A stretch of DNA of 64,000 bases, taken from Cloeon dipterum (lineage: Eukaryota > Arthropoda > Insecta > Ephemeroptera > Baetidae). The notes beneath the pieces were generated by a model, which ran no database searches, had not been told where the DNA came from, and worked only from the letters and a program-made list of their open reading frames with translations. The stretch's first letter is position 1; the number at the start of each line of letters is the position of its first letter. Of this stretch, positions 1 through 64,000 are shown piece after piece. The stretch spans positions 37,064,844-37,128,843 of the forward strand of contig NC_088787.1 of assembly GCF_949628265.1 (NCBI RefSeq), written 5' to 3'. Position numbers and translations under genes: made by a program.

Positions 1-866
1 TTCAACTCTTTTAGCACACAGGTCCTGGACCTAAATGTTCACACTCCCGAGCAAACGCCTGTCGTGTGGCTTGCGCGAACGGGGCAGGAAGGAGCGATCG
101 CGGCCGCCGATCGACCGCTCAAGAAGAGCAAGTTCTTGGCTTATTTCGACCTGTACAGGACCGCCAACGATGTCGATCGCATCCTTCTGGAAAGAATCAA
201 GTTTGTCGATGTGCCTGAATTCTTCACTTGAGATCGCAAGAAGCGCAAGTGGAACGCCAGGAAGCGCAAGGGAATCAGAATGCTGGTAAACCTGTATCCC
301 GTCTCGCCAAAACACGAGGAGAAATTCTGGCTCCGCGCTATTGTTCAGCACAGGCCGTTAATTACGAGATTTGTAATTTATTCTAGCTCGTAAAATTCAA
401 AATTTCGACCGAATCAATTTAATTTCAAGCTACGAAGACGCAAGAACAGTTGATGGCATCGAGCATCAGTCCTTCAGACAAGCGGCGGTCGCATTGGGAC
501 TCGCCAGAGACGACCAATAACATAGGAACGTCCTGGAGGAAGCTAAAATGGGCGCAACCCCATTTTCAATGAGAGTGCTGTTCTTGATGCTGCTGCTCCT
601 TGCTGGCCCTGCGCAGCCCAAAGAACTTTTTGAGGAATATTGGCGCACAAAGGTCGGTCCTTTTGCCCTGCAGCGCGATGAAGAAGGTCAGAGGCTCCGA
701 CTACTTAGAAATTTTGCAAGAAAACTGCTGCTGAACAACGCAACGCTGGACCAAGAATTGATCCAAGAAATCGACATCAACGACATGCTGCGCATCCCGG
801 ACCAAGACGCCGCTTTCGACGAAGGTCTTCAGGAAGAGGCACCTCCGAGCGAGGCGGAAGTCAGAC
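1..866 (+). pseudogene. Helitron helicase/Rep fragment, decayed
   Basis: Frame 1 from the first base is open to a TGA at 229-231. It contains WLARTG and FLAYFDLYR, followed by VDVPEFFT. The same frame continues after the stop with RKKRKWNARKRKG and FWLRAIVQHR. This order, a lysine/tryptophan-rich stretch after a Y/F-T-W site then an F-LR-L-H block, matches the region before the helicase of Helitron proteins. The TGA falls where the family has TGG (Trp). The match resumes in another frame at about 449 (VDGIEHQSFRQAAVALGL), meets a TAA at 518-520, and runs on through 548-866. The 548-931 stretch alone looks like a small secreted protein, but its hydrophobic segment fits the Helitron block before a conserved LxE-W motif. 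A GTAAGC at 867 could be a donor. At least two stops and one frame change make it a relic; the left part lies outside the window. Confidence 0.72.
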
Positions 867-931
867 GTAAGCAAAGATTTAATAAAATTCATTCGGTCCT
901 TCGGAGAGCGCCGATAAATATATTTTTTTAA

Positions 932-1514
932 AATTAATTGACGTGACGAGCATCTTGTTGGTCTGCATTTTCATTTCCAACCATCAGAAAGTTTTAATAT
1001 AGTGGTCTGAAGAGACTCACGAACACGAAAATTGTCACTTAGAGACTCACTTGGAGGGGAAATTCGTGAAGAGACTCGGAGTCTCTTCGTGACAGTGAGT
1101 CTCTTCAGACCACCGAAACTTCGCGGTTTTTCTGTCCTTCGTGACATATTTTAAACACCCAAATGTGAGTTCGTGTGTATGGATTTTAATGGCGCCGTCG
1201 TCGCGATTTTATTATGTTGGCACATTTCCCCCCCCCCCCCCCACAGGATTGGGGCGGAGCCAAGTGGCGGTTGCGGTTTTTCAACGATATTTCGGATAAT
1301 TTTACCGGCACCGCGTCTTCCCCACTTCTGTGAAAGATTGTTTGGCCGCCATGGTTGCTGTTTAAAGTGTGCCTCATAAGCGTGGTAAATTGTGTTTATG
1401 ATGTGTTTTGTGTTGTGTTTACCCTATCTGGGGGCGTGAAAGTTTTGCGTTTGTGTAGTGATGTGAAGGGGGATAATTGATTGGTGTTGCTGGAGGGTGA
1501 GTAACTATTGTAAG
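932..1514. repeat. Palindromic repeat block, copy 1, with C-tract
   Basis: GGTCTGAAGAGACTCAC at about 1004-1020 recurs inverted as GTGAGTCTCTTCAGACC at about 1096-1112. Additional AGAGACTC copies lie between the arms. The right arm and following bases (GACAGTGAGTCTCTTCAGACC, then CGAAACTTCGCGG and TTTCTGTCC) recur as a diverged direct copy at 4188-4235. A run of about a dozen C follows near 1231-1242. The rest up to the gene at 1515 is GT-rich with no supported coding. The block could be a promoter region of the next gene or the end of a mobile unit. Confidence 0.7.
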
Positions 1515-1820
1515 ATGCCTGGAGAGGGTGTTTTCACGGGGTGGCTTGGAGGTTGTCCAGAAATCGATGCAGCCAAAGAAGCAATTATTGGCATGTTTCT
1601 CATCTTTAAATGTGTTGTTTGGGTCATGCCCAAGTTATTGTTGGGCACGGTGGGTCAAGCGGCTAATTTTTTCGGCAATGTAGCGGTTAAACCAGCGGCT
1701 AAAATAGCGGCCAAACACGCGGCACTGTTTCCTTTAATATTGAAGGCGATGGATGGAGCTAAACAAGTGTTCAAATCAGTGGCTAACTCAGCGACCTTCA
1801 AGTTGCAAAGCTCTTGGTAA
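1515..1820 (+). CDS. Small hydrophobic/amphipathic protein, unknown
   Basis: Open frame of 101 residues from ATG 1515 to TAA 1818-1820. The frame is open slightly upstream, but the first ATG is at 1515. A GTGAGT at 1497 just before it could be an intron donor, so an upstream exon is possible. The protein has a hydrophobic segment at about residues 24-42 (IIGMFLIFKCVVWVMPKLLLG) and then a lysine-plus-alanine amphipathic stretch with repeated AAK motifs, ending in QSSW. This would fit a membrane-associated or membrane-active peptide, which is an inference from composition only. It is the first of four small genes between 1.5 and 5.2 kb. I do not recognise a family. Confidence 0.4.
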   Translation: MPGEGVFTGWLGGCPEIDAAKEAIIGMFLIFKCVVWVMPKLLLGTVGQAANFFGNVAVKPAAKIAAKHAALFPLILKAMDGAKQVFKSVANSATFKLQSSW

Positions 1821-2218
1821 TGTGTGGACACATGACTCGTTTATTGATAATTTTAAAGCAGCTTTGAATTTGTTAAAATAATGTGACGAACAGAGATGCA
1901 TTGCAGCCCGCAAATTTAATTTTTATTTTGCAATAGATGATTCATGCGTTATTTCGTGACACATTTACAAGACAAATTGTGTGACAAATCGTGTCCGGGT
2001 TGAGCTAGATAAATGTGTTTTTGCCGTGAAGGACCAAATTGCAGCTGGTGAAAGTTGTGTATCCCGTGCCAAGAGTTACAATCATAGTTGGTGACTTGGT
2101 GAGACCATGCAGCCGAAGCCTCATTGTGTGTTATGTGTTGTGGGTAGTTATGGAGACAGAAATATTTTTGAATGTTTTCATTGTGTTTTTGTGGCCCAAT
2201 GAGTGAAGTTATTAAAAT
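1821..2218 (+). other. Intergenic, no supported gene
   Basis: AT-rich spacer between two small plus-strand genes. The minus-strand reading here is long only because stops are scarce, and it shows no domain. Short GTGACAAAT-type motifs recur. Nothing else is supported. Confidence 0.5.
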
Positions 2219-2251
2219 ATGGAAATCATATTGTTCACAATCAGTAGGGAG

Positions 2252-2708
2252 ATGGTAGACACTGATGCTGCGGAAGAGTTCACGTTGGAGAAGCCAACTG
2301 AAGCCAAACAACAGAGTTCGGACGTTGATTCCAAATTGACGGATGACCTGAGCAGCGAAGATTCGGACTCTGACCAGGACATCTTTTTAGAGTTTGACAG
2401 CCCGAAGGAACAGACAATGCCAGTTGGCAGCAGGTATGTATTGACGTTGCTGAGAAAATTTATGTAATTGAAAATTATTATCTTCAGTGAAACAGAGGAT
2501 CATCTTCCAGGAAGTGTGCCCGAGCTATCATATGTTGCAGTTCGGCAATCACTGCAAATTCTTGAGGAGGACTGGCAGTATTAAAAAGCAATTATTAAAT
2601 TGTATAGTGAGACTGATACATGAATTATCTTTTAGGTTAGAGTTGGCGAAATTGGCTGCATGTGCAAGAGGCCCAGTGCCAAAGAGAAGGAGACCGATCT
2701 TCAACTAA
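2252..2708 (+). CDS. Three-exon acidic nuclear-type protein, unknown
   Basis: Exons 2252-2433, 2488-2577 and 2636-2708 join in one frame (182+90+73 = 345 nt, 114 residues plus stop). Introns are 54 and 58 bp with GTATGT..TTCAG and GTATTA..TTTTAG borders. The frame is restored exactly at both joints, which strongly supports the model. An alternative in-frame ATG lies at 2219. The N-terminal half is acidic and serine-rich (DLSSEDSDSDQD). Exon 2 ends in EEDWQ, and the C-terminus has a basic PKRRRP motif typical of a nuclear localisation signal. No known domain is visible. The architecture would fit a small nuclear regulator (inference). Confidence 0.62.
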
Positions 2709-3212
2709 TAGACGGGGTGATAATTCTTGTAAAGTGTGTGGTTTGCTTTGTAATGCAGGAAGATTATTTTCGATCATTTTTATTGTAAATTGTCGGCCAG
2801 TGGTGACAATCCTTATGTAGTTGGATGCTTTTGTCTTGGATTTATTTTTTTCGAGTGGGTTTTTGCAGGTTTTGGTATATAAAACTGGGATTGGTGGCTG
2901 ACATGAAATGAGAATAGGGAAGTGAATTTTGAAAAACAATGTTTTATTGAATTCAATGGTGGTTCACAACCTGGGTTGCATTCCGATGAAAAGAGCTACA
3001 AATATATATAAATTAATAAGAAAGTGTGTGATACAATTGCCTATAAGCATTTACACTTGTGCAAATCAGAAACATCCCGTATGGTAATAATTAGTTTCAT
3101 ACCGAGAAAAGAAAATTTTTCAAAAATTTTGAAACAGAATGAGTGCACTATTATTTGAAGGGTGCACCTCGACATGCACCTCCATTTGAGCTCATCTGCC
3201 TCTCAAAGTGTC
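2709..3212 (+). other. Convergent intergenic region, nothing supported
   Basis: AT-rich gap between the plus-strand gene ending at 2708 and the minus-strand gene ending at 3213. It presumably holds both 3' ends. No gene, repeat or RNA is evident. Confidence 0.5.
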
Positions 3213-3565
3213 TCATTGCATCTGGTGCAACTTTACACGGGCATCGAGCCCAACCAGCTCCTCCCAGAGCTCGCGCTGTTTCCTGTACATGGCGTTGATC
3301 TCTCTTTGTACTTGATCAATTTCACGGAAAAATCCGGCGTAGTCAACGTGTTTGTTGGACAGGTCAGCTCGAATGTTGTCAAGTCTGCGGTAGAATGTTT
3401 TAATTGCCCCTCATAAGTTTCAATTGATGCTGTAATAGACATGTAATTAAATGGCGACAATACTTTAAATAAAGAACATTTACCTTTAGCTGAAGAGCAC
3501 CGGGCTTGCAATTGCTGGTGTTCAGAAGCTGTGAAGTTACCTTCCGTGTTTTGGCAGGGCTCCAT
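3213..3565 (-). CDS. Two-exon small coiled-coil protein, unknown
   Basis: Exon 1 runs 3565-3484 from ATG, with donor GTAAATG. Exon 2 most plausibly starts at 3409, after the acceptor TTATGAG, and runs to a TGA at 3213-3215. Lengths 82+197 = 279 nt close the frame (92 residues). The next acceptor upstream (TATTACAG) would enter a less plausible frame. Exon 2 encodes a highly charged heptad-like helix (FYRRLDNIRADL, EIDQVQREINAMYRKQREL) ending VKLHQMQ. It looks like a coiled-coil adaptor or dimerising protein. The gene resembles the one at 4648-5164 in layout: same strand, two exons, a short intron, and helical sequence confined mainly to exon 2. No family was recognised. Confidence 0.55.
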
Positions 3566-4647
3566 GTAAGTAGGATTCCCCTTGTGTTGGAAGTTGTCGT
3601 CAGAGTACTAACGTTGCATGATAGACATCCCGAATAAATTAACTTGGCTGCAAAGGTGGGATAAATGTGAATGCTAAGTAATGAAAAAAAGTATAGAGAT
3701 ACAATTTGTGTATTCTTTTATGGCTTTTAATCATTATGTGCTTGTGCGGGCTGAAAGTAATAATTTTCATAAGCTGGTTGAAAATGTATATGCAAAAATT
3801 GGTATGTTATGTATGTGGAGATGATTTAAACATGTTCATTAAGAAAGAAAGTCATAAGTTGAAATATTAAATTTACTTAAACAGCCCGCAAGGAAACAGT
3901 TATGTAGAGAAATACATTCGTGGTGGCAGTATGTAATTGATGAAGGAAGGATATCATGAGATAAACTTACACGGATTTATTGGTGATTCACGTTATTCAG
4001 TGGATGTTGTTGTTCACGAGTGCGTTTTGCAACGGCTGAATAGTAAGTGGTGCTGCTCTGTGCTGTGCAAAAGGTGTGGTTGCAGTGGTGTTCTTGGCGC
4101 AAATCACAAATGCGCGCGCGTTTTTTTTAATTTGGCGGGAAAGGCTTTACAATTTGGTCTGAAGAGACTCATGGATAAAAAAAAGGGTGACAGTGAGTCT
4201 CTTTAGGCCACCCAAACTTTGCGGTGTTTCTGTCCTGAAGAGACTCACGAGTCTCTTGGTGACAAATGAGGAGGCTCAGATTGGGGAAAAACCAGACAGT
4301 GTTATTGTAAATAGCGTCATATATGAATGCTTGTTAGAGCTGAATGAGTTTGAATAATTATGTTTTAGGAAGTAATATAAATGGAATACAATGTGTGTTT
4401 GCAGTAAATAATCTAGTAAATTATAATTGGTAGTTTGCAATTAATTAGCATTAGGAATTAAATTTATAATATTAACATTTTATTACAAAATTAGAATGGT
4501 ACATACATATGTTGGGATGCAATTGAAAAATTTGTAGTTACAGAAATAAAAATAATGAGGTGACAATGCAATGGTATTGCCTGATGTTGCCGAAAGATTG
4601 CAATAAATACACATCCCGTAAATTATCAACTGGAAAAAAATTGCCCA
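3566..4647. repeat. Spacer carrying repeat copy 2
   Basis: At about 4153-4262 the block seen at 1.0 kb recurs: GGTCTGAAGAGACTCA, then GACAGTGAGTCTCTTTAGG, CTTTGCGGTGTTTCTGTCC, and another GAGACTCACGAGTCTC palindrome. The flanking 4090-4320 stretch also resembles 5760-5860 (a CGCGCG run, TTTGGCGGGA or TTGGGCGGGA, then TTGGGGAAAAACCA and AAATAGCG). Each of these stretches lies upstream of a minus-strand coiled-coil gene, so shared promoter sequence is plausible. A plus-strand reading at 3937-4206 crosses the repeat and is not credible as a gene. Confidence 0.6.
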
Positions 4648-5164
4648 TCATTTTCTCCCGGAGAACAGGTCTTGAGCAGTCTTGGAAAACTCGGTGAGGC
4701 GTTGCTCGTACTCGACAACTGCCTCGGATGCGTCCTTGACCCTTTGCTCAATCTTGTGACGCATCCTCACGAGTCATATTGAATCCTCATGCTGAGCGAT
4801 CTTCGAGCTTTTTCCAGCTGGTGGGTCTCCAGACTGTTTTCTCGCAGGACAGCCTGCGCGTCCTTGAATTCCGTTTTCAAGTCGTTGTAGCGAACGTAGA
4901 GTTTGTCCAGCGCAGCTTCTGACCTAACGAGTGAATCTGTAACGGTGAGAGAATAAAAGGCTGCACGAGACAAAATTGAAATTTACTTGCAACAGTTGTG
5001 CCTCCTTGGAAGTGCATGATGCAGTCCTCCTCACAAAGCTGTTCGGAGGCCGATGCTTTTGGCGAACTTGGCGCGTTGCAACAACCCCAGCAGCATGGGG
5101 TGGAGGCAGTCGACACGTCGCGGTCGCTGTCCAAGTCAATCATGTCTGCGTCTGATTTGCTCAT
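4648..5164 (-). pseudogene. Two-exon coiled-coil protein with a 20-bp duplication insert
   Basis: Exon 1 is 5164-4987 (ATG to donor GTAAAT) and exon 2 starts at 4936 after TTACAG; the intron is 50 bp. The N-terminus is acidic (SDADMIDLDSDRD), with a Cys-rich patch CCWGCC and later CEEDC. Exon 2 is a charged helix (LYVRYNDLKTEFKDAQAVL, then ETHQLEKARRSL). The frame breaks at about 4770-4795, where TGAGGAT is repeated on either side of 13 bases. Removing one repeat plus spacer (20 nt) would bring 467 nt to 447 nt and rejoin the helix that ends in SAK-type sequence and FSGRK at 4648. The break is therefore a small duplication, either a real null allele or an assembly error. No family was recognised. 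Confidence 0.55.
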
Positions 5165-6007
5165 GTTCAAGCAACCCGTATGACGTTGGACAGTTAATAT
5201 CTGTAATGCAGATATGAATTTAAAGCGGGATAAATTACATTAATATTTGCCGTAGAAATTGTCGATTGTCTGTGTTGTTATATTTTTTTATTTACTAATT
5301 GAATTTAGTTGCGGGGGAATTGATTGTGTGCAATAGGGTGGTTCAATTTGTGAAAGTAATGGTTTGTTATGTAATGTTATGTGTGTCGGGTTGATGGAAA
5401 CATGTATTGAATAAATTAAGTTTGACAATTCAAGCGGAAATGGGTAACATCAGCCCGTATACAAGGTTAGTCTAATACAAAATAATATTTAATGGACATG
5501 CAAGCGGGTGGAAATTTGTCTATGTTGGGCTGCGTAAAATCAAAATGTGGTAGCGGGTTAATGCAATATCAAATAAGTTGTGTTTGTTCCATATTGAAAA
5601 GCGTAATTTGACAATAACTTACATGGAGTTCTTGTCGTTCTGGCGGATGCGATTGGATGAACAAGCATGTTTGTTAGCGGCATGCGGTTCTGGTGCTGTG
5701 TTTGTGTTGCTGTGGTGCTGTGTTGGCGTGGAGGCTTTATGGATGGAACGTTATTTTTAGGACCAATCAAAATCGCGCGCGAAGCTTGAATTTGGGCGGG
5801 ATGTGTTTAGACTGTAAGATTTGGGGAAAAACCATTGAATTGATTGCAAATAATAGCGTGTTTTATTATTATTTTTTAGTAGTTTGTAACGATTTTAATG
5901 TTTTTTAATTGTTGAAGCAATGACTATTATTTAAAAAATTATGTTGAACCTAATCATTATGCTAGAAATCGCGTCATTAGAGATGAGTTGAATCTGTAAT
6001 GGTCAAA
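5165..6007. repeat. Spacer with diverged copy of the upstream block
   Basis: About 5690-5870 is a diverged copy of 4010-4320: GTG-rich sequence, then a CGCGCG run, TTGGGCGGGA, TTTGGGGAAAAACCA and AATAGCG. It lies upstream of the minus-strand gene at 4648-5164, as its partner lies upstream of the gene at 3213-3565. No coding capacity is supported. The retrotransposon end is reached at about 6050. Confidence 0.5.
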
Positions 6008-7096
6008 TTAGGTGGCAAAAGAAATAGTTATGTGACAATAAATCAGTGATTGATTGTTGGTAGTTGAGCACGAGACTTCGGGTAATTGCTCTTCAGGTAT
6101 GTCGTGCAGTCGGGCAACTTCTGTTTCAGGCGATATCACTTCGACTGATATTTGGTTTAGGTGCCGACCCTTTACTCGTTTCTCTTCCTCGGAGGTGTTC
6201 ACGCACCACACATTGACCACTCCTCCAGTATCCACTATGCCATAAGTAGTAGGGACTTTGACCTGACCTCCTCTATCGACTCCTCGCAGGATTAATTCCG
6301 TACCCACAGGTGCAGTCACGTGGACCGGAAAAATGGCGCTCTGTCGTCCCTTCAGTGAAGGAAGACGAGCGGGCGAGCGGTTTCCTACTACTTGTATTCG
6401 TATGGGTTCGTCCTGATGAACGATTGATTCGACCTCGCTAAATGCCTGGATCCAGATTCCTCCTTTGTCGGTCGCTAATGTTGGTTCTTGGCGTTTGTAA
6501 TAATCTAGGGGAACTCGCCCCCAGGTAAAATCCAGGCAGCAGTCAGTGTTTAAAAGGTTTGCATGATGTTTCATCAGGAAGTCCTGGCCCAATAAAGCTT
6601 CGTAGCCTGTGCAGTTTACAACAACCACCGGCTGTTTTATCGCCACTTCGCCAAGCAACTGTATTATTATCTCCGCTTGGCCCAGAAGAGAAATAGCAGT
6701 GCCAGAGATTCCACTAACTTGGCTGTTGTAAGGACTTATTTCTAGTCGTAAAGTCGTGGCTAGCTGTTCATTCACTAAGCTAATGTTAGCTCCTGTGTCG
6801 ACAATAAAGGAAACGTCTAAATGCTGAACCCGCCCCCATAGGACGTAAGTGGGGTATGCCTTTACTGCCGCCAACATGGACAGGTCCACCGGGGGCGGGG
6901 CGTTTTGTGTGTTGTCTGAAGGGCTGGTCGTCAGCGGACGTGCAAGGTGAGTGGCTTGCACGCCGCTCTCTAATCGTTTTTTGGCTGCTGTTTCTGTGGG
7001 CACGCAGAAGGGCAATGCCCTTACTGTTGGCATATCAGGCAGTAAAGGTACTGGCAATCTTGTAGCCGGTGTCCCACCTGCTGGCAGAAGAAGCAA
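6008..7096 (-). CDS. Retropepsin-containing Pro region
   Basis: Open frame of about 362 codons overlapping the end of gag by about 76 nt in the -1 frame, the layout used by Gypsy and retroviral elements for frameshifted Pro/Pol. The aspartic protease signature FIVDTGANISLV lies about a third of the way in, and the second family motif ALLGQDFL follows about 80 residues later. Together they define a retropepsin that would process Gag and Pol. The frame ends 15-20 residues after an apparent junction near 6050, where sequence character changes. Polymerase domains are missing, so this is the surviving 5' part of pol. Confidence 0.75.
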   Translation of the reverse strand: MLLLPAGGTPATRLPVPLLPDMPTVRALPFCVPTETAAKKRLESGVQATHLARPLTTSPSDNTQNAPPPVDLSMLAAVKAYPTYVLWGRVQHLDVSFIVDTGANISLVNEQLATTLRLEISPYNSQVSGISGTAISLLGQAEIIIQLLGEVAIKQPVVVVNCTGYEALLGQDFLMKHHANLLNTDCCLDFTWGRVPLDYYKRQEPTLATDKGGIWIQAFSEVESIVHQDEPIRIQVVGNRSPARLPSLKGRQSAIFPVHVTAPVGTELILRGVDRGGQVKVPTTYGIVDTGGVVNVWCVNTSEEEKRVKGRHLNQISVEVISPETEVARLHDIPEEQLPEVSCSTTNNQSLIYCHITISFAT

Positions 7097-8126
7097 GTAA
7101 ATTGTGGTCGTTCGTAATTCTGTCTTCTTGGGGAACGAGCTTGGCTTAGGCTAGAAACTGTCTCTTGAGTATGGTTTTGACGTGTGGGCGTGTTAGGCGC
7201 TGATCGCTGTTCGCTTGTGTTGGAGGTCACAGCTGGTGGCTGACTGAACCTGACTTGTCGGGAGGGCGTGGCTCCAGAGGTCTGTGTCGAGTAGACCGAT
7301 GGTGCTGCCAGCAGCTCCTCATTTATTCTGTAGGTTTCGAGCTTCTCTTCTGCCTTCAGCGCTAAGCGCTTTGCCTCGGCCAGGGTTTCTGGGTCCATCA
7401 TATCTATTTTGTTCAGAATTGCCTGTTTCAGCCCACGCATGAACTGGGTTAGCGCTCGTTCGTCCCAACTTTCATCGTCCGCGGCAGAAGAAGTCCCACG
7501 CTTGGCAGAGGCTGAGCGCAGCTTCCTCAGCTTCCCAACCAGGTTCTCGTAGTATTCGGTCACTGATTCTGAGTTCCTCTGTCTGCATTCTTGGAAGTCC
7601 CTTTCTAAACGACTCCTATTTTGTGAAGGCTCAAATTCTGCCTCGAGGGCTCGCCTAACCTCGGCGTACGAGGTCAGCGTCCTTAGTGGTAATTTTTGTA
7701 CAAACTCGCGTGCTCGATGCTTAGTCCGAGAAGCCATCACGATTCGCAAGTTCGCTGGTTTGAGGGTCTGTATCATAACCAAGCTCTCCACGCCGTACAA
7801 GAAATCTTCCAGGGTTGCATCTTCTCCTCGCCCGGAGAAGACTGGAATGTTATTCAGGTCGAAATACATCCCTGTCCCGGCTTGATGTCCCATTTGCACT
7901 TGGGCGGTATGGCCCTGGACATCTGAGTTCATGCTACCAAGCGGATGGTGAACTGACTGGCTCGAGGCGGCGTTCCCCGTTTCTTGGGGTGTTTCGCGTC
8001 CAGCGTGGCTAGAAGCGGATCGAGGCCTCCCATTTGGGTGCGGCGTATCTCGCCATCTTTGCTCCGCCTGGTCGTCATAATCACCCACGGTAACTGTGGG
8101 ATTGGGCCCCAAGTCCAGCAGGTCAA
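7021..8126 (-). CDS. Gag polyprotein with zinc knuckles
   Basis: Reading frame of about 363 codons. Around residues 85-230 is a retrotrans_gag-type helical domain (PVFSGRGEDATLEDFL, then ESVTEYYENLVGKLRKL, then ALTQFMRGLKQAIL). The C-terminus holds a CCHC knuckle (CFFCQQVGHRLQDC). A second knuckle is split by a TAA at 7021-7023: the same frame beyond it reads GHCPSAC, completing CX2CX4HX4C with the stop inside. The stop may be read through or may be a mutation. A further open stretch at 8341-8123, rich in Pro, Ser, Arg and Asp, probably encodes the Gag N-terminus in a neighbouring frame. Confidence 0.75.
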
Positions 8127-8407
8127 TCTCCGCTTGGCGCTTGGTCTGCCCGGCCGAGCGCCTCTAAATCGAGACCAGTTCGTTCTCCTTGGGCAATAGG
8201 ATGCTCGTCATCGTGCCTATCTCGGCCCTCGTCCTCGGTCGCGTTCGGGTGCCGATCGCGACCGGATGGGGCTGAGCTTCGACGCTGGGTACCAGACGTC
8301 GAAGGCCCTGGGTCTCCCGTAGGAGTCCTTGGGAGTGGCATGTTGAGTTGGTGGTTTTTCGTTGTGTACTAGCACCGTAAAGATCGTGACCAGGTGTCTC
8401 CAGCGAT

Positions 8408-8423
8408 CCTGGTCACGGCACCA
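8408..8423 (-). other. Primer binding site (tRNA-His-like)
   Basis: Minus strand reads TGGTGCCGTGACCAGG five bases after the LTR end. TGG plus the complement of the tRNA-His acceptor stem (TGCCGTGAC) fits a tRNA-His primer. The assignment is from recalled tRNA stem sequence, not a search. Confidence 0.5.
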
Positions 8424-8428
8424 AAATT

Positions 8429-9673
8429 TGCTATCGCCCTCGAGACTTTCGCGCCTCTCGCTGGAAAAGAGACTCGGAGGGAGGCAAACTCTAGGTTGGC
8501 CCAATCAGAAGCGTCCCCGCAGCCGGTAGAGAATAGGTGTGGGAGGAGCGTGTAGACGCGAGCCGCAGTATTCAGATCAAGGTACTTAGCCAGCCAATAG
8601 CTGACCAGAGTTCTTAGCTCCTTTCCTTACACACCTCCTCCGGTGCGAACAACGCTCTGATGGTAAACAATCTCGATAGTTGAATTCTCGGTCGCTTTTC
8701 CGTGGAAAAGGGTGCTAAATCAGGGTTTTGGGGTCCATGAGAGGGACCAAGGTCTAAGCCAAAGTACTGTACAGCAAACGCAGCAAAATCCACTTAGCCG
8801 TCAGGCGTATTTATTGATCGAAATCTTACAGAAGCCCTTAAGCCAAAATTCTTGTTTTTCTGTTGATCAATAGGCGTGCTTCAAGTCGTGTAGACGGCCT
8901 CCCTGCTAGATGCTGAAGGCCCGGGTACCCTGCAACATAAGTCAGAGGTTTAGCGGAGGTGAGGACAAGAATTTGTCAGTATCAAGAGAGTGGCCAGGTA
9001 TGGGAATATTAAATCCCGCACCCGCCCATTTCACTGATATCCTACCTGCTGTCAGTGCTCTAATTCCCTCTCACTTCTCAGGACGTAGGCTGCAGCCTGG
9101 CTCAAATTTCCCCGAGCACTCTCACTCTGCGGAAAACAAGACAGGTGATCAGACTGCCCAGGTAGACCGGGGAGTATGCTACTTACAGGAAGTAGGTCTG
9201 CAGTGTCTGTTCCCTCCTCATCCAAGACAAGAGGTCTTCCCGGCTTCTGCGGACCCCAAAGGGTGCCCAGATCGTGGCTCCACCGCGCTGGGGGGCTCGT
9301 CCCCGGGAAGGTCTTCTCTAGGAATCCCCTGTGAACAGAAGCGGAGATGAGTACGAGGCGCATGAGACCCGTAAAGCTGGCCTTACCTTTCGAGAGAGAG
9401 GACTCCACTTCACCTGGTCAACAGGTAGGATTCCTTTGCCAAGTCGCTTCCTAGGATTAGAGTCAAATTGCCTCTTTCCAGTTAGGAGCAGCACCTCTCA
9501 GGTGTTAGGCAGCTCGCATCTGCCCCGAGTGGTCCGCTGCAGCTCTTTTTATTACGGCCGGCCCCTCAAGTCGCAGCTGATGGGATAGACTGGAGGGAGA
9601 GTCTCACCCTCAGCAGCGCCCTCCCCCTGGCTCAGGTAAAGACGGTGAACTAGGGTATTTTGTTGGGGCGTCA
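8429..9673 (-). repeat. Long terminal repeat, about 1.25 kb
   Basis: On the minus strand it begins TGACGCCCC near 9673 and ends GATAGCA at 8429, next to the primer site. It holds a possible polyadenylation signal (AATAAA, near 8808-8813). An AT-rich TAATAAAA stretch near 9545-9552 could be part of a promoter. No second copy lies in the window for comparison, so the outer edge is tentative. Plus-strand readings inside are not genes. Confidence 0.45.
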
Positions 9674-10374
9674 CTCCTTTTACTTGTGTGAGTGATTTTG
9701 GCTTCATGCCAGAAATCAATCACTAACACGCCATTCTTGCTCAGTGGGATTCTTTCCTTTCTTATCATATTATTTATTTACTAAAATTAGGTGCCTAAAT
9801 CTTACTTTATTCTCTAAGAAAGGGGATCTGGATGGTGAATGAAATTTTAAAAATAAATTAGAGAGACTAAATGATTTTAAAATTTGATTATTTAAGAAAA
9901 TAATTAGGGGGGGATCTTTTTTTTTAAAATTCAAAGAAAGGCGTGGGTGTGATTCTAGTTTAGCTACCCATCCAGTGATTAAAAAAAAGCAAATAATTTC
10001 CAGGTTCTCGGTGGCTGATTCGGCGTCCTCGCCTGCGACCTGTTCGCGTGGAGAATCTTCATTTTTTTGCTAAAGCTGATCTTTTGTCGCGCCCGCCATC
10101 AGTATCCCAAATATCGCAATAATTGGGGTTCTCAGCATTCGGTGAATGATTTTTACATCACTTTAATTTCGTCGTTAGACTCACATAAAATTAAGATAAG
10201 CCCAATTTGGGGAAAAGGGAGATGGTATGAGAGAAAAAATTTACAAAAATTAAAATATATCATTCGTCTGTTTGAATAATTTACGTATTGATTTCGTCAA
10301 ATGCCAATTAATCAATACAACGTTATATCGTCACCGCTAGAAATATTGATCATCAGCTTAATTCACCAGTGAAT
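9674..10374. other. AT-rich, no supported gene
   Basis: Low-complexity AT-rich sequence with poly-A/T and a G-run near 9907. No credible coding, RNA or repeat was recognised. Confidence 0.5.
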
Positions 10375-10923
10375 ATGTTTGAAAACGAAAAGGAAACGAA
10401 AGAATTTGTTAATGATTTTCAACAAAAATCATCTACCCCCTATCCCCTAGCACCCACTTCCCTTGCACTGACCCCTTGCTCACCATCATCTACCCAACCA
10501 ATCCCACCAACAACCATGACACCACCAAGCATGCCAAGACTTTATACTGTCCAATTGCAAATTGCAACAGGTATGTGTTTTTGGGAAATCACAATCGTAA
10601 AATAATCTTTGTCAAGGTGTTGGTGTTGGTTTGATGCTGTGCATGCTTATTTCCATCGTCGTTGTATGCAAGTGTCGACGGGTTGTGGTGAATGTCATTC
10701 ACTGAATGGGGAGGTGTGCGACTACGTTGCTATGGACATACCCGCACATGCCGAGTTGATGGAAATGGAGGAAATTGGGAACTTGTCATCATCGCTTCCA
10801 GAATTGATTCCAGAGCAGATTGAAGACACGCAGCCAAAAGCATTGGAGCCCCAGTTAGCCAACATAGATCTGAGTGCTAGTAGTGCTGAGATGAATGAAG
10901 GTATGAGTCGGAGTGAATTTTAG
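10375..10923 (+). CDS. Possible small membrane protein, spliced
   Basis: Exon 1 from ATG 10375 to 10570 encodes a Glu/Lys-rich start and a Pro/Thr/Ser-rich stretch (PTSLALTPCSPSSTQPIPPT). After a 46-bp intron (GTATGT..CAAG) the frame continues into a hydrophobic segment, VGLMLCMLISIVVVC, followed by KCRR, as in a single-pass protein. That frame stops soon after. A different frame covers 10710-10920 with an acidic sequence (HAELMEMEEIGNLSSSLPELIPEQ) and a possible GTATGAG donor near 10901. Either a frameshift separates the membrane exon from its acidic tail, or these are different transcripts. No family was recognised. Confidence 0.35.
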
Positions 10924-12262
10924 TTTGTTTTGTAAAAATGGTGATGGTTGTATATTTTTTGATGACGGTTAAGGAAATATTTTACTGTCTTTGTTCGGTG
11001 GTGGCTCGTATGGTATTTGAATATTTTGGCACCCATTTCGATAATAATGCTATTAATGCTACTTCCTAGAGTAATGGACTTCGTTTGTAGGAGTGCGGCA
11101 ACAAAGCAAGAGGTTGAAGAACCAAAGGAAATAATCTTAACTCGATCGAGCTTGGAAGGTGGTTTTTGTCACATCAGGCATTAGGTATTTTGAACGGTCT
11201 CATTGCTAGAATGAGAATGTATTAATTTTCAAAAGCTCGCTTCACTGTTTGTGTATTTCTCAAACCTCCCCTTCCTCATTGTTTAGGAACAATGCTTGAA
11301 CTATACATGATACATATGTATTATTTTTTTATTTACTTTCATACCATTGTCACTATTCATCTCAGCTTGGAAAAATGAATGATCTGCTCAAATGCGACTT
11401 TTTTATGATTTTTTTAAGTATGAAAACAACCACAAATGTGCTGACACTTTATGATTTACATCTAGTTTTTTTATAAAGTCTGAGCAACTTATATGTATAG
11501 TAATAAAATGTGAATTATAGCAGTCTAGCGTCATCAAATATTGAATATAAGAAACATAAGACTTCAATCCCCATTATTCCAAATACGACATGATAAATTT
11601 TTATTTTATTAGTGTGTAAACAAGCGTCGATACTTGAAAAATTGATTTGAATTATCAATCTAGTTATTTTTAGATAAAGACTGAGAATCTTCGTAAATAA
11701 ATATGACCATTAAATATAATGTGTATTATATCAGTCATTGAAAAATAACTTGAGACTATACTCGCCATTATTTCTAAGACAATTCATTAACAATTTAACT
11801 CATTTTCAATAAATAAAATATAAAGTCAGTCTTGGTTTTTTATTTTAATTAAACACATTAGGCTTTAGATATGAAGATTGTTTCTAGACTATTCAAATCA
11901 ACAGGATTTTAACAGAATGTCTATTTCGGTCTTTTAACGGTACATTTAATTCACTATAAAGACGTTTGCTTTCAGATTCTATTGTGTTTGACCTTTAATT
12001 CACCGAATGGATATTGTTAATTAGGGTCACATTTTTGAGGAATAAATTATTAAAGATCATGCACCTAATGCGTATTACCATTTATGATTAAACCAGATGT
12101 CTATTGTACAATTGGTTCCATCTTCTTTATTGGGTTTTGCCCTTCAACGATTAAAGCATTTTCTCACACTACTTTCCCACCCATTTGATTGATGAATGGA
12201 TATAATCATATATTCTTTCCATCGTTGATCAGTTTCTTTATATCATCAATCAGTTTCACATC
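10924..12262. other. AT-rich intergenic sequence
   Basis: About 1.3 kb of AT-rich DNA with many stops in all frames. No gene, tandem repeat or terminal repeat was seen. Confidence 0.5.
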
Positions 12263-12656
12263 ATGGCTGTCTTGAGGAGAAAGTTCTCTCTCGGTGCTGC
12301 AAAAGAGTTGTGTGTATCGTACAAAGCAGGCGAGTCATTGATAAAACTTGTTTTATTGGACAAACACGATTAGATGAGTTTTGAACTCTTCCTATACACT
12401 CTGATTCATCTCGGTGATGAGCAACATTATATTCGATCACTTTTGGAAAACGTCGGTAAGACGCAGCATTTTCACATTCAACCCGAGGCAGAGGATAACT
12501 TGTTTACGTGGACATCATATGTTGGTCGCGAGATGGAGATTTCTCCACAAGACTTCTCTTAATTTAATGGAGGTGATGCAGCAATTAATCGGCAAACGCA
12601 TCTGGTCAGCTACATTCCTGAGGAGGAGAATGGAGAGGATTGCACCTTCGATTGAG
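12263..12656 (+). pseudogene. Broken open frame, unknown
   Basis: One frame from ATG 12263 reads MAVLRRKFSLGAAKEL to a TAG at 12371-12373, and continues after it (SFELFLYTLIHLGDEQ) to a TAA at 12560-12562. It then runs in the same frame through VSYIPEEENGEDCTFD to TGA at about 12654. Two in-frame stops separating stretches of normal composition suggest a decayed ORF rather than chance. The overlapping frame 12565-12827 has a hydrophobic stretch but is weaker. No family was recognised. Confidence 0.3.
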
Positions 12657-12819
12657 TTAAGATATCAATATAAAAGCACCGTTGTTATTGGAATTGGAAT
12701 TGTATTTATTTGCGTATATTTTCGATACAACGTTGTAGTTATCTCTATTGCTGTTCGAACATTTGCAAACATGTCAAAACAAGTACAAACATATAGATCA
12801 TATAACACTAAATATCATC

Positions 12820-14200
12820 ACATTTAAAGTTTTGAAATTCATTCATATTGTAAAATTTGTTTTGGTACACAAATGATTTGAGCTTTTTTTCGAACTCTTC
12901 TTGCTGTTCCACATTACGAATCGCCACCGGAATCCGATTATACAAGTTTAGCATATACACTTCAGGATTTCGCTCCGCCGCTGATGATACTTGTGCGGGA
13001 ACGTAGTACAAATTTCTGGAGCGGGTATTATAGTTGTGTATCTCTTTGACTTGCTGGAAGTAATGAGGGTGGCGTCGAACGAATTTGCAGCTCTCCATCA
13101 AATATAGGGAGAAGAGAGGAAGAAGGTTGAATTTTTCAAACCTTGGTCTTGCGGATTCTAGTGGGGTCTGCGATCTCCAGTAGCGAATTCTTGCCATTGC
13201 TCTTATTAGTCGTTTTTGAACCGTGAATACTTCGTCTCGAACTTTATCACAGGATGCCCAGAACACGATGGCATATTGCATATGAGAGTAGGCAAAGGCA
13301 TAGTAAACATTTAGCACTTGTTTAAAATCCACAATTTTCCGTAGCGCCGTGACCATTGTTGTTGCTGAATGCAGCTTTCCAATGACAAAGTCACCTTTTT
13401 TTTCCAGGAGAGTTTTTCCGTGAACCTGAGTCCAAGCATTTTTACCTCTCGTGATGCCATCATTTGTTCCCTGGCCAAAATTATTTCTTGTGGTTCTTCT
13501 CCTCCTCTTGAGCTTGGTTTCCTAAATTGAACTACGACTGGTTTTTCTGTATTCAAGCGTAGAAAGTTTTTCTCGCAATACTTCTTCATTTGCATCGCAG
13601 AGGCATCTGTCAATTCAGAGACTTGCGGCGGGAGATTCGCATACATGAGCGTGCTTGCGTCATCCGCGTAGCTTACCATGAGACTTGCCATCACTTCCAG
13701 TGCCAGGTCAAAAAACTCTATATCAAACATTAGGGGAGATAGGATGCCACCTTGAGGGGTGCCTCTTGTTGTTGGAATAAGGTCCGAGAAGATCTCCTGC
13801 TCAAATTTCCCCTTCTTTTGTTTTAGCTTTACGCATTGAGCGCGGCCTTTGAAAGCTGATGTTAGCCATTTCAATGAGGTGTTGCGAACGCCATGGTGTT
13901 CTAACTTTTTCAGTATCAAGTCTGGTGAAACTGTGCCGAACGCGTTCGATAAATCATAGAATACGCCAACCACTTTTTGTTTTTTATCAAGCGCTTCAGC
14001 AAGTTTTTTGATGTATTCGAAGAGAGCCGTAATTGTACTTTTTCCATTTATGAAACCGTGCTGTGATTTTGGCAGTAGGTCATGGTCTTGGAAGAAATTC
14101 ATTAGTCGTAAAAGAAAACAGTTTTCGATCACTTTGGAAAAGACTGGAAGGTTCGAAATTGGGCGATAGTTTTTAGGGTCTTTTCTATGTTATGTGAAAA
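12820..14200 (-). mobile_element. 5'-truncated non-LTR retrotransposon (reverse transcriptase)
   Basis: Minus-strand reading begins near 14200 with RKDPKNYRPISNLPVFSKV, a reverse transcriptase block, and continues through SQHGFINGKSTITALFEY, FYDLSNAFGTV, RGTPQGGILSPL and the catalytic YADDAS. The 273-codon frame (14132-13311) changes frame near 13330-13360 and continues to 12808 with a C-terminal region containing ARIRYWRSQTPLESARP. Endonuclease and ORF1 are missing. Motif wording is close to the family at 48-57 kb (FYDLTNAFGTV, RGTPQGGVLSP), so it is a diverged relative in the Jockey/I-like group (inference). Confidence 0.8.
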
Positions 14201-14699
14201 AAACAATAGATTGCAAATTAATCTGGATACTTTAGCGTTTTTGTTCTTTCAATCAATTGAGATTTAAAACAAATTTTTGGAAAAACGAAATGATATAACG
14301 AAAAACTTTAACGTAAAAAGAAGTGCGAATCAGGAAAATATAATTCTGCGCGAGATTGAAGGTACATGTGCTTTTCGTTTAAGTATATTTGAATTTGAAG
14401 AGCTTATTAGAAAAACAGAAGATTTCTGCTTATTGTACGTTATTAAATGATTACCAAAATTGATTGAAATATATAGAAGGTACTCTAACGATCCAACTGC
14501 TTGTCCTGTCATTCAATTTCGACTATTCGAATCAGGAGAGATGAATCTCTGTGGAAAATTTTACAGTCAACTGTTGGAGAGTTAATAAACAGTTAGATGT
14601 ATTTTTTCAAATCATATAGATTTGGTTCTGTGTACTATTGTGTTCAATAAAAATTTTGTGAAACTATAATTCATGTTTATCATTTCATGTCAACGTCAT
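14201..14699. other. AT-rich gap, nothing supported
   Basis: No credible coding or repeat sequence between the truncated element and the G-rich tract. Confidence 0.5.
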
Positions 14700-14845
14700 G
14701 TATGAGATAGGTCAGGAGGCAGAGTTATGTACGTCAGGGTTGGGGTGGGTGTAATGGGTGTCGGTCAGGGGTTTGAGGTAGGTCAGAGTTGGGGAGGTTT
14801 GTCAGGGTGGGGAGGTGCTGGGCTTGGGTCAGGGGAGGGGTTGAA
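14700..14845 (+). repeat. G-rich minisatellite-like tract
   Basis: Repeated GTCAGGGT/GGTCAG and GGGG runs, for example GGTTGGGGTGGGTG and GTCAGGGTGGGGAGG. The plus strand has several closely spaced G3-G4 runs, so G-quadruplex formation is possible. It lies directly downstream of the truncated Helitron exon on the minus strand. Confidence 0.6.
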
Positions 14846-14851
14846 AATAAT

Positions 14852-15303
14852 TTAGAACCGGCATTTAATAACTACTTGCGTGTTTTCAAAAAGCTGTTTG
14901 AGCAATCCTTCACGCAGTGGGATGGCAGGGATCATCGCCTGGCCTTTCGAGCAACATGGGCCGTAAGCCCCGTTGGGCCACGCTCGCAAGGTTTCAGTCT
15001 CTTTTTGGAAAAACAGAGCGCCGCACGAGGCGCATTCCTTTGTGAAATCGCCCGCGTGGTAGTATACTGCAATCTCAGGGTCCGGATCGCCGCGAGCCGC
15101 ATACAAGACTTTATTTTGCCTGGCAGAATTCCACTTTGTCCCTTGGTTTGTTCCAACGTATTCGGGCGGTGGAGGTACATTCCTGTAAGGAAGTGGAATA
15201 TATGCTACTGGAACGTCGTATTCGCTGTCGGATGAACGGATGTCACGATCCGAAACAGGATCATAGTCTGAATCTTCATGGTCACTGCTGGATGGACTCA
15301 AAA
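14852..15303 (-). pseudogene. Helitron-type N-terminal zinc-finger exon
   Basis: About 149 codons after a TTTTTTGAG acceptor. The first third is acidic (SSSDHEDSDYDPVSDRD) and Pro-rich. The last part reads FTKECASCGALFF, then GPCCSKGQAMIPAIPLREGL, then LLKQLFENT. A CxxCxAxxF finger followed by CC-x-KG-x(V/M) and a Pro-Leu-x-LF segment is the start of Helitron replication-helicase proteins. Nothing of the Rep or helicase domain follows, since the sequence becomes a G-rich tract. It is the last piece of a minus-strand exon series reaching back to about 20 kb. Confidence 0.6.
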
Positions 15304-15570
15304 AATTAAACTAACATAAATTTGAATTTGAATAACGAACCAAATATACAAGTTGTAATGTGGCCAGCGATGCGTGAAACGGAAGTGAATAGGCTAGTGT
15401 CGATTATAATCAAAGCATCTATTTAGTCCTCTTGTCAGCGTGAATACATTTGATAACAAAATAAAAATTGATTAAATGAGTTAATCTTCTTATTGGAGGT
15501 GGTTTGCTTTATGATCCGTTTAATGGACTCGATATAATGCCATGATGTCAATTTGTTACACATAGAGAGC

Positions 15571-16012
15571 GATGGGACAATTTTTCGCTAGCCGGAATGA
15601 ACGAAATTGTTAATTCATGCTTTCGTAGTTCGAGCGATCGCCGATTTGTCCGTTCGCTTCAGATCGGCAGCAAATTGGCATGGACGATGGAGTTCCCATG
15701 CGTTGGCATGTATCGTAGATTACTCCCTATGACCCTTATTTGGGGTAGTTTTTCAAAAGAAGAGGTATTGATACCTTTTCGCTACGAGCTAAAAATTGAA
15801 AATTTTATTATTGAATATATGGGCAAGTCATCCCCAAGGGTGTGGATTAATACCCGATGGGACATTTGGGATCGAGAATATGCTACCGTCTCAATCTTGA
15901 ACTCATAGTGCGCGAGGGGACATATTTCCGCTAACCCGAATGAATCAGATTGATAAGCCGTGCTTTCGGTGTTCGAGCGACCGCCAATATGTCCGTTCGC
16001 GTCAGGTTTGTG
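15571..16012. repeat. Two copies of a ~100-bp repeat, 340 bp apart
   Basis: About 15570-15670 and 15912-16010 share GGGACAWWTTTYCGCTARCC, GAATGAA, GTGCTTTCG or ATGCTTTCG, GTTCGAGCGAYCGCC, and TTGTCCGTTCGC or ATGTCCGTTCGC. They form an imperfect tandem pair lying in an intron of the minus-strand exon series. The nature is unknown; the plus-strand reading at 15597-15908 is probably fortuitous. Confidence 0.55.
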
Positions 16013-16353
16013 ATGAATTAGTGTTCCAATTCTTCTGCGTCAGTAGGAAATGGAAACCACCCCCTACTACTTCTTGCTGGGAGGTTTAGCATGAATGTTC
16101 TGATTAAAAGATTTGATCTGTGTAATATATTTCGTGCAATCCAAAGGCGATGATTTTAATAAATTCGCAGCGTAGAGATATATGTATGAAAAACAATTAA
16201 ATGCTAAAACAATATGGTGGCAGAGCGCTTATAATTCTGCAAAAATTGGCTACGCAGTGGCCATATATGGGGAATTAAAAGAGTGAAGAAACTAATAACA
16301 TACCATGTGAGAGATAATATTTTTAATGACGTAGCATCCTACCTGGAAGGAGT

Positions 16354-16940
16354 ACCTGGCGTCGGCGGATTTTGTCCGGCTGATGTAGCAGGTTGTGCAG
16401 GACTTGGCGGAGTTAAATCAGGAATTATGGCAGCGTCTGACGTGTTTTGAGGTGTCTGAGTTTGAGGTGCATCAACAGGTAGTTGTGACTCTGGTGTGTG
16501 CGTGTTAGCGGTGTGTCAGGGCGGTCATCAGATGGTGCGTCAGGCAATGGCGTCTTTGGATGAATGTCCGAGCCTGTTGTGGAGGGATGGTTGTCATCAG
16601 CTGGCACGACTTGCTTTTCTGCCGATTCTTCAGATACTGAATCTGATTTTGGTGGCTCTTTGCCTGGTGTGTATTCGTCCACACATTCTTCGCTGCTAGA
16701 GGAAGATTCAGAAGATGATGGCGAAAGTTGACACTCGGTTCTAGAATAAAATGTTTTTCTATTTGATGTTTTAGAGTTATATACAAAACTCACGGAAATA
16801 AAATCGCTCTTCTCCATGGTGTCTTGGGATGTGGATCAAGCATAGGTAAATTCACGTCAAGTTGCGGCAAAATAGTTTGTCGCGCTGGGGCTGGAATGGT
16901 TGGTGAATCAGGCGGAGGCGACTGAACCGTTGAAGTTGCG
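16354..16940 (-). pseudogene. Two disordered exons of the Helitron-linked gene
   Basis: Exon 16940-16797 (STVQSPPPDSPTIPAPARQ to PWRRAILFP) ends at a GTGAGT donor. It joins in frame to 16741 (TECQLSPSSSES), with a 55-bp intron. The second exon is Ser/Glu- and Pro-rich and loses frame near 16500 within an ACACGCACACAC run. The neighbouring frame then continues with PPSPAQPATSAGQNPPTP to about 16354. The region is intrinsically disordered in character. The left exon is cut at 16940 by the adjoining non-LTR insertion. Confidence 0.5.
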
Positions 16941-18120
16941 ATTCAATTCAATTCAATTCTGTTTATTTCTCCATAACAAGTCAAACATTTAAAACATGAT
17001 TTCACAAAAAATCACATTATTGGAGAAATTTAGGCATTTGTAGTATTAGCGATCAACTCGCTGAAACTCATGACTAAAATAAAAGCAAAAGTTACTTTTA
17101 CCTCAATCACTCGCCTTACTACAGCCTATACCACACATTTACACAACAATTAATATCACATGAATTTTACAATATTTTGGAAACTGGGAAACCGGACACA
17201 ATTTAATGGTGGATGGGAGGGAATTCCATTGTTGCACGATGCGAAATGAGAACGAGTGCATTCCGAGATCAGTGCGTGCGCGTGGAGGAATCAGTCGGTG
17301 CTCGCCATCCGTGTTTCTCATTGTTCTTCCCACGATTATGCGTTCCATAGCGTCCATGTCAGTTTCATCGTCGAGACATTTCCTAAAGAAAGTCATGTCA
17401 TTGTGGCTCAGCTGCTGTTGGTCCGTCAGCAGCTCTTTTCTCGCTTTTTCGGAAACATGCCGCCCATGCACGAACCGAAGTGCTCGATTTTGCACTCTCT
17501 CAGATTTCTGGACGTTGCACCGGGTGGACGGGTGCCACGCGGGGGTGCCGTAGAACATGAGCGGCTTGACCATCGTCAGATAGGCCAGCCGCTTGACGCG
17601 TGGGGTGCAGCCGTAGAGGTTGCGCGCCGCGAACGAGAGCACTTTGGCCGCTTTGCCGCGCGCGATGTCTGTGTGCTTATTCCACCGCAAGTCACTGCTC
17701 ACATGCACACCGAGGATGCGCTCGGTGTCGTTGTATTCAAGCACTGTGCCGCCGACGGTGTAAGGGATGTGCAACGCGTTTTTAGCCCCTGTCACGTCCA
17801 TCACGTGACACTTGGCCACGTTGAGCTCCATACCGTTGCTCGCGCACCACGCAAACACCGCGTCAAAGTCGTCCTGCAGCTCTCCTGCGTCCTCGGCAGA
17901 GCGAATTTGTTTCCACAAGGTTACGTCGTCCGCGTACTGAGCGCTTTGAGCTTTCACTGCAGCAGGCAAGTCGGCCACGTATAAGTTGAAGAGCAGGGGG
18001 CCCAGCACAGAGCCCTGCACAACCCCCGAGCACACCTCTCGCAGCTCAGATTTCGCTCTATTGTAGACGACGTACTGGTTTCGCCCTTGCAGAAAGCTAC
18101 CTGTCCACTGCAAAATATTT
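16941..18120 (-). mobile_element. 5'-truncated CR1-like non-LTR element
   Basis: The minus-strand frame (17139 to about 18115) carries the reverse transcriptase second half: VVQGSVLGPLLFNLYV, then SAQYADDVTLW, then RILGVHVSSDLRWNKH, and a C-terminal RVKRLAYLTMVKPLMFYG region. Motifs match the element at 24-28 kb closely. The 3' end has AATAAA near 16964 and a (GAATT)n tail at 16941-16960. It lies between two exon pieces of the Helitron-linked gene. The 5' junction (about 18100-18130) is uncertain because a possible exon end overlaps it. Confidence 0.8.
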
Positions 18121-20040
18121 CCCCATTGTGTGGTCAGTGGTAGTTGCAGAAACGAGCTGCACGTCACCACCATCATCGCAAACTTCTTGTATTGGAGCAT
18201 CGCGCTGAGGTGGAGATGCCGAAGCGTCAGGTTGAGCAATTGATACTGGGGGTTGCGTTGGATTGCTGAAACAGAATTCAAGTTTGGTTTGAGGCATCGA
18301 GAAATATTTTATATTTTTATTTCGCTGATCGAATTAATTAAAATATCAAACCTCTCAGATTTCTTGTGCAATTGTTTTGTTTTGTTGATGCGTTTTTGCT
18401 TTGGCCCGATGCGTGTTGGTCGTTTAATTACAGGGGCGGTTTCCTCTGCCTGAGGGGACTAAGATTCTGGCTGTTCTGTAGCTGTGGGCTGGAGCGAGGA
18501 TGTAGATGGTACAGGTTGATCGATTGGTTGTGGAGTTAGCGGTGACTCGCTGAAAATGTTATATAGGCCGTTCACAATCATACATTGACCCGTATGTTCC
18601 AGTGCCGTTCATATTGAATTTAATTACATCCCTGTCAGGTTTCTTGTGCAAGTGCTTGGTTTTGTTCATATGTTTTTGCTTCGAACCAATTCGTAAGGGA
18701 CGTTTAGGTGCTGAAATGTTGTCCTCTGACAGATGAGTAGTGTCGATTGGTGAATTTAACTCCTCTGTTGGGAGTTCAACAGCGGCCGTATTTGGTGGTA
18801 CGTCAGGTATTGAAGCAGTGTCAGGTGGTATCGGACTTAAATAATGAAATTAAGTACACAGGATGGAAAACAAAAAGAATAATAATTTTAAGTTGTTAAA
18901 TGTATTAAATGCTAATTGATAAATTACGATGGATATGTTCTTCCAATTGCGTTCGAATTGGAGGCAAGATATTTAATCATGTCGTGTTAACGTAGAAAGG
19001 TAGCGAACGGAGTGTGGAAATTTAAAGCTATAAATTTGTTGCTTTCATGTGGATTATAACGAATAAAAATAAATGACCATATTAAAATTACGATACATGA
19101 AATTGCTAATGAGTTATTTAAAAATTAAAGAGCGCGTAAAGTTTTGAGTTTTGTTCGGTTTTGTTTTAATAGGATAGATTAATTACCTGATAGCAGGACT
19201 TTCAACAAGAACGACGTCTTGTTCGCTAATCTCAGCAGCGAACATGTCACCTTCGGGCGCGGATCCATCGTCGCCGGCGTCTGACGCAGTCGAACAATCA
19301 TTATCCGCGGCGAGAAGTGGCACAATCATTGGCGTATGACTGGACGCTATCGGTTGCGCTTGGCGATCGCGTGAAGAAGCTCGGTTGCGCGTACGGCGAG
19401 TTCTAAAACCGTCGTGGGCATCTGGGCTGTAGAGTATAATAAAGTGGATCACAAAAAGGCGATCAAAATTAGCGTTAGTCTTAGGTTACGTTTGTCTAAT
19501 AGTGTTCATATGCGAACGGTATGGTTATGATTAATTCATATGCACAGTGAAACCATAATACGAGAGTAAATGTATTGTATTACATTCAAAGAATATGATA
19601 AGGAAGAGTGGTAAATATTGTTATAAAATGAAGCAACTTCATAATGGTGTAATATGCAGGAATCATTGATTTTAATTATGTTTTTCGTAGTGAGAAGTAC
19701 CGTATCGTGATTGATACGTACGTTATATATCTTAAAGTATTTATTTAGGATTTTACTGCGCCACTAACCTGGTTGGTGGTTTGATTGGTTGGTTTCTGGG
19801 CCTTCCTCTGCGGCGTTGTTGTGGCATTTAGTTGTCTTCTTCATCAGAAATAACGATGACGCTATCGGTACTTGAACGACGATTTGGAGGTTTTGTTTTG
19901 CCTTGATCTTGTTGCTGAGTATCCGCACCATATGAATGGTCCGTGGGCACCTCTTTGTTTCTGGTAGGAGATGGTCGTTCGATGTGTATTAAATGTGTAA
20001 TATGAGGCATGCGACGAATGCAATATTTCGTAGGCATGGG
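18118..20040 (-). pseudogene. Series of disordered exons with AT-hooks and a duplicated exon
   Basis: Exon pieces lie at about 20040-19763, 19452-19186, 18838-18639, 18551-18354 and 18265-18118. The first contains a SUMO-interaction-like VIVISDEED, a TAA at 19828-19830, and beyond it in the same frame an AT-hook (RRRGRPRNQ). Exons 18838-18639 and 18551-18354 end alike: KRPLRIGSKQKHMNKTKHLHKK versus KRPTRIGPKQKRINKTKQLH, so one is a duplicate. The second has a TAG at 18459-18461, and the first has lost its GT donor (AG followed by GG). The sequence would fit a nuclear DNA-associated protein upstream of the Helitron finger. Whether it is one gene is inference. Confidence 0.45.
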
Positions 20041-20106
20041 ATAAATTGCTGTTAAATTTCTATTTTTGATTGATATATACGTGTGATTTTAATGGAATCG
20101 GTGCAT

Positions 20107-20108
20107 GC

Positions 20109-20198
<90 letters not shown>

Positions 20199-20202
20199 TT
20201 AT
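20107..20202. repeat. (TA)n microsatellite
   Basis: Nearly pure TA dinucleotide repeat of about 90 bp with one G interruption and a slightly degenerate TTTATATATTTATAGATATAC end. Length is likely polymorphic or mis-assembled. Confidence 0.95.
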
Positions 20203-20341
20203 AGATATACATTGCGAGAGCTGGTTGGTCATTATTATTACATAATATGTGGGTGCCAAGGAATGATTTGGTACGAACGAAAACTTCGCGTGTCTTGATA
20301 ATAGTTAAGAATTATCCGTATTTTATACTACATACTTTTTT

Positions 20342-23300
20342 TCATCTGAAAATTATAGATCTTGCCCTTTTTGGAAGGTCTGCCCGCTTTTTTATTGACG
20401 CCGCAAACCGCTTCAGGCTGTGCTGTCGACGTCGTTGGTGTAGAACCATCCTGTTCCTGGCGCTCAGATGAGATTGCTGTCGGAGATGTAGCCAGCAGTG
20501 GAGCAGTCTCAGCAGTCTCTCCCAAAAGCCGACTCTGCTCTTGGCGAAATGGGCTTTTGACCCAACGAGAATGGCCAGCTCCTTCACCCGGGACACCATC
20601 ACATTCACACGGTTCGGTTCCCTCAAGAATCCAAGGCCATGTGACTGCACTCCGGTATCACTTAGGTCGCTACGTACCAGTGAGACGATGACTACCGGAC
20701 GTTCTTGTCCAATAATCTCGTCCACTGTGTACGTAGGGATGGTTGGAGGCAGCATCTCCCTGAGCAGCACCTGGAAAAACAACAGTTTTTTAGAGACCCA
20801 AACTTTTGCAAGTCTATTGCACAAACTACCTGCTTCCTATTTGAAAAATGCGATCACTCGAGGTTTTTTTCATGTTGAATATATTTAAAACCAGGCTTCA
20901 TTCTCGTTGTCAATACCTGCTTCCTGTACGGTGATAGGACTGTGATGAGTCTGTGCGGGATGACTGAGCTGAGGAACTGGACGAGTCGGACCCTCATTTC
21001 AGCCTCCCCTACGTTGTTCAGCGACGACATCAGGAAGTCGCGCTCCATCCGGCTGGTGTGGTCCACCCAGTAGAGAGGGTTGGCATCAACGTCCAGTCCT
21101 ACTTCTCTCAGTTCGTGCCGCAGACGCAATGTCTCGCCTTCAACGATCAAGTCCCGAGCAGGAGTTTGAAAACAAAATAATGTAAATGCAACCAAATATC
21201 TTCGTCCAACTCTGCTTACCATCAATCCGTGATAAAATAAGGCAGAAACTCCTCTCACCAACCTTGGGTGCGCCCGATAGTTCACGGTCAGCGAAACACC
21301 CAATCCCACCTTTGGCACGATTCTGAAACAAACTTATCATTAATTTTAAGTTGTTAATTTTCGCATTGCAATTCACCCGTCATCCTGCAATTAGTCACTA
21401 TCTGCTAACACGTCGAAGAAACTGTATTGCCCATCTAGCAGCTCAGCGATTTTGCTGGACGAGCGGGGTCTGAGCTGCATACGGTCTCCTGCTGCAACAG
21501 TCTGCACCACCTCACCGTTGCATGCCATTGCTGCAAAAGCATCACTAGCCGGCATATATCCGGCTTCGTCCAGCTGTCAAAAATATTTTTAAAAAGACCG
21601 TCTGATTGAGAAGTGACTCTTCCTTACCAGCAGCATGAGCGGTGGGCGATTCCTCTCCCCGAGCGACATGGAAATTCTGGCCACTGAGATGGGTGTTCCG
21701 ACAACTACACTGGTCGTGCTGTGATACACCATCCTTGTGGCACGTTGCGACATTCCACTGAGGGCATCGTTCCTCCTTAGGTAGTCTTGCTCGGAGAGAA
21801 GACGCACGATCATGTGATCATCCAGCCCAGCACGCACAAGCCTCTCAGTCATTGACCGGACTGCCACGTTCGTTGGAACAAAAAAAAAGACCCTAGAAAG
21901 CATAAATGATTATTCAGCAGTCAATATAACCTACAACCCACAATGCATCAAGTCCACTTCTTTCTTGGTAATGCCTGGCAACCTGGACGACAACCTCATC
22001 CAGGGTGGCCGTTTTTCCTGTACCAGGAGGTCCCACCAACAAGTAAATGGTGTGTGGCTGCCTATGCTCGAGCATTTTATAGACGGCCCTTCTCTGGTCA
22101 CCATTGAGCATTCCTTTGTAAAAACCATCCCCTTTGGTGGTCGTCAGAAACCTTGAATGAATTTGACAAATTAATTAATAAAACAAATATTATTTTGGTA
22201 TCCACTCACAATTGGTAATCCACGGGCTGCACTTTGCAGGCCACCGCCGATGAAATGGTCTTTCAGGGCTGAGAGGGCATCAATGCTACCAGTCACCTTC
22301 AGCTTGAACGCCACCAACGTCGCTAGGAATTCCAGCTCTACCGGTTGCCTTCGCATAGTCAGCAGCATATCTCGGTGCTTCAGTTCACACCCGTCTCCCT
22401 CCATTAGGGTCACTGTCCCATTGTCGAGTCTTGAAACGAGCAGCTTGCCTGTACAGATAAAAGAAATATATTTTAAAGGTCAAGGAGGAACGTATCTCTT
22501 CTATTACCTAATTTCCGACGCCCTTTGACCAGTCGGACCATGCACCACTCCCCCATAGTTGATTCCAGGCACAAGTTGCGTTCTGGGGAGAGCAGGTAGT
22601 CCAGGCTAGCCAACCACGTGGCTCTGTCCCCGCCATGTCCAGGGTTGGTATAGGAAATAAGGGCCTTCCCAGATGCACCTTCAAGAAGTGTCACTTTCTT
22701 GGCCAAGTCCAGGTAAATGCAGGCTAGAATTCTAAAAAGAAATCATCAAATTAATTGAACAGTATATTCAAAACAACTCACTGAAAAAAATTTGAGCATT
22801 AGCAAAGTGAATAAGTCAATGATAAAAATAATTCTTTTGCTAGGGAAAGCTGAGAATAATTTTTGGGGGTGATTGGGCACGTCAATCCGGAGGAATAGTG
22901 TTTTGCGCAGACACGGCAAGGTCGGTGACAAACTCCCTTGCAACACCTTGAAAGAACAATCAGAATCACAAGTGTGCTCAAGAGAACAATAAAATAATTC
23001 TTTATGCGGGGAAAACAAATGCGAAAAATATTTGGGGGCAAATGGGGGCCATCAATCCGTAATAAAAGATGATTTGAGGCTGACAATTCTCGCCTCACCG
23101 CCTTGCCCTCCTCCTGGAGCCGGTGCTGCCAACCGGGGAGGTGCCAACGACTGCTTTTGCTGTGCCAAACACCAGCTGAGTGTTATATGGTGCTCCAGCA
23201 CACACAGCACAATGCGCGCTTGCTGCGCGCACTGTTTTCACTCTTCAGAAAGCATCAACGCAGGCCGGACGGCGCCCAAACTCCGGACACAGCTGCCTAA

Positions 23301-24128
23301 CACTGGCGGCTGGCATGACAGGGCATGGTCGGCGGCAAACTCCCTTTCAACGCCTTGAAAACCAAATCAGAATAACAAGTGTGCACAAGAGAACAATAAA
23401 AATGATCCTTTTGGCGGGGAAAACAAATGCGAAAAAATATTTGGGGGCAAGTGGGGGCCATCAATCCGCAAAACAAGGTGACTTGAAACTGACAATTCTC
23501 GCCTCATCTCCGTCACTGAACTGCAAAAGCCAATTCAAAATAATTAATTTGGGCAAAATTTGGCGCTTCATTCTAGAGGCAGCTATGTGATAGCAGGGCC
23601 AGGGTAAACCTAGACATTTCAACATTGCGAGCATATAAACCAATAACGTTTTTACTCACCTTGGCATTGTCATCTTACGATCCATGTCCAGCAGCCAGTT
23701 TTCCATTCCAATCAGTGTCATGTGGTTTTCCATGCTGTGGGACAATGTTATGAGCTTCATACACTTATTACATTTTAAAATACTTACTCGTACGTGGTGC
23801 TAATCTCAGATTCCACTTGCATGATGCTGTCCGGGGTTGGTAGGATGTCATGCAAGGCTACACTTCGGCGACTCACAAACAAGAGCTGCCCTTCATGCGT
23901 TGCTCTATCAGTCGTGTCAAGAATGTGGGATTGCCACTGCCTTTCTCGGCAGCAGCTGTTCGTGTCAAGAAAGCTTTCTTCATGCTCAGGCAAAGGACTG
24001 AAAGAATCGCAAATTAGTAAAAATAACTTATGAGTAAACAAACACTCCGATCTGAACATAATGATATGGGGGACTCACCCTTTTCGCCCACACACATTAT
24101 GCATGTGGAGAAGGAGGTAAGCTAGCAT
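20342..24128 (-). pseudogene. MOV10/SDE3-like SF1 RNA helicase, decayed, about 11 exons
   Basis: Minus-strand exons: 24128-24079, 23997-23788, 23734-23660, 22731-22508, 22448-22210, 22151-21931, 21892-21628, 21573-21377, 21322-21230, about 21170-20917 and 20770-20342, most with GT/AG borders and matching phases. Visible motifs in order: Walker A LVGPPGTGKT (22000s), VPTNVAVRS, motif II DEAGYM, motif III VAAGDRMQL, VNYRAHPRL, TVLSPYRKQ, motif V DEIIGQERPVVIV and motif VI EPNRVNVMVSR. These order as in UPF1-like helicases, closest to MOV10 (DEAG box, NYR-HP). Lesions: an in-frame TAA at 21391-21393, phase mismatches at 22210/22151 and at a T9 run near 21885, and a lost acceptor near 21170. Near 20500 another frame takes over with an AT-hook-like KKAGRPSKKGK. 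Family roles include RNA silencing; activity here is unlikely. Confidence 0.72.
22826..23520. repeat. Imperfect tandem repeat within a helicase intron
   Basis: About 22905-23092 and 23320-23515 share long stretches: GGTCGGYRRCAAACTCCCTT, then AACACCTTGAAA or AACGCCTTGAAA, CAAGTGTGC, AAGAGAACAATAAAA, GGGGAAAACAAATGCG, TATTTGGGGGCAA, GGGGGCCATCAATCCG and CTGACAATTCTCGCCTCA. A shorter third copy sits near 22830-22890. The unit is about 415 bp. It fills most of the only long intron of the gene. Confidence 0.6.
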
Positions 24129-24357
24129 CGAGTGTGCACGCAAAGAATCTGTCTCTGCTGTATTCCTGCCTCCGGGCGTTTTTTCAGGTTCACCGGGCCG
24201 GCGAGCCCCCTGGCGAAGCTTTTTTATCACCCCCGCCGACCTTGTCGCGCGGAGGTGACCCTGAATACTGCCCAGTTGATTGGAAAATAGCTAAATCAAG
24301 TTTTCCCATTGACTGCCCAATCGCTGGAGAAATTCCTAGAGAGACGTTTGAATAGAA

Positions 24358-24741
24358 GTGACGAGGATTCCATTTAAAACCCTCGTGACTCTGATCTCTG
24401 GAATTCGATCGACCACCTGGACCACTGTAAATGCCAGAGATGCCACCCTCGAAATGTTTTTTTGTGACATGGCCGGCCGCAAGAATGCTGTTTTTATCAA
24501 ATGTTCCGACTGCCCGCTAGAATTTCACAGAACATGCCTTCGCAAATTCACAAAAATTAGGGAGAAAGAGGTTAATGAATACAAGAAGAAAAATAATTTC
24601 AGCTGCTGGTCATGCTCCGTGCCAATGCTAAACGATTCCTTCTGGAGCGTTCCCGAACCGCTGTGTCAGGGGTTTCCTGACGATATTACGACCAATATTA
24701 TTGTTACCGATATAACCGATGTTTTACTATTGGGCGCCTAA
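24358..24741 (+). CDS. CR1-type ORF1 fragment with PHD-like finger
   Basis: Open frame of about 127 codons. The sequence MFFCDMAGRKN, FIKCSDCPLEFHRTCL and NFSCWSCSVPML gives a Cys/His spacing like the PHD or PHD-like finger found in ORF1 of CR1/L2-type elements. The finger probably binds nucleic acid or chromatin. The first Cys pair is incomplete, and no downstream esterase or RNA-binding region was seen before ORF2, so the ORF1 seems short or degraded. A non-coding stretch of about 240 bp precedes ORF2. Confidence 0.5.
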   Translation: MTRIPFKTLVTLISGIRSTTWTTVNARDATLEMFFCDMAGRKNAVFIKCSDCPLEFHRTCLRKFTKIREKEVNEYKKKNNFSCWSCSVPMLNDSFWSVPEPLCQGFPDDITTNIIVTDITDVLLLGA

Positions 24742-24987
24742 AGGGGAGAGCATAGGGGGAGGAGCTAAAATCCTAAAACTACCCTGCACGGGAGAAACCA
24801 CACACTCTCCAGCCTGGATCCAGACGCAGACGACCTGGCTCGCTCTCCCCCTAGCTCAGCCCTAGAGGTAGCCGTTTTGTATCTCTTGCGACGACCTCCC
24901 GCTTCAATAAACCACCCCAGGTATGGTGCTCAAAGCCACAACCCTTCTTTGCTACATCGACGCATTAGACCCTTTAGAGGTTAGGCT

Positions 24988-27859
24988 ATGAGGATAGGCT
25001 CGCTCTACTCGTTAAGACACGGCGCTGCTGACACGCTGCATCCAACCCGAGCACGTAGTTCACAGCACCAGCAAAATAATAAAAAAGCAGCAGCGATTTT
25101 GTGCTTTAACGCCCGTTCTTTAAAAAACAGAAAAAGGGCTGCTGAAATTGCTGCTCTCTTAGAGTGCCATCCTGCTGACATTCTCGCTATTAATGAGACC
25201 TGGTTGACGCCTGATATTTCCGACCACGAGGTGATCCCCACTGACTACGTTGTGCTGCGGAAGGACAGAACTGGCGGCCGCAGACCAGCAGGTGGCGTCC
25301 TGCTGGCCATTCTTCCGCACCTTCTGCCGCGCCGACAGACACAGCTCGAGACCACTGCTGAGGCCGTTTGGGCCAAGGATACGGTCTCGAATTTGCGGTT
25401 CCTCATCGCCTCGGTGTACAGAGCACCAAACTGTACGCCGGAGCAAAACGATGAGTTGCTTCGCCCGCTTGCGCTGGCCGCCGAGCAGCAGCACAACTAC
25501 GACGCTTGCTTTGTCATGGTCGATTTCAATTTGGAAGTGGACTGGAACAACGAGATGCCGCTGCCGAGAGCTGCACCTGCTGAACAAATCGTCGATGCCT
25601 ATGATAATTTATCCTTTGCGCATCTGATAAAAAACGCAATGAGAACCACGGCCACGAGCGAGAAGACCATCGACTTGTTCCTATGCGACACACCGAATCT
25701 AGTCTCCACGAGCGAGGTTATCGCCGGCGTTAGCGACCACGACGCGTTGCTGATCGGCCTCAAGGTGGACTCCCGCCGCCCGCCACCTGTGTCTATGACG
25801 CTTCCGGACTGGCGGCGTGCCCACTGGCCGGCTCTCAACGACCAACTCGCGGTGAAGTTGCAAGAAGTGACGGAAGAAGATGACCTCGCGGAAGCCTGGT
25901 CAGCCTGGAAGACAGTGCTGTTAGAATGCGTCGCGGAGTGCGTGCCAACCAGAAGGACGCGATCAAAGAGGAAGCTGCTCCCCTGGCTCAACAAAAATCT
26001 TGAAAAGCTAATTAAAATTAAAGATGATCTGTTCACGCAGTGGATGAGAGAGAAAACCAATGAGACGAGAAGCATTTTTGAGACGGCGAGAAAGGCGACC
26101 CAAGGCGCTGTCAGACTGGCTAAAGACCGCTGGTTTTGGATTCTCGGCCGTGGACCACAAGGGGCAGCTGTGTTCATGAAATTCATTCATTCATTCGATT
26201 AACACGACTACTTTTTCAGCTGACGGCCGTATTTTCAGTGAGCCTGCAGCCGTCGCTAGCCAATTTCTCGCCACTTTCAAGCAGATCTTCTCGCCAGCAG
26301 GCACTGATTTTCCGTTCGTGCGCCACGCGCCCGTCCAAAATGAGAAGCTGAGCAAGCTGCATATCACGGCGAGCGAGGTCAGCGCCTTGCTGCACGTCCT
26401 GGACGCCAAAAGTGCCGCAGGACCGGACGGCATCCCTGCAGTGCTGCTCAAAAACTGCGCTGAGACGATCTGCCCCAGCCTCGCCCACATTTACAACCTT
26501 CCGCTGCGGACACGCGACTTGCCGGCCGACTGGAAGTGTGCAGCGGTGACGCCGATCCCAAAAGAAGGTAACAAAAATGATTTCAATAATTACCGCCCCA
26601 TCAGCGTCACCTCGCTCGTTGGAAAACTCTTGGAGAAGCACGTCCGCAAGCAGCTTGCAGCCTTCTTTGAGAGGATAAATTCCCTGCCAGACTGCCAGCA
26701 CGGCTTCCGCGAGCGGCGCTCGTGCACGACAATGTTGCTGAAAACCCTGGACAACTGGACTGCGGCCCTCGACAGCAACAGCGGGCAACACGTGCACGCA
26801 GTTTTCCTTGACTGAGCGAAAGCTTCTGACAGGGTTCCACATCAGCGGCTACTGTCAAAGCTTCATCACCATGGTGTTGACGGCGAGGTCCTCGGGTGGC
26901 TGAAAAACTTCCTCGTTGGCCGCAGCCAGTTCGTGCGTTTCGGCGGCGCACGAAGCGAACCATGTGAGGTCACGAGCGGCGTCATCCAGGGCAGCGTGCT
27001 GGGGCCGCTGCTCTTCAACATCTACGTGTCCGACCTGCCTGCAGCCCTGAACACTAACCTGAAGCAATACGCCGACGACTGCACCGTGTTCAGGGTAGTG
27101 AGCTGCCAAGACGACGTCGACGAACTGCAGGACGACCTCGCCCTCGTCGACATCTGGTGCACCAACAACGGCATGCAGCTGAACGCCAAGAAATGCGTCG
27201 CGATGGATATCTCGCGCGCGCGCCAGCCGTGCACGCCCCAGTATACGATTGGCGGCGTGGCGCTCGACTACGTCTGCACGCAGCGCCTCCTTGGCGTCCA
27301 TATCGCGAGAGATCTGCGCTGGAACCACCATGTCGACGTCCAGCGAAAGAAAGCAGCGCGTACTCTTGGATTCGTGGCCCGCAATTTGCGTGGCTGCACG
27401 CAGAGAGTGAAAAGGATGGCGTACCTGACTCTCGTGAAGCCTAAGTTGTTTTACGGGACTCCGGCGTTGCACCCCTGGACCAATGCAAACATCGGGAAGA
27501 TGGTTAGAACCCAGAACAGAGCCCTCCATTTCATCCACGGTCGCCACGTCCCGCCACCTGAGAAGCAGAACATGCTGTCCGTGCCGGCCCAACTTGGCTA
27601 CAACGACCTGCTATTTTTCAAGAAGAATCTTTGTGGCCTCACTGATTACGACGCAATGGCGCGCATCACCGAGGGCCGCGTGCACCGTGGCGACGACCCG
27701 CTGCATCCACGGCTGCAACAGCCACCAGCGCGCACCGAACTCGGCCAGTGTGTGTTTGATTTTCGAGTCATCGCTTTTTGGAATGCTGCACCACCTGCAT
27801 TGAAAGACTGTTCAGCGGCACAGTTTCCTTCCAAGTGTAAGGCGTATGTGAGTGCGTGA
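24988..27859 (+). pseudogene. CR1-like ORF2: APE endonuclease and reverse transcriptase
   Basis: Endonuclease: LCFNARSLKNR, LAINETWL, then VMVDFNLEVDW and VSDHDALLIG, the apurinic-endonuclease order (an N of the GDFN motif is retained but G is V). After a frame change near 26190 (MKFIHSFD then SADGRIF), the reverse transcriptase follows: AAGPDGIPAVLLKNC, NYRPISVTSLVGKLLEK, CQHGFRERRSC, IQGSVLGPLLFN and catalytic QYADDCTVF. A TGA at about 26813-26815 replaces the Trp of the LDWAKA-type motif. The C-terminal part to TGA 27859 is intact. The CR1/L2 clade is inferred from VPHQRLLSKLHHHGV and LGPLLFNIYV. Confidence 0.8.
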
Positions 27860-27960
27860 TTCTAGTGCAGCTTAATTCCCCTCCTTTCAAGGCCCATTCC
27901 GGCTCTGCCCTCCTGGGTAGAGTTTTAGCGAGATGTTTGCCAGGAATGGTGCCTTTTCTC

Positions 27961-28434
27961 ACTGTGATTTATATCTTTATTTTTTGACAATTCCTTTTTT
28001 TTAACATGTATGTACATATCTTTTGGTGAGAATAAACAAGCAATCATCACCAACAAATTGTTACAAACACTTGTAATAAAGGCAATAGCGAAATTAGCAA
28101 ACACGTAAATTGTGTACAATGATTGATTAATTTTTATTTTTGTAAAAACATCTTTCCTTTCTTACCCTCTCTTCTTTGATTATTGCTTGTATTTTGTATT
28201 TGTGCGAGTGAAGTGATTATGTGCAAAACTGTGCGAAAGTGAACTTGTGTGCAGCACGAGTGCGACAGCCCAGCGACCAGCTGCTTCGCCCTCCCAATTT
28301 CTCCACCTTCGATAGGTGCCGCAGGGGGGTTAGCCTGAGCTAGCCCACGGTAGGTCAGGGAACAACAAATCAGATGGCCCAAAATCACCGACGAGAGCGC
28401 ACGTGACCTGAGCAGGGTGCGTCTCTCATTGCAG
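27961..28434. other. Gap, no supported gene
   Basis: AT-rich flank to about 28200, then more balanced sequence up to an acceptor CTCTCATTGCAG at 28434. Apart from the acceptor, no feature is supported. Confidence 0.4.
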
Positions 28435-28865
28435 ACAACGAGATCTTACGATTTCGGATTCGACGTTAAATTCACTCCAAAGTCAGGAATTGTAAGTAAA
28501 CATTTGCTTTTCCAACTTTTGGGATTCTCCTTTTGGGCTTCCGCCAGTGGTTGCTTCGGGCACCACAATTATTTCAAAGAGCTATTCTGATGTTCCCTCG
28601 TCCACCACCCTGTAGGTCTCCCTCGTGGCCAGTCCCTGTCAGGAGTCCCTGGTCCACGTGGAGCCCAACCGAGGCGTCATATCGGCGGCCACGCGCACGT
28701 CACCCGCGCGCGCCGTGACCTTTGCCAAACCCATGGTCAACCGGTGGACAAGACCAGCCTGGAGAGAGCGGCAGCATCGACAACTTTGTGGATTTCTTTC
28801 TGAAGGAGCGGCAGCTACGTAGACGGAGCAGCCATCGCGCCAACACCCGAGAAGAGGAAGTGTGA
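28435..28865 (+). CDS. Last two exons of an unknown gene, one frameshift
   Basis: Exon 28435-28491 (TTRSYDFGFDVKFTPKSGI) is bounded by CTCATTGCAG and GTAAGT, both phase 0. Exon 28616 onward begins after CCCTGTAG in the same phase (VSLVASPCQESLVHVEPN, then PARAVTFAKPM). From about 28735 another frame is clearly the coding one (GESGSIDNFVDFFLKERQL, then SHRANTREEEV) and ends at TGA 28863-28865. A single extra base near CCCATGG at 28728-28735 would explain the switch. GC content is far above the flanks, as expected of coding sequence. I do not recognise the protein; upstream exons are not identified. Confidence 0.45.
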
Positions 28866-29509
28866 TAAGTACTCCTATTAATGTTGCGTCTATATATCTT
28901 TCTGTATTGCATTTCTTTATATTTGTAATTCCCCTACTAACAACTTCCATTTTTTTAATGTGAATTCGCTTGATCATAAAACAACAGACAAACCCCCAAA
29001 CAACACGCCAAATTTCTATTGTTCTTATTTGCATACAGATTGTTGTTTTCCAGTCAAATAATAACAATCAGCGACTATAATTCCGTTAAATTCCTTTGTG
29101 TCATTTTTTTGCGATATTCCTCACTATATCTATTTTCCTGGAAGGGCATGGAAGAACTTAAGTGACCTTTGGTTTAGAGTCATAATTAAAGTTAAGATTA
29201 ACTTTAATTTTGACGCAGATTTTTTGAATAAATAAATTTTGTTAATTTTTCTCAAATTAACTTGCATCCTATAAACATTTTTACAGCACACTAGGTGTTG
29301 TGACAAAACACTCCGATCTGAACTTCAATTTGAATGTTGTCACCGGATTTAAACCAACATGCCTGGCTGAGAAGCAACATTTTTGATCCAAAAATTAAAT
29401 AAAACACTAATTAACCTGACCTAGTGACCTGCAGACACACGCTAGCACTGCTAAGCACTCTTGCCGACCGAGATTTTGCAAGAGGTAATAAAATAAAGGC
29501 AACACTTAC
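28866..29509. other. AT-rich spacer with a short duplicated motif
   Basis: No coding support. AAACACTCCGATCTGAAC occurs at about 29307-29324 and also at about 24038-24055, inside a helicase intron on the other side of the CR1 insertion. Confidence 0.4.
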
Positions 29510-29562
29510 CTTATCAAAGCCCTCAAGGTGCTCATTGGCGCACCTCCTTCTGTTGCGTTCAT
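29510..29562 (-). CDS. Possible first exon of the minus-strand helicase gene
   Basis: An ATG at 29562 on the minus strand opens MNATEGGAPMSTLRALIR, and a perfect donor (AAG|GTAAGTG) follows at 29509. The exon is 53 nt, phase 2. The nearest downstream minus-strand exon is the helicase piece at 24128, beyond the CR1 element, so this may be its start, with a large intron created by the insertion. The link is inference. A standalone unrelated exon or chance ATG plus donor is possible. Confidence 0.3.
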
Positions 29563-30670
29563 TTTTCTCGACCTGAAGGGAGGTAACCCACCACAGGGTC
29601 CCAGTTGAAAGTGGGTGGAATTTCGTCCATTCCGTATTCGATTGGCACCTTTTTATCGGAATTTATCCACGAAATGCGTATAATGTTGTGAGCACAAACA
29701 AGCTACGCGGAGAGCACATGCGACAAAACCAATATGGCCGCTGGGTAAGGGACGCTCACTTCACAAAGCGGAATGAAAATCACGATTTTACCGGTTAGGC
29801 GGCCGGTGAATGGTCGGCGAAACCAAACATTGGCTCCGCCCTCATCGCTGACGTGCCAACCTAACAAAGTTCGAAAATGCGCGCTTAACACGACGTGTTT
29901 ATTTTTTGACCGATGCTACAAGAGTCTGTCACTTATAGCATCTTTTTCGTCACTTGTAGCATCTGTTGTGCTTCTTGTAGCTTCTAAACAAACGATGCCA
30001 GAAGTAAAAAAAATATGTCAACAGTTGCTATAAGTGACGAAAAGGAGGTAAGAAGTGACGTTAGCGAAATACTGGCATCCTATCAACATTTTAACAGCAC
30101 ATTAGCTGTTGTGATAATTTATCACCTCAAATACCCTCTTGGTTGACAAAAAAACTCATGAACAAAACCAAAAATATAAATTAAAATAATTGTGACATAA
30201 ATTTTGAAATCATGAAGCAACAAAGTTAAAATATTGTGCAAAAGAGAATGAATTTCACGTTTACAAGAAATGCGATTTTATGTTAGTGATTCACGTAGAA
30301 ATTTAATTTCATGTTTTCGCTATATCAAAAATTATGTTCACGTCATACTGCGATGTTACGAAAATAATAGAATTTTCTCCCTGAAATTTCTTGGAGTGCA
30401 GGCACTTACCAAATCCGGTCCACTAGAACGCGACAGGCAGCCAAACCAGCGGTACGCCCAGCAGTTTCGCGTAAACCGCGACCAAAACCAAGGACATGCA
30501 ACAAATTTTGACCAGCAAGGCAAATTATACTATCCGAAAGTGCACCAAATACACTAACACAAATGGCAGCACGGCCGATCGTTTGTCTCGAGAGTCGCCG
30601 GTTTTTCGCGAGAGTCGCCGGCGCCGCGGTCGAGTTTTAACACGTTCAGACGTGCATAAATCTACCCTTT
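29563..30670. promoter_or_regulatory. Intergenic region with inverted CACTTATAGCA motifs
   Basis: GTCACTTATAGCATCTTTTTCGTCACTTGTAGCATC (about 29928-29965) carries two direct copies of a CACTT(A/G)TAGCATC motif. A third, CTTGTAGCTTC, is at about 29976. The sequence GTTGCTATAAGTGACGAAAAGG at about 30023-30044 is the inverse. Such clustered motifs upstream of a candidate first exon may be regulatory. The remainder to 30670 shows no supported gene. Confidence 0.35.
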
Positions 30671-30735
30671 AGCTCATCACTCTTTATTGGCAATATAATC
30701 AGTTGATATCTTGAAGGACCACCAGAGGCCCGTCA

Positions 30736-31218
30736 TCACTCATCTGTAACAGAGAAAAAGGCACGACTGTTACTTCAGTGCCAGAACCTGAAAAACGCAT
30801 CAATTACTCACCTAAAGCACAATTAAGGTCGTTTAAATCCCACGTAAGAAACTTGTAATTGGGTTCGTTTCTGCCCTTCTGGCCAATCAGCTGAAACATC
30901 ACCACCTAAAGCAATAAAAAAATACGGGTTAAGAAACAGTAAAACGAACGTACCGCCAATCTCGAAACCACTTCGAAACCGATGGCGCCGATGGACAAGC
31001 GGGTGATTGCGTCGAACACCCTGCAGGCGTTGAAAGTGTCCAGCCCGGTGGTCGTCAGTGATTCCAAAGAGCGCGACGACACGTACGCCATAGCCTGCAC
31101 GATGAGATCAATCTCGACAGGGCAGGAGGACGCGCTGTGAAGGTACATCGCGAACTTGACGTGAAGCTGGCGCAAGAAGTTCATCTGATCGTGATGTCTT
31201 TCTGCCCACGTGAGGAAT
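30736..31218 (-). CDS. Three-exon C-terminal gene piece, unknown
   Basis: Exons 31218-30954, 30905-30812 and 30743-30736 are joined through GTACGT..CTTTAG and GTGAGT..TTACAG introns of 48 and 68 bp. With the incoming phase 2 the total (2+265+94+8 = 369) closes to a stop. The sequence includes RFLTWAERHHDQMNFLRQLH, SSRSLESLTTTGLD, VFDAITRLSIGAIGF, VVMFQLIGQKGRNEP and a short end NCALDE. It is GC-rich like real coding sequence, with alternating hydrophobic segments. No family was recognised. It lies just downstream, on the same strand, of the recombinase-like gene and could be its 3' part. Confidence 0.5.
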
Positions 31219-31250
31219 CTACAGCAATGCTGGATGGGTAGAAAACCGAA

Positions 31251-31676
31251 TTAAACATATACCGTTGTCTCCCGGAGGGCACGGCACCTGGAGATGCAGA
31301 CGGCGCAACGATCGTACGAGGCCCCTGGAGCAGAGGTGCTCTCATCACACGGCGCCTGTCTCCGCCACGGGCACAAGAGCGTCGCCTTGCTCAATGCCGG
31401 CGGCACGTTCTCATCGATGATGCAACCGAGGTGGCCTGCGACGACGCCTGGGACGACGCCAGCAACGACTTGTCCGCGGAAACGAGGATGGAGGCGGCAA
31501 CGCCCAAAAACGATGATGCTTCGCCAGATGCCGTCATGTCGGTGTTGGTCGAGTCCTTTACCAGCATCGAATGCCGAGCAGTCGACGCATCCCAGATTTA
31601 GCAGTTCGTCCTCGCGATAGATGACGCGTACATGCCGGTTGTCGTCTCCGCAAAACCGTGTCGACGAAATGCGCAA
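31251..31676 (-). other. Possible coding exon, frame uncertain
   Basis: GC-rich, low in stops, and ending at a GTATATG donor-like site near 31257. One frame has cysteine spacing (CPWRRQAPC, CAVCISRC); another has an Ala/Ser-rich stretch. I cannot decide which frame is coding. The opposite-strand readings at 31294-31951 are probably shadows. Confidence 0.25.
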
Positions 31677-32029
31677 ATAGCGTGTACGTTAAATGCCGCG
31701 CACGGTTAACAGGCTGCTCCACGCGAATGTACGCAGTGCACATGCGTGAGCAGACCCTCGCCGCACAAATAACGCAATCACAAGCGACTGATCGCACTGT
31801 GCCGACTGAGATACCGGTTCATAGCGGCGCGAGCCAACCGGCAGCTGAATCGAAACGGCAGCATGTCCACGTGTCGGCTATGCAACGTGCGAGCGGCTGG
31901 CACGAGAAAGTAGCTTGTGCTGCAAGGCGCTCGGTAATGTTAATACGTTGAATAGGGGAAAACGTGGAAGCTTATATTCAGCCGGTACATTATAGGCGGC
32001 TGTCTAAGTTTTGTTTAGGGGAATTATAC

Positions 32030-32653
32030 TTACTCATCTTCCGGGTCAGCATTGTCCGGATGGGCAGTGGTGTTTCTGATCTCTGCTGCCTGTTCCAAGG
32101 TGGTTCCCTTGTGCTTTTGAATGTTACCGTCCTTGAAAATTTCTAGTGCTCTCCCGACCATCAGATTGAAACCAAGGCCCGTCGGAAGATCGTAGTACTG
32201 GTCATGGACCGTGATTGAGTGTCCCATCAACAGGCACAGGAGTTTCTTTGAAGGTCCGCTAAGCTCCATCTGGCCCAAAGTTGTCGCGAAGGTCGTCCTG
32301 ATTGCACGCGCTCTGAGGTCATCAGGTCGTTCTGCAAGGCACGCTTCAGCAGCTGCTTTCTGCGGCCCTCTCACGTCCATCGGTTTTCCGTTCTTGGTGC
32401 CGAACAGGTAAATACAACTCTCCGGAATGCCCGCCGCCGCACGCACTCCTTTGTCAGACAGGGTTGAGCAGTAGTCGCGCCATTCTGGTTTTAAGAGGGA
32501 AAGAACTTTGATAGACCCATTACCGGTGGAGGTGAGCACGTCGTACCGCTCTGCTGGGCGCCAGGTTGTAGAGTAGGGAACGTTGTCTCCGTAAAACGAG
32601 GCTCCGCCACTTTCAAGAAGCTGCCAGACCTCCCAGAACAACCAGATCGTCAA
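32030..32653 (-). pseudogene. Tyrosine-recombinase-like C-terminal domain
   Basis: About 207 codons. IYLFGTKNGKPMDVRG is followed by RARAIRTTFATTLGQMEL, then LLCLLMGHSITVHDQYYDLP and the tail ALEIFKDGNIQKHKGTTLEQ. Arg in the LR-x-xx-AT block, GH in LMGH and Tyr in the final HxxYY-LP correspond to the R..H..Y residues of tyrosine recombinases. The sequence matches a widespread uncharacterised animal family that joins C2H2 fingers to such a domain. The end GATGA|GTAAGTA is a strong donor, so the frame may splice onward. It is separated from the rest of its gene by an LTR at 32941-33807. Confidence 0.6.
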
Positions 32654-32940
32654 CTAAAACATTTTTAAAAAATTTGAGAAATTGCCTGAGTTGGAACCAT
32701 TTTGTAATATTATTTTGACTGGTGCTTTTCCGTTTAATTAATGTTAATGTCTATTTTATTCATATAATCTTTTGTTTTCTATATTGTATTACTTTATATC
32801 TATTAACCTTAAAACTATTTACCACTCAGGAGCATTATTGTAAAGTAAATTAATTCACAAAAAGCACCGATAAAAAGACAATAAAAGATTAATAAATCAA
32901 TACTGCTAAAAGCCATAAGGCTGCTGACTTGAGCGACAGC
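32654..32940. other. AT-rich gap
   Basis: No coding or repeat feature was recognised between the recombinase exon and the LTR. Confidence 0.4.
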
Positions 32941-33807
32941 TGACAAGATATATTCAAACACCCCCTCACTTCCCCTCACCACCTAATCCTCAGGTAGTAT
33001 CTCTACTCACCACCTTGGGGAAGGTCGCGCCATTTAGGCCCGCCCTCCAGCCCGCCATCTTGGGCGACCTGAGGGAGGTGAGGGTATAAAGGAGCTCGCC
33101 GAGCCACAATCGAGGCAGACTGCAAGCTGTCACCACTGGAGTGGGATCAAGCCGACTCTACCTGGAGATCATCACCAGCACCTAGAAAGGAGACGCAGAG
33201 GCTGGATTACTGAGCTGACTTGTCGCAGGAGATTCCCTAGTTGACCTTCTTGAGAAGCGAGCCCCCCAAACCGTCAGGTCCCTAAACGGTTGCCGCTTGG
33301 GGTCCGCAGCTACCTGGAAAGTGATCAGCTTGAGAGGAGGAGGGAAAAACGCCCATTTCTTACCTCGCTGGTACGTGACATCCTCTAACGAAGATTGGGC
33401 CGACTGATCATCGTGTTTTCTTTTTCCGCAGGGAGTGCTGCCCGCCTGGTACCGGAAGTGGCCTTCGACCTAGAGAGAAGGGAGAAAATAGATCAGCACG
33501 AGACACACAGGTTAGACCCCCATCCTAAACCAGCCCAATTTCTAGATCGGGCCGATTTTGGATGGACTGTCGACAGACAAATAAATAGGAATTGTCTTAC
33601 CTTTGCTAATCCGGGACCTGGGTTTGTTGCAGGACGCGAACTGCCGCTGACCTAGCCCGGACGAAACGCGCCGACCACCTGAAGACAACGAGGGGACCCA
33701 GCGACGTGAGAAGATCCGCGCTGAAACAAATTTGTACTGTTAGTTTAGCTCATTAAAAGTGGCCCGACGGCCTTTAGCAGAGGTAATCTTTTTGTGTGAT
33801 TGCCCCA
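32941..33807 (+). repeat. LTR of a plus-strand LTR retrotransposon
   Basis: Starts near TGACAAGATATATT and ends GCCCCA at 33807. Six bases later TGGCGACAACTTACCACGAG (33813-33832) looks like a primer binding site. A TATA box GTATAAAGG lies at about 33093, with an initiator-like region after it, and AATAAA is at about 33582. About 200 bp of leader remain to roughly 34020; gag and pol are absent. It is inserted in the minus-strand recombinase-like gene. The left edge is approximate. The plus-strand reading at 33395-33655 is not credible as a gene. Confidence 0.5.
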
Positions 33808-34089
33808 ATTCCTGGCGACAACTTACCACGAGACTTGAGGGTGCTGAAAGGGCCCTAAACCCGAAGACCCCGGCCAAAACTGGATTGTTATTGTTGACAA
33901 CGCCGAATCGCCGACCAGCTGTAACCGGAGAGTGAGAAGGGGAGTTAAGACATTAGCGGATCGTTACTGTAGCGAAGTACTTAAGTCGTCCGTCTCTAGC
34001 TCGCAGCTCTACACTCCATCCCTCACCACCCAGTCGACAGCTGGGTTCGGCGCTAACTCACTCACATTGCCTCCCTCCCACGTCGTTTT

Positions 34090-35540
34090 TCAAACGAACT
34101 GCGCAAAGCGCACGAGGGCGACTGGCAGATCGGTCAGTTCTTGCTGCGCTTTTGATAGCACATCACTGTTCTTCCCCGAGTAGTTGTTTCTCTGCTCATG
34201 GTTCTGCAGAGTAACGAAGCTTCCCTCATTCGCCCTGCGTGCATTGAAGGAACAGAAAGCCAGGTTCAAATGTGTTGCCAACGCCTTGTCGTGACACTCA
34301 ATCTCTGACTGTTTCTTCGCTTTCTGCAGGTGAATGTGGTGGTAGCTACACATTCCTTCAAGGTGCGCATTGTACAGTTGCAGGTCGTGGGGTGACACAT
34401 GCGTCTTGTGGAGCTTCTCGCTGTTTTTCTTCTGCATTGCAGCCCTTGTTGTCGTATAAATTCTGTACCTCTTCGTTTCCAGGTATTCGATCAGCAACCG
34501 GCACTCTTCGGTCCACAATTTACGCTCGGCATCATCCTCGAACCGCTTCTGCTGCAACCCACTCGCTACTTGTCTGTTGAGTGAGCTGAGCGTCCTGACG
34601 TCATTGGGCCGCTTGAAATCAACTCTGTTTTCCTCACCGCCGCAGATGCTGTGGATGACCTCGATGATTCGGTCAGTCTTGCTTGCCGGCCGGTTACTGG
34701 GAAACCCCTGCCAAATTGAACGCTAGCAGATATCTCTGAGCGAGGTGACTAATCCGGGGATTTCTTGATGAACCTTGGGAGCGGTGTACAAAGCGTAGAG
34801 AAGGCGGATGTTCCTCCGGCTGATTTGCGCTCCGTTGTTGCCAGTTTCCTGTTGCAGGCCAAAATTTTTTACCACGCGGATCACAAGCTGATCGTCTGTG
34901 ATGATGAAACTGGCGATCCTTTTGTCTCGCATGCTGGTATTGATCTTGTCCACCGCCACAGTGCAGCTTTTGTCCAAATTTGCCCAGAGTTGCTCAATGC
35001 GGTTCAACTCGAGCAGGTCAACCGGTGGTGCTGGTTCTCTGGCCTCTACGCCTTGCCGAGTGCGGCAAATCTGCAAGTGCCTCTTGAAATTGCGGCTAGT
35101 GTGAATGGTCATGCAGTAAGGGCACTTGTTGGTTGTGCGAACGCTGGCTGTCTGGCTGCGCCGCGACGGTACCATCGTCCCCTGCCTGCACTGCAATACT
35201 GCGGCGTTGTGCTGCTCGTTACCGAAGAAAGCTCTCATTCGTTCCGCGGATGGCTGCTCAGCGTTCAGATCTTGGATTTCAGGCTCCTGCATGTGGCCAA
35301 ACCGCAGATGCCTCATGACGTTCCCCCTGAAGTTCTTTCCACAGAAATAACAATATTGGTTATTTTTCACGCCAGCGGCAAGCGCCAAGATCTTGACGGG
35401 CGTGGTCTTCACCTTCTTGTGAGGGGACAGAGTAAGGCATGAACCGCCCATGGCGGCAAACTTTCTCGAACCAGCTGCAATCAGACAGTTGGTACCGTAA
35501 GAAAAAACTCCAGTCATTATTTTAACAATGCCGACCCGCT
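34090..35540 (-). pseudogene. C2H2 zinc-finger and recombinase core exon
   Basis: One frame from 35517 to 34090 broken only by a TAG at 34723-34725. Two fingers are seen: CYFCGKNFRGNVMRHLRFGH and CPYCMTIHTSRNFKRHLQIC. Between them lies ERMRAFFGNEQHNAAVLQCRQGTMVPSRR, as in the uncharacterised zinc-finger/tyrosine-recombinase-like family. A helical region follows (TSMRDKRIASFIITDDQLVIR, then SRRNIRLLYALY). Beyond the stop come NRPASKTDRIIEVI, CRLLIEYLETKRYRIYT and the first catalytic-region motif FNARRANE. The match ends near 34090 at the LTR flank. Such proteins probably bind DNA; strand transfer activity is unproven in the family. Confidence 0.62.
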
Positions 35541-36014
35541 TTTGTGAAGGTTTCGTAAACTTTTCTCGTATGTTTCTTCAGGATGCCGCTGAACATGTCG
35601 AACGCTCGCCACTCCGTGCCAGCATGCACGCCAAAAATGTAGACAACTCTCTGCAGGATCAATATCCAGGGCATCAAAGGTAGACGTTAGGAAAGTGGCG
35701 CCTGGTGGCACGGACTGTGCTAGCAGTTGGTCCGCAGAGAGCAGTTCATTCATCAGTGCATAAAGGGTCTCTGTTGTGATGTACAGCTGGCCTGAAAAAT
35801 TGCATATTCACACTACAAGAAGAGTTACTTGGTTGCAATACTCACTGTAGACGATTTCAGCCTTATGGATCACACCTTTTGTCCTGGGTCAGCCGATGCA
35901 GCTCAGGAAGCGTCTGCAGTCCTGGGGACTGGCTGTCTGCGATGAGGAAGAAGTCGGGCATGTTATTCTTCCTTTCCAAGAAAGTGATCTTGATGAAGTG
36001 CAACTTGTCATGGG
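35541..36014 (-). pseudogene. Middle exons of the zinc-finger/recombinase gene
   Basis: An exon starting near 36014 reads PHDKLHFIKITFLERKNNMP then DFFLIADSQSPGLQTLPELHRL. It loses frame at AAAAGG near 35880 and, in the next frame, continues KGVIHKAEIVYS to a donor near 35835. The next exon, from about 35791, continues the phase (GQLYITTETLYALMNELLS, then PPGATFLTSTFDALDIDPAE) to TAA 35517. The single-base frame change suggests a homopolymer error or decay. No domain is recognised here. Its position and strand join it to the finger exon. Confidence 0.45.
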
Positions 36015-36129
36015 GCACTGAAATGCAAATACAACGCGTGTTAGAGCTGGTGTTTCATTCTTTTAATCACGGAATGAATTTGCAAGAACCATAGGAAGCC
36101 ACCATTTCAGGAAGGTGGAGGTATTACTG

Positions 36130-36875
36130 ACACTCATTGCCAGGCGTCGCAGGCACCGCGTCATTGATCCCTTTCTTCTCAGGTGTTTTTTGATCAGTCC
36201 GAGCTGAAAAGTGGAAATTTTAAATGTACTTTCAGGTCAGGACGCCGAGGAACCGTAGCTAGACGCAGTAATTCCCTCGGAAACACTATTACCAATTATG
36301 GCCGCCTGGTTTCCCTGCAGCTTCGAAACTCGGCTGGCAGCCGCCTCATCTGCCATTTCTTGCGAGGAGGAGTCATCCGACTCTGCTGTGTCTGTAGACG
36401 ACTCGTCGAAGCCGGCTCGGATGGATTTCTGAGCGGCGCCACATCTTGGGATTGCAATATCAGGGCCTTCCAAAGCACGAGGCTTCTTCCTCTCGACTGG
36501 CTTCCACCCGCTGCATCCCGCTACTGGTTCGACTACGAACGAACGCGACACGAGGCATCTGCTTCCTTGGGTGTGTGCGCGCCCAGCAATGTCAAATTCG
36601 GCTGATTTTGTAGAGTGCGCGATGGCGCGTTCTTCACTCGAAGGCAGATGGCTCCCACACTGGCCACCAGGTGGCACAGGACTCATCTGTCCAGCGTACT
36701 CATAGTCCATTGGAGGGCAATCAAGCAGTGCGCGAGGCAGGAAATCACTCGTTCGTTCAAACTGTCCCATGCTGGCGCCAGGAGTTGACAAAACTGGCAC
36801 CTGCTGGCCAGGTGTGGGTTGTGGCGTGGGCACAACCTTAGGAAGAGGCACCTCGCGAGGCGGCTCCGAAGTCAT
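36130..36875 (-). CDS. N-terminal disordered exons upstream of the finger gene
   Basis: About 212 codons from 36875 (GTG/ATG-type start uncertain; possibly entered by splicing). It is Pro-, Ser- and Glu-rich: TPQPTPGQQVPVLSTPG, then DESSTDTAESDDSSSQEMADE. A further short exon at 36204-36130 (RTDQKTPEKKGINDAVPATP) follows in similar style. The composition suggests a disordered region before DNA-binding fingers. Its membership in the same gene is inferred from strand, order and spacing only. Confidence 0.4.
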
Positions 36876-37539
36876 CCGGGCGCCAACAGACTGCCGAGAA
36901 CTGTGCGAAATAAATTATTTTATTCGGTTCATTACATTAATTTGGTTGACAGCGGCATTCAGCACATCAAATTAAGTTTACAGCGATTGCCAAGTAAACG
37001 GACAACTTACACTCGGGGGGCGAGCATTGCAATCAACTTAGTTTGGTAGCGGCTGATCTTGACTGCATCGTTCTTCGTCTTGCTCACAAGGAAACCCCGC
37101 TATGCGACCGCTCGGAGAGTTGTAACACTTGCCGCCAGTTTGTAGCACTTGTCCAAGTAAATAAAATCCACCAAGTGAAAATCCTCTATCTAGCATAATT
37201 AACGAATGAGAGACCACCGAAGAAGGAACTATTTCGCCTTGCGGATTAATTGCTCTGCGGCTTTGAGTGCAAGGCGCGCACTAATATGCGGCCGGACCGG
37301 GAAATTAATTGCCAGCATGCCAGTGGTCTTTTGTTTACTCTACTGTCTACTGTTTATTTACATAAATCACAATAGGAACAAGTGTTTAAAGAAGAAGAAA
37401 GAAAATATATTCTTTACAAAATCAAATTCTACGAGTGCCAAAAGGAAGGCTATGTTGGCCGCAAGCAGGATGTCCTTATCAACAGTGAGTCGTGCTACCG
37501 CAGTATGTCGAGAGTAAGCTGGAACTTTTATTACGAAGA
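36876..37539. other. Intergenic, no supported gene
   Basis: Mixed AT-rich sequence up to the 3' tail of the next element. No gene was recognised. Confidence 0.45.
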
Positions 37540-37775
37540 ATCTATTATCAATTCAAATTCAAATTCAAAAAAATTTTATTCTGTTATGGTGAAATATTTA
37601 CAGTTGCCATTAAGAATATGTCAAGTGTTTACTATAAACTAAAATCACTAAAGTTACAATTAAAGTATTCAAATCTGTCATAAAAGCAGTGGGTAATCAA
37701 AAGTTTCTTTGTTGAATTTACAAAATTGTTGTAATTCCCAATTTGTCGAATTTGCTTTGGTAATTTATTATATAC

Positions 37776-40649
37776 TCATGGTATCATCACTTCAGGGCTT
37801 TGTGAGCACAGGATCATCGAGGTAGAGGGCACTACGAGTTCCTGCAGGTCAGCATTCATGCTGCGTGTTATGCGAGTATTCACTTCTGCGACATCACTCA
37901 TTCGCAAGATTTTTTCTGGGTGCTTTCGGACGTATTTTGCGCACTCGAGGACATAAAGGGAAAAAACAGGCAGAATTTCTAATTGACGAAACAGTGGACG
38001 GCAGGATTCAATTTCTTGGCCTGGTCTACGTTTTCTTCTCTTCTTTGCCATCGTCCTAAATATCCTCTTTTGTGAGACGAGTACGTCACTCAGATGGGTT
38101 GATGCTCCCCAGACAATCAAAGAGTAGAGGATGTGACTCTGAACGTGCGCAAAGTAGACTTGCCGCATAATTTTATCTGTTACTCTATCTTGCATTTTTA
38201 CAAAAAGGAAAGTAGCACTCCGGAGTTTAGCACATACTTGGTCGCACTGTTCCTTCCAGTTCATTGTGTCGGAGAGAATTACTCCGAGTACCTTGCTTTG
38301 GGATGCTACTTCGACCCTTTTTTCACCGATGTACACTTCTGGCTGCAAAATCTTCCTTGTTTGTGCTGTGTGTACTTGAAGAATCTTGGTTTTTTCAGCA
38401 TTCAACCTTAAGCCATTGGCCTTAGCGAATTGGCAAACTTTGTCGTTCACTTCGTTTGTCAGTTGGTTTACGCTTTCGTAGGTTGCTGCTCTGGTGGTTA
38501 TTGACAAGTCATCAGCGTAGAGAGCAAGGCTGCAAGCAACGGATTCCAGTGAAAGATCATTCTCATACATTGTAAAACCAAGAGGTCCAAGCACTGTTCC
38601 CTGAGGAACACCAACAGAGCATATGACGGATTCAGAGTTGACTAGCATATTCGTTCGAGATTTCTCATCAAGAGTACTGAGCTGAACTATTTGTCTGCGA
38701 GAGACTAGGAATGATTCCACCCACATCACAGCCGATTCACCCAATCCGTATTTCCTTAACTTTTGGGCCAAAATTCTGGGCACGAGACATCCGAACGCAT
38801 TGGAATAGTCGTAGAGTAACAAGTTTATTTTTTCCCTCTTTTCCATTGATGAATAGATTCCAGAGACAATGTCGATCAGTGCTGTAGTTGTGCTTTTCCC
38901 CTTCCGAAAGCCATGCTGGTATGAAGATAGTGTCCCGTTCTCCTCAAGGAAGTAATCAAGTCTTAAAAGAAAGCATTTCTCAACCACCTTGGAAACGGAG
39001 GATGTAAGCGCGATCGGCCTGTAACTACTCGCATCAGACTTTTCACCCTTGTTCTTATACACAGGTTTAATGATGGACAGCTTCAATATATCTGGAAAAT
39101 GACCTTCAGTAAAGGAAGCATTAATAATATTACTTATCGGACACGCAACATAGTGGGAAATCTTTTTTAAGACCTCCATAGATATTCCGTCAAACCCAGA
39201 AGACTTCTTTGATGGGAATTTTCTTAAAATCATTAATATTTCGTCTGGCGAAGATAACATTTCATTTAGCGAGAAGTTGCTTTCGCACTGCTCAATAGAC
39301 TCCAGACCCTCTATGATCATATCTTCATTTATGTCAGGAGTAGGTTCAACAAATTTCAGGTTCAAGTAATTAGCGATTGACTTCAAATCATTTCCATGCG
39401 GGCCCTTTTCAATGACGATATCTTTCACACTTGATGTCTTTTCTGGGCGAGAGCAGTTTTCGTTGACAATCTTCCACGCTGCTGCGGATTTATTGTCCGA
39501 TTTGTTAATGAACTCGTCATTCCTCTTCCTGATCTCATCATTAATAAGGTAGCCAACATACGTCTTCAGCTGTTTATACTCGCGTTCAAGCTCTAGTAGG
39601 TTTCCGGATTTTATCAGTTCAGTCTTGGTATTTTTCGCATCTCTCTTCTCTTGCCTCAGTTTTCTTCTCAGCTGTTCTCCTAGCTCACGCAGCTCCATCT
39701 TTCTGTTTTTTGTAAAAGCAGACAGAGATATTTTCTCTTTTTGATTTGCTCTTTTTATCACCTTCTTGAGCGGAAAGGAATATTCAAAGATATTGGACAG
39801 TTTTTCAATGAAAGTTTTACATTTATCATCACAAAGATCTTCTTGGTAGACATTTCTCCAGTCTTCTTCGCCGAGCAGAGAGAGAAACGTATCCCAATTG
39901 TCATCACAGTAGTTTCGAGCAAATCTAAACGAGTCTCGAGATTGCTCAACCGGAACGTCTGGAGCACATAAGACCACCTTGTGATCAGAGAAAACGACGT
40001 CTTGAACGGAGCAGTAGCTGTGACAGTCCATCGAAGTATATATGTGGTCGATCAGTGTGCTGCTGGATCCAGTTACTCTAGTAGGGTTTTCATTGTTAAC
40101 AAGGCGCATTTCATACGAGCTCATACGTTCATGTAGTTTCTTGCTGTTGCTGTCTGGGCTCAGAGCATTGATGTTCAGATCACCGAGCAAAATAATTTCC
40201 CTTCCAGCGGCCGCATTTCTTTCAATCAAGTCATCTAGGTTTTCGAAGAAATTGTCTAGGCATTTATTATTTTTCTCATTGCTGGGACGATACACAGTTA
40301 ATATGCGCAGGTTGAGGTTTTTCACCTTCAGGTCACAGCCTGCCGTCTCAAATTCGGTCTCACATGACTGGGTAGAAATCTTTGTGCATTTCCAGTCGAC
40401 GTTGTTAGATGCCAAAATCATGACTCCTCCTCGGTTACCTTTCTTTCTGCTGAAAGACGATACCAGCTTGTAGCCCTTGATGCTGAAATGTTTTACTTCT
40501 AATGGACAGAGCCAGTGCTCATTCAGTGCGATTATATGTGGCTTGTTGCCACTAAGACTGTTGACGTACTCCTCGAAAAGGGTGAACTTACATGAGGTAG
40601 TGTTGCCTTGAATATTGAGAAGAACTAGTCGCAGTTTTTGAAAATTCAT
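37776..40649 (-). CDS. Intact ORF2: APE endonuclease and reverse transcriptase
   Basis: 957 codons without interruption, ATG to stop, so possibly functional. The endonuclease is in the first ~230 residues: LNIQGNTTS, IIALNEHWL, GNRGGVMIL, YRPSNEKNN, ILLGDLNINAL, SSTLIDHIYT and the final VVFSDHKVV. The reverse transcriptase runs from about residue 480: SSGFDGISMEVLKKI, SYRPIALTSSVSKVVEK, YQHGFRKGKSTTTAL, YDYSNAFGCLV, GVPQGTVLGPLGFTMY and the catalytic LYADDLSI. The C-terminal region has RKRRPGQEIESCRPLFRQ. It copies the element RNA at a nick made by its own endonuclease (family knowledge). Confidence 0.93.
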   Translation of the reverse strand: MNFQKLRLVLLNIQGNTTSCKFTLFEEYVNSLSGNKPHIIALNEHWLCPLEVKHFSIKGYKLVSSFSRKKGNRGGVMILASNNVDWKCTKISTQSCETEFETAGCDLKVKNLNLRILTVYRPSNEKNNKCLDNFFENLDDLIERNAAAGREIILLGDLNINALSPDSNSKKLHERMSSYEMRLVNNENPTRVTGSSSTLIDHIYTSMDCHSYCSVQDVVFSDHKVVLCAPDVPVEQSRDSFRFARNYCDDNWDTFLSLLGEEDWRNVYQEDLCDDKCKTFIEKLSNIFEYSFPLKKVIKRANQKEKISLSAFTKNRKMELRELGEQLRRKLRQEKRDAKNTKTELIKSGNLLELEREYKQLKTYVGYLINDEIRKRNDEFINKSDNKSAAAWKIVNENCSRPEKTSSVKDIVIEKGPHGNDLKSIANYLNLKFVEPTPDINEDMIIEGLESIEQCESNFSLNEMLSSPDEILMILRKFPSKKSSGFDGISMEVLKKISHYVACPISNIINASFTEGHFPDILKLSIIKPVYKNKGEKSDASSYRPIALTSSVSKVVEKCFLLRLDYFLEENGTLSSYQHGFRKGKSTTTALIDIVSGIYSSMEKREKINLLLYDYSNAFGCLVPRILAQKLRKYGLGESAVMWVESFLVSRRQIVQLSTLDEKSRTNMLVNSESVICSVGVPQGTVLGPLGFTMYENDLSLESVACSLALYADDLSITTRAATYESVNQLTNEVNDKVCQFAKANGLRLNAEKTKILQVHTAQTRKILQPEVYIGEKRVEVASQSKVLGVILSDTMNWKEQCDQVCAKLRSATFLFVKMQDRVTDKIMRQVYFAHVQSHILYSLIVWGASTHLSDVLVSQKRIFRTMAKKRRKRRPGQEIESCRPLFRQLEILPVFSLYVLECAKYVRKHPEKILRMSDVAEVNTRITRSMNADLQELVVPSTSMILCSQSPEVMIP

Positions 40650-40654
40650 ATTTT

Positions 40655-42325
40655 ACTTTGGATTGTTAGCAGAAAATCTTTGTTTTGCAGGTTGTTCACA
40701 AACATCTTCATTTTTATTTCTATTATGGCCGTCGTTTTCATTTTCGTCGTCAACATCATCAACGTGGCTCAAGGTTTCTAGGTCTTTGCTGGCTTCTTCA
40801 TGGTGTTGCCGTTTTTTCGCTCCTTACGCTGGGTAATAGTTGGAGGTACAACGTGCGAGGGCACACTGGTGGATCTTGTTCTGCTACATATTCCAGTTGG
40901 CGTCAATTTGTAAAGTCTTTCTTTTACTCCTTCCATCTGCTTCATCAATGCATTAAACTCTTGTGATGCTTTATCTGCGAACTCGTGATTATCATTGTGT
41001 GAGCCGTCAGGCCCTTCCAACTGCTCAGGTGTTTTTACCTGCGTATTGGAAGGATGCCGGTGGGGTGGGAGAGATTGAGATTTAGATGGGGGCAGCTGGG
41101 GTAGGCTACCCCCACCGGCAGAGCCTTCACGATGACCTGTTCTTCCAGTCTCTCTAACCTGTCTCTTCCCATCTGATAACTTCACATCTTTAATTCCACT
41201 TGGTCCAGGAATATCCTTGGTCACAAGGATTTTTAGCCCACTTCCATTCTCTCTCACAGTAGTTGAGGGGTTTGTGGCTCGTAGACCAGATTTTGAGTTC
41301 ATTGCTTCTGCATAAGTTTTTCCAGCACTTACCACTTTTGAAGTGGCGTGCTGGGGGGGAAAATATTTTCCAGATACCACCTTCCCAGGGAGTTGCCTCG
41401 GACAACCCCCAGCAACGCCCTGTGCAACCACTTTTATTTGCTCAGAGTTCATCAGGGGTGAGCCTGTGGCCGCACTTTCTTTGGTGGTACCTGAAACAAA
41501 CCGACGAGACAGTGAATAAATCACAAAAGTTACCTCGATATCAGAGAAAAGGTTCTTCAACACATGCTCTGTGAACCGCCAGTTGATTGAGTCTGGGCTC
41601 GCGCCAAGGCGGGTGATGGCGATTCTCCGTATTCCGGTCTCATTAACTCTTCTGGCTAGACTCTCTAGAGCTGAGACCTCATTTGCATAGAAACAACCTG
41701 GATTTGCGTGCTTTTTATCGGTTGACTTGTTCTTGCTAACGAGGTGCCAAATTTGCCGGCCATCATCAAGTTGCTGTGTGTGAATGTCACCAATTTCTAG
41801 GTTATGATCTGGCGCCGTCAGGCCAAATCTCTTTTTTAGAGAAGCAGCAGCACCTCGCGAATTCTGCAGATTCGCCCCAACAAGGTGAGCATAGCTGTAA
41901 CTTCTGCGTCGGAAATATCTCCTGTCTTAAATTCGAATTTCGCTTTGCCCAGGTAATCAGCAGATTTTCTTCTCATTGAGATAATTTTGTACTCACGCAG
42001 CAAAGCCTTATCTTGCTCAGACCACCTGCCGGACCAATTTGTCTTGGCTGGAACAGAGAGACCGGTTGGCATGGTGGACGTTGAAACAGGCGTGCCTTTA
42101 GCCCGGCTATTCACACGCCTTGAAGAATTCATTGTCTCCACTCTCCAGGAGCGAAAGCTGCTGCACCTGGACATCGCGGGAAGTCTCCAAGAGGCCAACA
42201 ATTTGTAATATAATCTCCTGAGATGGTAGCGCAGCGATAATCCTGGCAGTCATTTCTTCAAACAGCTGCTTTTGGTTAACTTGGAAAGCCCGCCAAAAGT
42301 CAGCTGTTCCTCCCTCAATATCCAT
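40655..42325 (-). pseudogene. ORF1 with macrodomain-like core, several frameshifts
   Basis: The frame starts at ATG 42325 (MDIEGGTADFWRAFQVN). It changes frame near 42110-42200, again in TTGTTGGGGCGAA near 41870, and near 40800. Joined by eye, the middle reads KFEFKTGDISDAEVTAMLTLLG, then NSRGAAASLKKRFG, WHLVSKNKSTDKK, RIAITRLGASPDSINWRF and IEVTFVIYSL. This matches the order of the macrodomain in the ORF1 at 50966-52696, with Lys in the VSK block and Asp before the (I/L/V)-x-W site kept. The C-terminal third is Pro/Ser/Lys-rich, ending in an acidic NEDVCEQPAK segment. The frame changes may be real decay or homopolymer errors, as ORF2 is intact. Confidence 0.62.
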
Positions 42326-43119
42326 TTGGCTATTTTCGTCCTTTTTACAGTATAGAAGGTGATACGCAAGGGTTGAAACTGCCCCAAAAAGCTTTGCAGG
42401 GCAGATCTGGGGCCCTCACCTCACACGTTCTGGAACAATCTCAGAAAACCGAAGCGGCCGTGAGATACAGGAAATCACCAAGATGGACGAGCTCGCGCAC
42501 TGATCCAACTTCTTAAGCTGATTTTAGCAAAACCAAAGGCTTCTGCCAAGAAACAATTCGAAATTTTGACTAGCGAATTGTTCTTAAACAATCTACGAAG
42601 GTTAAAAACCTCGCAAGTTGCGTAAAATCAGTTGAAACAAAAGGAAATTTGAAAGCAGTAATTGTTGCCGTGTGATCTCACCTGACGCATGCGCAATGTT
42701 ATCAATTTTTTTTGTTAAAAATTAGAGCGGATTGAAGCGCGGCGGGCGCAGTTTAAGGAGGAAATTATGCTGGAGTTCAAAGGAACATGGCAAGTGAAGA
42801 CCACCGCTGCGGCAGGATAGGAGATACGACCGCAATTTGCAGATGGACAGTGTTGACATACTGACCTTCATAAAAATTAATAGTAAGTGTGGATTTTCAA
42901 TTTGTGAAAAATTACCCATACATGAAATGATCACCGTGATTGAAATTTATGGATTTTTCCTATATTATTGTGTTTAAACTTGAAACAATGGTAGCATGAA
43001 AACTGCATATTTTGCATCAAATATGTGTAATTTTTTGTATCAAAATACGAAACACAAGTCAAAAATTATTGCCTTCAAGTGGATTGGACAAAAGAAGATT
43101 ACAAAATTTGTAAATAATT
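42326..43119. other. Leader of the non-LTR element and AT-rich flank
   Basis: 42330-42500 is relatively GC-rich and probably the 5' leader. Beyond it AT-rich sequence has no supported gene, and the minus reading 42934-42722 is not credible. Confidence 0.4.
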
Positions 43120-43121
43120 TA

Positions 43122-45280
43122 CCCGCATAAAAAAATATCGCCTGAGAATGTTCTAAGAATATACCGACTTCGCCCAGGATTAATCTAAAAAATTAATTAT
43201 ATATGAACTTATGATACGGTTTTTCGTGATACTGGATTAATCTGTAGATTAATTTAAGAGAATATCCTTAGAATGTTCCAGGATTATTCTGCCGGGGTTT
43301 GTTTCAAAAAGCTCTAAAGAATGATCCTAGAACATTCTCAGAATATACTTATGGATTAATCTTTGGATTGTTCTAGGATTAATATTTAGCGTATCAAATC
43401 TTAACTTTGGATTATTCTTTGAGGATAATCTAAGAATGTTCTTAGGTGATTCTAATATCATTTTAAGGTTAACATAGATTGTGACAAAAATTATCCCCAA
43501 ATTATTCTTAAAATTACCCTCAGATTGTTCCTAGAATATTTCAAAATCTGTTATTTCTATTACTGCGATATAATTGGGAATTATTTAAATAATAACAAAC
43601 TTATTCAGTTAAATTTTTAAAATTTATTTGTTTTTAATCATATCAGGTACAAAATTTTCTCTCATTCGATGCCAGCACCGCCAATCTTGAAGCCCAAACT
43701 GCAGAACTTAAACGATTGTATCTTTTCCCGTCGTGCAAAACAGCTGCGGACGGCTTGAAGCTAAAAAAAGGGAGCGACTCATAGAAAAAAATAAATAAAA
43801 GCTTTTTTCAATTAGCTGTGCTTGGAAAATGGAAGGTAGAAGTATGTCAAGTTCATGCATAATATTTTTCCATTTTCCAAGCGAAGCCAATTGAATCGTA
43901 ATGTGTAATCAAAATTCTCGAAAGCGTACAAAAAACGCGACCGCGATTTACGTGGAAAAATTACATTTTTCATCACCGATTTACAGTTTCCGCCACCCAA
44001 ACTTATTTATAGGGTTCTAATTAAGAACATTTAGGACTGGAGAAGATCCCATATCAAAATATTGGTGGCGAAAACTGCATAAGTAGCGGCGAAAAGTGTA
44101 ATTTTACAATAAAACCGTTGGATTTCAAAGTTGCGCGATCTGTTCTAATTTCTTTGGACGCTAATCTATAAAATGGGACTTACCCTGTTAACCGCCAGAT
44201 CCAGGCCATCCGTCCAAGTCTGCGGGACGTCCGTGTTGTCCCTTACTGGCGGCGTCCGGCGTCCTGCGTCCGTTAATAACTTTAACTTTGAACGGCGGTT
44301 GACCGTTGACGCGTTGGACAAAGAGAGCGAGGCAGGATTTTGTAAGTCTCTTGCTGCGCTTGCTGCTGCCACCGCCCGTCGCCCCTCCCCCGCTCCACAA
44401 CAGAGGCAGGCAGCAGCAGCAGGCATTCCATGCAAGTGCGTGCATGCATGTGCAGCCGCCGCTACCACGCGCACACTAAAATCGCCCTTTTAACCCTTTT
44501 TTGTCCTTCTGACCATTATTTTCATATTTGCCCGTTTATCGGTAGCATTAAATAAGACTCTTTGTGTTAAGAAATTAATTTATTCAATCGCATTTATGAT
44601 TTTTACCCTTTTTAATCCGGGCAGATTCTTTGAAAAATAAAGGCATCATAATTTTGTATCAGATAATGAAAAAGGTTTAGGTTTTAATATTAAAATATAA
44701 TCCATCGACTTAATTAAAAAATATTTCCTAGAAAAATATTTTTTGTGATATTATTCATATTATTTAACAATATGGCAGTTAATTTTCTGGATTAAATTAT
44801 GTTTCATATTTAATTTTGTTTTTAATTTTAAGAAAAATATCGAAGTTATTCTCTTTTAGGGTTTTTTAAAGAATATTCTTGGAACATTAAAAAAATATTT
44901 TTGGATTAATCTCAGAATGATCCATAGAATAATCTGGGGATATTCTATTAACTATATTCAAATTGCCCCTTTGGGATTATTCTAGGGATATTCTTGTAAA
45001 TTAATCTCTAGATTGACTTTAAAACATTTTAAGGTTAATCTGGATTCATTCTAAGAAAATTCCAAAAATTATTTTTTTAGATTAATCTCAGAATGATCTA
45101 AAGAATAATTTGAGAATATTTTTTTAGATTAATCTCTAGATTGATCTTAAACATTCATAGATTAATCTCAATTAATACAGGATTAATCCAGGATCATTTT
45201 TTCGGATTAATTTTTTCGGGTAAATTTTGATTAATCTAAGATTATTCCGGATATTCCTGGGTTATATTTTTTTATGCGGG
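43122..45280. mobile_element. Foldback/MITE-like element with TA target duplication
   Basis: Left end TTTA|CCCGCATAAAAAAATAT and right end ATATTTTTTTATGCGGG|TATA give a 17-bp perfect terminal inverted repeat flanked by TA. Each arm of about 430 bp is filled with variants of GATTAATCTxAGAATATTC/GGATTATTC. The centre (about 44166-44493) is GC-rich with GTCCGTCC-type repeats and a donor-like GTAAGTC, possibly captured sequence. No transposase is encoded. A TA target and short repeat would fit Tc1/mariner-superfamily mobilisation (inference). Confidence 0.65.
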
Positions 45281-45412
45281 TATATTTACAAAGTAAAACA
45301 AAGTTTAATTCTGTGTTTTTAAATTTAATACTTTATTTGTACTCTCATCAAACTGACTCTATAGTTCATTCGAAATCAACAAACAGCAACTCTGTGCTCA
45401 CACATGGCGAAA

Positions 45413-46890
45413 CTATTCTACAAAGTCATTACAGTCATGAAGATTAATTAGAGTGTGCTTCAGACACAAGAACTTCTTGCACCAGCCACACCTCATGAAA
45501 TGTCTTTCCGAACAAATGTAGCATCGACTGGTTGACATTGGGAACGAGAACGATTTTGGAGTTACGTACCGGTCTCCTCGGCTCGCCACTAATTGTGGTT
45601 TGTGCCATGCATACTGGATCATGTCCTTGTAGCGAGGGGAGCAAAGCTGATGATACGCGAACGAGATCAACTTGATTTGATTATTCCTTTGTTGGATCTG
45701 GAAAAGGTCTTCTGCTCGGAGCGACGTCACCTCGTCCTCCATCGCACGAAGCAGCTTCTTCAGCGGTCCATTGACGTTTACGTCCAAGGGCTGCACATAC
45801 TTTGTGCAGCCCTCGGGGATAAACTCGATGGCAACCTCCGTGCCTCGTCTCCTTGCAACCTGTTGGACAACATCAGCCTGTTTGGTCCAGCCACGCCATT
45901 GGTCGATACAAACGATTCCAGGTTTTCCTGGCTGCAGGTGAGGTGCAAGGCATTTTTCGAACAGCTCTTCCACCTGATTGCCAAGCATTTTCCCACTAGA
46001 TGTGCAAGTTATAAATAAATTGTCAGGGCGGAAGAGCTGCCTGCTGACCAAAGGGCCAAACTGACCTTTAGGTTCGCACAAGATCAGGTAAGCTGGTTCA
46101 AGGAGTTGGCCAGCCAACTGGCATTACAAACTGGCACGAGAGTCGATGAGTGTGTCAGGGAGTGCTTGCTCTGAACCACTTTCACCACCTTTTTAGTACC
46201 TTTGATGGCGAATGATCGTTCAGAATGGAACTCCTTCTGAATGCCTGTGTGATCCAGATTGTAAATTTGATCAGGTTCAACTCCTTCCATTTTGGCTCTC
46301 ACTCGGGCAACATAATCTGCTGCTTTTGCTTTCTCCTCTTCTGCTGACTTCATGGTTTTTTTGGTAACTGTCTCGCTGATTTTTCTGTCGACCATTCGAT
46401 GTTTGGTGGTGAACGACAGCAGCCACGTCTTCCCTGCCTTAAACTTTTCCAAAGAGAGGTCTACGTTTTCCGCAGCTTCTAAAGCCCAGCGCCTGATGTT
46501 GCGCCCTTACACAATGGCGCCAGTTTGATCAGCCTCCATGAATTTTGATCGAACCTCCTCCTCAACGTCGACTAACTTGCTTTGCACCATGGAATTTTCA
46601 TTTTGAATGTCAGACCTCCATAGCCTCAGCTGCCTTTCAGAAGTGATGAACGGGTACTTGATCTTCATGGTGGAAAAGCTCCTCGTGGCTTTTGCTCTGC
46701 TGCCAACCCCTGATTTTGATGGTTTGTCACGATATAGCCAGAAGTTGACAACCTCCTTTTTTTTCCTGAAGCCAAAAACCTTTCTGGATTTAATCTCATC
46801 GCATTCTATTTTTGCAGTTTCGTCGAGCACCCAGTCCCCGTCATCGTCATTGTCATCCTCTGGCCCACAACCAGCTGTGAAGGTAAGCAT
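45413..46890 (-). pseudogene. Pogo/Tigger-like DDE transposase
   Basis: Minus-strand frame from about 46890. The N-terminal region includes a helix-turn-helix-like stretch (FSTMKIKYPFITSERQLRLW) and a CENP-B-type second domain (FKAGKTWLLSFTTKHRMVDRK). The catalytic part has DQIYNLDHTGIQKE (first Asp), GIVCIDQWRGW (second) and IPEGCTKYVQPLDVNVNGPL (third). A Cys/His-rich tail follows (CYICSERHFMRCGWCKKFLC, then CLKHTLINLHDC). One TAA at 46507-46509 and one frame change near 46120 break it. The order matches the DDE_1 family. The zinc-like C-terminal tail is unusual for pogo and may be an addition. Terminal repeats were not located. Confidence 0.7.
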
Positions 46891-47150
46891 AAATTTTTAG
46901 TTCAATTTCAATTATAGATTTGAACTCTTTTTTTTCAATTTTATAAACAACTCTAATCCAACCACAAAATCCTTTGAAAATGATTTTTTTACAATTATTG
47001 TTGTGTACCAAAAAAATGTTTTGATTAAATTTGAATTTGGCCCTGATATATTTTCAGGTGGAAACAGCATCCAGAAGGTGAAAGAGGAATAAAAAGCGCC
47101 TAACAAAGATAAACCTCTAAAGCCGAGTGTGAAGATTTTGTTCTCCGACG
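46891..47150. other. AT-rich spacer
   Basis: Nothing supported between the transposase relic and the mosaic inverted-repeat region. Confidence 0.4.
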
Positions 47151-47916
47151 GCCGCTATTTTTAATTCGTTGAGTGCATTCATCAAGCCCAATTTTATGCT
47201 TCCCTTGGCAGAACTGTACCTTATTAGTGACTCAACCCGTACCCGCTAATTTTATTGCACATTTTAATTAGAGTGCAATAAGGGTTGCAAAAACCCGCAT
47301 TTATAAATGCAGTGCAGCGGTAAAAAACTTTTTAACAAGTTTATTGCAGGCCATGTTTGCGCCTCACAATCAGTTTTAAACAAATTTTTGATAATTATCT
47401 CATGAACTCTACTTATTAAATTGTGAAAGATATATTTTTAAAAATATATATTGGGCAGAAAAGTACAATTTAAAGAAAAAAACTGCACTGCGGAGGAAAT
47501 TTGCGGTTGGAGTAGTCAATATTTTCTTCATGTGCAGAATTTTTCTTTTTTGCGTATAATTTGTTAATTTTAAAATGCAAATAAAAATACTGCAGATATT
47601 AAAATGCATTGAAAATAGAAGAAAAATGTATATCCTTTTTTTGATAACGTGGGTGGGCAATGCAATTAGTTAAAATATCGGATACGAGCGGGTACAGATT
47701 GAGTCACAAGGGCATGGGCATGCCCGGCCAGCAAAAATTGGGCCTGATGAACACACTAGACCTGGACTCGATGTTGAGGGCCCAAGTGCGCCTGCGCACG
47801 CTGTCTAAAAAATTATTTAAAGTATTCTTCTATTTTCAATGCAATGTTTTTATTTGCATTTTAAATTTAACAAATTATACGCTAAAAAGAAAAATATCAG
47901 CACCTGTGGAGGAAAT
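47150..47916. repeat. Mosaic inverted-repeat region
   Basis: Two pairs of inverted segments. TTCATCAAGCCCAATTTTATGC..CAACCCGTACCCGCTAATTTTATT (about 47178-47255) matches the reverse complement of about 47665-47755. The stretch TTTTTCTTTTTTGCGTATAATTTG to TGAAAATAGAAG (about 47538-47625) matches the reverse complement of about 47825-47905. Their order is not that of a simple hairpin, so rearranged copies of a repeat are implied. The right edge meets the retrotransposon tail. Confidence 0.5.
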
Positions 47917-48030
47917 TATTATTATTATTATATTCTTTATTGTCTTTTGGCAAGGTCATACATCAGATTTTGTTACAATTCTAAATATATGCCCCCCAAT
48001 TGCAATGCACACACAAATTACACACAAAAA

Positions 48031-50373
48031 TCATAAATTTTTAACAAATTCCAAGAATTCAACAGAATCGTAAAATTTCTTCAAGTGAAGAAATTCATTC
48101 AAAGCAACAACAAACTTTTCGTATCGCGGCTCATGCCGTAACGAAACTGGCAAAGCATTGTACAACATTGCAGCACTTGAAAATGGATTTTGCTGCGAAA
48201 TCAATAATTTCTGAGGAGCAATATACAATTCAGGCGCGCGGCGCGTTCCATGCCCATGCACGTCCCTGGTCTTTTTAAAGTAGGCGGGGTATTTTTTAAC
48301 AAATTTACATGCCTCGAACAAATAAATTGAAAACACTGGAAGCAGGTTGTACCGCTCAAAAAGTGGTCTCGCAGAACACAGCGGCGTCAAACCCTTCCAG
48401 TACCTCTCGCCCGCCATGGCACGAATCAGCCGCTTCTGGGCCACGAAAACAGTCCGCAGCGCCCCATCGCTTGCTCCCCAGATCACAATACCATATGACA
48501 TAATCGAATTCGCATGAGCATAATAAACATTTAACAAACTTTTTTCATCGACATTCCCCTTCAGGCCATTTAACATCGTCACCGTTGTGTGCAGGCGGCC
48601 ACTAACGTACTGCGCATGGTCATCCCACTTGCAGTCTTGCCGCACGTGGAGCCCCAAAAATTTGGCATGATCTGCACACTGAATTAATTGGCCGGCGAGG
48701 TCTATTTGAGGGGAAACATTCTGCTTTTGCCCGCGGAACTGCACAAGAACCGACTTTGATGCGTTGAGTGTTAAAAAATTAGCTTCGCAAAATTCTTGAA
48801 GCATCTCTGCTGACAACCGGGCGTTTTGATATAATTCTTCGTTAGTTGGGGCGGAAATCAAAGAGGAAGTGTCGTCGGCATAATTCACGGTGAAGCCTAT
48901 CAGAACGTATAACAGCATGTCGCAGACTCCGCCAACAAATAGTGACGGAGACAAAACGCCACCCTGCGGAGTTCCACGCACCACCGAAACCTCCGACGAA
49001 AACACTGTCCTCTCCCACTTGCCGACCCTCTGTGTCATTTTGACCACTTGCGTGCGCCCGGTGAGCGACGATCTCAGCCAGTCAAGCGCAACGCCGCGAA
49101 CGCCATTCAGCTCTAATTTACGCAGCAAAATCGGCACACACACAGTCCCGAAGGCATTTGTCAAATCATAAAATATAGCCAAAATCTTTTGCCGATTCTC
49201 CATCTTTTCATGCAATTTCACAAAAAATTCAAATAATGCAGTTACCGTGCACTTGCCACGGACAAAACCATGCTGACTAATTGGGAGCAAGCCATGCTCC
49301 TCTTGGAAATTAACAAGTCGTATTAGAAAACAATTCTCTAAAATCTTAGAAAATGTTGGCAAGTTGGAAATCGGGCGGTAATTTTTAACATCACGCTTGT
49401 CCCCTTTCTTAAACAAAGGCACAACAACAGCTTTTTTCATCAAATGAGGATAAACGCCAGTTGAAAATGAGCAATTGACTATGTCTGCGAGCGGCGCAGC
49501 AATGTGTTGCGCTACACGCTTTACAAGAAACATGGGAACTTCGTCCCAGCCAGCGGATTTTTTTGGAGGCAAGTGGCGCAGATGATGCAAAATTTCTTGC
49601 GAAGTAACAGGAGACAGAAAGAGCGTTTGAGGCAAAGATTTCATTTGATCTTGTGGCATCTGGAAGTGCGGTGGCAGCGGAACAACAAAGCTCACATTCA
49701 AAGCATTGGCGATATCAATTTTGTCAGTTACATTAACATCATTTATCAACAACTCTGAAATGTCCGGTCTGTCCTTCACCTTGCCGACCGCTTTATTTAT
49801 CAACGACCACGCGGCCGCTGATTTATTCACGGCTGACTCGATGAAGGAGCTGTTTTGCGCGCAAATTTCACGCTGCAATCGCACGTTAAAATCAAATCTC
49901 TTTCGCTTGAACAGCTCCCTGTCAGGGTGCTGCTCAGGAAGAGACCTAACTGCCTTACTTTGCTTTATTAGCTCCCTCCTCGCCTCCTTTACCTCACGCG
50001 ATAACTTCACCTTTTCTCTCTGATTTGCCCGGATCAAAATCTTTTTGAGAGGAAAACACTCTGAAAAAAGACGGTGAAATATCTCCAAGAAATTCTCGTA
50101 TTTCTCATCCACTGAGTCCACGGTGGCAACTTGAATCCAAGTTTGCAACTCTAAGCGGGACGTGAACTCTTCAACGCTCTCATCCGAAAAAATCCGAGCC
50201 TCCATAAATTTATCTAATACTTTTGGCACACCGAGAAGCAAATTGCAAATAACGGTTTCATGATCAGAAAGAATATTAGGCTCAGCGACACATGACAATT
50301 GCTCAAAATCATCTATTTTGGCCAATACAAGATCTATTAATGTGCCTCCAGTTGCACACTTGCGAGTAATCAT
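48031..50373 (-). CDS. ORF2b: end of endonuclease, reverse transcriptase
   Basis: 780 codons. It opens with the last endonuclease motifs (GGTLIDLVLAKIDD and NILSDHETVIC), followed by a helical linker. The reverse transcriptase has KNYRPISNLPTFSKILE, SQHGFVRGKCTVTALFEF, FYDLTNAFGTV, VVRGTPQGGVLSPS, catalytic NYADDTSS and FLGLHVRQDCKWDDH. The C-terminal region has AQKRLIRAMAGERYWKG, ARPLF and a final HLKKFYDSVEFL. Its ATG overlaps the upstream TGA as ATGA, following an A6 run. It is identical in translation to the copy at 54430-56772. ORF2 needs both parts for target-primed reverse transcription. Confidence 0.92.
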   Translation of the reverse strand: MITRKCATGGTLIDLVLAKIDDFEQLSCVAEPNILSDHETVICNLLLGVPKVLDKFMEARIFSDESVEEFTSRLELQTWIQVATVDSVDEKYENFLEIFHRLFSECFPLKKILIRANQREKVKLSREVKEARRELIKQSKAVRSLPEQHPDRELFKRKRFDFNVRLQREICAQNSSFIESAVNKSAAAWSLINKAVGKVKDRPDISELLINDVNVTDKIDIANALNVSFVVPLPPHFQMPQDQMKSLPQTLFLSPVTSQEILHHLRHLPPKKSAGWDEVPMFLVKRVAQHIAAPLADIVNCSFSTGVYPHLMKKAVVVPLFKKGDKRDVKNYRPISNLPTFSKILENCFLIRLVNFQEEHGLLPISQHGFVRGKCTVTALFEFFVKLHEKMENRQKILAIFYDLTNAFGTVCVPILLRKLELNGVRGVALDWLRSSLTGRTQVVKMTQRVGKWERTVFSSEVSVVRGTPQGGVLSPSLFVGGVCDMLLYVLIGFTVNYADDTSSLISAPTNEELYQNARLSAEMLQEFCEANFLTLNASKSVLVQFRGQKQNVSPQIDLAGQLIQCADHAKFLGLHVRQDCKWDDHAQYVSGRLHTTVTMLNGLKGNVDEKSLLNVYYAHANSIMSYGIVIWGASDGALRTVFVAQKRLIRAMAGERYWKGLTPLCSARPLFERYNLLPVFSIYLFEACKFVKKYPAYFKKTRDVHGHGTRRAPELYIAPQKLLISQQNPFSSAAMLYNALPVSLRHEPRYEKFVVALNEFLHLKKFYDSVEFLEFVKNL

Positions 50374-51002
50374 TTTTTATTCAACAGACTCAATCCAAAT
50401 TTGTCGAGTAAACTAATTAATCTCTTTGACTGAGCAGAATCAATAAGCATGTTTATGTTGAAATCACCGCATATAAACCATTTTTTTACTTTAGGCAACT
50501 GGAGGATCTTTTCCAAATTTTGTTCAAGACATGAGAAGAAGCGTGGGAAATCAGAGTTGTTAACTGGATTTGAAGGGCGATATACCAACAAGAAACATAA
50601 TTTTTGACTATTTACATCAAAAGTTATCGCCGCACACTCACAACAAAATTCAAGGCTTACCACCCTGACATTTGCAACATGCAAATCGCGTTTGATCAAA
50701 ATGGCAACTCCACCTCTTTCTCTCTCTCTCCTACCGAAACCAGCAGCCAATTTGTAGTCCAACATTTGTAGACCCTTAACTTCGTTCTCATCTAACCAAG
50801 TCTCACACAAAAGCAATAAACTAGGAGATAGTGTCTCTTTCTGGTTGCGGATAGCGTCTTTGAACAAATTTAGTTTTTTGGCACTTGACAAACCTTGCAC
50901 ATTTAGCAGCCAAAAGGAGAAGTCAAAACTCTTCGCTCTTCGTTCTTCGTGTCTTGCAGAATCGTTTATTGAAAATTTGTTAACGTAGGTGACGAAAAGC
51001 AA
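50370..51002 (-). CDS. ORF2a: APE endonuclease N-terminal part
   Basis: 210 codons with the apurinic endonuclease order: FWLLNVQGLSSAKKL, LLLLCETWL, RRERERGGVAILI, FLLVYRPSNPV and WFICGDFNINML. It ends LLNKK at the AAAAAATGA site. The last catalytic block (SDH) lies in the next frame, so the enzyme is split between two frames. Overlap with ORF1 suggests reinitiation or frameshift for ORF2 expression. A true ATG for ORF2 is not obvious at the start. Confidence 0.88.
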   Translation of the reverse strand: MLFVTYVNKFSINDSARHEERRAKSFDFSFWLLNVQGLSSAKKLNLFKDAIRNQKETLSPSLLLLCETWLDENEVKGLQMLDYKLAAGFGRRERERGGVAILIKRDLHVANVRVVSLEFCCECAAITFDVNSQKLCFLLVYRPSNPVNNSDFPRFFSCLEQNLEKILQLPKVKKWFICGDFNINMLIDSAQSKRLISLLDKFGLSLLNKK

Positions 51003-52696
51003 TCATCATCATCATCACCATCGTCGCCAACATTATTTTCTAACTTCCTCTGACGCCTAACCGACCTGCCGGTGACATTTGGCGTGTCTAGCATGAAAAA
51101 GACGTCATCAGAAGGAGCACAATCTGTCCCATCAGCTTCTGGAGCCGAGGGAGTTAATTGTTCAGAAACGGGCTCACCTGACGAAGAAGGGGTGGCTTGC
51201 GGCGCGCACTGTGGCTGCTCCTTGGTTGAGGGGCCAGGCACCGCCGCCAATCCACCCCAAAACACAGTGACGGCATTTTGGGCGCCGTCACACAGCCCGC
51301 TTCCGGCACTGAGATCAGCAATCGTGCCCTCATCCTTCTGATTGGCAGCGCAGGTAGAGGTATTTTTCCGTGAAGTTGGAAAAGGCAATAGTGAGGCAAA
51401 TGCAGAAAAGATACCAGGTTCAGACGTACCTGTGTCCTTTCGAGCTGTCGCCGCCTCGCCATGGGCGTGCCTCCCTTCTGCCACAGAGGCGCCGGGCAGA
51501 GACGACGACACACTCGAGGCAGAAGTAGCTTTGGTGACCTTTTGGGCGCCACCCTGCCACTCAAGACCATGTAGGTCGTCATCAGCACCACTTTTTAGCT
51601 TCTCAGGCATCAACACGAACATCTGGCTCTCAGCAATTGTTCCATCAAGGGATGAGCATGTAAGAAAGGAGGCGTCAGGCGAGGTCAAAGCAACCTCCAC
51701 AGCCACCGAAGTGACCAACGGAGGTAAATTCAGCTTACCTCTACCCGCTCGAGTGGCCGCCGGCGCGCAGTTGGGTCCGGCCTGCTCCCCTGCCGAGACA
51801 GGAGCGCCGAGCGCAGCCGACTGACCACTCGGAGCGGCAGTCGCTTTGGGGGCCGTACGGGCGCCCCTTTCCCCTCTTCTGGCGCCACCATGGCGGGAGC
51901 GCACCTCACGAGCTCTCTGCGGTGTCTGGAGATAAACAGCGAGGGTAATATCCAGGTCTTTGAACGTCTCCAGCAACCTCTGCTGTGTCCATCGCCAGTG
52001 GACACGGTCAGTTTTTGAAGCGATCCGCACTAGGGCCAACCTCTTGATGCTCTTCTCCTCGCAAAATTCCCTCAGGCTGGATATTGCTTTTGCCAGGTTG
52101 GCCAGGAATACCTCCGGCTGAAAGGCAAATTTGTGAAAGTACCTTTCCTTAGACACCACATTCAGCAGGGTTGTGTCTCCTTTGTGTTGAGGCCGAATGC
52201 ATCCAATTTGGTAGAATTTGTCCTTCATCATGACCGGGCCGTACTCCTCAGCGAAAACTTTGGCGATTCCTTTTGAACGCCTCATGTCCCCTGATACCAC
52301 ATGTGCTTTCCACTTCTCAGCGGCTGTTACCAGGTCGCCGCGGACAATTTCAATTCTGCATTTTCCTCTCGAGTCCTCAAATGCGCTCTTCCGCAGCTGG
52401 AAATACTCTTTTATTAAAGGAGTGAATTCCGTCACCTGCCACTTCGTTGACTTCGTTGGGGAATTTCCATTGTTTGGCGGCCGTGTTAGAGATTTCTCAG
52501 CCCGCACCTGTCTCTTCTCTCCCCTTTCAATTCTCAGCAGCCGATCCTCAACGCTTTTCAAACGTGATAAAAGCTGCCGGCATCGATGGCAATCGAAATT
52601 ATCATCTTTCTCACCGTCCTGGATGCAGGGCGGCTTCCCTTCACTCACAGTCCTGGTCCTGCCCTTCCTGCGTCTATTAAGGTCACTTTTGGTCAT
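50966..52696 (-). CDS. ORF1 with N-terminal coiled coil and macrodomain
   Basis: 576 codons. Residues 36-60 have CHRC and a heptad-like helix (LLSRLKSVEDRLLRIER), probably for self-association. Residues about 113-256 look like a TARG1/OARD1-type macrodomain: CRIEIVRGDLVTAAEKWKAH, then SKGIAKVFAEEYG, LLNVVSKERYFHKF, LREFCEEKSIKRLALVRIAS, KTDRVHW and DITLAVYL. The Lys of the VSKE(R) block (183) and Asp of TDRVxW (230), at the positions of catalytic Lys and Asp in TARG1, are present. The glycine-rich ribose loop is altered (RRSKGIA, RIASKTD). The rest is Ala/Pro/Ser-rich and disordered, with an acidic end. A role in RNP function, ADP-ribose recognition or host ADP-ribosylation is inference. Confidence 0.75.
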   Translation of the reverse strand: MTKSDLNRRRKGRTRTVSEGKPPCIQDGEKDDNFDCHRCRQLLSRLKSVEDRLLRIERGEKRQVRAEKSLTRPPNNGNSPTKSTKWQVTEFTPLIKEYFQLRKSAFEDSRGKCRIEIVRGDLVTAAEKWKAHVVSGDMRRSKGIAKVFAEEYGPVMMKDKFYQIGCIRPQHKGDTTLLNVVSKERYFHKFAFQPEVFLANLAKAISSLREFCEEKSIKRLALVRIASKTDRVHWRWTQQRLLETFKDLDITLAVYLQTPQRAREVRSRHGGARRGERGARTAPKATAAPSGQSAALGAPVSAGEQAGPNCAPAATRAGRGKLNLPPLVTSVAVEVALTSPDASFLTCSSLDGTIAESQMFVLMPEKLKSGADDDLHGLEWQGGAQKVTKATSASSVSSSLPGASVAEGRHAHGEAATARKDTGTSEPGIFSAFASLLPFPTSRKNTSTCAANQKDEGTIADLSAGSGLCDGAQNAVTVFWGGLAAVPGPSTKEQPQCAPQATPSSSGEPVSEQLTPSAPEADGTDCAPSDDVFFMLDTPNVTGRSVRRQRKLENNVGDDGDDDDDCFSSPTLTNFQ

Positions 52697-52736
52697 TTTC
52701 GCTTAGCGAAGACCAACTTTTTGGCGAAAAATCGAG

Positions 52737-53131
52737 AGAGTGTCAAGGAATCGACCAATCATCAGAAGTTTGATGAAATTCAAAGAAAGCCAGACCAAAA
52801 CTATCGATTCTTCGTCAAGGAATCTACCAACCATCTGAAGTTTGATGAAATTCCAGGAAATCCAGACCAAAACTATCCCCAGACCAAAAGACCAAAGATT
52901 TTTCGCTCGTATGAAAGAAAATCGTCAGATTTGGTCAAACATTCCTGGTATTCCATCAATCTTCTAAGGTTCGGTCGGTTATAATAACGGGAATCGATAG
53001 TTTTGGTCAAACATTCTTGGAATTTCATCAATCTTCAAAAGATTGGTCAGTTTTAAGAAATGGAATCGATAGTTTTGATCTGTAATTCTTGGAATTCGAT
53101 CAATCTTCGAAAGATTATTCGATACTATCTC
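52737..53131. repeat. 72-bp satellite between the two retrotransposon copies
   Basis: About 52737-52885 carries monomers on the opposite strand to the main array (GACCAAAACTATCGATTC). At about 52885-52900 (CCAGACCAAAAGACCAAAG) polarity flips, and from there to 53131 monomers run as in the main array (GGAATCGATAGTTTTGGTC). The retrotransposon 5' ends abut both sides. Confidence 0.85.
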
Positions 53132-53159
53132 CTCCTTTCTTACATGCTCATCCCTTGAT

Positions 53160-53837
53160 GGAACAATTGCTGAGAGCCAGATGTTCGTGTTGATGCCTGA
53201 GAAGCTAAAAAGTGGTGCTGATGACGACCTACATAGTCTTGAGTGGCAGGGTGGCGCCCAAAAGGTCACCAAAGCTACTTCTGCCTCGAGTGTGTCGTCG
53301 TCTCTGCCCGGCGCCTCTGTGGCAGAAGGGAGGCACGCCCATGGCGAGGCGGCGACAGCTCGAAAGGACACAGGTACGTCTGAACCTGGTATCTTTTCTG
53401 CATTTGCCTCACTATTGCCTTTTCCAACTTCACGGAAAAATACCTCTACCTGCGCTGCCAATCAGAAGGATGAGGGCATGATTGCTGATCTCAGTGCCGG
53501 AAGCGGGCTGTGTGACGGCGCCCAAAATGCCGTCACTGTGTTTTGGGGTGGATTGGCGGCGGTGCCTGGCCCCTCAACCAAGGAGCAGCCACAGTGCGCG
53601 CCGCAAGCCACCCCTTCTTCGTCAGGTGAGCCCGTTTCTGAACAATTAACTCCCTCGGCTCCAGAAGCTGATGGGACAGATTGTGCTCCTTCTGATGACG
53701 TCTTTTTCATGCTAGACACGCCAAATGTCACCGGCAGGTCGGTTAGGCGTCAGAGGAAGTTAGAAAATAATGTTGGCGACGATGGTGATGATGATGATGA
53801 TTGCTTTTCGTCACCTACGTTAACAAATTTTCAATAA
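53160..53837 (+). CDS. ORF1 C-terminal part of copy B
   Basis: Open frame equal to the C-terminal ~220 residues of the ORF1 at 50966-52696, starting at FVLMPEKLKSGADDDLH and ending at the same acidic NVGDDGDDDDD tail. The coiled coil and macrodomain are missing because of 5' truncation. Residue differences from copy A are Ser for Gly in LHSLEW and Met for Thr in GMIADL. Confidence 0.85.
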   Translation, partial: GTIAESQMFVLMPEKLKSGADDDLHSLEWQGGAQKVTKATSASSVSSSLPGASVAEGRHAHGEAATARKDTGTSEPGIFSAFASLLPFPTSRKNTSTCAANQKDEGMIADLSAGSGLCDGAQNAVTVFWGGLAAVPGPSTKEQPQCAPQATPSSSGEPVSEQLTPSAPEADGTDCAPSDDVFFMLDTPNVTGRSVRRQRKLENNVGDDGDDDDDCFSSPTLTNFQ

Positions 53838-54433
53838 ACGATTCTGCAAGACACGAAGAACGAAGAGCGAAGAGTTTTGACTTCTCCTTTTGGCTGCTAA
53901 ATGTGCAAGGTTTGTCAAGTGCCAAAAAACTAAATTTGTTCAAAGACGCTATCCGCAACCAGAAAGAGACACTATCTCCTAGTTTATTGCTTTTGTGTGA
54001 GACTTGGTTAGATGAGAACGAAGTTAAGGGTCTACAAATGTTGGACTACAAATTGGCTGCTGGTTTCGGTAGGAGAGAGAGAGAAAGAGGTGGAGTTGCC
54101 ATTTTGATCAAACGCGATTTGCATGTTGCAAATGTCAGGGTGGTAAGCCTTGAATTTTGTTGTGAGTGTGCGGCGATAACTTTTGATGTAAATAGTCAAA
54201 AATTATGTTTCTTGTTGGTATATCGCCCTTCAAATCCAGTTAACAACTCTGATTTCCCACGCTTCTTCTCATGTCTTGAACAAAATTTGGAAAAGATCCT
54301 CCAGTTGCCTAAAGTAAAAAAATGGTTTATATGCGGTGATTTCAACATAAACATGCTTATTGATTCTGCTCAGTCAAAGAGATTAATTAGTTTACTCGAC
54401 AAATTTGGATTGAGTCTGTTGAATAAAAAATGA
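53801..54433 (+). CDS. ORF2a endonuclease part of copy B
   Basis: Translation identical to the 210-codon frame at 51002-50370, including the endonuclease motifs and the same stop within AAAAAATGA. It overlaps the end of ORF1 by 37 nt as in copy A. Confidence 0.9.
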   Translation: MLFVTYVNKFSINDSARHEERRAKSFDFSFWLLNVQGLSSAKKLNLFKDAIRNQKETLSPSLLLLCETWLDENEVKGLQMLDYKLAAGFGRRERERGGVAILIKRDLHVANVRVVSLEFCCECAAITFDVNSQKLCFLLVYRPSNPVNNSDFPRFFSCLEQNLEKILQLPKVKKWFICGDFNINMLIDSAQSKRLISLLDKFGLSLLNKK

Positions 54434-56772
54434 TTACTCGCAAGTGTGCAACTGGAGGCACATTAATAGATCTTGTATTGGCCAAAATAGATGATTTTGA
54501 GCAATTGTCATGTGTCGCTGAGCCTAATATTCTTTCTGATCATGAAACCGTTATTTGCAATTTGCTTCTCGGTGTGCCAAAAGTATTAGATAAATTTATG
54601 GAGGCTCGGATTTTTTCGGATGAGAGCGTTGAAGAGTTCACGTCCCGCTTAGAGTTGCAAACTTGGATTCAAGTTGCCACCGTGGACTCAGTGGATGAGA
54701 AATACGAGAATTTCTTGGAGATATTTCACCGTCTTTTTTCAGAGTGTTTTCCTCTCAAAAAGATTTTGATCCGGGCAAATCAGAGAGAAAAGGTGAAGTT
54801 ATCGCGTGAGGTAAAGGAGGCGAGGAGGGAGCTAATAAAGCAAAGTAAGGCAGTTAGGTCTCTTCCTGAGCAGCACCCTGACAGGGAGCTGTTCAAGCGA
54901 AAGAGATTTGATTTTAACGTGCGATTGCAGCGTGAAATTTGCGCGCAAAACAGCTCCTTCATCGAGTCAGCCGTGAATAAATCAGCGGCCGCGTGGTCGT
55001 TGATAAATAAAGCGGTCGGCAAGGTGAAGGACAGACCGGACATTTCAGAGTTGTTGATAAATGATGTTAATGTAACTGACAAAATTGATATCGCCAATGC
55101 TTTGAATGTGAGCTTTGTTGTTCCGCTGCCACCGCACTTCCAGATGCCACAAGATCAAATGAAATCTTTGCCTCAAACGCTCTTTCTGTCTCCTGTTACT
55201 TCGCAAGAAATTTTGCATCATCTGCGCCACTTGCCTCCAAAAAAATCCGCTGGCTGGGACGAAGTTCCCATGTTTCTTGTAAAGCGTGTAGCGCAACACA
55301 TTGCTGCGCCGCTCGCAGACATAGTCAATTGCTCATTTTCAACTGGCGTTTATCCTCATTTGATGAAAAAAGCTGTTGTTGTGCCTTTGTTTAAGAAAGG
55401 GGACAAGCGTGATGTTAAAAATTACCGCCCGATTTCCAACTTGCCAACATTTTCTAAGATTTTAGAGAATTGTTTTCTAATACGACTTGTTAATTTCCAA
55501 GAGGAGCATGGCTTGCTCCCAATTAGTCAGCATGGTTTTGTCCGTGGCAAGTGCACGGTAACTGCATTATTTGAATTTTTTGTGAAATTGCATGAAAAGA
55601 TGGAGAATCGGCAAAAGATTTTGGCTATATTTTATGATTTGACAAATGCCTTCGGGACTGTGTGTGTGCCGATTTTGCTGCGTAAATTAGAGCTGAATGG
55701 CGTTCGCGGCGTTGCGCTTGACTGGCTGAGATCGTCGCTCACCGGGCGCACGCAAGTGGTCAAAATGACACAGAGGGTCGGCAAGTGGGAGAGGACAGTG
55801 TTTTCGTCGGAGGTTTCGGTGGTGCGTGGAACTCCGCAGGGTGGCGTTTTGTCTCCGTCACTATTTGTTGGCGGAGTCTGCGACATGCTGTTATACGTTC
55901 TGATAGGCTTCACCGTGAATTATGCCGACGACACTTCCTCTTTGATTTCCGCCCCAACTAACGAAGAATTATATCAAAACGCCCGGTTGTCAGCAGAGAT
56001 GCTTCAAGAATTTTGCGAAGCTAATTTTTTAACACTCAACGCATCAAAGTCGGTTCTTGTGCAGTTCCGCGGGCAAAAGCAGAATGTTTCCCCTCAAATA
56101 GACCTCGCCGGCCAATTAATTCAGTGTGCAGATCATGCCAAATTTTTGGGGCTCCACGTGCGGCAAGACTGCAAGTGGGATGACCATGCGCAGTACGTTA
56201 GTGGCCGCCTGCACACAACGGTGACGATGTTAAATGGCCTGAAGGGGAATGTCGATGAAAAAAGTTTGTTAAATGTTTATTATGCTCATGCGAATTCGAT
56301 TATGTCATATGGTATTGTGATCTGGGGAGCAAGCGATGGGGCGCTGCGGACTGTTTTCGTGGCCCAGAAGCGGCTGATTCGTGCCATGGCGGGCGAGAGG
56401 TACTGGAAGGGTTTGACGCCGCTGTGTTCTGCGAGACCACTTTTTGAGCGGTACAACCTGCTTCCAGTGTTTTCAATTTATTTGTTCGAGGCATGTAAAT
56501 TTGTTAAAAAATACCCCGCCTACTTTAAAAAGACCAGGGACGTGCATGGGCATGGAACGCGCCGCGCGCCTGAATTGTATATTGCTCCTCAGAAATTATT
56601 GATTTCGCAGCAAAATCCATTTTCAAGTGCTGCAATGTTGTACAATGCTTTGCCAGTTTCGTTACGGCATGAGCCGCGATACGAAAAGTTTGTTGTTGCT
56701 TTGAATGAATTTCTTCACTTGAAGAAATTTTACGATTCTGTTGAATTCTTGGAATTTGTTAAAAATTTATGA
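54430..56772 (+). CDS. ORF2b reverse transcriptase of copy B
   Basis: 780 codons identical in translation to 50373-48031, with catalytic NYADDTSS and all motif blocks. The frame is shifted from the upstream endonuclease part by the same ATGA overlap. Its conservation together with copy A indicates a very recent insertion or duplication. Confidence 0.92.
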   Translation: MITRKCATGGTLIDLVLAKIDDFEQLSCVAEPNILSDHETVICNLLLGVPKVLDKFMEARIFSDESVEEFTSRLELQTWIQVATVDSVDEKYENFLEIFHRLFSECFPLKKILIRANQREKVKLSREVKEARRELIKQSKAVRSLPEQHPDRELFKRKRFDFNVRLQREICAQNSSFIESAVNKSAAAWSLINKAVGKVKDRPDISELLINDVNVTDKIDIANALNVSFVVPLPPHFQMPQDQMKSLPQTLFLSPVTSQEILHHLRHLPPKKSAGWDEVPMFLVKRVAQHIAAPLADIVNCSFSTGVYPHLMKKAVVVPLFKKGDKRDVKNYRPISNLPTFSKILENCFLIRLVNFQEEHGLLPISQHGFVRGKCTVTALFEFFVKLHEKMENRQKILAIFYDLTNAFGTVCVPILLRKLELNGVRGVALDWLRSSLTGRTQVVKMTQRVGKWERTVFSSEVSVVRGTPQGGVLSPSLFVGGVCDMLLYVLIGFTVNYADDTSSLISAPTNEELYQNARLSAEMLQEFCEANFLTLNASKSVLVQFRGQKQNVSPQIDLAGQLIQCADHAKFLGLHVRQDCKWDDHAQYVSGRLHTTVTMLNGLKGNVDEKSLLNVYYAHANSIMSYGIVIWGASDGALRTVFVAQKRLIRAMAGERYWKGLTPLCSARPLFERYNLLPVFSIYLFEACKFVKKYPAYFKKTRDVHGHGTRRAPELYIAPQKLLISQQNPFSSAAMLYNALPVSLRHEPRYEKFVVALNEFLHLKKFYDSVEFLEFVKNL

Positions 56773-56884
56773 TTTTTGTGTGTAATTTGTGTGTGCATTG
56801 CAATTGGGGGGCATATATTTAGAATTGTAACAAAATCTGATGTATGACCTTGCCAAAAGACAATAAAGAATATAATAATAATAA

Positions 56885-59800
56885 TGGAAATCGATAGTTT
56901 TGGTCAAACATTCTTGGAATTCCATCAATCATTGAAAGATTTTTCGCTCGTATGAAAGAAAATCGGTAGATTTGGTTAAACATTCTTGGTATTCCATCAA
57001 TCTTCGAAGGTTTGGTCGTTTCTAATAACGGGAATCGATAGTTTTGGTCAAACATTCTTAAAAGTCCATCAATCTTCAAAAGATTATTCGGTCCTATTAA
57101 AGGAAATCGATAGTTTTGGTCATACATTCTTGGAATTTCATCAATCTTCAAAAGATTAGTCAGTTTTAAGAAAGGGAATCGATAGTTTTGATCTGTAATT
57201 CTTGGAATTCGATCAATCTTCGAAAGATTATTCGGTCCTATGTATGGAAATCGATAGTTTTGGTCTAACATTCTTGGAATTTCATCAATCTTTGAAAGAT
57301 TTTCCGCTCGTATGAAAGAAAATCGTTAGATTTGGTAAAACATTCCTGGTATTCCATCAATCTTCTAAGGTTCGGTCGGTTCTAATAACGGGAATCGATA
57401 GTTTTGGTCAAACATTCTTAAAAGTCCATCAATCTTAGAAATAATATTTGGTCGTATAAATGGAAATCGATAACTTTGGTTAAACATTTTCGGAATTCTA
57501 TCAATCTTCAAAAGATTATTCGGTCCTATTAAAGGAAATCGATAGTTTTGGTCATACTTTCTTGGAATTTCATCAATCTTCAAAAGATTGGTCAGTTTTA
57601 AGAAAGGGAATCGATAGTTTTGATCTGTAATTCTTGGAATTCGATCAATCTTCGAAAGATTATTCGGTCCTATGTATGGAAATCGATAGTTATGGTCAAA
57701 CATTCTTGGAATTCCATCAATCTTTGAAAGATTTTCCGCTCGTATGAAAGAAAATCGTTAGATTTGGTAAAACATTCCTGGTATTCCATCAATCTTCTAA
57801 GGTTCGGTCAGTCATAATAACGGGAATCGATAGTTTTGGTCAATCATTCTTGGACTTCCGTCAATTTTCGAAAGATTGGTTTGTTCTAATAACGGGAATC
57901 GATAGTTTTGGTCAAACATTCTTAGAATTCCATCAATCTTCGTAACATTATTCATTCTTATGAAAGGAAATCGATAACTTTGGTTAAACATTCTCGGAAT
58001 TCGATCAATCTTCAAAAGATTGTTTGGTTATAATCATGGGAACGAAAGTTTTGGTCAAACATTCTTGGAATTTCATCAATCTTCAAAAGATTGGTCAGTT
58101 TTAAGAAATGGAATCGATAGTTTTGATCTGTAATTCTTGGAATTCAATCAATCTTCAAAAGATTATTCGGTCCTATGAATGGAAATCGATAGTTTTGGTC
58201 AAACATTCTTGGAATTCCATCAATCATTGAAAGATTTTTCGCTCGTATGAAAGAAAATCGGTAGATTTGGTCAAACATTCTTGGTATTCCATCAATCTTC
58301 GAAGGTTTGGTCGGTTCTAATAACGGGAATCGATAGTTTTGGTCAAACATTCTTAAAAGTCCATCAATCTTAGAAATATTATTCGGTCGTATAAATGGAA
58401 ATCGATAACTTTGGTTAAACATTTTCGGAATTCTATCAATCTTCAAAAGATTATTCGGTCCTATTAAAGGATATCGATAGTTTTGGTTTTATATCTTGGT
58501 TTTCCATCAATCTTCAAAAGATTATTCGGTCCTATGTAAGGAAATCGATAGTTTTGGTCAAACATTCTTGGAATTTCATCAATCTTCAAAAGATTGGTCA
58601 GTTTTAAGAAATGGAATCGATAGTTTTGATCTGTAATTCTTGGAATTCAATCAATCTTCAAAAGATTATTCGGTCCTATGAATGGAAATCGATAGTTTTG
58701 GTCAAACATTCTTGGAATTCCATCAATCATTGAAAGATTTTTCGCTCGTATGAAAGAAAATCGGTAGATTTGGTCAAACATTCTTGGTATTCCATCAATC
58801 TTCGAAGGTTTGGTCGGTTCTAATAACGGGAATCGATAGTTTTGGTCAAACATTCTTAAAAGTCCATCAATCTTAGAAATATTATTCGGTCGTATAAATG
58901 GAAATCGATAACTTTGGTTAAACATTTTCGGAATTCTATCAATCTTCAAAAGATTATTCGGTCCTATTAAAGGATATCGATAGTTTTGGTTTTATATCTT
59001 GGAATTCGATCAATCTTCGAAAGATTATTCGGTCCTATGTATGGAAATCGATAGTTTTGGTCAAACATTCTTGGAATTCCATCAATCTTTGAAAGATTTT
59101 TCGCTCGTATGAAAGAAAATCGGTAGATTTGGTCAAACATTCTTGGTATTCCATCAATCTTCTAAGGTTCGGTCGGTTCTAATAACGGGAATCGATAGTT
59201 TTGGTCAAACATTCTTAAAAGTCCATCAATCTTAGAAATATTATTCGGTCGTATAAATGGAAATCGATAACTTTGGTTAAACATTTTTGGAATTCTATCA
59301 ATCTTCAAAAGATTATTCGGTCCTATTAAAGGATATCGATAGTTTTGGTTTTATATCTTGGTTTTCCATCAATCTTCAAAAGATTATTCGGTCCTATGTA
59401 AGGAAATCGATAGTTTTGGTCAAACATTCTTGGAATTTCATCAATCTTCAAAAGATTGGTCAGTTTTAAGAAATGGAATCGATAGTTTTGATCTGTAATT
59501 CTTGGAATTCTATCAATCTTCAAAAGATTATTCGGTCCTATGAATGGAAATCGATTGTTTTGGTCAAACATTCTTGGAATTCCATCAATCATTGAAAGAT
59601 TTTTCGCTCGTATGAAAGAAAATCGGTAGATTTGGTCAAACATTCTTGGTATTCCATCAATCTTCTAAGGTTTGGTCGGTTCTAATAACGGGAATCGATA
59701 GTTTTGGTCAAACATTCTTAAAAGTCCATCAATCTTAGAAATATTATTCGGTCGTATAAATGGAAATCGATAACTTTGGTTAAACATTTTCGGAATTCTA

Positions 59801-62800
59801 TCAATCTTCAAAAGATTATTCGGTCCTATTAAAGGATATCGATAGTTTTGGTTTTACATTCTTGGTTTTCCATCAATCTTCAAAAGATTATTAGGTCCTA
59901 TGTAAGGAAATCGATAGTTTTGGTCAAACATTCTTAGAATTTCATCAATCTTCAAAACATTGGTCAGTTTTAAGAAAGGGAATCGATAGTTTTGATCTGT
60001 AATTCTTGGAATTCGATCAATCTTCGAAAGATTATTCGGTCCTATGTATGGAAATCGATAGTTTTGGTCAAACATTCTTGGAATTCCATCAATCTTTGAA
60101 ATATTTTCCGCTAGTATGAAAGAAAATCGTTAGATTTGGTAAAACATTCCTGGTATTCCATCAATCTTCTAAGGTTCGGTCAGTCATGATAACGGGAATC
60201 GATAGTTTTGGTCAATCATTCTTAGAATTCCATCAATCTTCGTAATATTATTCATTCTTATGAAAGGAAATCGATATCTTTGGTTAAACATTCTCGGAAT
60301 TCGATCAATCTTCAAAAGATTGTTTGGTTATAATCATGGGAACGAAAGTTTTGGTCAAACATTCTTGGAATTTCATCAATCTTCAAAAGATTGGTCAGTT
60401 TTAAGAAATGGAATCGATAGTTTTGATCTGTAATTCTTGGAATTCTATCAATCTTCAAAAGATTATTCGGTCCTATTAAAGGATATCGATAGTTTTGGTT
60501 TTATATCTTGGTTTTCCATCAATCTTCAAAAGATTATTCGGTCCTATGTAAGGAAATCGATAGTTTTGGTCAAACATTCTTGGAATTTCATCAATCTTCA
60601 AAACATTGGTCAGTTTTAAGAAAGGGAATCGATAGTTTTGATCTGTAATTCTTGGAATTCGATCAATCTTCGAAAGTTTTTTTCGCTCGTATGAAAGAAA
60701 ATCGGTAGACTTGGTCAAACATTCTTGGTATTCCATCAATCTTCTAAGGTTCGGTCGGTTCTAATAACGGGAATCGATAGTTTTGGTCAAACATTCTTAA
60801 AAGTCCATCAATCTTAGAAATATTATTCGGTCGTATAAACGGAAATCGATAACTTTGGTTAAACATTTTCGGAATTCTATCAATCTTCAAAAGATTATTC
60901 GGTCCTATTAAAGGAAATCGATAGTTTTGGTCATACTTTCTTGGAATTTCATCAATCTTCAAAAGATTGGTCAGTTTTAAGAAAGGGAATCGATAGTTTT
61001 GATCTGTAATTCTTGGAATTCGATCAATCTTCGAAAGATTATTCGGTCCTATGTATGGAAATCGATAGTTGTGGTCAAACATTCTTGGAATTCCATCAAT
61101 CTTTGAAAGATTTTTCGCTCGTATGAAAGAAAATCGTCAGATTTGGTCAAACATTCCTGGTATTCCATCAATCTTCTAAGGTTCGGTCGGTTATAATAAC
61201 GGGAATCGATAGTTTTGGTCAAACATTCTTAAAAGTCCATCAATCTTAGAAATATTATTCGGTCGTATAAATGGAAATCGATAACTTTGGTTAAACATTT
61301 TCGGAATTCTATCAATCTTCAAAAGATTATTCGGTCCTATTAAAGGAAATCGATAGTTTCGGTCATACTTTCTTGGAAATTCATCAATCTTCAAAACATT
61401 GGTCAGTTTTAAAAAAGGGAATCGATAGTTTTGATCTGTAATTCTTGGAATTCGATCAATCTTCGAAAGATTATTCGGTCCTATGTATGGAAATCGATAG
61501 TTTTGGTCAAACATTCTTGGAATTCCATCAATTTTCGAAAGATTGGTCTGTTCTAATAAAGGAATCGATAGTTTTGGTCAAACATTCTTAGAATTCCATC
61601 AATCTTCGTAATATCATTCAGTCGTATGAAAGGAAATCGATAACTTTGGTTAAACATTCTCGGAATTCTATCAATCTTCAAAAGATTGTTTGGTTATAAT
61701 CATGGGAACGAAAGTTTTGGTCAAACATTCTTGGAATTTCATCAATCTTCAAAAGATTGGTCAGTTTTAAGAAATGGAATCGATAGTTTTGATCTGTAAT
61801 TCTTGGAATTCGATCAATCTTCGAAAGATTATTCGGTCCTATGTATGGAAATCGATAGTTTTGGTCAAACATTCTTGGAATTTCATCAATCTTCAAAACA
61901 TTGGTCAGTTTTAAGAAAGGGAATCGATAGTTTTGATCTGTAATTCTTGGAATTCGATCAATCTTCGAAAGATTATTCGGTCCTATGTATGGAAATCGAT
62001 AGTTTTGGTCAAACATTCTTGGGATTCCATCAATCTTTGAAAGATTTTTCGCTCGTATGAAAGAAAATCGTTAGATCTGGTCAAACATTCCTGGTATTCC
62101 ATCAATCTTCTAAGGTTCGGTCGGTTATAATAACGGGAATCGATAGTTTTGGTCAATCATTCTTGGACTTCCATCAATTTTCGAAAGATTGGTCTGTTCT
62201 AATAACGGGAATCGATAGTTTTGGTCAAACATTCTTAGAATTCCATCAATCTTCGTAATATCATTCAGTCGTATGAAAGGAAATCGATAACTTTGGTTAA
62301 ATATTCTCGGAATTCTATCAATCTTCAAAAGATTGTTTGGTTATAATCATGGGAACGAAAGTTTTGGTCATACATTCTTGGAATTTCATCAATCTTCAAA
62401 AGATTGGTCAGTTTTAAGAAATGGAATCGATAGTTTTGATCTGTAATTTTTAGAATTCGATCAATTTCGAAAGATTATTCGGTCCTATGTATGGAAATCG
62501 ATAGTTTTGGTCTAACATTCTTGGAATTTCATCAATCTTCAAAACATTGGTCAGTTTTAAGAAAGGGAATCGATAGTTTTGATCTGTAATTCTTGGAATT
62601 CGATCAATCTTCGAAAGATTATTCGGTCCTATGTATGGAAATCGATAGTTTTGGTCAAACATTCTTGGGATTCCATCAATCTTTGAAAGATTTTTCGCTC
62701 GTATGAAAGAAAATCGTTAGATTTGGTCAAACATTCCTGGTATTCCATCAATCTTCTAAGGTTCGGTCGGTTATAATAACGGGAATCGATAGTTTTGGTC

Positions 62801-64000
62801 AATCATTCTTGGACTTCCATCAATTTTCGAAAGATTGGTCTGTTCTAATAACGGGAATCGATAGTTTTGGTCAAACATTCTTAGAATTCCATCAATCTTC
62901 GTAATATCATTCAGTCGTATGAAAGGAAATCGATAACTTTGGTTAAATATTCTCGGAATTCTATCAATCTTCAAAAGATTGTTTGGTTATAATCATGGGA
63001 ACGAAAGTTTTGGTCATACATTCTTGGAATTTCATCAATCTTCAAAAGATTGGTCAGTTTTAAGAAATGGAATCGATAGTTTTGATCTGTAATTCTTAGA
63101 ATTCGATCAATCTTCGAAAGATTATTCGGTCCTATGAATGGAAATCGATAGTTTTGGCAAACATTCTTGGAATTCCATCAATTATTGAAAGATTTTTCGC
63201 TCGTATGAAAGAAAATCGGTAGATTTGGTCAAACATTCTTGGTATTCCATCAATCTTCTAAGGTTTGGTCGGTTCTAATAACGGGAATCGATAGTTTTGG
63301 TCAAACATTCTTAAAAGTCCATCAATCTTAGAAATATTATTCGGTCGTATAAATGGAAATCGATAACTTTGGTTAAACATTTTCGGAATTCTATCAATCT
63401 TCAAAAGATTATTCGGTCCTATTAAAGGATATCGATAGTTTTGGTTTTACATTCTTGGTTTTCCATCAATCTTCAAAAGATTATTAGGTCCTATGTAAGG
63501 AAATCGATAGTTTTGGTCAAACATTCTTGGAATTTCATCAATCTTCAAAAGATTGGTCAGTTTTAAGAAATGGAATCGATAGTTTTGATCTGTAATTCTT
63601 GGAATTCAATCAATCTTCAAAAGATTATTCGGTCCTATGAATGGAAATCGATAGTTTTGGTCAAACATTCTTGGAATTCCATCAATCATTGAAAGATTTT
63701 TCGCTCGTATGAAAGAAAATCGGTAGATTTGGTCAAACATTCTTGGTATTCCATCAATCTTCGAAGGTTTGGTCGGTTCTAATAACGGGAATCGATAGTT
63801 TTGGTCAAACATTCTTAAAAGTCCATCAATCTTAGAAATATTATTCGGTCGTATAAATGGAAATCGATAACTTTGGTTAAACATTTTCGGAATTCTATCA
63901 ATCTTCAAAAGATTATTCGGTCCTATTAAAGGATATCGATAGTTTTGGTTTTATATCTTGGAATTCGATCAATCTTCGAAAGATTATTCGGTCCTATGTA
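56885..64000. repeat. 72-bp satellite array with higher-order structure
   Basis: Tandem monomers of 72 bp (AATCGAT starts at 57465, 57537 and 57609). A typical unit is GAATCGATAGTTTTGGTCAA, CATTCTTGGAATTCCATCAA, TCTTCGAAAGATTATTCGGT, then CCTATGxATG. Each contains a near-palindrome AATCTTCGAAAGATT. Because 72 is a multiple of 3, the minus strand is open over many units with a 24-residue period (DQNYRFP, KIDxIPRM). Several monomer types alternate. Identical stretches recur 503 bp apart (58144 and 58647, again at 63606) and 646 bp apart (62125 and 62771), i.e. about 7 and 9 monomers. The array runs off the window. Confidence 0.95.

Follow-up and report, generated by a model that had tools for sequence, protein, structure and literature searches.

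ORF1 of a LINE-type (non-LTR) retrotransposon of Cloeon dipterum carries a macrodomain of the TARG1/OARD1 type, as was confirmed for the element within the 64,000-nucleotide stretch of genomic DNA analyzed here, “the window.” The best explanation of this arrangement, given somewhat better than even chances, is that a TARG1-like domain was captured by the element, was diversified and exchanged, and removes ADP-ribose for the benefit of the retrotransposon.

Identification of the macrodomain

The first-pass annotation had placed a TARG1-like macrodomain at about residues 113 to 256 of ORF1 and had named profile searches, structural comparisons, and a phylogeny with OARD1 genes as ways to check this. 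The domain was borne out at this position. In a search of 177,635 PDB sequences, residues 102 to 255 of ORF1 matched human TARG1 (C6orf130/OARD1; 2lgr_A) with an E value of 5.3e-10. Only six sequences were found at E values of 1 or below, five of them being TARG1/C6orf130 entries that were all below 1e-8, while the only other one was a putative sugar binding protein at 0.93. A family profile compared with the PDB gave TARG1 as the best family at 2e-35, followed by the DarG macrodomain (5m31) as the second-best sequence family at 9.5e-13; the profile match to the alphavirus nsP3 macrodomain, at 3e-4 to 7e-4, was much weaker than that to TARG1. These E values and the recurrence of the domain in the genome exclude a chance match. 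TARG1 was also the best Foldseek match of AlphaFold2 models of element-type sequences. Three loops of the modelled domain, at positions 46 to 49, 92 to 96 (the loop containing the lysine), and 137 to 139, had pLDDT values below 50, so that the geometry cannot be judged from the model.

The Pfam Macro model (PF01661) did not match the window ORF1 at an E value of 1 or below. Among seven domain-bearing frames scanned, the Pfam cut-off of 22 bits was passed by the element ORF1 of locus L032 (23.9 bits) and the non-element frame of L030 (33 bits), L023 remained below it with 18.5 bits, and L020, L021, L026, and L028 had no match at an E value of 0.05 or below. Pfam alone would have made the macrodomain look false; it was revealed by the PDB and profile searches.

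Structure of the element and its copies

The element and its neighbors in the window are composed as follows.

47918..52746, minus strand: whole non-LTR element of about 4.83 kb (blastn against six other copies).
50966..52696, minus strand: ORF1, 576 amino acids, ATG start (open reading frame).
50370..51002, minus strand: endonuclease (EN) part of ORF2 (Pfam Exo_endo_phos, 3e-12).
48031..50373, minus strand: reverse transcriptase (RT) part of ORF2, in another frame in the window copy (Pfam RVT_1, 1.7e-21).
53131..56885, plus strand: second copy, inverted, 5'-truncated within ORF1 past the macrodomain and bearing a separate 3' end of TAA repeats.
37776..42249, minus strand: macrodomain-ORF1 element of another family, “B.”
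37776-40649, minus strand: ORF2 of the family B element, open.
40781-41926 and 41839-42249, minus strand: ORF1 of the family B element, in two open frames (stop-to-stop).

A 50-nt 5' UTR is followed by ORF1, ORF2, and a 3' UTR of about 110 nt with terminal TAA repeats. The stop-to-stop frame of the ORF2 endonuclease overlaps the end of ORF1 by 34 nt, and the copy at L010 has an unbroken ORF2 of 990 amino acids with endonuclease and RT in a single open frame. When the window element was compared by blastn with the six other copies, the 5' end was at window position 52746 in L002, L009, L010, and L013 and at 52742 in L011, and the match to the more diverged L012 began within ORF1, at 52446. The 3' ends were at positions 47915 to 47921 in L009, L010, L011, and L013; the comparison of the L002 3' end was stopped by the limit of its locus. 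The inverted second copy in the window was 100% complementary across 3755 nt. An APE-type endonuclease and an RT, both recognized by Pfam, together with a common 3' end with TAA repeats and a 5'-truncated copy, were thus present in the window, and the PDB matches of the element RTs were LINE-1 ORF2p and, for L023, R2-type RTs as well. The window element is a LINE-type (non-LTR) retrotransposon.

Occurrence in the genome

In the 190.1-Mb, 10-contig assembly, at least 61 matches to ORF1 were found at E values of 1e-3 or below, some of which are not element-borne. The full 576-amino-acid frame is open at five places including the window, with 94 to 100% identity. A set of 36 distinct domain places, found with a profile built stepwise from the same loci and leaving aside the remainder of the 61 matches and further places of the D type, was examined. 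Two weak Pfam Macro places (L029 and L031) had no match to the profile. At 30 of the 36 places, an EN/RT-homologous ORF on the same strand started within 500 nt, and the stop-to-stop frames of ORF1 and ORF2 overlapped in 24 of these 30, by 7 to 139 nt. L018, L019, L030, L039, L041, and L042 had no adjoining EN/RT; the nearest RT of L018 was 3.9 kb off, and the downstream sequence covered was only 1.4 kb for L030 and about 2.3 to 2.6 kb for L039, L041, and L042. At L032, additional stop-interrupted ORF2 sequence follows. A macrodomain ORF1 is not visible upstream of every related RT: none was found in the 1.25 kb preceding an ORF2 at C2:37245203.

The non-identical element sequences, 27 rows, formed ten clusters (single linkage, 60% identity), nine of this genome and a tenth composed of the database proteins P0002-P0004. 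The nearest named database proteins were three of Cloeon dipterum (P0005, P0035, and P0125), one of which has the UniRef name “Macro domain-containing protein.” P0005 was 79% identical over 97% of the domain query. The best identity of P0125 in this genome was 82%, and P0005 and P0035, compared with the fetched frames only, reached 77% and 59%, respectively.

Frames with a TARG1-like domain but no RT-like ORF behind them in the sequence read (L019, L030, L039, L041, and L042) could indicate that the domain does not belong to the element at all and that a host TARG1 gene is located beside LINE copies by chance or was carried along once. This is extremely improbable: the same order of ORF1 and ORF2 recurs in 30 of the 36 places and in nine families of the genome, the 5' end is common to six copies including the window and the 3' end to five of them, and the ORF1 domain is under purifying selection. 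A chance adjacency of a host TARG1 gene is contradicted by the common ends and by the recurrence.

Residues of the active site

The two positions that correspond to the catalytic residues of TARG1 are encoded by the following codons.

52148..52150, minus strand: Lys183 (human TARG1 Lys84), K in all 27 element rows.
52007..52009, minus strand: Asp230 (human TARG1 Asp125), D in 23 of the 27 element rows and E in the other 4.

K183 and D230, assigned to the catalytic positions in the first-pass annotation, indeed align with human K84 and D125. The 27 rows were obtained after removal of identical domains, of the stop-split L038, and of the non-element or uncertain L019, L030, L039, L041, and L042; the latter five also possess the lysine, and D at the D125 position except for E in L019. 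Over ten cluster representatives, the window residues G143, A145, G153, G165, V181, K183, and A221 were invariant, with K183 being the sole invariant one among 63 charged positions, and the position of human D125 was occupied by D in 8 and E in 2 representatives.

The annotation had further described the glycines of the binding loops as changed, which held for human positions 41, 121, and 123, where the window copy has S, A, and K, but not for G43, which is kept. The loop of the window family reads A-S-K-T-D, and of the glycines 41, 43, 121, and 123 this family retains only G43. Across the 27 rows, G43 was retained in 27, G41 in 5, G121 in 10, and G123 in 11. Family D (L032, L033, L035, and L037) possesses a TARG1-like loop G-A-G-L-D with G43, G121, and G123 kept, and additionally G41 in L032 and L035. 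The loop past the lysine segment, as judged by eye, exceeds that of TARG1 by about six alignment columns in families A to C. With its altered glycine loops, the window family may act on another substrate or bind more weakly, in the manner of a reader, and the families with TARG1-like loops would be better candidates for a standard hydrolase than the window family.

Evaluation of these residues needs to consider the known enzymes. As described in two papers (PMC9411070 and PMC7050489), one of which, a review, prints “Glu125” for Asp125, Lys84 and Asp125 are the catalytic dyad of TARG1, and TARG1 takes ADP-ribose off proteins and nucleic-acid phosphate ends with Lys84 as the key residue. The same sources describe DarG as having the lysine without the Asp, and SCO6735 as having neither, yet both are hydrolases, and some members of the TARG1/ALC1-like class are readers only (PMC7050489). 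The element domain shares the fold, about 25% sequence identity, and the Lys84 and Asp125 positions with TARG1 of the ALC1-like class, but it sits inside a retrotransposon ORF1, and glycines 41, 121, and 123 are altered in many families. With DarG, a bacterial DNA ADP-ribose hydrolase and the second-best PDB sequence family, it has the conserved lysine in common, but DarG functions in a bacterial toxin-antitoxin setting. The alphavirus nsP3 macrodomain differs by a profile match far weaker than that of TARG1.

The domain may alternatively be a reader and not an eraser: it would attach to ADP-ribose on PARylated breaks or on chromatin, leave it in place, and thereby steer or anchor the ribonucleoprotein (RNP) to integration sites. 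The altered glycine loops of the window family, in combination with the retained K183 and fold, would agree with this possibility, but it is not obvious why a domain that only reads would require the lysine in all families, or Asp or Glu at the D125 position, and the reader was considered unlikely.

Domain layout of ORF1

AlphaFold2 modelling of the full ORF1 had a low overall confidence (pLDDT of 50.2, pTM of 0.36) and was used for the limits of the domains only.

52487..52588, minus strand: long predicted helix, residues 37-70, beside a CxxC motif (CHRC) (AlphaFold2, full ORF1).
51929..52360, minus strand: core of the TARG1-like macrodomain, residues 113-256 (PDB match, profile, AlphaFold2/Foldseek).
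50969..51919, minus strand: low-confidence C-terminal part of ORF1, residues 260-576 (pLDDT below 50 for nearly all residues).

The predicted helix of residues 37-70 is likely a coiled coil, and residues 260-576 are probably disordered; in the model, the macrodomain is the sole confident globular part. A CCHC zinc knuckle, as in ORF1 type I, was found in none of the 14 ORF1s scanned with two patterns, and Pfam gave no match to RRM, PHD, or esterase domains in ORF1 of the window, L020, L021, and L026, a search that divergent domains could escape. The net charge of the macrodomain was +11 in the window family and −1 to +3 in 8 of the 14 ORF1s scanned.

These features would also fit a fold that was captured as an RNA- or DNA-binding platform in place of an RRM and is now without any ADP-ribose function: no other confident globular part was modelled, no CCHC pattern was found, the domain of the window family is basic, and the RRM, esterase, and CCHC domains of other ORF1s are thought to bind the transcript and to act as chaperones, as stated in PMC4120745. 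The net charge close to neutral in 8 of 14 ORF1s, whereas the lysine is invariant, argues against such a scaffold, which was judged quite unlikely.

The known ORF1 types are composed of RRM, CCHC, coiled coil/CTD, PHD, and esterase domains (PMC4120745). Like the LINE ORF1 types I to V of Khazina and Weichenrieder, the ORF1 described here is located upstream of an APE-RT ORF2, its N-terminal segment is helical like that of type II, and exchange of ORF1 between lineages has been inferred for the known types as well (PMC4120745). It differs by the macrodomain, which replaces RRM/CTD, CCHC, PHD, or esterase. The macrodomain ORF1 would be a further ORF1 class of LINEs. That an ORF1 can take up an enzymatic domain of foreign origin is known from the virus-derived helicase of insect LINEs (PMC5563155), although this is a helicase and not a module for ADP-ribose processing. 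No word starting with “macro” occurs in the main text of PMC4120745, the sole macro-domain passage of PMC8195603 concerns bacterial proteins, and among the papers listed by searches of open-access literature, judged mostly from titles and the beginnings of abstracts, there was no report of a macrodomain or an ADP-ribose link for retrotransposon ORF1s.

Selection on ORF1

The ratios of dN to dS were calculated by the Nei-Gojobori method for 15 pairs, with a saturated domain dS in 7 of them and three usable divergent element pairs. The ratio was 0.11 in the domain versus 0.59 in the rest of ORF1 for the window and L008 (domain dS of 0.43), 0.13 versus 0.54 outside of the domain for the window and L016 (domain dS of 1.03), and 0.16 versus 0.54 for L033 and L035 (domain dS of 1.74, uncertain). 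Because of the low domain ratios in these three divergent pairs, constraint within ORF1 is seen to lie on the macrodomain when longer times are considered. Copies of recent age differ too little for such a statement: the pair of the window and L005 had ratios of 0.50 in the domain and 0.40 outside, with few changes and no excess constraint, L033 and L037 had 0.31 and 0.75, and the window had zero changes in the domain when compared with L003 or L004. The solo genes L041 and L042 showed 0.20 in the domain and 0.28 outside.

Origin of the domain and exchange of ORF1

A tree of 40 domains, which left out near-duplicate or partial rows such as L014, L018, L025, L037, L040, and P0004, placed all element domains, the solo L041 and L042, and the frame L039 into one group with a support of 93/94, slightly short of the mark of the program for firm branches. 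This group adjoins the animal TARG1s, and the placement indicates, with moderate support, an animal TARG1 as the source of the captured domain. A single clade of the element domains alone was marginally rejected (p-AU of 0.026), and a single clade that included L041 and L042 was not (p of 0.44), so that one capture or several would both be compatible with the tree tests.

The ORF2 tree of 18 rows contained two deep lineages, the C type plus L035 versus the A, B, and D types. L022, of the B type by its ORF1, grouped by its ORF2 with L015 and L016 of the A type (87/97). L035 possesses an ORF1 of the D type (D clade at 100/99), followed after about 10 nt by an ORF2 that belongs to the first lineage. 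At L043 on another contig, the ORF2 shared 99.25% identity with its L035 counterpart across the 1601 nt read and had the same distance of 829 nt to a D-type macrodomain, the score of which against L033 was the same as that of the L035 macrodomain; the stretch between macrodomain and ORF2 at L043 lies outside of the sequence read. A shared history of ORF1 and ORF2 for the D type, with the D-type ORF2s held together, was rejected with a p-AU of 1.5e-41. This rejection and the pairings at L035 and L043 demonstrate that ORF1 was exchanged between LINE lineages: for one ORF1 type, the macrodomain ORF1 moved between two deeply split RT lineages. Metcalfe and Casane described reticulate evolution with ORF1 exchange among other ORF1 types (PMC4120745). 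L007/L012 also appears to be mosaic within ORF1.

Possible function and meaning

The most likely role inferred for the macrodomain is that of a hydrolase or reader of ADP-ribose within the RNP of the retrotransposon. In the proposed mechanism, ORF1p would assemble on the element RNA, and the conserved lysine of its macrodomain, aided by Asp or Glu, would strip ADP-ribose from the ends of nucleic acids or from proteins of the RNP and of chromatin that carry modifications set by host PARPs around the nick of target-primed reverse transcription. The RNP and the integration intermediate would thereby be shielded from the ADP-ribose response of the host. The identity of the macrodomain, the position of ORF1 50 nt from the common 5' end, the adjoining EN/RT in 30 of 36 places, the catalytic-type residues, and the purifying selection on the domain speak for this explanation. 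Loss of glycines 41, 121, and 123 in the window family could abolish ADP-ribose binding, the lysine may be conserved for structural reasons, the window ORF1 escapes Pfam Macro, a macrodomain ORF1 is not visible before every related RT, and the young pair of the window and L005 is without excess constraint, all of which speak against it.

For human L1, overexpressed PARP1 did not inhibit retrotransposition, which also speaks against the proposed mechanism, and the PARP-family protein ZAP/PARP13 restricts L1, with its zinc fingers being sufficient (PMC4441479). ADP-ribosylation of RNA may help to recognize hazardous RNAs, for instance, transposon-derived ones, as a review states (PMC9411070/PMC7050489). 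It has long been asked what ORF1 does in LINEs apart from L1, and it is not settled if ADP-ribosylation hampers or helps retrotransposition.

A wider reading, tentative and with chances below even, would be a class of LINE ORF1s with a hydrolase captured from host TARG1 that undoes PARP signaling at the nicks or the RNA of the element itself, that travels as a cassette among unrelated LINE lineages, and that may have gone back to the host to form a multigene family of the L041/L042 type. The single genome analyzed here documents that LINE lineages have exchanged ORF1 cassettes and, with moderate support, that a host-type enzyme was captured. Since the element encodes a relative of an enzyme that erases the ADP-ribose mark and has strictly kept its key lysine, the effect of ADP-ribosylation on retrotransposition becomes directly testable by the change of a single residue. 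If true, ADP-ribose processing would join the tools of retroelements, as viruses already use macrodomains, and the relationship to an enzyme that removes ADP-ribose suggests that a jumping gene uses or undoes a chemical damage or defense signal of its host.

Element copies and the break in ORF2

Further elements in the window
37776-42249, family B LINE with a macrodomain ORF1; ORF2 open, ORF1 spread over two frames
53131-56885, second copy of the window element, inverted and 5′-truncated; 100% complementary to the first copy (47918-52746, minus strand) over 3,755 nt

More than one copy (4195-7165 of L009, another locus of this genome, and 48031-51002 of the window) had its ORF2, which encodes the endonuclease and reverse transcriptase (RT), broken in the same region, between the endonuclease and RT portions, unlike other element copies, which possessed a single open frame. 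This split common to L009 and the window element may be an assembly error, may have been inherited by shared ancestry, or may indicate frameshifting. It was likewise present in the inverted second copy, which could be a recent duplication, an insertion from a template nearly identical to the first copy, or a fold-back in the assembly. The open frames at 56819-57703 were built from a repeated DQNYRFP-like motif and are apparently a satellite adjoining the second copy.

Distribution of the macrodomain

Features at other loci (locus-internal coordinates unless a contig is given)
L012 5785-7572, apparently mosaic ORF1 with identity and dS differing between macrodomain and remainder
L044, C2:37243900-37245150, region upstream of a related ORF2 (1,046 aa)
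L030 1303-1887, separate 195-aa frame with a macrodomain scoring 33 bits against Pfam Macro
L041 2570-3415, solo TARG1-like frame, multicopy type
L042 2511-3215, solo TARG1-like frame, multicopy type

Compared with the window element, the L012 macrodomain was 72% identical with saturated dS (Nei-Gojobori), whereas the remainder of this ORF1 was 79% identical with a dS of 0.23, a contrast that points to recombination between families. The open frame preceding the L044 ORF2 (416 aa seen) was a low-complexity tail, and no macrodomain was found within the 1.25 kb read upstream of this ORF2, so that the module is not visible in every related LINE.

In the tree of 40 macrodomains, L030 was located on a very long branch and grouped with a database O-acetyl-ADP-ribose deacetylase, not with the animal TARG1s. 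The L041 and L042 solo frames clustered with the element macrodomains. Frames of this type comprised 205 to 282 aa and contained both the C-S-G-L-D loop and the lysine at the position of human TARG1 Lys84; no RT-like ORF was found in about 2.5 kb downstream of the two that were read. These solo frames appear to form a host multigene family, possibly a domesticated ORF1.
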